DNA from: Bacteroidaceae bacterium
GTDB taxonomy: Bacteria; Bacteroidota; Bacteroidia; Bacteroidales; Bacteroidaceae
DNA: 33,599 bases
Reading direction: 5' to 3'
NCBI GenBank assembly: GCA_017525235.1
Contig: JAFXTC010000034.1
Location: 1-33,599 of the forward strand
The notes under the pieces: model-generated
Told to the model about the DNA's origin: nothing
Database searches by the model: none
The model's input: the letters and a program-made list of their open reading frames with translations, nothing else
Translations under genes and position numbers: made by a program
Shown here: in pieces, positions 1-33,599 of the stretch
How positions within the stretch are numbered: position 1 is the stretch's first letter
Layout: each line of letters starts with the position of its first letter

Positions 1-1
1 A

Positions 2-46
2 CCTCAAGTCGCATCGTGGGGTAAGGGGATGGTGGCTACATATTGA
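2..46 (+). CDS. Possible 3' end of an upstream gene
   Basis: Reading from base 2 gives 14 codons ending in Tyr and a TGA stop at 44-46. Another frame (from base 3) also stays open until a TAA at 78-80, so even the frame of any upstream gene is uncertain. Too little is present to name a product. In other Bacteroides-type genomes cysQ often sits behind a sulfate/anion permease gene; that is recollection and cannot be tested here. The bases between this stop and cysQ (47-143) show no clear promoter or terminator, which would fit co-transcription with cysQ. Confidence 0.22.
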   Translation, partial: PQVASWGKGMVATY

Positions 47-143
47 TGTTGTGCTGTTGCTTTTTACTGAAAGCTGCTACTAACGACTCATAAATCTACC
101 CTTAATCGTGTATTGGATGATAGTTGCGGATTTTAGGATAATA

Positions 144-908
144 ATGAATGGACTTTTGGAAACAGCCAAAAGTGCGGCTTTGGCAGCAGGAGGAGAGATA
201 ATGGAAATATATTCAGACGCTGCTCAGGACTTTGGTGTTGTGAAGAAATCCGACAATAGTCCGCTGACATTGGCTGATAAAGCTTCTCATGTGTGCATTA
301 TGCGATATTTGCAAGAGACTGGTATACCTGTGCTGAGCGAGGAAGGTCTTCATCTGCCATATAAAGAGCGAAAAGAGTGGAAACGCTTATGGATAGTGGA
401 TCCATTGGATGGTACTAAGGAATTTATAAAAAAGAATGGTGAGTTTACGGTAAACATTGCTTTGGTTGAGGATGGTACACCTGTACTGGGAGTTGTTTAT
501 ATTCCTGCTACCGGAGTGATATATTATGGTTTGAGAGATGAAGGTGCATGGAAACAATCCGTTGGTGAAGCGCCTATAAAAATTCCGACATTTGCAGACA
601 GAAAAAACTTTGTTGTTGTGGCAAGCCGCAGTCACATGAGTTCCGAAACGGAGACCTACATCGATGAGATTCGTCGACAGCATCCTAACGTAGAACTGAT
701 AAGCAGCGGCAGCAGCATCAAGATCTGTTTGGTGGCAGAGGGGGTGGCCGACTCGTATCCACGCTTTGCCCCTACTATGGAATGGGATACTGCAGCAGGA
801 GATGCCATAGTGCGTGCTGCTGGGAAGCAGGTGGTGGACGTCCAAACAGGAATCCCTCTTTTATACAACAAGAAAGATTTGCACAACCCTTGGTTTTTGG
901 TGGAATAA
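144..908 (+). CDS. cysQ: 3'(2'),5'-bisphosphate nucleotidase CysQ
   Basis: 254 aa member of the inositol monophosphatase-like, lithium-sensitive phosphatase superfamily. CysQ hydrolyses 3'-phosphoadenosine 5'-phosphate (PAP) to AMP, clearing the by-product of sulfate assimilation. The superfamily metal-site motifs are visible: LSEEG (64-68), DPLDGT (86-91) and EWDTAAGD (213-220); the length is typical. I start at the ATG at 144 because the family N-terminus begins about there and an AGGA lies at 135-138; an in-frame GTG at 108 would add 12 untypical residues. It converges on the epimerase gene, with a hairpin terminator between them. A related inositol phosphatase activity cannot be excluded, but the DPLDGTKEF form favours CysQ. 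Confidence 0.9.
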   Translation: MNGLLETAKSAALAAGGEIMEIYSDAAQDFGVVKKSDNSPLTLADKASHVCIMRYLQETGIPVLSEEGLHLPYKERKEWKRLWIVDPLDGTKEFIKKNGEFTVNIALVEDGTPVLGVVYIPATGVIYYGLRDEGAWKQSVGEAPIKIPTFADRKNFVVVASRSHMSSETETYIDEIRRQHPNVELISSGSSIKICLVAEGVADSYPRFAPTMEWDTAAGDAIVRAAGKQVVDVQTGIPLLYNKKDLHNPWFLVE

Positions 909-919
909 GAAAAACATTT

Positions 920-947
920 ACAAAGGCAACTTACAGGTTGCCTTTGT
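920..947. terminator. Bidirectional terminator between cysQ and the epimerase
   Basis: Perfect 11-bp inverted repeat ACAAAGGCAAC / GTTGCCTTTGT with loop TTACAG, 11 bp after the cysQ stop and 16 bp beyond the stop of the convergent gene. Read on the minus strand it is followed by a T-rich run (rc of 909-919); the plus side has only a short T run near 953. Confidence 0.8.
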
Positions 948-963
948 TGCGATTTTGGGCAGG

Positions 964-1839
964 TTAATACGTAGCGTAGCAGATGCCACGGAAATAACCA
1001 ACGCTTTCTGCAATTCCCATAAAGGGGTTACTCATATCTTTTTCGTACTCTAGGCTTACGCTGCCAGTGTAGTTGTATTTGCGAAGTAATTTTACGAATA
1101 AAGGAAAATCTATACAGCCTCGGCCCAACTCAATACTTTTGTCAGCTTTCGTGTTACCTGTAACATCTTTCAAATGGATATCAAAAACACGTGAGTGATA
1201 TTTCTTGAAGTCAGAAAGTGAATCGCTTCCATATCTAAGGTTATGTCCGATATCAAGACACATTCCCATACGCGCATCACGGATTTTTACGTTGTTCCAG
1301 ATGTCTTCAGCATTAGGATACATAGGCATGTCTGGGCCGTGAAGATGGATAGCTAGTTTGATGTCGTACTGCTTTACTTTCTTCTCGACATAATCCAAAA
1401 GTTCATAGTTAGGTACACCCACCAACACTTTTACACCAACACGTTGTGCATATGCAAAGGCACGGTCAACTTCGGCCTCGCTTTTCATGTATATAGGACC
1501 AACTCCATAGCCTATAACATTAGATTCGGCCAGTTTGTTGTGGAATTTGGAAATGTCTGCTTCGCTGCTATCAAGCGGAAGATGGAAATCCTTGATACAT
1601 AGGTAGTGGATATCCAGTTGCTTCATGGTTTCGAGGGTTTTCTCCAGATCGAACTTGTGAAACGTCCATCCTGCCATACCAAGGTGAAAAGTGTCTTTTG
1701 GGTGAGATGTCTTAAATGTGTGGTTTTTGCTGGGTTTCTTTTGTTTGTAGTCTGCAGCTTTAATCGTTTCGTTGGTTCCTGAAAGTGCCAGCGCTGTAGC
1801 ACAGGTTATACTTGTTCTAATAAATGTTCTTCTTTTCAT
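964..1839 (-). CDS. Exported sugar phosphate isomerase/epimerase-like TIM-barrel protein
   Basis: 291 aa protein of the xylose isomerase-like TIM-barrel superfamily (AP_endonuc_2 type). Residues 1-29 form an export signal beginning MKRRTFIRTS, with the twin arginine and Ala-rich stretch seen on many Bacteroidetes members, so Tat export is plausible. The barrel runs from about 50 to the end. Candidate metal-site motifs are AIHLHG (163-168), CLDIGH (194-199), IHLKD (221-225) and SLEYE (262-266). The substrate cannot be read from sequence; relatives act on keto or amino sugars or inositol-type compounds. It is a single gene, divergent from the TIR-like gene at 1986 and convergent with cysQ. Annotation as a hydroxypyruvate isomerase would be over-specific. 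Confidence 0.82.
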   Translation of the reverse strand: MKRRTFIRTSITCATALALSGTNETIKAADYKQKKPSKNHTFKTSHPKDTFHLGMAGWTFHKFDLEKTLETMKQLDIHYLCIKDFHLPLDSSEADISKFHNKLAESNVIGYGVGPIYMKSEAEVDRAFAYAQRVGVKVLVGVPNYELLDYVEKKVKQYDIKLAIHLHGPDMPMYPNAEDIWNNVKIRDARMGMCLDIGHNLRYGSDSLSDFKKYHSRVFDIHLKDVTGNTKADKSIELGRGCIDFPLFVKLLRKYNYTGSVSLEYEKDMSNPFMGIAESVGYFRGICYATY

Positions 1840-1887
1840 AGGTTGTTGTTAGATAGTTTTTATATCACAAATACGATAAACTCGTTA

Positions 1888-1895
1888 CAAATATA
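1888..1895 (-). promoter_or_regulatory. -7 box for the epimerase gene
   Basis: TATATTTG on the minus strand matches the Bacteroidetes -7 consensus TAnnTTTG and lies about 50 bp before the ATG. No good TTTG sits 19-21 bp upstream, so this is only a partial match. Confidence 0.4.
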
Positions 1896-1924
1896 GCACA
1901 AATTATTGGTAAAAGAAAAATATG

Positions 1925-1956
1925 TTTGCATATTTAAAATAGAAATTATATCTTTG
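1925..1956 (+). promoter_or_regulatory. Promoter of the TIR-like/ATPase/DUF4435 unit
   Basis: TTTG at 1925-1928, a 20-bp spacer, then TATCTTTG at 1949-1956: a full match to the Bacteroidetes sigma-A promoter (TTTG-N19-21-TAnnTTTG). It predicts a start near 1963 and a leader of about 20 nt to the ATG at 1986. No operator-like dyad is obvious between it and the start codon. Confidence 0.75.
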
Positions 1957-1985
1957 CTTTAGGAAATGCATAATTTACATGTTTT

Positions 1986-2513
1986 ATGAATAACAATAAG
2001 ACGTATGTTGCTTTTGATACTGTAGGTGTAGCTGACCATGTGAATAGTAACCTTTCTTCTTTCCGTCAAATACGTGAATGGGAAAGACAAAATCCAGATA
2101 GGTTTCATTTTTTGAATATGGATGAAATAGAATTTTTGTCGGAACATGAGGATTTGGTTGACAGTACGCTGAAGAATCATTTTCTACATTTGATGGAAGC
2201 TGCTGATAATCTGTTAGTGCTTTCGAGTTCTCGGATGGATGTGGAAAGTCCGACGTTGAACTGGCAGATTAGCCGTGCCGTTAACCGTTTCCGTTTGCCC
2301 GTAATAGTGGCATATGTGGGACTTGAAAAGGTGGATGATAATACTATAAAAGAGCAATGGAACCATCTTCCAAATAAAATAAGAAAATATATAGGACGAG
2401 ACAGTGCAAATATGGTTCATATTCCTTTAACTAGAGATAAATTAGAGCGTGCCTTGGGTTACTTCTCCTCAAGAAAGGAATTATATTCATGGAATTCAAC
2501 CACAATCTTCTAA
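1986..2513 (+). CDS. TIR-like (MTH538/ThsB-type) domain protein, candidate defence component
   Basis: 175 aa, no signal peptide or membrane segment. The pattern fits the TIR-like MTH538/DUF1863 family that includes ThsB of Thoeris: first strand KTYVAFD (5-11), an EWERQNPDRFHF stretch (31-42) resembling the family's W-x-N-x-D-F block, strand LLVLSSSR (76-83), helix NWQISRAV (92-99) at the place of the family's NWEIEKA, then strand VIVAYVGL (106-113). Q94 occupies the position where TIR enzymes carry the catalytic Glu, so NADase activity is doubtful; it might sense, scaffold or make another nucleotide product. It is first in a three-gene unit; the ATPase start is 3 bp after its stop. The family call is by eye and of moderate certainty. 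Confidence 0.62.
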   Translation: MNNNKTYVAFDTVGVADHVNSNLSSFRQIREWERQNPDRFHFLNMDEIEFLSEHEDLVDSTLKNHFLHLMEAADNLLVLSSSRMDVESPTLNWQISRAVNRFRLPVIVAYVGLEKVDDNTIKEQWNHLPNKIRKYIGRDSANMVHIPLTRDKLERALGYFSSRKELYSWNSTTIF

Positions 2514-2516
2514 CGT

Positions 2517-3338
2517 ATGAGTATGAAACAGGTTGCCAATTATATTAAGAGCATAGAAATTGAGTCGCTCTGGAATGGGAAAAAACATGTCATATGGGAA
2601 TTAGACCCTGGTGTGAATATCTTGAGTGGCGTGAATGGTGTTGGAAAGAGCACCATCCTGAATAGGGTTATCATGCACTTGCTTAACATAGATAAGTTAG
2701 ACAGACAGGCAGATGGTGTAAAACTTACATACGACGTAGAAGGAGCACATTGTGTGGATTTTGATGTGATTCGTTCTTTTGACCGTCCTGTGCTAAGCGG
2801 TGATTTAATGAATAAAGTTACGGACACCCAGTTGCAAACCGAGTTGGATTTCCATCTCTATGTTTTGCAGCGTCGTTATTTGGATTTTCAAGTGAATCTC
2901 AGTAACCAAATGGTGGCACTTTTCACAGCTCAGGATCCCGATGCACAAGAGAAAGCTCAACTGTTGGCTCAAGAAAAAACTCATTTTCAGGATATGGTGG
3001 ATGGTCTCTTCCATGAGACAGGAAAAACCATTCAGCGCGACAAGAATGAGTTGTATTTTACATCTTTTGGCGAGTCCATATCGCCCTACAAACTCTCAAG
3101 CGGGGAGAAACAGATGCTGATTATTTTGCTTTCTGTGCTTGTTCAGAATAAACGTCATTATACTTTGTTTATGGATGAACCCGAGGTGAGCCTGCACGTT
3201 GAATGGCAGCAGCAGTTGATTTCATTAATTCGCGACCTGAATCCAAACGCACAGGTTATTCTTACTACTCATAGTCCGGCTGTCATTATGAACGGGTGGG
3301 CTGATTGTGTAACAGATGTCGAGGATATTGTATCTTAA
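2517..3338 (+). CDS. Compact ABC/SMC-like AAA ATPase, AriA-like candidate
   Basis: 273 aa soluble ATPase. Motifs in order: Walker A GVNGVGKST (38-46), ABC-type signature LSSGEKQ (193-199), Walker B LFMDEPE (217-223), and a switch His in TTHSP (250-254). This is the overcoming-lysogenization/AAA_21 layout with a short, partly helical insert (about 100-185) instead of a long coiled coil. Such ATPases are usually dimers that control a partner nuclease. It lies 3 bp after the TIR-like gene and 16 bp before the DUF4435 gene, so the three are almost certainly co-expressed. The ATPase plus DUF4435 pairing is the architecture of PARIS (AriA-AriB), though this protein is small for AriA. A start 6 bp later (second ATG at 2523) is equally possible. 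Confidence 0.85.
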   Translation: MSMKQVANYIKSIEIESLWNGKKHVIWELDPGVNILSGVNGVGKSTILNRVIMHLLNIDKLDRQADGVKLTYDVEGAHCVDFDVIRSFDRPVLSGDLMNKVTDTQLQTELDFHLYVLQRRYLDFQVNLSNQMVALFTAQDPDAQEKAQLLAQEKTHFQDMVDGLFHETGKTIQRDKNELYFTSFGESISPYKLSSGEKQMLIILLSVLVQNKRHYTLFMDEPEVSLHVEWQQQLISLIRDLNPNAQVILTTHSPAVIMNGWADCVTDVEDIVS

Positions 3339-3354
3339 TCCATAGAGTAATATA

Positions 3355-4362
3355 ATGGGAAAACGCTTGCAAGACAATGTCAATTCTCAGTATATTGCAT
3401 CTGCTAATAGACTGAGACCTAAGAATGCTCGTCAGAGAATTGTTGCGTACGTGGAAAGCTATGACGATGTGTTCTTTTGGCGTTCTGTCTTGCAGGATTT
3501 TGAGACGGAAAAGTTTTTTTTCGAGGTGATGCTTCCTAGTCGGACTACATTAGGGAAGGGGAAAAGAACGGTCCTGATGAATCGATTAGGCAAGGGATTG
3601 GGACAGTACATGATAGCTTGTGTTGATGCTGATTATGATTGGCTTCTGCAAGGATGTACGGAGGTTAGCAAATACATTTGTGACAACCCATACGTTATGC
3701 ATACCTATGTTTATGCCATTGAAAATTATCAATGCTATGCCTCTAGTCTTCACTCAACGTGTGTTATGAGTACGCTTAATGACCGTCCTTTAATAGATTT
3801 TGAAAAGTTCTTTACAGATTATAGCCTCATTATATGGCCTCTCTTTGTTTGGAATATATGGGCTTACCGATATGGCCGTTACAAGGAATTTTCCCTGAGC
3901 AATTTCTGCGACATAGTGTCGTTTCATGATATTAATCCTCGGAATGTGGAGCCGACTCTTGATAAGGTACGTAAACGTGTTAACAAGTGTATTGGTTGGT
4001 TACAACGGACTTTCCCTGAAGGCCACAAGACATATCCACAGGTTAAGATGGATTTGCAGCGAATGGGTATTGTCCCAGAGACTACCTATTTATATATGCA
4101 TGGTCATACTCTTTTTGAGAATGTGGTGATGACATTATTGACACCTGTCTGTAACATTTTGCGTAGGGAGCGAGAACGTGAGATTAATGAATTGGCTATT
4201 CATGAAACGCAAAAACAAAATGAACTTTCAAGCTACAGACATAGCCAGATGCCTGTGGATATTATGCTACGTAAAAATACTGGGTTCAAAAGTAGCCCAC
4301 AGTATCAGTTGCTTAAAGAAGATATAAAACGACTGATGGCTGAGGTAGGCTTAGAGAAGTAG
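3355..4362 (+). CDS. DUF4435 (TOPRIM-like) protein, AriB-like candidate nuclease
   Basis: 335 aa. The N-terminal third carries DUF4435 hallmarks: RIVAYVESYDDVFFW (28-42), with the TOPRIM-like acidic E34 and D37/D38; CVDADYDWL (89-97), equivalent to the TOPRIM DxD; and YAIENY (120-125), the family's IENY block. The remaining 200 residues are helical and end in a charged region (about 265-335). In PARIS the DUF4435 partner AriB is a TOPRIM nuclease released from the ATPase on infection; a similar role is inferred here from family and neighbourhood. The gene is third in the unit, and its last 58 bp overlap the 3' end of trkA on the other strand. No transmembrane segment is visible. Confidence 0.8.
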   Translation: MGKRLQDNVNSQYIASANRLRPKNARQRIVAYVESYDDVFFWRSVLQDFETEKFFFEVMLPSRTTLGKGKRTVLMNRLGKGLGQYMIACVDADYDWLLQGCTEVSKYICDNPYVMHTYVYAIENYQCYASSLHSTCVMSTLNDRPLIDFEKFFTDYSLIIWPLFVWNIWAYRYGRYKEFSLSNFCDIVSFHDINPRNVEPTLDKVRKRVNKCIGWLQRTFPEGHKTYPQVKMDLQRMGIVPETTYLYMHGHTLFENVVMTLLTPVCNILRREREREINELAIHETQKQNELSSYRHSQMPVDIMLRKNTGFKSSPQYQLLKEDIKRLMAEVGLEK

Positions 4363-5699
4363 CGGTCCATATTCTTAATCAAACCACTTTTACAGAATAG
4401 CACAACAATATCACCTGCCTGAATTTTTGTGTTTCCATAGATAGGCTGGCCAACACCATCACGTACCAAGCCTCCTAACGTTACTCCCGAAGGAAGACGC
4501 AAATCTTTGACTTCTGTTTTGGTAATTAGGCTTTCTTCATTGGCAAGAAATTCCGCAACATCAGCATTAGCGATGGTAAGTCGTTTTACATTGGTAACAT
4601 CAGTATCTAACATCATCTGATGAATATGGCTGGCGGCTATCATCTTCTTATTTATAATGGTACCGATATCCAATTTTTCGGCCATGGAAACATAGTCCAT
4701 ATTTTCCACCAGCGCCACGGTTTTCCTTACCCCCATGCGTTTTGCTGCTAGACATGCCAGAATGTTAGTCTCTGTTTCTGGTGTAAGCGCAGCAAAGGCT
4801 TGCATATCTTTTAGTCCTTCATCAAGTAAAAGGCTAGTATCTCTTCCATCACCTTGTATTATACGTATGTCGCTGTCATCAAGTATTTCATTCAGTTGCA
4901 TACAGCGTTCCTCATTTTGCTCAATGATTTTCAGCGTATAGAAGTCAGGCATTCCTTCGGCTACATGCACCGTAGTTCTTCCTCCTCCCATTATCATAAC
5001 GTTTCTGACATCGGTATAGTCTTCTTTCCCAACCACTTCACGGATATATTGGATGTGTTTCTTGGTAGTCATGAAATAGGCAATGTCGCCCAATTGTAGC
5101 ATATCATTACCTCCAGGAATAATAGTGTCGTCGCCACGTTTTACAGCTACCACGTGATAAGGTGTATCTTGGTTGCAGAGGTCTTTCAACTTAATGTTTA
5201 TAACATGTGCTGTTTCGCGAAGTTTGATGCCCAACATAACTAAAGCTCCGTCATGTACCTCCCAATATTGTCTGACCCATGAACGTTTCATGCCGTCTAG
5301 AATTTCTCGCGCGGCAAGGGCTTCAGGGTAAATGATAGAGTTAATGCCCATTTTCTGAAAGAGATCTTTGTAATGAGGCCGTGTATATTCTGCATTGTCT
5401 ACACGTGCCACAGTCTTGGCGGCTCCTAAAGCATGGGCTAGCATACAGCAAGTAATATTCCGTGTTTCTTCGGGTGTGACGGCAATGACGAGATCGGCCT
5501 TCGGTACACCAGCTTCTTTCAGACCACTGATGCTTGTTGGGGAAACGTTCAGTGTCATGAGATCATACTCACCTGTTTGGGTAAGACGGGCAGTCTTCTC
5601 TGGATTCTCGTCAATGAGGATAATATCCTGGTTTTCTCGGGAGAGTAATTCTGCCAGATGTGTTCCGACGGCGCCTGCGCCACATATTACTATCTTCAT
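4305..5699 (-). CDS. trkA: Trk potassium uptake protein TrkA (RCK/NAD-binding subunit)
   Basis: 464 aa peripheral membrane regulator of Trk/Ktr-type K+ uptake. It has two RCK halves: the first NAD-binding Rossmann motif is [11 protein letters not shown] (7-17) with acidic D31 at the end of the second strand; the second is [13 protein letters not shown] near 238-250. Each Rossmann part is followed by an RCK_C region (about 137-225 and 365-445). The start codon overlaps the dxs stop as ATGA (5696-5699), so it is translationally coupled behind dxs. The last 18 residues, from YFSKP on, are encoded entirely in the overlap with the convergent DUF4435 gene and look like an add-on to the usual TrkA end. 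A trkH gene, which I would expect next in Bacteroides-type loci, is absent here. Confidence 0.93.
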
Positions 5700-7582
5700 A
5701 TAAAGACCTTCTTTATGGATTCAACGTCTAAACCTACTATTTGGTAAAGCTCTTCGGGGGTTCCGTGTTCAACAAAACTGTCAGGTAACCCTAATCTTGT
5801 TAAACAGGGATGCAGGTTATGGTCTGCCATATATTCAAGGACAGCATCTCCTAGTCCGCCTTTTATTGTGCCATCTTCTATGGTGACGATTCGTTTGAAA
5901 TGCGTTCCAACATAGGAGAGAATTTCTTCGTCAATAGGTTTTAGAAATCTCATGTCGTAGTGAGCAATGCTTATCTCCTGCGAATCCAATTCTTTAATTG
6001 CCTGTGTAACATGGTTTCCAATGGGGCCCAAACTTAGTACAGCCACATCGGTCCCTTCTTTTAAGCATCTTCCTTTTCCTACAGGAATCTCTTTCATAGG
6101 ACATCTCCAATCTTCCAATACACCGCGTCCACGTGGGTAGCGAATGACGAATGGTCCTTTTTCCGGTAATTGTGCAGTGTACATAAGGTAGCGTAATTCG
6201 TGCTCATTCAAAGGAGAAGATATTGTCAGGTTGGGGATGGGGCGCAAAGCTGCCAAGTCGAAAGCTCCGTGGTGTGTGGGACCGTCTTGTCCTACAAGCC
6301 CTGCACGGTCGAAACAAAAAACCACATTCAGCTTGTTCAGTGCTACATCGTGAATGATATTGTCAAATGCGCGTTGTGAAAAGCTGGAGTAGATATTACA
6401 GAACGGCAACAAACCTTCTTTTGCCATTCCACCAGAGAATGTAACAGCATGACCTTCTGCTATTCCAACGTCAAAGGTACGCTCTGGCATCTCCTTCATC
6501 ATGATAGACATACTACATCCTGTTGCCATAGCAGGTGTGACACCTACAATTTTTCTGTTTTCCTTTGCCAGTTCCAAGAGTGTATATCCAAATACATCCT
6601 GATATTTCATAGGCAAGTCCTTGGTGTCCGATTTTATACATTCACCTGTTTCTGGGTCATATTTCCCAGGCGCATGAAATAAAATGGGATTTTCTTCTGC
6701 AGCCTGAAACCCTTTTCCCTTTATTGTATGAATGTGCAACAACTTGGGGCCTTTCATGTCTTTAATCTGACGCAAAGTGGCTACCAGTTCTATTACATTG
6801 TGTCCGTCGCTGGGGCCGAAATAGCGTATGTTTAATCCCTCAAAGATGTTTTGTTGGTTAGTCAGTAACGATTTCAGAGAGTTATTAAACCTTATAATTC
6901 TTTGCCGACGTTTTTCATTAAGTATTCCCCATTTAAACAGATGCTGCGATGTTCTGAACCTTAAGTAGTTGTAGAGCTTGCTGGTATGCAAATGGTGAAG
7001 ATAGTGTTTCATGCCGCCCACGCTGTGGTCGATGCTCATGTTATTATCGTTTAATATGATGAGCAGGTTGTTGTTGGTACTTGACACATTGTTCAGTCCT
7101 TCGTAAGCCAAGCCTCCGCTCATGCTACCGTCTCCTATTACAGCCACCACTTGCCTGTCACTTTCTCCTTTTCTTTGGGCAGCTACAGCCATTCCTAGTG
7201 CTGCAGATATGCTGTTCGAAGCATGTCCACATGCAAAAGTGTCATATTCGCTTTCTTGTGGTGATGGGAAAGGACGCAGACCGTGTAGTTTCCTGTATGT
7301 ACAGAACTGCTCTTTTCTGCCTGTCAATATTTTGTGACCGGCAGCTTGATGCCCAACATCCCAAACAATACGGTCGTATGGCGTATTGAATACGTAGTGA
7401 AGAGCAACGGTGAGTTCTACAACTCCCAGACTGCTGGCAAAGTGGCCGGGATTATCTGCCAATTCTTGTATAATGGTTTGTCTGAGTTCTTTGCAGACGT
7501 TAGGGAGTTCTGAAATAGACAATTGTCTCAAATCAGAAGGGAGATGTATGTTTGCCAATAGTTCTTGGGGTACTTTTTCCAC
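5696..7582 (-). CDS. dxs: 1-deoxy-D-xylulose-5-phosphate synthase
   Basis: 628 aa thiamine-diphosphate enzyme that condenses pyruvate with glyceraldehyde 3-phosphate to DXP, the first step of the MEP isoprenoid pathway and a feeder of thiamine and pyridoxal synthesis. Visible motifs: [13 protein letters not shown] (46-58), the ThDP/Mg site GDGSMSGG through LNDNNMSI (150-184), GPSDGHN (256-262), and VGIAEGH (372-378) with E376 as the ThDP-activating Glu. Full length. The start is a GTG at 7580-7582; an in-frame TGA lies 9 bp upstream, so no longer start exists, and an out-of-frame ATG at 7590-7592 should be ignored. First gene of an operon with trkA (ATGA overlap), divergent from the GSCFA gene. 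Confidence 0.95.
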
Positions 7583-7603
7583 AATTATTCATTTTTGATA
7601 ATG

Positions 7604-7611
7604 CAAAATTA
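7604..7611 (-). promoter_or_regulatory. -7 box of the dxs-trkA operon
   Basis: TAATTTTG on the minus strand, about 22 bp before the GTG, matches TAnnTTTG. The predicted transcript would start almost at the start codon, so translation would be leaderless or nearly so. No matching TTTG at the -33 position. Confidence 0.4.
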
Positions 7612-7632
7612 CATATTTTCGATGAAGTTCCG

Positions 7633-7640
7633 TAATTTTG
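7633..7640 (+). promoter_or_regulatory. -7 box of the GSCFA gene
   Basis: TAATTTTG on the plus strand matches TAnnTTTG and lies 25 bp before the ATG at 7666. A TTTG at -33 is not evident. Together with the box at 7604 it makes a compact divergent promoter pair. Confidence 0.4.
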
Positions 7641-7665
7641 TACGGAAAATTATCATCTTTGGTCA

Positions 7666-8619
7666 ATGAATTACCAAGAACATCTTTTTAGGACAAAGGT
7701 TGAGATGCCGAAATGGGACAATGCAATGAAGGTTTCTGACCATGTTGTATTTCTTGGCTCATGCTTTGCCCAATACATGGGGGAGCGATTCCAAAGCTAT
7801 GGTCTTCATTCTCTTTGTAACCCCTTAGGTGTTCTTTATAACCCAGAAAGCATTCGACTTCAGGTTCTTGCTGCGATGCATTTGGGGGAGACAGACATTC
7901 CTCTCTTTCGTATGGGAGATGAATGGCGATGTTGGTGGGCAGGTACGCAAATCTGCGGTCATTCAGAGCAGGAGTGCAGGGATGCTGTAGAGGGAGCATT
8001 GCAGATGTTACGACTCACTATTCTTTCTGCCGACTATCTGTTTATAACCCTTGGCACCAATGTGTGCTATCAGTTGAAAGCCAACGGCCTTGTGGTGGCA
8101 AACTGTCATAAGGCGCCCAGTAAGTTATTCAGCGAGGAGTGGTTGTCGCTCCCGGATTGTATTAAATCCCTGATGGCTTTGGTTGATGATGTGCATGAAA
8201 AGAATCCCCGCCTGAAGATTGTGTTTACCATCAGTCCTTTCCGATATGCTAAATATGGTTATCATGGTAATCAGTTGGCAAAATCTACCTTGATGCTGGC
8301 CGTTGATGAAGTGTGCAAGACGTACTCAGGGCTGGTTCTTTATTTCCCCGCCTACGAGATAATGATGGATGAGTTGCGCGACTATAGGTTCTATACCGAG
8401 GATATGTTGCACCCGACGGGGGTGGCCGTGGATTATATTTGGGATTGTCTGGTGAAGACAGCAATGAGCGATACTTTGCAGGCATATTTGCAAGAATATG
8501 CTCCCATTCGCAGCGGTTTGCTCCATACGCCCAACAATCCGGATTCGGCAAGTTATAAGATGTTCAAGGAATCATTAGAGGAGAAGGCGAAGATGTTGAA
8601 AAAGAAGTATAATTATTAA
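7666..8619 (+). CDS. GSCFA domain protein
   Basis: 317 aa cytosolic-looking protein of the GSCFA family, named after the motif that appears here as FLGSCFAQ (29-36). The nearby serine in a Gly-Ser context and the later TLGTN (127-131) and DMLHPTGVAVDYIW block (near 245-258) resemble the Ser, Asn and His blocks of SGNH/GDSL hydrolases, so an esterase or acyl-transferring fold is likely. The substrate is unknown. It is followed after 29 bp by murF-alr on the same strand, an arrangement I associate with Bacteroidetes, which suggests a link to peptidoglycan precursor metabolism; that link is inference. Confidence 0.85.
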   Translation: MNYQEHLFRTKVEMPKWDNAMKVSDHVVFLGSCFAQYMGERFQSYGLHSLCNPLGVLYNPESIRLQVLAAMHLGETDIPLFRMGDEWRCWWAGTQICGHSEQECRDAVEGALQMLRLTILSADYLFITLGTNVCYQLKANGLVVANCHKAPSKLFSEEWLSLPDCIKSLMALVDDVHEKNPRLKIVFTISPFRYAKYGYHGNQLAKSTLMLAVDEVCKTYSGLVLYFPAYEIMMDELRDYRFYTEDMLHPTGVAVDYIWDCLVKTAMSDTLQAYLQEYAPIRSGLLHTPNNPDSASYKMFKESLEEKAKMLKKKYNY

Positions 8620-8648
8620 TTTTTCATTGTTCATTGGTAATTTAGATA

Positions 8649-11009
8649 ATGTATACGATATCTGATATCTCCATATTGATAGGTGCACACAGAACGGGCA
8701 CTTTTGATCAGCAAATTGATTGGTTACTTACGGACAGCAGAAGTCTGAGTTTCCCAGAAAGTACCCTTTTCTTTGCTATCTGTACAAGTAAAGGCGATGG
8801 ACACGCATACATCCGTGATTTGTATGATAGGGGAGTGCGGGCATTTGTGGTAGAGGTTCTTCCAGATGGTGATTACTCTGATGCCAACTTTCTGCTTGTT
8901 CCCAATACACTGCAGGCATTGCAACGATTGGCCGAACGTCACCGCGATTCTTTTTCCATTCCTATTCTCGGTATTACTGGCAGTAACGGAAAGACCATTG
9001 TCAAGGAATGGTTATACCAGATGCTGTCGCCCGACTATACTGTTACCCGTAGCCCCCGCAGCTATAACTCCCAGATAGGCGTTCCACTTTCTATTTGGGC
9101 TTTGTGGGAAAAGAGCCAGATAGGCATTTTTGAGGCCGCTATATCCCAGCCGAGTGAGATGGCTTCTCTTCAACGTATCATCCAACCCACATTGGGCATC
9201 TTTACATGCTTAGGAACTGCTCATCAGGAGAATTTCGATTCTATGGAGCAGAAATGTTTGGAGAAACTTCAGCTCTTTAAGGATGCCGAAGCTTTGATAT
9301 ATCCTGCCGATGATGAGATAGTCAAGAAATGTGTGCGTCAGATGAATTTCAAGTGCAAGCTCATCCCCTGGCATAGCACGGGCAGTGCTATAGAAGACAA
9401 TAAAGCTATCTGTCGAGTGGTTTGTCAATATATGGGCATGAAAGACGATGTGATAGAAGCCCGCCTGAAAACCCTAGAGCCTGTAGCCATGCGCTTGGAA
9501 GTTAAGGCAGGCATCCGGGATTGCACACTTATTAACGATTCTTATAACAGTGACCTGAACAGTCTTGATATTGCCCTTCACTTTATGAACCGTCGTCCTG
9601 AGAGCGAGGGTAAATCCAAAACGCTTATTTTGAGCGACATCCAGCAGACGGGGGTTCCACCCATGATGTTCTATACACATTTGGCACAAATGATACAGCA
9701 GCAGGGTGTTGAACAGTTGGTGGCTATAGGCTCCGTTATTTCTGACCATGCACATTGCTTTGAGCATCTTCAGGCACAATGCAGTTTCTTCCCCAATACG
9801 CAGTCGTTCCTGCAGAGTCCCCTCTTTGCCACTTTGCGCAATCAGTTGATTCTTATCAAGGGTGCCCGTTCCTTCTGTTTTGAACAGATAACGGATTTGT
9901 TGGAACAGAAGGTGCACGAGACGATTCTTGAGGTTAACCTGAGTGCCATAGAGCAGAATCTGAATTACTATCGCTCTTTCCTGAAACCCGAAACAAAGAT
10001 GGTTTGTATGGTCAAGGCCGATGCCTATGGTGCCGGAGCCATCGAGGTGGCAAAGATTTTGCAGGATCACAGGGTTGATTATCTTGCTGTTGCTGTAGCC
10101 GACGAAGGTGTTGCGCTTCGCAATGCGGGCATTACGTCGAACATCATGATTATGAATCCTGAGATGAGCACCTTCCGTACGCTCTTTCAGTATAATCTGG
10201 AACCCGAGGTATACAGCTTCCGTCTGCTTGATGCGCTCATTCATGCAGCCAAGAAGGAGTGTATCGCTAACTTCCCTATACATATTAAATTAGATACCGG
10301 CATGCATAGGATGGGGTTCGACCCACTGAAGGATATGCCCATGCTCATAGACCGGCTAAAGACGCAGAATGCTGTTATTCCGCGTTCAGTATTCTCACAT
10401 TTTGTGGGGAGTGATAGCGATGTTTTCGATGACTTTTCTGCTCATCAATATGACTTGTTTCTTAAGGGCAGCCAACAGTTGCAGCAGGCTTTCCATCATA
10501 CCATTCTCCGCCACATGTGCAATAGCGCCGGTATAGAGCACTTCCCTGAACGACAGATGGAGATGGTACGCCTGGGGTTAGGCCTATATGGTATAAACAG
10601 CCGCAACAACCAATTAATAAACAATGTGTGCACCCTGCGCACTACTATTTTGCAGATTCATGATGTTCCTGCAGGAGAGAGTGTTGGATATAGTCGACGC
10701 ACATTTATGGAGCGCGATAGCCGCATAGCCAGTATTCCTATTGGTTATGCCGATGGATTAGACCGTCTTTTGGGACGGGGGAATGGTTACTGCTTGGTAA
10801 ATGGACATAAGGCACGTTACGTGGGAAATATCTGCATGGATGTATGCATGATTGATGTTACGGACATTCCCTGTCAGGAGGGCGATTCTGTTCTTATTTT
10901 TGGTGAAGAACTCTCTCCTTCCATCTTAGCAGGCATTATTGATACCATCCCTTATGAGATTCTTACGGGCATCAGTTCTAGGGTAAAGCGGATATACTAC
11001 CAAGAATAA
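8649..11009 (+). CDS. murF-alr: Bifunctional MurF ligase / alanine racemase
   Basis: 786 aa fusion typical of Bacteroidetes. Residues 1 to about 420 are MurF, which adds D-Ala-D-Ala to UDP-MurNAc-tripeptide using ATP: P-loop GITGSNGKT (108-116), EAAISQPSEM (162-171), HQEN (192-195), NDSYN (296-300). Residues about 424-786 are a fold-III alanine racemase that makes D-Ala: PLP lysine K456 in MVKADAYGAG, the LDTGMHRMGF block (548-557), and catalytic Tyr in VGYSRRTF (Y681). Both active sites look intact, so one polypeptide supplies D-Ala and its dipeptide-adding ligase. Probably co-transcribed with the GSCFA gene 29 bp upstream; a strong terminator follows 18 bp after the stop. Confidence 0.95.
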   Translation: MYTISDISILIGAHRTGTFDQQIDWLLTDSRSLSFPESTLFFAICTSKGDGHAYIRDLYDRGVRAFVVEVLPDGDYSDANFLLVPNTLQALQRLAERHRDSFSIPILGITGSNGKTIVKEWLYQMLSPDYTVTRSPRSYNSQIGVPLSIWALWEKSQIGIFEAAISQPSEMASLQRIIQPTLGIFTCLGTAHQENFDSMEQKCLEKLQLFKDAEALIYPADDEIVKKCVRQMNFKCKLIPWHSTGSAIEDNKAICRVVCQYMGMKDDVIEARLKTLEPVAMRLEVKAGIRDCTLINDSYNSDLNSLDIALHFMNRRPESEGKSKTLILSDIQQTGVPPMMFYTHLAQMIQQQGVEQLVAIGSVISDHAHCFEHLQAQCSFFPNTQSFLQSPLFATLRNQLILIKGARSFCFEQITDLLEQKVHETILEVNLSAIEQNLNYYRSFLKPETKMVCMVKADAYGAGAIEVAKILQDHRVDYLAVAVADEGVALRNAGITSNIMIMNPEMSTFRTLFQYNLEPEVYSFRLLDALIHAAKKECIANFPIHIKLDTGMHRMGFDPLKDMPMLIDRLKTQNAVIPRSVFSHFVGSDSDVFDDFSAHQYDLFLKGSQQLQQAFHHTILRHMCNSAGIEHFPERQMEMVRLGLGLYGINSRNNQLINNVCTLRTTILQIHDVPAGESVGYSRRTFMERDSRIASIPIGYADGLDRLLGRGNGYCLVNGHKARYVGNICMDVCMIDVTDIPCQEGDSVLIFGEELSPSILAGIIDTIPYEILTGISSRVKRIYYQE

Positions 11010-11027
11010 TCTATTGTGGGGATAAAG

Positions 11028-11061
11028 AAGAAATGAGCGCTCGATTGGGCGCTCATTTCTT
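11028..11061. terminator. Strong terminator after murF-alr
   Basis: Perfect 13-bp inverted repeat AAGAAATGAGCGC / GCGCTCATTTCTT with loop TCGATTGG, followed on the plus strand by five T. It lies between two convergent genes; on the minus strand it begins 2 bp after the stop of the FAS1 lipoprotein gene and is flanked by a weaker T-containing stretch, so it may serve both. Confidence 0.9.
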
Positions 11062-11063
11062 TT

Positions 11064-13157
11064 TTACCAGATATCTTCAGGTGAATTGGGGTTATCATAT
11101 ATTTCTTTAGGACACCATTCAATATAGTCAACGAATAACTGTTTATCCTTCTTGTCTTGCACACTCTTGAAACGAAGGTAGTAAACCTTGTCGGCATCAA
11201 CATGAGTGCGGAGCAGAATACGGCGGGTTGTCTTTCTCAGAGAGCGGCCGGTATCGGAGCCGCCAGGTGTTTCCGTAAAGTATTCCGGTCCCTTCATGAA
11301 GCCGTTGTTACGCATACGCTTATCTATTTCGGCATTGTAGTCGTCATCTTCTTTAGTGTCTTCTTCCCATCTAAGCATAGGGTCTGTTCCTCCAAGTGAC
11401 ATGTTCACTGGAATGCCTGCGGGATAGAGGGCTTCTTTGTTCTCACCGTAGTATACTTGACATATTCCTCTCCAAGGGCTTTCTGTTGAAACACCCATTC
11501 TTATTTCGTATGTTCCTGACATGGGAACGGGCGGTAGTCGCACAGTTACGTCGTATACACCCTCGCACAACACTTCGTCTGCCTGATAGTTCGGCCAGTT
11601 TTGGTTGATACCATTAAGCAGATAAAAATGTGTATCTTTTGAGTTAACGTTGAAGTCTTGGAAGTACTGGTGGATTTCATCTGCGGGGAAATAGAAACGG
11701 GCGAAGTAGCTCATTACTCTCATGTCGTTCGACATCATTTCTGGCATGAATTCATATATGTCATAACGCAGGCGGGTCCGCATCAGCTCCTGACGGACAT
11801 GACCATCATAAACGAGAACCTTGTCGATGGGGTAGATGATTGAATTCAACAACTTTACAAGTTTTGAATCAACACTGGTATTTAAAAAGATGCCTTCGTT
11901 CTCTTCGCTGCACGAAAGTTCGTGATAGGTACCATGTCTGCTATTGTCCAGTTCAGGGAATCGGTTCAGGTAAATACCATTGCTTTCTGCACTTTCCCAT
12001 AGGCGGAGCAAACGCCTTTTACCCATGGTTACATAGTGATTCCAAACGGGTACCGTTGGCTTCTGGTTTCTTCCGTTGGGCTTATAACCTTTTTCGTTGT
12101 AGTGCAAAACAAGTTTGTCGACTGCCAGACGGCACGGCAGTAGATGATAGGTTACAAACTGATTAATGAGGTTATTCTCATTAGTGTAATTGTCATCATT
12201 AATTGCTTCGGGGTAGAATCCTTGCGATGCCACCCATTCGCGTATGTCATCAATGGTAATATCCAATAAATCTTTTTTCAGCGTTTGTGTCCAAAAATCG
12301 TCTGTTTCTGCAAAAAGGGTAAAGCCGAATTTGCGTCGTTCTGGCGGGTTGATGTATACGCTGAGGTTACTCCACCAATCTGCCGTTATAACTCCCGTTT
12401 TAACTTTCTTTTCCCACTCATAATCTTTTACTACAGAAAGTGTGTCGGTAAGTCCGCAGATTTCAACAAGTTTTGCCATTATAAAGTAGCCACAGTCTGG
12501 TTGTGTTGCGTAAAGATGCAAGGTACTGCCAAGAGTCTCACCTGTCGGGTTGATGGTATAGCCTAACTCGTGAATATAGCCATTAAGGCATTCTATATCT
12601 CTATTTGTAACAGATACCGGGCATATACCGTCAATGAAACAAGAATCAGGATTGTTTCTGGCATAGATAACACTGATTTTACAGTCGGCCATGGTGTTGA
12701 GTGAAAACTCTTCATTGTTGTCCGGGAATTCGCCAACGGTAAACATTTTTCTGTCTGCATCTTTTCCGTCTATCAGGCTGTTCATGACAATAACATATCT
12801 GATAGAGTCAAGGGTACGCTCATCGGGGAATGCATCCCAATTTGGCTCAGGAATAATGCCTTTGATGCACAGGGTATCCAAATACAGCTGGATGGCATCG
12901 TTGGTAGGTGCAAAACAAGTGTAGGCTCCGTATGCAGTCATAAGCTGGTACATGGAAGTCTCTGAAAGTTCACTCACTTTTTGTTCTTTTAGCAATCGAA
13001 CGTACTCGCTGAATTGCTCGTGCTCGGATAGGTAACTGGCAATGGTACGTTCCTTGAAGACATAGCGTGACGAGCTGTCAACTTCTTCGGAGCAACTGCT
13101 TGCAAGGACGAGAACCATAAGCAGGATGGAAATTAGGTTAAATTCTTTGAATTTCAT
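11064..13157 (-). CDS. Fasciclin (FAS1) domain surface lipoprotein
   Basis: 697 aa. A lipoprotein signal with lipobox LASSC (18-22, Cys22) predicts export and lipid anchoring at the outer membrane. The first FAS1 domain spans about 36-185 and has the classic FAPTNDA (82-88); a second, degenerate FAS1-like region (about 208-385) includes the GFTLFAETDDFW variant of that motif; later segments around 400-500 resemble a third weak FAS1 copy. The C-terminal part (about 540-690) is a beta-rich region of unknown fold. FAS1 domains mediate adhesion or ligand binding; in gut Bacteroidales such lipoproteins often accompany glycan-use or surface-assembly genes. The next gene upstream in transcription terms is independent; the CotH gene lies 53 bp beyond its start on the same strand. 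Confidence 0.85.
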   Translation of the reverse strand: MKFKEFNLISILLMVLVLASSCSEEVDSSSRYVFKERTIASYLSEHEQFSEYVRLLKEQKVSELSETSMYQLMTAYGAYTCFAPTNDAIQLYLDTLCIKGIIPEPNWDAFPDERTLDSIRYVIVMNSLIDGKDADRKMFTVGEFPDNNEEFSLNTMADCKISVIYARNNPDSCFIDGICPVSVTNRDIECLNGYIHELGYTINPTGETLGSTLHLYATQPDCGYFIMAKLVEICGLTDTLSVVKDYEWEKKVKTGVITADWWSNLSVYINPPERRKFGFTLFAETDDFWTQTLKKDLLDITIDDIREWVASQGFYPEAINDDNYTNENNLINQFVTYHLLPCRLAVDKLVLHYNEKGYKPNGRNQKPTVPVWNHYVTMGKRRLLRLWESAESNGIYLNRFPELDNSRHGTYHELSCSEENEGIFLNTSVDSKLVKLLNSIIYPIDKVLVYDGHVRQELMRTRLRYDIYEFMPEMMSNDMRVMSYFARFYFPADEIHQYFQDFNVNSKDTHFYLLNGINQNWPNYQADEVLCEGVYDVTVRLPPVPMSGTYEIRMGVSTESPWRGICQVYYGENKEALYPAGIPVNMSLGGTDPMLRWEEDTKEDDDYNAEIDKRMRNNGFMKGPEYFTETPGGSDTGRSLRKTTRRILLRTHVDADKVYYLRFKSVQDKKDKQLFVDYIEWCPKEIYDNPNSPEDIW

Positions 13158-13181
13158 TATACGTTGTTGTTAATATCAATG

Positions 13182-13189
13182 CAAAAGTA
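13182..13189 (-). promoter_or_regulatory. -7 box of the FAS1 lipoprotein gene
   Basis: TACTTTTG on the minus strand, 24 bp before the ATG, matches TAnnTTTG. It lies in the 53-bp gap after the CotH stop. No TTTG is found at the right distance, so readthrough from the CotH gene could also contribute. Confidence 0.4.
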
Positions 13190-13210
13190 CAAATTATTTT
13201 AAATAACGTG

Positions 13211-16200
13211 TCATTTTCTCGTTATTTTCTTTACAATTACAGTACCATTATTGCAGATTTGCTTGCAAATACAGATACCTTTAGTGGGACTTGACAGTTT
13301 TTGCCCGTTTAGACTATAGTATTCTGTGCTAATGATTATCCCCTCAATATTTGGCATGGCTCTCTGAATGTTATCAATAATCTCCTGTTCCTGTGGATTT
13401 CTGTGATTTTCTCCATTGTTGTAGAGGTCGGAAAGCGTAAAATCGTAAGTTGACAATACATTACTTTTGTTAATGGTGGGAATGTTCATCAAGAATGTGT
13501 TGTTTCCCCCATCAGGATACCTCCCATAGGTTTGCTTATCACCTTGAATATAGTAACACAGGGCATCTGCCCAACTTCCGTCTTCTGCTTGTATGATTAC
13601 AATACCTTCGTCCTTGTTTTCCAACTTGAAGGGCGTATGTAGCTGGCTTATCTGTTCCCTCTTTGAAGCCCAGATTATACGTGTGCCGTGAGCAGGAACG
13701 ATGGTTGATGCCTCTTCCCGTCCTTCATCCGCGGGAGAGGAAACTTTTGTAATCTGGTATTTTGTAGGGTTGTTGGCATTATCACTCAGGTACATGCCTG
13801 CAATATCGATATCCTCATCGGTTGTGTTGTATAGTTCTATCCAGTCGTCGCGCTTCCCGTACTCGTTCACGTAGATGCTATTGTTGGCGCTCACCTCGTT
13901 GATGCGGATGGGTGTTCCGCCAGATTCGACATATTTGTCAGGTTCCGTTATGGGTTCAAACAGAGCGATATACGCAGCATCCGCATCTTCAGAGAGGGTT
14001 ATCTGGTTCTTTTGGCAGATAACCGTAGGTTTGTTCTCTGTTTTATCCAAGCTTGCTTCCCAATAGATGTCTGTCGATCCGGCCACATTGTTATGAACTT
14101 CCACAGCTATCAGGTTACGTCCTTTTTTGAAGTAGGAGGGGGCAATGCCGAAGGAGCCCGAATCCGGGTTGCCATTTGCATAAGTGGTGGCGTAGGTGCT
14201 GTACTGGATATTTCCTTCAGGCATCAGGTAACGGTAAACCTCCACACCGTTCACGTATACCACGAAGCCGTCGTCTGCAATATAGTTTAGGGTAAACGTA
14301 TCATCGTTTGAAGGTGAATCAGGCAGTTCAAATTCTTTTCTGAAATAGTATGCGATGTATTTGTTTGCAGCATCATTGCCATAGCTTATTGTGGTCTGAT
14401 AATCGCGTGGGCCTCCTGTATAGTATCCCAGAGGTGCGTTTCCTTGTCTCCAACCCGATGCGCTGTAGTTTGGCATCATCCATGTGTCAGACTCCAATGG
14501 TCCTTGGTCGTAATAGGTCCATTCGTCCTTCTTGGGGAAGACTGTCTGTGCATTTCCTGCTGAGCTTGCCCACCCCTTGAACTCATATCCTGCCGGTGCT
14601 ATAGCCGTAAGTGTTACGGGGGCAAACAGTGTTCCGTCAAAGGCGTTTCCGGGCACGGGCAGATTGTCAAGCATCAGCGAAGCCTGAGGAATGTTGGAAT
14701 TAAACTTCACTTTCATGCCCGATCCTAGCTGGTAGCTGTCGCGCAGAGAGTTCATGCGTGCCTGTCTGCTGGAGCTGCTTGTCATGTTGCCGCTTTGCTC
14801 GTTGTACGAGGTCCAGGGCTGTTTGCCTTCGAAGGCAAGAGCCGGCTCCACCAGTCTGCAGATGCTGTCACCTATTGTACTGCATCTTTCCGGTGTGAAG
14901 ACACTGCCGCCCAACAGACAGTACGAGTTCACAAACTGGCGTTGGAACTGCTCGTTCCGTTTCATGTTGTTGTAAATCTGCAGCAGTTCGTTGCTATTGT
15001 TGTTGTTGATGAGGCTCACGCCGTTGTTGTTGCTCCATCCCCAATCCTGATCGTGAAGGGTAAGATGGAACTTCCCGTCGGGCAGGGAGCGATAGCCCTT
15101 TACGTTGTTGTGGTTGCATATCCAGTCGGAGCATCCTATGTATGATATGGCGGCAAAGAAGTTGATAACCTCGTCCATATCCACTTTTTGGCGCAGTACA
15201 TTATATATATTTTCATCCGTGGCTTTTTTGCTGAGTGTAAGCCATTCGTTGAATGCATCTTTGGTTCCCGCTTTCTGGAAGTACCCGTTGCTGTACTCAA
15301 AAGCATCCATCTCGTCATCGTCATACCCGTAGTTGGATGTTCCATTGTAGCGGTTGTTGGGTTCTCGAAGATTGAGTTGGGCAATATATTCTCCGTTGAA
15401 AAAAACGTGTACTGGTTGATAGTCCTGTGCATCAATATAGAATCCGTTGCTTATGAGCACCTGCTGAGTGATCGCGTCCCTAACACGTCCGTGAACTTGT
15501 GAGTTATTGTCGTTTCCTCCGTTGCGGATTTGCAGTTGCTTATATTTATTATAAGGTTTATAAGTAAAGAACGGATAATCAAAACTGTTTGTTCCCTCAT
15601 AAATCTTACCAGCTTTCAGTTTGAAAGAAGATGGTGCATAGTGTCGGCTCCATCCGCCGCTAATAATGAACTCTGCTTCCTGGTTAATGGCCATTTTGCC
15701 GTCAGGTGTGATGTATTCAAAGTTCACGGGGCGTTCCCAGTCCATGTTGATATTCGACCTGCCGTGATTTCTTCCGCTCACACCGTTTGTGCCGTCGATA
15801 TATACACCAATGGTGTTGTCATACAGATTGGCGGGGTTTGTGGTAATTGCGATTACAGGCAGGTAATAATCGTTGTCTTTATAGATATACGAGCGTGTTA
15901 TTACTTGACTGGGAAGATATCCGTCTTGGAAGAGCCTGAATCTTAGGCTTGCGGTTTCGTTGATGTGGAATACACCATCATCGCTTACCGTTCCGTTGTG
16001 AAGGGTAGGGGTAGTGCCATCTGTGGTGTATCGAAGGGTTGAACCTGCAGGGATGCTAACTCTTATGTTAAACGGGTTTGTAAAAAGTCGGGAGTCTGTG
16101 TCTACCTCTGGAGCGTTCAGACGGAACTCGGCAAAGGTCTCTGAATTGTTGGCGGCTTCTGGAGTAGGGTCTCCGTTATACCCCCATTCGTTATCTGCCA

Positions 16201-17677
16201 GATTTGTTCTGGCCCATGAGCATCGCGCTATGGCTGGAGGATAGTTTATGGTAAGGAATGCCTTCTTCCCGTCTTCGCTGAGGAATATTTGTCCGCCTTC
16301 TGTGTTAAGCTTAAATGGAACCTGTTTCGTTGCCAAGTCTCCAAATTCGCCATCTGCTGCATTGTGGTCAAAGAAGATGCATCTGTACCCATGTGGCTCT
16401 ACAATACCTACATCGGGCAGCATGAACTTCTTCAGGTCTGAGGCGTCATCACTGATATATAGATAGCGCAGTGATATGCGTTTGTCTGATTTGTTGTATA
16501 GTTCAATCCATCCGCCGTAGTTCCAAGAGTAGTCGATGGTTTGGTCTATGTTGGCAACGTTTACCTCTGTTGCTATCAGCGAGGCGGGTATGTCAACTCC
16601 AACATCACCTTCTTCGTAGACGTTTTCCATGATGCTCATGCCTACATCGTAGAACTTGCCTCCCCAGTTTTGCTGTATGTAGGTGGCAATCACGTTTCTG
16701 CCCACTTGCAGGTATCGTGCAGGTACTTCTATCTTCACGGGGTTCTTGCCGTCTGTCCATCCCGTCTGCGTGTCTATCATGTGGCCGTTCACATAGATGG
16801 TGTATGCATCATCGTGGCATACATTCACGTAGTAGGCCGTTGAACTTTTTACCTCGTCCAATTCAAAATCGCGCCTGATCCAGAAGTTCGTGTTATCGCC
16901 ACCCGGCCATACGGTCTTTACCTCATTCATATAGCCCCAGTTGCCAATAGGCATCTCGGCTTCTGTCCACATACTGTCATCAAAGTCGGCATCCGTCCAT
17001 GTTAGCGTTTCTATTCGTCCCTCTATGTTCATGTCCTTAATCCTTGTCCATGAATTCTCGTCCAGATAGTAGCAATAATTATAATAAGATGTACCAACCC
17101 ACAATTCTTTTTGTTCTGTTTCGTCATAAAGCTTAATGCCAGAAAGCTGTATGGTGGTATTCTCTTCTGATGTAGCGATGTACAGCGCCAACTTCATGTC
17201 TTGGATGTCCGTCCCCTGAATTCCACCTTCTTCTATCTGTGTTACTTTCCCCATTTCCAATATATAGCTTTTCGTGAAGAGAAATATCTCATCCTCCTCG
17301 TTTTCAGATAGTTTAATTGTGATATCTGTCATGCCCTTGTCAACTGACAATGTGGCTTTGAAGCGGTAAGTGTGACTATCTTGTATAGTGATGGGAGTCT
17401 TAAATTGCACTCGTCCGTTGTTGGAGTCTGATACTTTTGTCGGCATGTTAATCGTGTACACATCATTCTCTCCTGCCTCATACAACTTGCTCCAACCATG
17501 AATATCGCTTTCAATATTTGAGTTGTTTCCTGCGTATCCGCCTTCTGAGTTGAAGAGCAAACGGGCTGTCCATGTTTTCTCATAACCCAGTGGCAGATTA
17601 CCTATTTCTTGTGCAAGTGTTTGGCAGTTAATCAGCAGGATGGCAAGTAATGCCTTTATAATGCGATTTGATCTCAC
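13211..17677 (-). CDS. Giant secreted CotH-kinase / lamin-tail domain protein with type IX-like tail
   Basis: 1488 aa from a GTG start at 17677. I prefer this start because the promoter at 17727-17759 lies between it and the earlier in-frame ATG (17758), and because it gives a normal signal peptide (RIIKALLAILL, cleavage after LA-Q). Recognisable parts: two jelly-roll-like regions with NxWWxR/IYVNG patterns; lamin-tail domain near 375-455 (GGWIELYNKSDK); a chitobiase-type YTTDGTTPT segment near 545; a CotH region beginning at about YLPVIAITT, with LHDQDWGWSNN as the likely catalytic Asp block; a second lamin-tail domain near 1300 (DWIELYNTTDED). The last 40 residues (YYSLNGQKL through GTVIVKK) match the type A C-terminal signal of type IX secretion. 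CotH proteins are atypical protein kinases; here a cell-surface role is inferred. Confidence 0.87.
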   Translation of the reverse strand: MRSNRIIKALLAILLINCQTLAQEIGNLPLGYEKTWTARLLFNSEGGYAGNNSNIESDIHGWSKLYEAGENDVYTINMPTKVSDSNNGRVQFKTPITIQDSHTYRFKATLSVDKGMTDITIKLSENEEDEIFLFTKSYILEMGKVTQIEEGGIQGTDIQDMKLALYIATSEENTTIQLSGIKLYDETEQKELWVGTSYYNYCYYLDENSWTRIKDMNIEGRIETLTWTDADFDDSMWTEAEMPIGNWGYMNEVKTVWPGGDNTNFWIRRDFELDEVKSSTAYYVNVCHDDAYTIYVNGHMIDTQTGWTDGKNPVKIEVPARYLQVGRNVIATYIQQNWGGKFYDVGMSIMENVYEEGDVGVDIPASLIATEVNVANIDQTIDYSWNYGGWIELYNKSDKRISLRYLYISDDASDLKKFMLPDVGIVEPHGYRCIFFDHNAADGEFGDLATKQVPFKLNTEGGQIFLSEDGKKAFLTINYPPAIARCSWARTNLADNEWGYNGDPTPEAANNSETFAEFRLNAPEVDTDSRLFTNPFNIRVSIPAGSTLRYTTDGTTPTLHNGTVSDDGVFHINETASLRFRLFQDGYLPSQVITRSYIYKDNDYYLPVIAITTNPANLYDNTIGVYIDGTNGVSGRNHGRSNINMDWERPVNFEYITPDGKMAINQEAEFIISGGWSRHYAPSSFKLKAGKIYEGTNSFDYPFFTYKPYNKYKQLQIRNGGNDNNSQVHGRVRDAITQQVLISNGFYIDAQDYQPVHVFFNGEYIAQLNLREPNNRYNGTSNYGYDDDEMDAFEYSNGYFQKAGTKDAFNEWLTLSKKATDENIYNVLRQKVDMDEVINFFAAISYIGCSDWICNHNNVKGYRSLPDGKFHLTLHDQDWGWSNNNGVSLINNNNSNELLQIYNNMKRNEQFQRQFVNSYCLLGGSVFTPERCSTIGDSICRLVEPALAFEGKQPWTSYNEQSGNMTSSSSRQARMNSLRDSYQLGSGMKVKFNSNIPQASLMLDNLPVPGNAFDGTLFAPVTLTAIAPAGYEFKGWASSAGNAQTVFPKKDEWTYYDQGPLESDTWMMPNYSASGWRQGNAPLGYYTGGPRDYQTTISYGNDAANKYIAYYFRKEFELPDSPSNDDTFTLNYIADDGFVVYVNGVEVYRYLMPEGNIQYSTYATTYANGNPDSGSFGIAPSYFKKGRNLIAVEVHNNVAGSTDIYWEASLDKTENKPTVICQKNQITLSEDADAAYIALFEPITEPDKYVESGGTPIRINEVSANNSIYVNEYGKRDDWIELYNTTDEDIDIAGMYLSDNANNPTKYQITKVSSPADEGREEASTIVPAHGTRIIWASKREQISQLHTPFKLENKDEGIVIIQAEDGSWADALCYYIQGDKQTYGRYPDGGNNTFLMNIPTINKSNVLSTYDFTLSDLYNNGENHRNPQEQEIIDNIQRAMPNIEGIIISTEYYSLNGQKLSSPTKGICICKQICNNGTVIVKKITRK

Positions 17678-17726
17678 GGCTTTCGTTTTCGTTATCGTTT
17701 CATTATCTTGAATGGTTTTGTGAGTG

Positions 17727-17759
17727 CAAATATACGAATTTTTGCAGAAAAGACGCAAA
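17727..17759 (-). promoter_or_regulatory. Promoter of the CotH gene
   Basis: On the minus strand TTTG (rc of 17756-17759), a 21-bp spacer, then TATATTTG (rc of 17727-17734): a full Bacteroidetes promoter. Transcription would begin near 17720, downstream of the in-frame ATG at 17758, which decides the start choice in favour of the GTG at 17677. Confidence 0.75.
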
Positions 17760-17776
17760 TATTGACAATTTAATTA

Positions 17777-17784
17777 TACCTTTG
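17777..17784 (+). promoter_or_regulatory. -7 box of the GH97 gene
   Basis: TACCTTTG on the plus strand matches TAnnTTTG, 29 bp before the ATG at 17814. A -33 TTTG at 19-21 bp is lacking. It sits back to back with the CotH promoter. Confidence 0.45.
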
Positions 17785-17813
17785 TTGCCACAATAACTTA
17801 AAACAGAAATCAA

Positions 17814-19775
17814 ATGAAGAAATTAATCTCATTATCCCTCCTTCTCCTCATGCCTTTCTGCATGATGGCAAAGGAGGTGAAGATTGCTTCACCCAACGGT
17901 AAGCTTCAGGTGACTGTTAATGACGATGGCGGCTTTGCCACATATAGTGTTATGCTTAACGACCAGCAGGTATTGTTGCCGTCCAGGTTAGGTTTCAAGG
18001 CCGACTTTGCCGATTTTTCGCAGGGTCTTACCATCAAGGAGGATCAAACGGGGACCTTTACTGGCGATTACCGTATGTGGCAGGTAAAGCAGTCCAGTAT
18101 CAGATTTAAAGCCAATACCTTGTCTGTTACCTTCGAGAATGTGAAAAAGCTACAGATGGAGGTCGATTTTATTGTAGAGGACAACGATATAGCCTTCCGC
18201 TACATCATTCCGCGTCCAAAAGCCGATAATCCCAAGTGTGCCGTCATTACAAAAGAAGTTACTTCTTTCTGTCCGAATGAAGGTGCCACCACCTTCCTTT
18301 GTCCACAGATAGATCCTATGAAGGGGTGGGAGCGCACCAAGCCCAGTTACGAGGAAGGCTACCGTGCTGATGCTCCCATGAATACGCGTTCGGCTTATGG
18401 CCAAGGTTACACGTTCCCGTGTCTGTTTAGGTTGACTGGAAACGCTGGAACATCCGGCTGGATGCTTATTAGCGAGACGGGAGTCGATAGCCACTACTGT
18501 GGCTCTCACCTTAGCGATTATCAGCGGGGAGGCTATCAGATTGCTTATCCTCAACAGGGCGAGAACAACGGCTTTGGCTCAACAGGAGCACAGATAGCGC
18601 TTCCTGGAGCAACGCCTTGGCGCACCATAACCGTAGGAGAGACGCTCAAGCCCATCGTAGAGACCACCATAACATACGATGTGGTAATGCCTGTATATAT
18701 AGCCTCTGAGGAGTATAAGGGTGGTCGTTACACATGGAGCTGGCTCATCTGGCAAGACAACAGCATAAATTATAACGATCAGGTGAAGTTTATCGATTTG
18801 GCTGCTGCTATGGGGTACGAGTTCTGTCTGGTTGATAATTGGTGGGACCAACGAATTGGTCGTGACCGCATAGCCCAACTCTCGGAATATGCCCGCCAGA
18901 AAGGCGTTTCCCTTATGCTTTGGTACAACAGCAACGGAGCTTGGAACGATGCTCCTCAGACACCTCGTAACATCATGCATAACAGCATCGCACGCGACAA
19001 GGAAATGGCTTGGCTCCAAAGCATAGGAGTGAAGGGTATAAAGGTGGATTTCTTTGCTGGCGACAAGCAAGAGACTATGCGACTTTACGAGGATATCCTC
19101 TTCGATGCTAACCGTTACGGTATTCAATGTATCTTCCACGGTTGCACCATCCCGCGTGGCTGGGAGCGTATGTATCCTAACTATGTAGCTAGCGAGGCAG
19201 TACTGGCTTCCGAGAATGTGTTCTTCTCAGAACATGCAGCTGTTCAGGAGCCTTTTGAACTCACCTTGCATCCCTTCTGTCGTAATGCTGTAGGCACAAT
19301 GGACTGGGGTGGTGTAATCATGAATAAGTATCTTGCTCCAGATAATAAGGGGCGTCATTCACGCAAGACCACAGATGTGTTCGAGATTGCTACAGCCTTT
19401 ACCAATCAGACAGCTGTCCAATGTGTTGCCGTTCAGCCCAATAACTTGCAGGATGTGGCTCAGCACGAACTTGATTTCCTGAAGACTATCCCCGCCACGT
19501 GGGATGAGACACGCTTCCTTGATGGCTATCCTGGCAAGTATGTTGTTTTGGCTCGTCGTCATGCCGACAATTGGTACATTGCAGCTCTCAATGCACAGAA
19601 GGAGCCGCTTAACCTCTCGCTTAACATCAGTGCTTTCAATGTTAAGAATCTGCTTATTGACGAGGTTAACAAGAAAGGACTTCTCACAGGCTCAAATATT
19701 CTTCCGCTGAAAACAGATAAAAAGGGAAATCTGAAGCTAACCGTTCAACCCAACGGAGGTGCTGTCTTGTATTAA
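17814..19775 (+). CDS. Glycoside hydrolase family 97, probably retaining alpha-galactosidase type
   Basis: 653 aa with signal peptide MKKLISLSLLLLMPFCMMA, so periplasmic or secreted. An N-terminal beta-sandwich (about 20-290) begins with the GH97 pattern SPNGKLQVTVNDDGG; the TIM barrel (about 300-575) includes LVDNWWDQR (339-347), GIKVDFFAGDKQ (408-419) and RGWERMYPN (448-456); a C-terminal beta domain closes the protein. In GH97, retaining members (B. thetaiotaomicron BtGal97b) use an Asp nucleophile at the end of strand 4, whereas inverting SusB-type enzymes lack it. D412 fits that nucleophile and E461 is a candidate acid/base, so I favour an alpha-galactosidase-like retaining enzyme over SusB alpha-glucosidase. 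Stand-alone gene, divergent from the CotH gene, with no SusCD pair nearby. Confidence 0.9.
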   Translation: MKKLISLSLLLLMPFCMMAKEVKIASPNGKLQVTVNDDGGFATYSVMLNDQQVLLPSRLGFKADFADFSQGLTIKEDQTGTFTGDYRMWQVKQSSIRFKANTLSVTFENVKKLQMEVDFIVEDNDIAFRYIIPRPKADNPKCAVITKEVTSFCPNEGATTFLCPQIDPMKGWERTKPSYEEGYRADAPMNTRSAYGQGYTFPCLFRLTGNAGTSGWMLISETGVDSHYCGSHLSDYQRGGYQIAYPQQGENNGFGSTGAQIALPGATPWRTITVGETLKPIVETTITYDVVMPVYIASEEYKGGRYTWSWLIWQDNSINYNDQVKFIDLAAAMGYEFCLVDNWWDQRIGRDRIAQLSEYARQKGVSLMLWYNSNGAWNDAPQTPRNIMHNSIARDKEMAWLQSIGVKGIKVDFFAGDKQETMRLYEDILFDANRYGIQCIFHGCTIPRGWERMYPNYVASEAVLASENVFFSEHAAVQEPFELTLHPFCRNAVGTMDWGGVIMNKYLAPDNKGRHSRKTTDVFEIATAFTNQTAVQCVAVQPNNLQDVAQHELDFLKTIPATWDETRFLDGYPGKYVVLARRHADNWYIAALNAQKEPLNLSLNISAFNVKNLLIDEVNKKGLLTGSNILPLKTDKKGNLKLTVQPNGGAVLY

Positions 19776-19869
19776 AGCCAGGAATTAGGCAAATGTAATG
19801 TTGAACATTTGATGTTCATAAACTTTCATTGAAGGCCTATAAAAGGTTAAATTACGCTTTATAAATTTA

Positions 19870-19953
19870 TTCTTACACCGTGAGAATAAATTCTTGCGCT
19901 TTGAGAATAAATTCTTACGTCGTGAAAATATATTCTTACGGCGAAAGAATAAT
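19870..19953. repeat. Four tandem 21-bp units, each containing a 17-bp dyad
   Basis: Units start at 19870, 19891, 19912 and 19933. Each begins TTCTT, has a GC-rich centre (TACACCG, TGCGCTT, TACGTCG, TACGGCG) and ends near AGAA plus a 4-bp A/T linker. Each is therefore an imperfect palindrome of TTCTTAC-type and GTGAGAA-type arms. The first unit with its flank makes a 13-bp stem (AATTTATTCTTAC with GTGAGAATAAATT, one G-T pair, loop ACC, 19865-19893). A period of 21 bp is two helical turns, putting every dyad on the same face of the DNA. Degenerate units may continue at 19954, 19975 and 19996. Confidence 0.8.
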
Positions 19954-20041
19954 TTTGTCGCACGGAATAAGAACTTTTATAACGCGGCAATAGCTCTTTT
20001 ATATCAGGAGTCACAAGTTTGTCTCAGTCTGATTGGTTAGA

Positions 20042-20073
20042 TTTCTTCGTTTAGTGAAATTGTTGTAAATTTG
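20042..20073 (+). promoter_or_regulatory. Promoter of the small HExxH protein gene
   Basis: TTTC at 20042-20045, 20-bp spacer, TAAATTTG at 20066-20073; the -33 element has one mismatch to TTTG. The ATG follows at 20097, giving a leader of about 17 nt. Confidence 0.55.
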
Positions 20074-20096
20074 CAGAAGAATAGGATTTACATAAT

Positions 20097-20420
20097 ATGA
20101 ACAGATGGCATAAGGTACACTTAATCAAACGACATCCAGGGGGTAGAAACTACCTGGCTATATGTCTATTTGGCTTTATTTTCTCTGTAAGGCCGCTGAA
20201 TGCTCAGGAAGTGAATCATGAACTGATTCATGCGGAGCAGCAGAAGGAGTTGCTGTATATACCTTTCTTTATATGGTATATGCTGGAGTGGCTGGTTTTG
20301 CTGATTAAGTACAGAGACCGTATGCAGGCTTATCGGCATATCCGCTTCGAGGAGGAGGCATACAATCATCAGGCCGACCTCAGCTATTTGAAGAACAGAA
20401 AACGTTATAGGTATAAATAA
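20097..20420 (+). CDS. Small membrane-associated protein with HExxH motif
   Basis: 107 aa. A hydrophobic stretch (about 19-31) precedes NHELIH (40-45), which contains an HExxH zinc-binding motif. A second hydrophobic segment follows (YIPFFIWYMLEWLVLLIKY, 54-72), then a charged tail with FEEEAYNH (84-91), whose Glu could be the third zinc ligand as in gluzincin peptidases. I recall similar short conserved hypothetical proteins in Bacteroidetes, but know no function. It may be a miniature membrane metallopeptidase or a derived non-enzymatic protein. It has its own promoter and a strong terminator directly after the stop, so it is monocistronic. Confidence 0.75.
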   Translation: MNRWHKVHLIKRHPGGRNYLAICLFGFIFSVRPLNAQEVNHELIHAEQQKELLYIPFFIWYMLEWLVLLIKYRDRMQAYRHIRFEEEAYNHQADLSYLKNRKRYRYK

Positions 20421-20421
20421 A

Positions 20422-20446
20422 AAAGCAGGTTGTGAAAACCTGCTTT
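20422..20446. terminator. Bidirectional terminator between the HExxH gene and oadB
   Basis: Perfect 10-bp inverted repeat AAAGCAGGTT / AACCTGCTTT with loop GTGAA, starting 1 bp after the plus-strand stop codon. It has A-rich sequence on its left and T-rich sequence (ATTTAT) on its right, so it can work for both convergent genes (oadB stops at 20483). Confidence 0.88.
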
Positions 20447-20482
20447 ATTTATAACGTTAACGTAAACGATAACTATTTTTCT

Positions 20483-21739
20483 TTATCCTAAGAAGCTGAT
20501 GAGCACACCTGCGGCTACGGCTGAGCCGATAACGCCTGAGATGTTAGAGCTCATACAGTAGTTGAGCACGTGGTTCTTGGGGTCGTACTTGGTGCTGATA
20601 CCGTTGCAGACACGACTGGCCATAGGAACGGCACTCAAACCTGTAGCACCAATGAGCGGATTAATCTTCTTCTTGGCGAAGAGGTTCCATATCTTAACCA
20701 TGCAGATACCGCTGGCGATACTCAGGGCAAAGGCGCAGAAACCTCCGGCTACAATACCCAGGGTGGTAACGTTGATGAACGCATCAACCGTCATGGTGGC
20801 ACCCACGCAGAGGCCCAGGAAGATGGTAGCTGCATTCATGATACCATTGCTGGCTGCATCGAAGAGGCGGAACGTGTCGTTACCGATTTCCTTCAATAAG
20901 TTACCAAACATGAGCATACCTACCAAACTGACAGCTGTGGGGACAAAGATAGCTACGATTGTGGTAACGGCAATGGGGAAGATAATCTTCAGCACGCGCA
21001 TGTTCTTAATCTCAATGGCATCGGGGTAGAGCTTGTCCATCTCCTTCATGTTGATGCGCAACTCTTTCTCTGAGCAGAGCAGCTTGACAACAAGGGGAAT
21101 GATAACGGGTACCAGGGCCATGTAGCTGTATGCTGCAATGGCGATGGGACCAAGGAGATGGGGAGCCAGCTTGATGGTGGTGAAAATGGCGGTAGGACCG
21201 TCAGCACCTCCGATGATACCAAGTGAACCTGCCTCCTGAGGAGTGAAACCTACAAGCAGGGCTACCAACAATACGGCAAAGATACCCATTTGGGCAGCAG
21301 CACCGAAGATGGCGAGCTTGAGGTTACGGAGCATAGGACCGAAGTCGGTAAGCGCACCTACACCCATGAAGATGATGGGAGGCAGCAAACCCGACTTGAT
21401 GAGTGCATAATAGAGATAGTTCATAAGACCCAGGTCGTGAGCTATCTCGTGCAGGGGCATCTCATAGATATTGCGCATGGTGGTTGCACCATTCACGGTT
21501 ACAGGGACAAGACCTTCGCTGTTGGCCTGAAGCACACCCATACCGCCACCGGGGAAGTTGGCAATAAGAACACCAAAGGCTATGGGAACGAGCAGTAGGG
21601 GCTCATATTTTTTCACAATGCCCAGATAGAGCAGGGTGAAGGCAAGCAAGTACATAACGATGAACAGGGGATTCTCTGCTATGGCAGAGAGGGCAGTCAT
21701 CTGGTACAGCTTGTCGAGAATATCATATATCATTTCCAT
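20483..21739 (-). CDS. oadB: Na+-transporting decarboxylase beta subunit (OadB family)
   Basis: 418 aa integral membrane protein of the oxaloacetate/methylmalonyl-CoA/glutaconyl-CoA decarboxylase beta family, which decarboxylates carboxybiotin and pumps Na+ outwards. About ten hydrophobic segments are visible. Family blocks include IANFPGGGMG (59-68), the PPIIFMGVGALTDFGPML segment (near 119-136), GIIGGADGPTAIF (173-185), and the C-terminal VCNGISTKYDPKNHVLNYCMSSNISGVIGSAV region, cut here for length only in the sense that it continues to the end. Its start lies 2 bp after the oadA stop. Slightly shorter than some homologues, but both ends look intact. Confidence 0.93.
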   Translation of the reverse strand: MEMIYDILDKLYQMTALSAIAENPLFIVMYLLAFTLLYLGIVKKYEPLLLVPIAFGVLIANFPGGGMGVLQANSEGLVPVTVNGATTMRNIYEMPLHEIAHDLGLMNYLYYALIKSGLLPPIIFMGVGALTDFGPMLRNLKLAIFGAAAQMGIFAVLLVALLVGFTPQEAGSLGIIGGADGPTAIFTTIKLAPHLLGPIAIAAYSYMALVPVIIPLVVKLLCSEKELRINMKEMDKLYPDAIEIKNMRVLKIIFPIAVTTIVAIFVPTAVSLVGMLMFGNLLKEIGNDTFRLFDAASNGIMNAATIFLGLCVGATMTVDAFINVTTLGIVAGGFCAFALSIASGICMVKIWNLFAKKKINPLIGATGLSAVPMASRVCNGISTKYDPKNHVLNYCMSSNISGVIGSAVAAGVLISFLG

Positions 21740-21741
21740 AA

Positions 21742-23583
21742 TTATGCAATCTTAAAGATAGGATCATCCTCTTCTACTGAATCACCGCTATTGACAAGGA
21801 TGGCTGTGATGGTACCTGCCTTGTCGGCACGGATGGCGTTGAAGGTCTTCATAGCCTCGATGTAACCCAGTACATCGCCTTCCTGAATGCTGTCACCAAC
21901 TTTCTTAGGTGTCTCGGAGTTGTCCTTAACCAGATAGAACTTACCTTCCAGCGGAGCCAACAGGTCTGTTCCCTCACCAGCGGGAACTGGTGTACCAGCA
22001 GCTGGAGCTGCTGTAGCGACGGGGGCCTCGTTTCCGTAAGCGATGTTCACCTCGTAGGTCTGACCGTTCAGACTTACCTTAATAGTCTTGGGAAGTTCGG
22101 CACTGGCAGTTGGAGCGTTTTTCTTAGCCTTGCGTTCTGCAAGGTCTTTCTCGAAGTCGGCCTTAGCTTTGCCACTCTTATACGCACGGTACTGTTCGGG
22201 GTGCATAGCTAGCTCGAAAAGCTCTTCGTTATCTTCGCCAAGCTCCCAGCCGTTCTCCTGCATTTCCTTCTTGAAATCTTCCAACTTATCGGGATAGTAA
22301 GACTGAGGATCGTTGGTCTCGAACTCACGACCTTCTGCCTTGGCCATATCAACCAGTTCCTGAGCAACGGGACCAGGCAACTGTCCGCTCTTACCAAGAA
22401 TCATATCCCAGATGTTGTCGGCAATCATGCTCCAACGCTCCTTGCCTTTTTCCATCTGAATGACGTTCATCAGCGCCAAGTTCTTGACATACTGAGAGAA
22501 AGGAGTTACTAGGCAAGGATAGCCCACCTTGGGCCATACGTAGGCAACCTCGTCGAAGAGCTTAACCAAGAGCTGGTCTGTGGTCAGCTCTGGCTGATTG
22601 TTCTTTGCCTTCCACTTGTTCAGGCTCTTGAGATTGTCTTCGAGGTCGGTCATCAGTGAGCCCATCATACCGCCAGGCAGACCGGGCTTAACCAAAAGTG
22701 AGTTGTTGATGTGATTGAGAGCTGGAATGTAATAGCCTAGGAAGTCGTCGTACATCTCTTGAATAAGTGTGCGAGCTTCCATGTAAGCCTCCATATTGAT
22801 TTCCTTTACCTTGAAGCCAGCATCCTTAAGCATCTCCTGAACGGCGATGATGTCGGCATGTCCGGTTCCCCAGGCGAGGGGAGACATGGCTGTATCGATA
22901 TAGTCGCAACCAGCTTTTGCTACCTCTAAAATGCTGGCCATGCAGAAGCCGGGACCAGCGTGAGAGTGGTACTGGATAACGATATCTTTCTTGAGTGCCT
23001 TGATGCCTGCAACAATCTTGCCCAGAGAAACAGGACGACCAATACCGGCCATATCCTTCAGACATATTTCATCGGCACCAGCCTCAATGAAAGTCTTGGC
23101 TAGGTTTACATAGTACTCTACCGTATGAATGGGGCTATGGGTAATGCAGAGTGATGCCTGAGCAATCATACCTGCCTCCTTGGCATACTGGATAGAGGGG
23201 ATAACGTTACGTGTATCGTTCAGACCGCAGAAAATACGGGTGATATCTGTTCCTTGTGCCTTCTTTACTACGTAGAAGAGTTTGCGGACATCCTTGGGAA
23301 CTGGACTCATACGCAGGCCATTGAGGGCACGATCTAACATGTGGGTCTGAATGCCTGCCTCGTGGAAAGGCTTCGTCCACTGGCGAACGCTCTTATTGGG
23401 GTTCTCTCCGTAGAGAAGGTTTACTTGCTCAAAACCGCCGCCATTGGTTTCAACACGATCGAAACATCCCATTCTAATGATGGCGGGAGCTACCTTTACC
23501 AACTGGTCTACACGTGGTTGGTACTTACCTGCACTCTGCCACATATCACGAAAGACCAGACTAAACTTAACTTCTTTTTCCAT
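21742..23583 (-). CDS. oadA: Decarboxylase alpha subunit with biotin domain (OadA-like)
   Basis: 613 aa. Residues 1 to about 470 form a pyruvate carboxylase/HMGL-type carboxyltransferase domain: SLVFRDMWQSAG (8-19) at the start, CLKDMAG (174-180) with a catalytic-type Lys, and HSHAGPG near 206-212 as metal ligands. A Pro/Ala-rich linker (about 490-545) leads to a biotinyl domain with GYIEAMKTF, in which K579 is the biotinylated lysine. It transfers CO2 from oxaloacetate to biotin and works with the membrane subunits encoded by oadG and oadB. It could equally be called pyruvate carboxylase subunit B, but the neighbours fix the sodium-pump role. The operon order is oadG-oadA-oadB. Confidence 0.93.
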   Translation of the reverse strand: MEKEVKFSLVFRDMWQSAGKYQPRVDQLVKVAPAIIRMGCFDRVETNGGGFEQVNLLYGENPNKSVRQWTKPFHEAGIQTHMLDRALNGLRMSPVPKDVRKLFYVVKKAQGTDITRIFCGLNDTRNVIPSIQYAKEAGMIAQASLCITHSPIHTVEYYVNLAKTFIEAGADEICLKDMAGIGRPVSLGKIVAGIKALKKDIVIQYHSHAGPGFCMASILEVAKAGCDYIDTAMSPLAWGTGHADIIAVQEMLKDAGFKVKEINMEAYMEARTLIQEMYDDFLGYYIPALNHINNSLLVKPGLPGGMMGSLMTDLEDNLKSLNKWKAKNNQPELTTDQLLVKLFDEVAYVWPKVGYPCLVTPFSQYVKNLALMNVIQMEKGKERWSMIADNIWDMILGKSGQLPGPVAQELVDMAKAEGREFETNDPQSYYPDKLEDFKKEMQENGWELGEDNEELFELAMHPEQYRAYKSGKAKADFEKDLAERKAKKNAPTASAELPKTIKVSLNGQTYEVNIAYGNEAPVATAAPAAGTPVPAGEGTDLLAPLEGKFYLVKDNSETPKKVGDSIQEGDVLGYIEAMKTFNAIRADKAGTITAILVNSGDSVEEDDPIFKIA

Positions 23584-23640
23584 ATTTGTTATCTTGATTT
23601 TTACCTTAATTAATTTTGTTACAAAAAGCTTATTCCTCTT

Positions 23641-23898
23641 TTATATCTTCTTGGCCGAGGAAATATGTCCCTTACCGCCAGTTATTTGGTTTACTACCTG
23701 CTGAAGAATAGCCATAGTGCCACCGTCAACATCACCAACTGATGTTGTACTCTTTTTGGGAGCAACCACTTCTTCGGGGGCAATTTTATTGACAGCCTTA
23801 ATAAGAAATTTACCGCCCCAGATTACAATCAGCAAGATAAGGAAAACAGTGCTCATACCAACAATCATGAGCTCAAAGCCAATACCTAAATTATCCAT
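23641..23898 (-). CDS. oadG: OadG family decarboxylase gamma subunit
   Basis: 85 aa with one N-terminal membrane helix (LMIVGMSTVFLILLIVIWGG, about 10-29) followed by a short polar tail rich in Lys, Ser and Thr, the normal build of the gamma subunit that anchors and assembles the alpha-beta complex. First gene of the oad operon, 57 bp upstream of oadA. In Bacteroidales this subunit is often left unannotated because it is short and variable; identity rests on its size, topology and position. Confidence 0.85.
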   Translation of the reverse strand: MDNLGIGFELMIVGMSTVFLILLIVIWGGKFLIKAVNKIAPEEVVAPKKSTTSVGDVDGGTMAILQQVVNQITGGKGHISSAKKI

Positions 23899-23919
23899 AT
23901 ATAATACCTTAAAATGAAA

Positions 23920-23971
23920 TTTGCCGCAAAATTACTCAAAAAATCTTCAATTTGAGCATTTTTGCGGCAAA
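23920..23971. promoter_or_regulatory. Long interrupted hairpin overlapping the oad operon -7 box
   Basis: A 12-bp perfect stem (TTTGCCGCAAAA 23920-23931 with TTTTGCGGCAAA 23960-23971), a 3/3 internal loop (TTA/CAT), a further 6-bp stem (CTCAAA/TTTGAG) and a 10-nt loop. Read on the minus strand it starts 23 bp after the stop of the nitroreductase fusion gene and is followed by TTTCATTTT, so it can act as its terminator. The promoter -7 match TAATTTTG (rc of 23927-23934) for oadG lies inside the hairpin's last arm, which could couple the two functions. Confidence 0.7.
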
Positions 23972-23994
23972 AAGTTGACAAATGGGATGTAAAT

Positions 23995-25227
23995 TTATTC
24001 TTCTTCAGGCAGTTCTTCTTGTTGAGACTCTGGTAGGTACTTCCTAAGTACGCGAGCCACACCAACTTTCCATGAGTTGATACTGTCCTTTTCCAACTGA
24101 AGTGAGGTTACCAGACGGATAACGTGGTCAATGGGCATACGGTAACGAAGTACACCGCTGATAAGCTTAGCATAATCCCAGTATTCGGGGTTGAATTTCT
24201 CACTGAGCCCCTCGATGGTGGTCTTGTATCCACGTTTGTTGATAAATTGGAAATCATACCGTTTCTGCCCGTCCCTATCTATGTGTTTTATGATTCGTCC
24301 GCTAGTGACACTTTTGGGAAGGGCAATACCTTCGTCGTCGTCCATCAGACCGGTAAAGATTTCGTATGGCTGACCATCAAGGAAACCAACAAAGGCTACC
24401 CATTTTTCTTTTTTGTTTTGGAACCTTACCACGTCGCATTCCAATACTTCAGGTCTTGTTTCAACAACGGAAAGCATAGGTGTACTGTCGGGCTTGATAA
24501 AATCTTGTTGGAGTAAAGTATCCAGGAATCCTTGCGACATCAGTTCGTTGTCTTTCTTGGTGTAGCGAATGTCGGTAAAAACCTGTGCCAGTGTTTCTTT
24601 GTTATTAATCTCGACAAAGTGCTTGTTTTCTTCAAGCGCCTCTTTGTAGGCATAAAAGCTGTTAATGGACTGCTCTGTGTAAGGTTTATAGGTCTCGTTA
24701 TGTACAAAAGACTTCAAAGGAAGGCGATCAGATAGAGCTGGTTCTTCATCAGGCCATCCTACGGTCAGGGTTGCAATAGGGAACACCAGTTTGGGCAACC
24801 CTAGAACCTCAATTATCTGTTGGGGCATATAAATGGTAGTGCCTAAGAAGCAAACACCCAGTCCTTCTTCCTCAGCCAGATTACAAAATGTCTGTGTATA
24901 AAGAAGGGCATCTGTGGCCGCATTCATAAAGCTTAGCAGGTTATTGTAGCCTGGGGCTGCGTTACGGCACTCGCACCAGTCCGTTGTTCTGCGGAAATCT
25001 GCACATATTGTAAGCACAATAGGAGCCTCGGTAATCATGGGTTGGTTGAAATGCGCAGGAGCAAGTTTTTTCTTCATTTCTGCACTCTTGGTTACCACAA
25101 CGCTGTAAAGTTGCAGGTTACCCATGGTCTGCGTTCTGGCAGTCTCTTCTAATAACCGATTCAGCAGCTCATCTGAGATGGGCTGCTGAGTGTATTTGCG
25201 TATTGTCCTTCTTTCCTTAATGTTCAT
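23995..25227 (-). CDS. Nitroreductase fused to a class II ribonucleotide reductase C-terminal-like domain
   Basis: 410 aa. Residues 1 to about 244 are a complete FMN-dependent nitroreductase: RRTIRKYTQQPIS (6-18) for FMN binding, NLQLYSVVVTK (37-47), EGLGVCFLGTT (121-131), LPKLVFPIATLTVGWP (144-159), and the usual end FTDIRYTKKDN (217-227). From about 258 (TRPEVLECDVV) to 400 the sequence resembles the C-terminal domain of Bacteroidales adenosylcobalamin-dependent ribonucleotide reductase (KKEKWVAFVG, PYEIFTG, NKRGYKTTIEGL, NPEYWDYAKLISGVLRY), but without that enzyme's final Cys-rich zinc ribbon. The start codon overlaps the dnaA stop (ATGA). A frameshift is not evident: one open frame runs through. 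The assignment of the second half is from memory and should be searched. Confidence 0.82.
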   Translation of the reverse strand: MNIKERRTIRKYTQQPISDELLNRLLEETARTQTMGNLQLYSVVVTKSAEMKKKLAPAHFNQPMITEAPIVLTICADFRRTTDWCECRNAAPGYNNLLSFMNAATDALLYTQTFCNLAEEEGLGVCFLGTTIYMPQQIIEVLGLPKLVFPIATLTVGWPDEEPALSDRLPLKSFVHNETYKPYTEQSINSFYAYKEALEENKHFVEINNKETLAQVFTDIRYTKKDNELMSQGFLDTLLQQDFIKPDSTPMLSVVETRPEVLECDVVRFQNKKEKWVAFVGFLDGQPYEIFTGLMDDDEGIALPKSVTSGRIIKHIDRDGQKRYDFQFINKRGYKTTIEGLSEKFNPEYWDYAKLISGVLRYRMPIDHVIRLVTSLQLEKDSINSWKVGVARVLRKYLPESQQEELPEEE

Positions 25228-26633
25228 CTGGTATTTTTTAATATGTTTGTTAGCTCATCAACCTGCTCTTTTAACTTCTTGTCAATATCCATGCGATTCT
25301 TTATCGTCTTTATACTGTGCAGGACTGTGGCGTGGTTTTTGTTTCCAATCATTAAGCCAATCTTGCTTGCCGATAGTTTTGTGTATCTTTGAGCAAGATA
25401 AATACTTAACTGGCGTGCAAGAACAATTTCCGCTTTTCTGCTCTTTCCGTAGATGTCTTCTTGTTTTACATTGTATTTAATAGAGACCTCTTCAACAATC
25501 TTGTCCAAACTGATTTCCTTGGCAACGGTCTTTGGGGCGTGCTGTATGATGCTCTGTGCGAAAGCCAAATCTACATCTTTATTGTAAACTACAGAATAAG
25601 CCAAAAGGCTATGTATGACACCTTCCAGTTCTCGTACGCTATTGGAAATATTTTGTGAAATGTAGTCAATAACATCCTCAGGAATCTCCAATCCGTCATG
25701 CTTGATTTTGCTGCGTAGGATGTCCTTGCGTAGTTGTATCTCAGGTTTTTCTAATTCTGCCAACAAACCGCTCTTGAATCGGGTAAGCAACCTGTCTTCC
25801 ATACCTTGCATGGAAACAGGAGGACGGTCGCTGGTGAGGATAATCTGACGTCCGTTCTGGCGCAGATGGTTGAATATATGGAAGAAAGCATACTGTGTCT
25901 TCTCCAATCCTATCATCTCCTGAATGTCATCGATAATTAATACATCAATGCTCTGATAGAAGTGCATGAAATCATTGAAGGTGTTGTGACGTATGGAATC
26001 CGTGAATTGAACTTGGAAGAGGTGCGCACTCAGGTACAGCACACGCTTCTCGGGGTGCAACTCTTTTAGTCTAGTTCCTATCGCATTTACCAGATGTGTC
26101 TTTCCTACACCACTGGGTCCATATATAAATAATGGATTAAAGGCTTGCTGATTGGGTCTTTCTGCAATGGCCTGACCTATGCTGCGAGGCAGTTTGTTGC
26201 TGACACCCTCAATGAAGTTGCTAAACGTCTGTTTGGGATTCAATTGTGAATCTAGATCCTGAGCAGGACCGACTGCCTGTGTAAGGGTTGGAGACTGGTT
26301 TGCCTGTCGATTACTGGGTGCAGTTTTGGCAACAGGAGGTACGTCGTCGCTCTCAATTTTGACGGAGCCGTTACTAACAACCTCTACATCGTATATAAGG
26401 CTGACATTCTCGCCGAACACCCTATAAATAGTAAGGTGTATTAGATGGCGGAAATGTGCTTCGAGATACTCATAGAAAAACTGACTAGGAGTTGATATAG
26501 TCAACTCTTTGGCCTCAACATCGTATAACTTGAATTTGATAGGCGTAAACCAAGTCCGATATTGTTGCTCATTTACATTGCTACGGAAGATCTCCAAGCA
26601 ATGTGCCCACTTTTTTTGTGGCGAAGTAGTCAT
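25224..26633 (-). CDS. dnaA: Chromosomal replication initiator DnaA
   Basis: 469 aa AAA+ ATPase that binds DnaA boxes and opens oriC. Domain I (about 1-85) interacts with DnaB; a Gln/Pro-rich linker (about 95-130) is domain II; domain III has Walker A GPSGVGKT (172-179), Walker B LIIDDIQ (232-238) and the arginine-finger region MEDRLLTRF near 280; domain IV ends with LSASKIGLMIGNKNHATVLH, the DNA-binding signature. Full length. It is preceded by a near-perfect promoter and followed, with a 4-bp ATGA overlap, by the nitroreductase fusion gene, so the two are translated from one message. I see no dnaN or recF next to it, as is usual in Bacteroidetes. Confidence 0.97.
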   Translation of the reverse strand: MTTSPQKKWAHCLEIFRSNVNEQQYRTWFTPIKFKLYDVEAKELTISTPSQFFYEYLEAHFRHLIHLTIYRVFGENVSLIYDVEVVSNGSVKIESDDVPPVAKTAPSNRQANQSPTLTQAVGPAQDLDSQLNPKQTFSNFIEGVSNKLPRSIGQAIAERPNQQAFNPLFIYGPSGVGKTHLVNAIGTRLKELHPEKRVLYLSAHLFQVQFTDSIRHNTFNDFMHFYQSIDVLIIDDIQEMIGLEKTQYAFFHIFNHLRQNGRQIILTSDRPPVSMQGMEDRLLTRFKSGLLAELEKPEIQLRKDILRSKIKHDGLEIPEDVIDYISQNISNSVRELEGVIHSLLAYSVVYNKDVDLAFAQSIIQHAPKTVAKEISLDKIVEEVSIKYNVKQEDIYGKSRKAEIVLARQLSIYLAQRYTKLSASKIGLMIGNKNHATVLHSIKTIKNRMDIDKKLKEQVDELTNILKNTR

Positions 26634-26676
26634 TTTTCTCTTTTAGGTATAATGTTGTTTTGTCGTTTAGCGACTG

Positions 26677-26707
26677 CAAAGTTATGGCTTTTTCACTTTA
26701 TGGCAAA
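26677..26707 (-). promoter_or_regulatory. dnaA promoter
   Basis: On the minus strand TTTG (rc of 26704-26707), 19-bp spacer, TAACTTTG (rc of 26677-26684): full match to the Bacteroidetes consensus. The predicted start near 26670 leaves a leader of about 36 nt before the dnaA ATG. Confidence 0.78.
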
Positions 26708-26969
26708 ATCCTCCTTTTAAGATAAAAACATCGTCAACTGATTTAACTTTCTGTTTTACAGTGTTGAAAGAAAACAGAAAGAATAATCCTTAAATATCTG
26801 TCTTGCAAATGTGCAACTCTTTGTGTTTTAGGAGGGTTTGTGAAAAAGGCTCAAATACTATATTTTGAGGAGAAGTTACATGTAACTTGCAAGAATCTAT
26901 GCGCTTATTCTGTTTTGTGTGAAATGAATTGTTAGGAAGAGCTTTATTTGAATAAAATTTAAATACGCA
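26708..26969. other. Dyad-rich intergenic region between mlaD and dnaA
   Basis: Together with the dnaA promoter this is a 336-bp gene-free stretch. It contains four inverted repeats: CTTTCTGTTTT / AAAACAGAAAG (26747-26757 and 26771-26781, perfect 11 bp, 13-nt loop); TTGCA / TGCAA (26803-26816); CTCAAA / TTTGAG (26850-26869); and the perfect 16-bp palindrome AAGTTACATGTAACTT (26873-26888). None carries a clear T run, so they are not typical terminators. I see no exact TTATCCACA boxes, so an origin cannot be claimed. Confidence 0.6.
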
Positions 26970-27851
26970 CTAATTTTTCTTTCCAAATACAGAAAAATGA
27001 ACATATCTTTTTGGATGTGCTTTAAGGTCTGTGACAAGACTGTCGGCACTTTGAACAGTATGATTGAGGTTGTTATATAACCCTGGGTCTTTCATGAGCA
27101 AACCCAATGAGCCTTGCGGACTTTGTATTTGGTTCATCAGTTGATGTATGCTGCTAATAGTGGTATTAACGCTGTCTAATGTTGCTTGAAGATTCAGCTG
27201 GTTTAGGTTATTGGTAAATGTTATTGCGTTTTCACCCACTTTGTTGAAAGTGTTGGTAAGTTGTGGTACATTATTTTCAAGTAATTTGTTTAGTTCCAGA
27301 GTGCTCTTGTTAAGATTTTCTGAAATCAGTTCTGCGTTTTGAATAATCATGGGCAGGTTAGGATCTGATGTAAGTTTGTTTAGTGTGGCTATAAGTGTGT
27401 CAACTCGGGCCACCACTTGTTCCACTTGTGGCATCATGCTAGCAGCTTTTGCCATCATGCCTTGTGAGTTTGAGCCTTCAATAGTATCGCCAGGTTGGTA
27501 TGCATCTGTAAGGTTCGTTGTAAGAAGCATATTTAGTGTACATCCGCCTAAAACAGCCTCGTCAAGTTTGGCGCTGCTTCCTTTAGGTATACGTAAATCT
27601 TTATTGGTACTTATTTCCACTAAAACGGAGCCGGGGTGGTCATAGTCATAAATGATGTTGCTGACAACACCGACGTTATATCCGTCGGCAAACACATTGC
27701 TACTCTTACTTAATCCTTTAGCGTTAGCAAATTTAATGTAATATGTGCTAGTAGAGGAGAATAGGTTTTTCCCCTTCAGAAAGTTAATGCCTAAGAACAA
27801 TACCACAAGTGCTATCACTCCTGTGATTCCAATTTTAACTTCTTTTTTCAT
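26970..27851 (-). CDS. MlaD/MCE family lipid transport protein
   Basis: 293 aa. A single N-terminal membrane anchor (IGITGVIALVVLFLGINFL, about 7-25) is followed by one MCE domain (about 37-115: YYIKFANAKGLSKSSNVFADGYNVGVV) and then a long helical C-terminal part (about 135-270) rich in Asn, Leu and Thr. MCE proteins form hexameric rings that carry phospholipids between inner and outer membranes with an MlaFE-type ABC transporter, which is not in this window. It starts 6 bp after the amidase stop, so the two envelope genes form an operon; dnaA follows from its own promoter. Confidence 0.9.
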   Translation of the reverse strand: MKKEVKIGITGVIALVVLFLGINFLKGKNLFSSTSTYYIKFANAKGLSKSSNVFADGYNVGVVSNIIYDYDHPGSVLVEISTNKDLRIPKGSSAKLDEAVLGGCTLNMLLTTNLTDAYQPGDTIEGSNSQGMMAKAASMMPQVEQVVARVDTLIATLNKLTSDPNLPMIIQNAELISENLNKSTLELNKLLENNVPQLTNTFNKVGENAITFTNNLNQLNLQATLDSVNTTISSIHQLMNQIQSPQGSLGLLMKDPGLYNNLNHTVQSADSLVTDLKAHPKRYVHFSVFGKKN

Positions 27852-27857
27852 CTTTGC

Positions 27858-28604
27858 CTATTTTTTGTATGCGACGAATGCGTTGTAAAGACTCCTTGCC
27901 AGTGCTGCAATGCCTTCTTTAGAATTCATGTATTTCTCTTCAGCACGGTTGTTGATGTAACCCAGTTCCACCAGAACTGCAGGCATGCTGGTACGTGCAA
28001 GTACCAAGAGCCCAGCCTGATGTACGCCTCTGTCTGTTCTCTTAGCCGTTGTCTTGAATTGATTTTGTATTTCTTTGGCGAACCCTACGCTGGCAGCCAT
28101 ATTTTGGTCTTGCATTAACTCGAAAATGATGTAGCTCTCGCTGCTCTTGGGGTCGAAGCCTTCGTACTTCTGCTCAAAGTTGCTTTCTAGTGTGATAACG
28201 GTATTTTCGCGTTTGGCAACAGCTAGATTCTCGGCAGCACGGTGCATACCCAGTGTATAAGTCTCAGTTCCACTGGTAGTAGTGCCTTTGGGACCAGCTG
28301 CTGTACTGTTGGCATGAATGCTGATGAAAAGGTCGGCCTTGGCTTTGTTAGCAATATGGGCACGTTCGTGCAATTCTACAAAGACATCGGTTTTACGTGT
28401 ATAAACCACTTTCGTTCCTGGGCAGTTCTGTTCTATCAGTCGACCTAGTTCCAGTGCAACAGCAAGGTTTACAGTTTTTTCTTTACTGAAGAATCCTAGT
28501 GCCCCAGGGTCTTTGCCGCCATGTCCGGCATCTATACAAATGGTGTATGCTTGGGCACTGATGCTCAGGCATACACCTATAAATAATGTGATGATTTTCT
28601 TCAC
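27858..28604 (-). CDS. N-acetylmuramoyl-L-alanine amidase (Amidase_3)
   Basis: 248 aa, with signal peptide MKKIITLFIGVCLSISAQA. The zinc amidase domain covers the rest of the protein: IDAGHGGKDPGA (24-35) with the first His ligand, FVELHERAHIANK (near 74-86) with the Glu ligand, FISIHANS (92-99) with the second His, and PAVLVELGYINNRAEE near 208-223 with the catalytic Glu. It cleaves the amide bond between MurNAc and the stem peptide, for example in daughter-cell separation, in the periplasm. No SPOR or LysM domain is attached. First gene of an operon with mlaD and preceded by a strong promoter. Confidence 0.94.
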   Translation of the reverse strand: MKKIITLFIGVCLSISAQAYTICIDAGHGGKDPGALGFFSKEKTVNLAVALELGRLIEQNCPGTKVVYTRKTDVFVELHERAHIANKAKADLFISIHANSTAAGPKGTTTSGTETYTLGMHRAAENLAVAKRENTVITLESNFEQKYEGFDPKSSESYIIFELMQDQNMAASVGFAKEIQNQFKTTAKRTDRGVHQAGLLVLARTSMPAVLVELGYINNRAEEKYMNSKEGIAALARSLYNAFVAYKK

Positions 28605-28622
28605 TTTCGGTCAAATTTTTTG

Positions 28623-28653
28623 CAAAAGTACGAAAAATCCTCAACATACCAAA
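28623..28653 (-). promoter_or_regulatory. Promoter of the amidase-mlaD operon
   Basis: On the minus strand TTTG (rc of 28650-28653), 19-bp spacer, TACTTTTG (rc of 28623-28630): full Bacteroidetes promoter, with the ATG at 28604 only about 12 nt past the predicted start. It occupies the 74-bp gap after the TonB receptor gene. Confidence 0.75.
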
Positions 28654-28678
28654 GTGTTTGATGAAAAACAAAGTTTTT

Positions 28679-30718
28679 CTATAGCTTCCACTTTGTTCCA
28701 ACCATTATCCAGATGCCAGGTTGGGGGACGTTGCCAAGATCGTAATACCTGTTATCGGTTATGTTGGTTCCTTGCAGAAAGATGTTGTAGTGAGAGGTCG
28801 TCCATTGTAGTTTTAAGTCAAGGTTAGCGTATGTGCTGTAGCATACCAGTTGATCTGAACTGACGTAGTTGCCCATTCTGTCCTGTAGGCGTATGCTCCA
28901 AGTAGCAGTAAGGCGATTCCAAATCTTATGGTGGAGCGAGGCCACAAACTTGTTTCTCAAATACTCCATGGCATAATTGCTTTTATAAATCTTGGTATTA
29001 TCGTTTCTTTTCTGATGAATGTGTGTGTAGCCTAATGTCAGATTCTTTACCCAGACGTCTTTGCTTGTTATCTGGTCAAAATCGAAACGTCCTTCAACCT
29101 GCACGCCCATGTTGTCTAATTGAAAAGCGGCGCTGTGGTATGTATCTTCTGGAGTGTACATCACCCAGTCAATCATGTTGTTGCCTCTGTGATAGAAACC
29201 GCGAACAGTTCCTGTGTACCCGTTCTTTCGGAACTGGCCACCTATCTGTATCGAGTGGTTATTCTCTGGCTTCAATCCCTTGTTACCCTCAAGTGTAATG
29301 CTTTTGTAATAGAGGTCGGTAAAAGTGGGCAATCGAAAACCTTTGTTATACGAGAAGAAAACCTTCCAGTTTGTGTTAGGCCGATAGGCGATATCTACGC
29401 CTGGATAAAAGTAGAACTTGTGATCAATGCTTGTGGTCATGCTGGCCAGTAATCCTGCAGATAGCGTCCAATGTCTAAGCAGGATGTTATGTTCTAGATT
29501 AAAAGAGACTGTTGTGCGGTCGTCCTGCTTGGTGTAGAAAATGTTGTCTTCTCCTCTTACAGTCACATATTGTTCTGGATTCAGCTCCCTTCCTAAGTTG
29601 GTGCTCAGTATGCCTTCGTGGCGTAATTCTGCGCACACGGCTGTCTTGCCGCCTATCCAGCAAAAGTGTCCTCCAGCTTTCAGTCCGTATACGTCTGTCT
29701 GATGGAAGTTCTCTCCAAAATGCTCGTTACGAATCAGCTCGAAGTTGTCGTAACTGCGGTTCCAATAAACTTGCGTTGTAAAATGGAATTTTCCCTTTGT
29801 TTCAGCGTTTACCGATAGTAGGTAGCGCTCGTTCCGTTCATATTGATTGGGGTAAGCGGCACTGTAGAAGGTATTGGCCCCATAGGATTTCTTAGAGAAG
29901 CCAAACTGCCAGTCAATGCTTAGCTGGTTGTTGATGTAGTCTCCTTGATAAAACAATTGGCCTTTTCGCCAATCGCTGTTGGTGGTTCCTCCGTTGCTTC
30001 TGCCGCCTCCGCCGCTGATACGGCTGTTAATACCTTTAATGGTAAAACCAAAACGGGCATCAGCTTCTATGGTAGCGAAACTGCCGCCTTGAATACTCGT
30101 TTCTGCAGTTTTTCCCTCCTCGTGGCGTGTGATGATGTTGATGGCTCCGCCAAAACTCTGACCGCCGTAAACTCTGCTGGCTGCGCCTTCAAGTATTTCA
30201 ATGCGTTCTATGTCGTTAACGTTTACAGGGAAGTCTGCCGAAAGATGTCCTGTTTGAGGGTTGCTGATGTTGACACCGTTGAGCAATAGGGTAATCTGTT
30301 CAAAGATGCCGCCATCAATACTTATGTCCGTTTGAATACCAAAGCCACCGCGTTGCCGGACATCTACACCGGTAGCTAATTTAAATAGGTCGTTGATACT
30401 TTGTACCCCCGCCTGCTCAATGTCCTGGCGAGTGAGTACACTCACGATTCGTGCTGACTGCAATAGTGTCAGCGGTGCCATGGTGCCGCTTACGGTCACC
30501 TCGCTCATCTCTTGTTCATCTTCTGCCTCTTCTGTTTCGGGGTTCAGCATTTTGGTGGTGCTTGCCATTGCCTCGGCCTGAGCTGCTACACCCAAGGTGG
30601 CAATGCTAAGCACACCTATACGTACTTCCTTTCTCAGACTGGCAAAAGCGCAGTATCCTTTGTTGGCGAACTGCTTCCAAGTGATGGCTTTTGGCGTTCT
30701 AGTCTTTTTATCGTACAT
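28679..30718 (-). CDS. TonB-dependent outer membrane receptor
   Basis: 679 aa. After a long N-terminal leader (about 1-52) comes a TonB-box-like EMSEVTVSG (70-78), a plug domain (about 80-195: SINDLFKLATGVDVRQRGGFGIQTDISIDGG) and a 22-strand-type barrel ending in an aromatic-rich strand, WIMVGTKWKL, with the expected near-terminal aromatic. The size and plug resemble vitamin B12/siderophore-type receptors (BtuB-like, COG4206) rather than SusC, and there is no SusD partner. The ligand is unknown; no cobalamin riboswitch lies upstream. The leader (KKTRTPKAITWKQFANKG, then SLRKEVRIGVLS) is longer than a normal signal peptide. It lies 63 bp after asnA on the same strand and shows no promoter of its own. 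Confidence 0.9.
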   Translation of the reverse strand: MYDKKTRTPKAITWKQFANKGYCAFASLRKEVRIGVLSIATLGVAAQAEAMASTTKMLNPETEEAEDEQEMSEVTVSGTMAPLTLLQSARIVSVLTRQDIEQAGVQSINDLFKLATGVDVRQRGGFGIQTDISIDGGIFEQITLLLNGVNISNPQTGHLSADFPVNVNDIERIEILEGAASRVYGGQSFGGAINIITRHEEGKTAETSIQGGSFATIEADARFGFTIKGINSRISGGGGRSNGGTTNSDWRKGQLFYQGDYINNQLSIDWQFGFSKKSYGANTFYSAAYPNQYERNERYLLSVNAETKGKFHFTTQVYWNRSYDNFELIRNEHFGENFHQTDVYGLKAGGHFCWIGGKTAVCAELRHEGILSTNLGRELNPEQYVTVRGEDNIFYTKQDDRTTVSFNLEHNILLRHWTLSAGLLASMTTSIDHKFYFYPGVDIAYRPNTNWKVFFSYNKGFRLPTFTDLYYKSITLEGNKGLKPENNHSIQIGGQFRKNGYTGTVRGFYHRGNNMIDWVMYTPEDTYHSAAFQLDNMGVQVEGRFDFDQITSKDVWVKNLTLGYTHIHQKRNDNTKIYKSNYAMEYLRNKFVASLHHKIWNRLTATWSIRLQDRMGNYVSSDQLVCYSTYANLDLKLQWTTSHYNIFLQGTNITDNRYYDLGNVPQPGIWIMVGTKWKL

Positions 30719-30739
30719 ACAATAGTTGACAGTTATTGT
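30719..30739. promoter_or_regulatory. Hairpin directly upstream of the receptor start codon
   Basis: ACAATA (30719-30724) and TATTGT (30734-30739) pair around a 9-nt loop. On the minus strand the hairpin ends exactly where the ATG (30718-30716) begins, so it covers the ribosome-landing zone of the receptor mRNA. Six base pairs only, all but two A-T. Confidence 0.4.
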
Positions 30740-30741
30740 CG

Positions 30742-30776
30742 CTAACCGCTAACCTCTAACCACTATCCTTTAACCA
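30742..30776. repeat. Five 7-bp tandem repeats between asnA and the receptor gene
   Basis: CTAACCg, CTAACCt, CTAACCa, CTATCCt, TTAACCa at 30742, 30749, 30756, 30763 and 30770; minus-strand reading gives nGGTTAG units. It fills most of the 63-bp spacer between the asnA stop and the receptor start. Confidence 0.75.
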
Positions 30777-30781
30777 AACTT

Positions 30782-31819
30782 CTATATCAGCGTCATGCCT
30801 GCTTCGCGGCATTCCTGACGCATAGTGTCGGGCCAGATGCTAGCTTGTGTTTCACCGATGTGGGCTTTGTGCAACAGAATCATGCACAGACGACTTTGGC
30901 CGATACCACCACCAATACTGAGGGGTAGGGTGCCGTTCAGCAGTCGCTGGTGGAAATATAGTTTTCTGCGCTCTTCCTTACCTTGCAATTCCAGTTGGCG
31001 TTCCAAAGCTTCTTTGTCCACGCGGATGCCCATGCTACTTAATTCAATACTGCGGTTCAAAACGGGATACCATATAAGCAGGTCGCCGTTCAGACCCATG
31101 AAACCTTCTTCGTTGGGTGTGCTCCAATCGTCGTAGTCAGGCGCACGAAGGTCGTGTTCCTTGCCGTCGCTCAGTTTGCCACCGATGCCCATAATGAACA
31201 CGGCACCGTACTTTTGGCAGATAAGGTCCTCGCGTTCTTTAGCAGTCTTTCCTGGATACATGCGGGCCAATTCCTCGCTGTGGATGAAGAAAATGTCCTC
31301 GGGTAAAAAGTGTCTCAACTGCGGATAAGTTTCACAGATGTAGAATTCGGTACGCAGGATAGCGCTGTATATCTTATTCACAATCTTCTTCAGAAAGGCA
31401 ATGTTGCGATCCTCGGGTTTGATAACGCGCTCCCAGTCCCATTGATCTACATACAAACTATGTATGTTGTCCATCTCCTCGTCGGCGCGAATGGCGTTCA
31501 TATCCGTAACGATGCCGAATCCCGGCTCTATCTCGTACTCAGCCAGTGTTACTCTTTTCCATTTGGCCAAAGAGTGAACCACTTCGGCTGTTGCCTCATT
31601 CATGTCTTTTATAGGGAAGCTTACAGGGCGCTCTATGCCGTTTAAGTCGTCGTTAAGACCCAGACCTCTCAAAACAAAAAGCGGAGCGGTTACTCTACGA
31701 AGCCTAAGTTCAGTACTGAGACTGCTTAAGAAAAAATCTTTTATTTTTTTTATCGCCAACTCTGTTTGCTTTAAATCCAGAAGGGCTTTATAGTTTGTTG
31801 GTTTCAGTAATTTACTCAT
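30782..31819 (-). CDS. asnA: Aspartate-ammonia ligase (asparagine synthetase A)
   Basis: 345 aa class II aminoacyl-tRNA-synthetase-like enzyme that makes asparagine from aspartate, ammonia and ATP through aspartyl-AMP. Family blocks: RRVTAPLFVLRGLGLNDDLNG (41-61) split over the substrate site, VHSLAKWKR (81-89), YVDQWDWE (122-129), and the C-terminal ATP-site block LSIGGGIGQSRLCM (near 299-312). Normal length and complete. Its own strong promoter lies just upstream; the TonB receptor downstream probably shares the transcript. Confidence 0.96.
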   Translation of the reverse strand: MSKLLKPTNYKALLDLKQTELAIKKIKDFFLSSLSTELRLRRVTAPLFVLRGLGLNDDLNGIERPVSFPIKDMNEATAEVVHSLAKWKRVTLAEYEIEPGFGIVTDMNAIRADEEMDNIHSLYVDQWDWERVIKPEDRNIAFLKKIVNKIYSAILRTEFYICETYPQLRHFLPEDIFFIHSEELARMYPGKTAKEREDLICQKYGAVFIMGIGGKLSDGKEHDLRAPDYDDWSTPNEEGFMGLNGDLLIWYPVLNRSIELSSMGIRVDKEALERQLELQGKEERRKLYFHQRLLNGTLPLSIGGGIGQSRLCMILLHKAHIGETQASIWPDTMRQECREAGMTLI

Positions 31820-31859
31820 TTTGCTTGCGTTATTTATGTTTTTGTGTCAAAATTGTGCG

Positions 31860-31890
31860 CAAAGTTATATATAAATGAGCGAAATGCAAA
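31860..31890 (-). promoter_or_regulatory. asnA promoter
   Basis: On the minus strand TTTG (rc of 31887-31890), 19-bp spacer, TAACTTTG (rc of 31860-31867): full match, the same -7 box as dnaA. The leader to the ATG at 31819 is about 34 nt. The rest of the 250-bp gap up to 32069 is AT-rich and holds only the opposing promoter below. Confidence 0.78.
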
Positions 31891-31982
31891 GAAAAAGCCG
31901 GTTTTTCTTTTCTTTTTTTCTTGACGGATGTCCTTTCCCTGATGCTATAGTAACAATCGGTGCAAGCAAATTTGTTAAAAAA

Positions 31983-32014
31983 ATTGGGAATTCTCTTACT
32001 TATTTGTATTTTTG
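31983..32014 (+). promoter_or_regulatory. Promoter of the GLUG-like surface protein gene
   Basis: ATTG at 31983-31986 (one mismatch to TTTG), 20-bp spacer, TATTTTTG at 32007-32014. The predicted start near 32021 gives a leader of about 50 nt to the ATG at 32070. Confidence 0.6.
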
Positions 32015-32069
32015 CGGGGAATAAACTATTTAGACAACACAAAAAAACATAACTAACAAATCAACTATT

Positions 32070-33599
32070 ATGAAAAATGAATTACTTCTGATGCTCCTGT
32101 TTGTTCTAATCGGCATAGCAGGAGGTAATGTGACAGTAGTGGCCCAACCTCTTGAGCCAACTGGCCCGGGTGACATTCTTCCTCTTGCTGAGGTAGAGAC
32201 TGTAGATATTGCTACTGTTGATGATTTGAATGCTTTTGCCCAATTAGTTGCAGGTGGCAACGAAGTGAATGGTGTGCTGACAGCCGATATTAACCTTTGT
32301 GACAGTGATTATCCCAATCTGATGATTGGTACAGAAAGCAATCCGTTTAGAGGTACATTCGATGGTCAGGAACATACCGTTACCTACAGTTATGATTTAA
32401 ATGAGAATTACTGTGGTCTCTTCCGCTATATTGACGGAGCAAAGATTTGTAATCTGCGTGTAGAAGGTGATGTTGTGACAAGAGGCATCCATTTTGGTGC
32501 CCTTATTGGCTATGGTAAGGGAATGATGCTTGTTGAGAATGTTGTTACAAACGTCAGTATTACGGGTGAGCATAACGGCGTGACTGGTAACGGTGGTATG
32601 ATAGGTGCGCTTTATGGCAACATCATTTTCAATAATTGTGCCACGCTGGGAGAAATGGGTTATCCTGGCAGTTCCATGTATTGCGGTTTTGTGGCATTTG
32701 CTACCAGTGGCGTAGTCTCCACGCTGAACAATTGCTATACCACTTGTGTTCTTACGGAAGGTACGGGAACCGGCTATTGCTACACTTTCTGTAGAGGAAC
32801 TTGTCAACTTAACAATTGTTACTATCTTAATGCGATAGGAGAAGTACAGGGAACATCCATTACAGAAGAACAGATAGAAAACGGTGCTCTCTGCTATAAG
32901 TTGAATGGTGACCAAAGTAATATCTTTTGGACTCAGACCATTGGCACAGACGAACATCCGCAGCTTGGTACAGGAAGTAAGCGGGTATATGCATCGGGCG
33001 TTGTACGTTGTGACGGTGCCGAGTTAGAAAATTCACCTCTTACATATAGTAATACAGAGAGCTATCCAGCAAAGCCTGACCATGAATTTGGCAGCGATGG
33101 TATCTGTGTCATTTGTGGCACAGCAGACCCCGATGCTGTAAAAAAGAATGCGGAAGGTTACTATTTGATTGGCAATGCAAAACAATTAAATTGGCTAAAC
33201 CTGAAGATTATGGAAGGTGCAACCAATATGAATGTGCTTTTGACAGATGATATTGATTTAAGTGAAAGCGATTATTCCGATCTGATGATAGGTACGGAGA
33301 GCAGGCCGTTCTGTGATATCTTTGATGGTGGTAATCATACCATTACTTATAATTATGGATATGTCACAGAAAAATGGCGTGGCCTCTTCGCCTTTGTTAA
33401 GGACGCCACTATTCGCAATCTTCGCGTTGAAGGTAGTGCATACGTAACTCAGATTCATTACGGAGCTCTTATGGGACGTGCTGATGGTACTGTGCTAGTG
33501 GAAAACGTTATAACAAATGTTGATATTACTGGTGCAATAAATGGTGTGACTGGTGATGCAGGAATGATTGGAGCTAACTACGCGAACCTCACCTTCAAC
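32070..33599 (+). CDS. Secreted modular surface protein with GLUG-like repeats, 3' end outside the window
   Basis: The frame from ATG 32070 is open for all 510 codons to the window edge. Residues 1-27 are a signal peptide (MKNELLLMLLFVLIGIAG, cleavage near VVAQ). Two homologous modules follow, offset by 321 residues: each has an ADINL/DDIDL start, LMIGTES-x-PF, a FDG-HT-TY block, GLF, an IxNLRVEG strand, FGAL/YGAL and VENV-TNV-IT, the beta-helix style of GLUG/pectate-lyase-like adhesins. Between them lies HEFGSDGICVICGTADPDA (about 336-354), a CxxC element common between modules of Prevotella surface proteins. Function is probably adhesion or surface display. The C-terminal sorting signal, if any, is not visible. 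Confidence 0.88.
   Translation, partial: MKNELLLMLLFVLIGIAGGNVTVVAQPLEPTGPGDILPLAEVETVDIATVDDLNAFAQLVAGGNEVNGVLTADINLCDSDYPNLMIGTESNPFRGTFDGQEHTVTYSYDLNENYCGLFRYIDGAKICNLRVEGDVVTRGIHFGALIGYGKGMMLVENVVTNVSITGEHNGVTGNGGMIGALYGNIIFNNCATLGEMGYPGSSMYCGFVAFATSGVVSTLNNCYTTCVLTEGTGTGYCYTFCRGTCQLNNCYYLNAIGEVQGTSITEEQIENGALCYKLNGDQSNIFWTQTIGTDEHPQLGTGSKRVYASGVVRCDGAELENSPLTYSNTESYPAKPDHEFGSDGICVICGTADPDAVKKNAEGYYLIGNAKQLNWLNLKIMEGATNMNVLLTDDIDLSESDYSDLMIGTESRPFCDIFDGGNHTITYNYGYVTEKWRGLFAFVKDATIRNLRVEGSAYVTQIHYGALMGRADGTVLVENVITNVDITGAINGVTGDAGMIGANYANLTFN

Follow-up and report, generated by a model that had tools for sequence, protein, structure and literature searches.

PARIS was first described from phage-satellite hotspots, and in the system of E. 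coli B185 an ABC ATPase gene (ariA) adjoins a gene for a DUF4435 TOPRIM protein (ariB). The published detection rule pairs an AAA_15 or AAA_21 ATPase with a DUF4435 protein, scored above the Pfam cut-off, and PARIS overall is reported from 5.2% of genomes (PMC9122126). Its presence in a Bacteroides thetaiotaomicron strain is already known, and no statement of it as a vertically inherited core gene was met in the literature. For TIR proteins of the ThsB type, one of the closest described systems is Thoeris of S. aureus, in which an E81Q substitution of the putative catalytic glutamate of ThsB2 disrupts immunity, mutations at the corresponding residues of ThsB1 leave it intact, and ThsB1 binds a phage capsid protein (PMC12578639). 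ThsB1 works there together with catalytic ThsB2 and ThsA.

The locus described here lies in a window of 33,599 nucleotides (the whole stretch of DNA analysed), taken from a 2.6 Mb assembly rated 73% complete, and has features of both systems. With E. coli B185 PARIS it shares the adjacent ABC ATPase and DUF4435 TOPRIM genes, the ATPase motifs, the acidic residues, and a fold match of the AriB model to an AriB-sized chain of the solved complex; it differs in that AriA has 273 residues instead of the 464 of the solved protein, in being a chromosomal core gene of its family instead of a phage-satellite hotspot cassette, and in carrying, in one clade, an additional TIR-like gene. The small-AriA models of PADLOC (PDLC04164, PDLC04165) agree with it in ATPase size and partner family, whereas its TIR-like gene matches ThsB models instead. 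With Thoeris ThsB the first protein shares its sequence family, but it has Gln for the catalytic Glu and AriA and AriB as its partners, not ThsA, which was not found beside the TIR gene at this locus. Within the literature searches made, no paper on a TIR-PARIS trio was found.

Layout and protein content of the locus

The positions of the features are collected in Table 1. The tight packing of three genes given in the initial annotation was confirmed, with three co-directional open reading frames on the plus strand separated by 3 and 16 bp, and the trio would be co-transcribed. The Bacteroides-type promoter consensus is TTTG and TAnnTTTG separated by 19-21 bp; the match ahead of the TIR gene is perfect, and the window holds 5 matches in total against 0.61 expected. 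Among 54 relatives having the TIR-AriA arrangement and sufficient upstream DNA, TAnnTTTG occurs within 160 bp 5' of the TIR gene in 51 (shuffled mean 5.2), and the full two-box match in only 10 (shuffled mean 0.18). Of the "single strong promoter" originally proposed, the box sequence therefore stands, while its strength is a reading from sequence only.

Table 1. Features of the TIR-ariA-ariB locus (positions in the window)
Feature	Position	Strand	Basis or remark
Bacteroides-type promoter match	1925..1956	+	TTTG, 20-bp spacer, TAnnTTTG; 29 bp 5' of TIR start codon
ThsB-like TIR protein, 175 aa	1986..2513	+	PADLOC, profile against solved ThsB, model; predicted non-catalytic sensor/adaptor
Gln94 of TIR protein	codon 2265-2267	+	alignment column of ThsB catalytic Glu
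AriA-like ABC ATPase, small type, 273 aa	2517..3338	+	Pfam, PADLOC, PDB sequence match
Walker A of AriA	2628-2654	+	motif
Signature LSSGE of AriA	3093-3107	+	motif
Walker B of AriA	3165-3179	+	motif
Switch His of AriA	3270-3272	+	motif
AriB-like DUF4435 TOPRIM nuclease (predicted), 335 aa	3355..4362	+	Pfam, PADLOC, fold search
E34 of AriB	3454-3456	+	TOPRIM acidic residue
D91 of AriB	3625-3627	+	TOPRIM acidic residue
D93 of AriB	3631-3633	+	TOPRIM acidic residue
ariB / trkA 3'-end overlap, 58 bp	4305..4362	.	genes convergent

Downstream, ariB converges on trkA (4305-5699, minus strand). Both genes could be placed in 54 congeners; in 24 of these they are convergent and at most 500 bp apart, and the same layout is found in one other genus (locus L353). 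Purifying selection on the three reading frames of the trio in relatives shows that they are not chance. In a set of 12 pairs dN/dS, where it could be calculated, was 0.013-0.053 for the TIR gene (6 of the 12 pairs), 0.016-0.090 for AriA, 0.024-0.116 for AriB and 0.006-0.058 for trkA, the ratios being rough since many dS values exceed 1 and are saturated.

The second gene matches Pfam AAA_21 at 66.2 bits (cut-off 27) and AAA_15 at 63.8 bits (cut-off 32.1), PADLOC AriA model PDLC04164 over model positions 3-251 of 253 (E=1.8e-59), and, by sequence, the solved AriA chain 8ux9_B (E=2e-12). The Walker A, signature, Walker B and switch His motifs initially recognized are all present and are conserved across 79 AriAs of the genus and 14 diverse AriAs. 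The small size of the ATPase had been offered as a mark of a separate type; against this, PADLOC already includes an AriA model of 253 positions, and two-gene pairs from other parts of the family and the order contain AriAs about as small. Partial matches in four genomes of one clade (G324, G325, G412, G416) had raised the possibility of a damaged AriA, which was rejected when L183 (G416) and L184 (G325), the two copies that were read, proved to be intact 223-aa ATPases without the middle segment.

The third gene is a DUF4435 member by Pfam (E=1.5e-45, 156.3 bits, cut-off 27) and matches PADLOC AriB at 3.8e-56, and through their Pfam assignments genes 2 and 3 satisfy the PARIS detection rule. 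The TOPRIM-like acidic residues first noted in the protein, E34, D91 and D93, are invariant across 16 aligned AriBs with identities as low as 20%. A profile of the 16 AriBs had no match by sequence among solved structures. An AlphaFold2 model of AriB (pLDDT 86.8), compared by fold with 350,542 PDB chains, ranked two chains from AriA-AriB complex entries highest, 8ux9_A (probability 1.00, E 1.8e-3) and 8v46_D (probability 0.95, E 0.054). These chains, of 306 and 305 residues, are taken as AriB because AriA is the 464-residue chain there. The structural comparison thus places chains of the PARIS complex first, but with moderate scores (TM 0.37-0.46, none at E <= 0.001). Together with the AriA matches, these results support the relationship to PARIS that had been proposed for the locus.

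The TIR-like protein and its catalytic position

Recognition of the first gene as TIR-like and of the ThsB type is supported: it matches PADLOC ThsB model PDLC00421 at E=5e-24, and a profile of 10 TIR sequences matches the solved ThsB 9uv0 at 2e-13, and also 3hyn and 8v6t. The sequence alone had no convincing relative among solved structures and no usable match in Pfam or NCBIfam. For the predicted structure (pLDDT 83.9, pTM 0.86), nucleotide N-glycosidases are the best fold matches and ThsB stands at rank 23 (E 0.033, probability 0.96), which counts against the assignment; the TIR and N-glycosidase folds are related. Where TIR matches sat in longer open frames (313-993 aa), fusion proteins were considered; the check covered the 993-aa case (G311, locus L155), in which a GH92 gene occupies the opposite strand and the extra frame is antisense to it.

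By alignment, Gln94 would be the residue equivalent to the catalytic Glu of ThsB. Among 57 distinct sequences this column holds Gln in 52 of 52 from the genus, the remaining 5 having Glu. When all 8 TIR relatives from a distant family of the phylum are read, 8 of 8 have Glu, as do the solved 9uv0, 3hyn and 8v6t. Family members outside the genus vary, with one genus having Gln in 3 and Glu in 1 of its 4 solo TIRs, and the sole TIR of another having Glu. The TIR protein is thus probably not an enzyme, to judge by this residue pattern, and with Gln at the catalytic position a cyclic ADP-ribose signal made by it is unlikely. As Gln also occurs in three of the four solo TIRs, the change predates the operon and is independent of AriAB.

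Distribution and descent of ariAB and of the TIR gene

Among 139 congeners, AriA was matched in 129 and AriB in 128, including all 18 of high quality (completeness at least 90%, contamination at most 5%), and of the 128 genomes having both genes, 124 carry them side by side on one strand. The four exceptions comprise G426, which is adjacent if a smaller, omitted AriB piece is counted, G412 and G314, in which AriA lies at the extreme start of a contig, and G388, which is unexplained. Across the family AriB was matched in 379 of 399 genomes, 200 of 207 high-quality genomes and 28 of 30 genera; within one set of 61 genomes, AriB and trkA were each matched in 56. Some absences are probably real, as in one genus three genomes, each a single contig and 99% complete (G946, G972, G1080), had no AriB match at E <= 1e-10. 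Even sampling of the order gave a match in 24 of 295 genomes. AriAB is therefore a near-fixed core locus of the family and not of all Bacteroidales. A patchy trio had originally been set against a fixed core locus of the whole order, and the answer is divided, in that the pair is close to universal in the family but does not extend so across the order.

Inheritance of AriAB is for the most part vertical. Protein distances follow those of trkA with rho of 0.80 for AriB (n=63), 0.78 for AriA (n=60) and 0.71 for the TIR protein (n=36), values reached in 0 of 999 permutations for each; the distance sets consisted of fetched sequences whose match exceeded 85% of the query (61 TIR, 79 AriA, 72 AriB and 65 trkA of the 139 congeners). 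A mobile origin was considered and rejected, the AriB and TIR searches together having covered phages, plasmids and viral contigs. There was no sign of mobility for AriB, which had no match in 50,697 phage records and matched 2 of 72,556 plasmid records, in Bacteroides and Phocaeicola, both non-mobilizable; one of the two was examined and, with its meaB and TonB receptor genes, looks like a chromosomal contig. Viral contigs yielded two distant AriB relatives at 29-30% identity. Second, distant AriB copies are present in 7 of the 139 congeners and are patchy.

The TIR gene has a different distribution. It was found in 77 of the 139 congeners, directly 5' of AriA in 58 and elsewhere in 19, and was not found in 62. 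The gap between TIR and the start of the AriA match is below 30 bp in 33 of the 58 same-strand arrangements, and the arrangement occurs also where the locus is away from trkA. All 77 genomes with the TIR gene have AriA, for which the base rate is 129 of 139. As 52 of the 129 AriA genomes are without a detected TIR, the AriAB pair can do without it. The family search recovered the TIR gene from 27 of 399 genomes, belonging to 3 of the 30 genera; in a second genus it was solo in all 4 loci read. Outside the genus, no TIR-like open reading frame was found near AriB in 26 loci (3-16 kb of DNA each), the profile used having recovered the TIR in 8 of 8 genus loci as a control. The survey of co-occurrence thus does not bear out a fixed third component, or the new three-gene system initially built upon it. 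A scan for named TIR relatives gave 74 loci, all titled Bacteroidaceae, Prevotellaceae, Bacteroidales or Bacteroides and many of them ruminant; it used peptide patterns, one containing Gln, is biased to the Gln type, and was excluded from the Gln count and from claims of absence.

On a trkA tree of 65 congeners, which has weak support near its midpoint root, the 28 operon-type genomes all fall within one group of 37, 9 solo-type genomes fall in a group of 11, and the remaining 17, none with a TIR, stand apart; none of the 28 genomes outside the operon clade has an operon-type TIR. Nine tree members of the operon clade are without a detected TIR, and 8 of these retain AriA and AriB matches (G307 has neither). 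The TIR is accordingly a clade-specific addition to ariAB, and the simplest history is that a solo TIR gene moved once to the front of the pair. Where it lies elsewhere, an M18 aminopeptidase gene adjoins it in 11 of 19 loci and queD- and queE-like genes are near in 13 of 19, neighbour families that were assigned from one scanned locus. A Thoeris partner adjoining the solo TIRs was looked for and rejected, two scanned loci (L157, L165) having no ThsA-like match.

Possible roles of the pair and the TIR protein

The explanation slightly favoured is a PARIS-type guard with a small AriA, vertically inherited as part of the family core, to which one clade has added a TIR protein heading the operon and likely serving AriA as adaptor or sensor. 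If it works as E. coli PARIS does, AriA would keep AriB inactive in oligomers, hexamers in the case of PARIS, until infection or an internal trigger acts on AriA, and the AriB then released would cut host tRNA and stop translation. The TIR protein would most likely act by binding, modifying as adaptor or sensor what AriA perceives, much in the manner of S. aureus ThsB1, likewise a TIR of a defence operon that binds a phage protein and in which the catalytic residues are dispensable (PMC12578639), although ThsB1 acts alongside a catalytic ThsB2. A fuller statement, in which one clade's TIR is conserved and enzymatically dead and acts as the trigger adaptor of a family-core PARIS guard, is less likely than not.

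Of the alternatives, the strongest, though itself rather doubtful, is that the TIR is functionally independent, an old solo gene that in one clade has come to precede ariAB, with no more than the promoter in common. It may work apart from AriAB, because it is away from the pair in 19 genomes, beside genes such as the M18 aminopeptidase and the queD/queE-like genes, and is solo in another genus; the presence of Gln in solo TIRs shifts the odds slightly in the same direction, and the eight operon-clade members that keep AriA and AriB without it agree. Once shared ancestry is allowed for, TIR and AriA distances also show no correlation (partial Mantel 0.11, with 152 of 999 permutations as high, among 27 operon-type genomes), a result in keeping with independence that in itself neither supports nor excludes interaction. 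Against independence are the same-strand placement before ariA in 58 genomes, often with a very short gap, the persistence of this arrangement away from trkA, and the invariable company of AriA, tempered by its high base rate. Much less probable than an adaptor of AriA or an independent neighbour is the signalling first envisaged for the trio, in which, in the manner of Thoeris, the TIR would sense infection and the AriA-AriB complex would be opened by a cyclic ADP-ribose of its making. The ThsB-like sequence and the operon shared with an effector pair would suit it, but the catalytic Glu is replaced in all 52 distinct sequences of the genus, the equivalent change in ThsB2 disrupts Thoeris immunity (PMC12578639), neither AriA nor AriB has a SIR2, SLOG/STALD or Macro domain by Pfam, and AriB is found in most genomes of the family, among which the TIR is rare.

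The remaining alternative, an unlikely one, concerns the pair itself, which across the family might be chiefly cellular and not anti-phage, for example as a means of cutting tRNA in a controlled way during stress. The near-universal presence, vertical descent and strong constraint of AriAB would fit such a role, in contrast to the patchy distant AriB copies and to the low frequency of PARIS overall (PMC9122126). On the other side, the PARIS family is named for tested defence members, defence is compatible with a core distribution, and AriAB seems dispensable because the three single-contig, 99%-complete genomes noted above are without a match.

The unexpected result, and the most interesting part, is that a PARIS lineage belongs to the core genome of the family. 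If the fuller statement of an enzymatically dead TIR as trigger adaptor is true, PARIS would here have gained a third subunit dedicated to sensing, and the locus would be an immune module that has been domesticated as part of a core genome. Near-universal PARIS in a major gut and rumen family would offer a genetically tractable commensal in which to ask why a lethal guard persists and whether it does more than stop phages, and the TIR partner would be a natural setting for testing if a TIR without catalysis can inform an ATPase-nuclease guard.

AriA and AriB variants

A shortened AriA of 223 aa keeps every ATPase motif and lacks the middle segment, with an intact AriB beside it, as seen in the two copies read, at loci L183 and L184 of relatives; partial AriA matches in genomes G324 and G412 are of the same kind. 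Distant second copies of AriB (24-31% identity) are found in 7 of the 139 congeners (G377, G353, G333, G411, G337, G368 and G373), a patchy distribution, whereas that of the core AriB copy is not patchy.

Neighbors of ariA and promoter matches

In G348, an SF1-helicase-like gene (locus L186, 623 aa) is positioned between ariA and a sugar isomerase gene. ORFs at L079 (G303) and L080 (G350), which match it in size and place, and a 633-aa ORF at L174 (G402) are candidate counterparts. NZ_OY725943.1 (L358), labelled a Bacteroides finegoldii plasmid, carries ariAB together with chromosomal-looking genes (meaB, a TonB receptor), and is probably a chromosomal contig mislabelled as plasmid. Four more perfect Bacteroides-type promoter matches lie on the minus strand of the window.

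Features located in the window and in loci of relatives
Feature	Location	Strand or orientation	Basis
223-aa AriA without middle segment	L183:7112-7783	minus	sequence read
223-aa AriA without middle segment	L184:3781-4452		sequence read
SF1-helicase-like protein, 623 aa	L186:6402-8273 (G348)	divergent	AAA_11/AAA_12 domain matches
TIR second home, example	L157:2896-5669		
Promoter match, perfect	window 17727-17759	minus	
Promoter match, perfect	window 26677-26707	minus	
Promoter match, perfect	window 28623-28653	minus	
Promoter match, perfect	window 31860-31890	minus	

TIR genes away from AriAB

ThsB-like TIRs at L118-L125 and L175-L182 retain the Glu in 8/8, with seven of the eight carrier genomes belonging to one genus in a distant family of the same phylum, and BLAST detected no AriAB-like neighbors of these genes. 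Among the 19 congener loci with TIR away from AriAB (L155-L173), an M18 aminopeptidase gene directly follows the TIR gene in 11, queD- and queE-like genes are nearby in 13, and a GH92 gene is nearby in 13. These surroundings are a conserved second home for the TIR gene.
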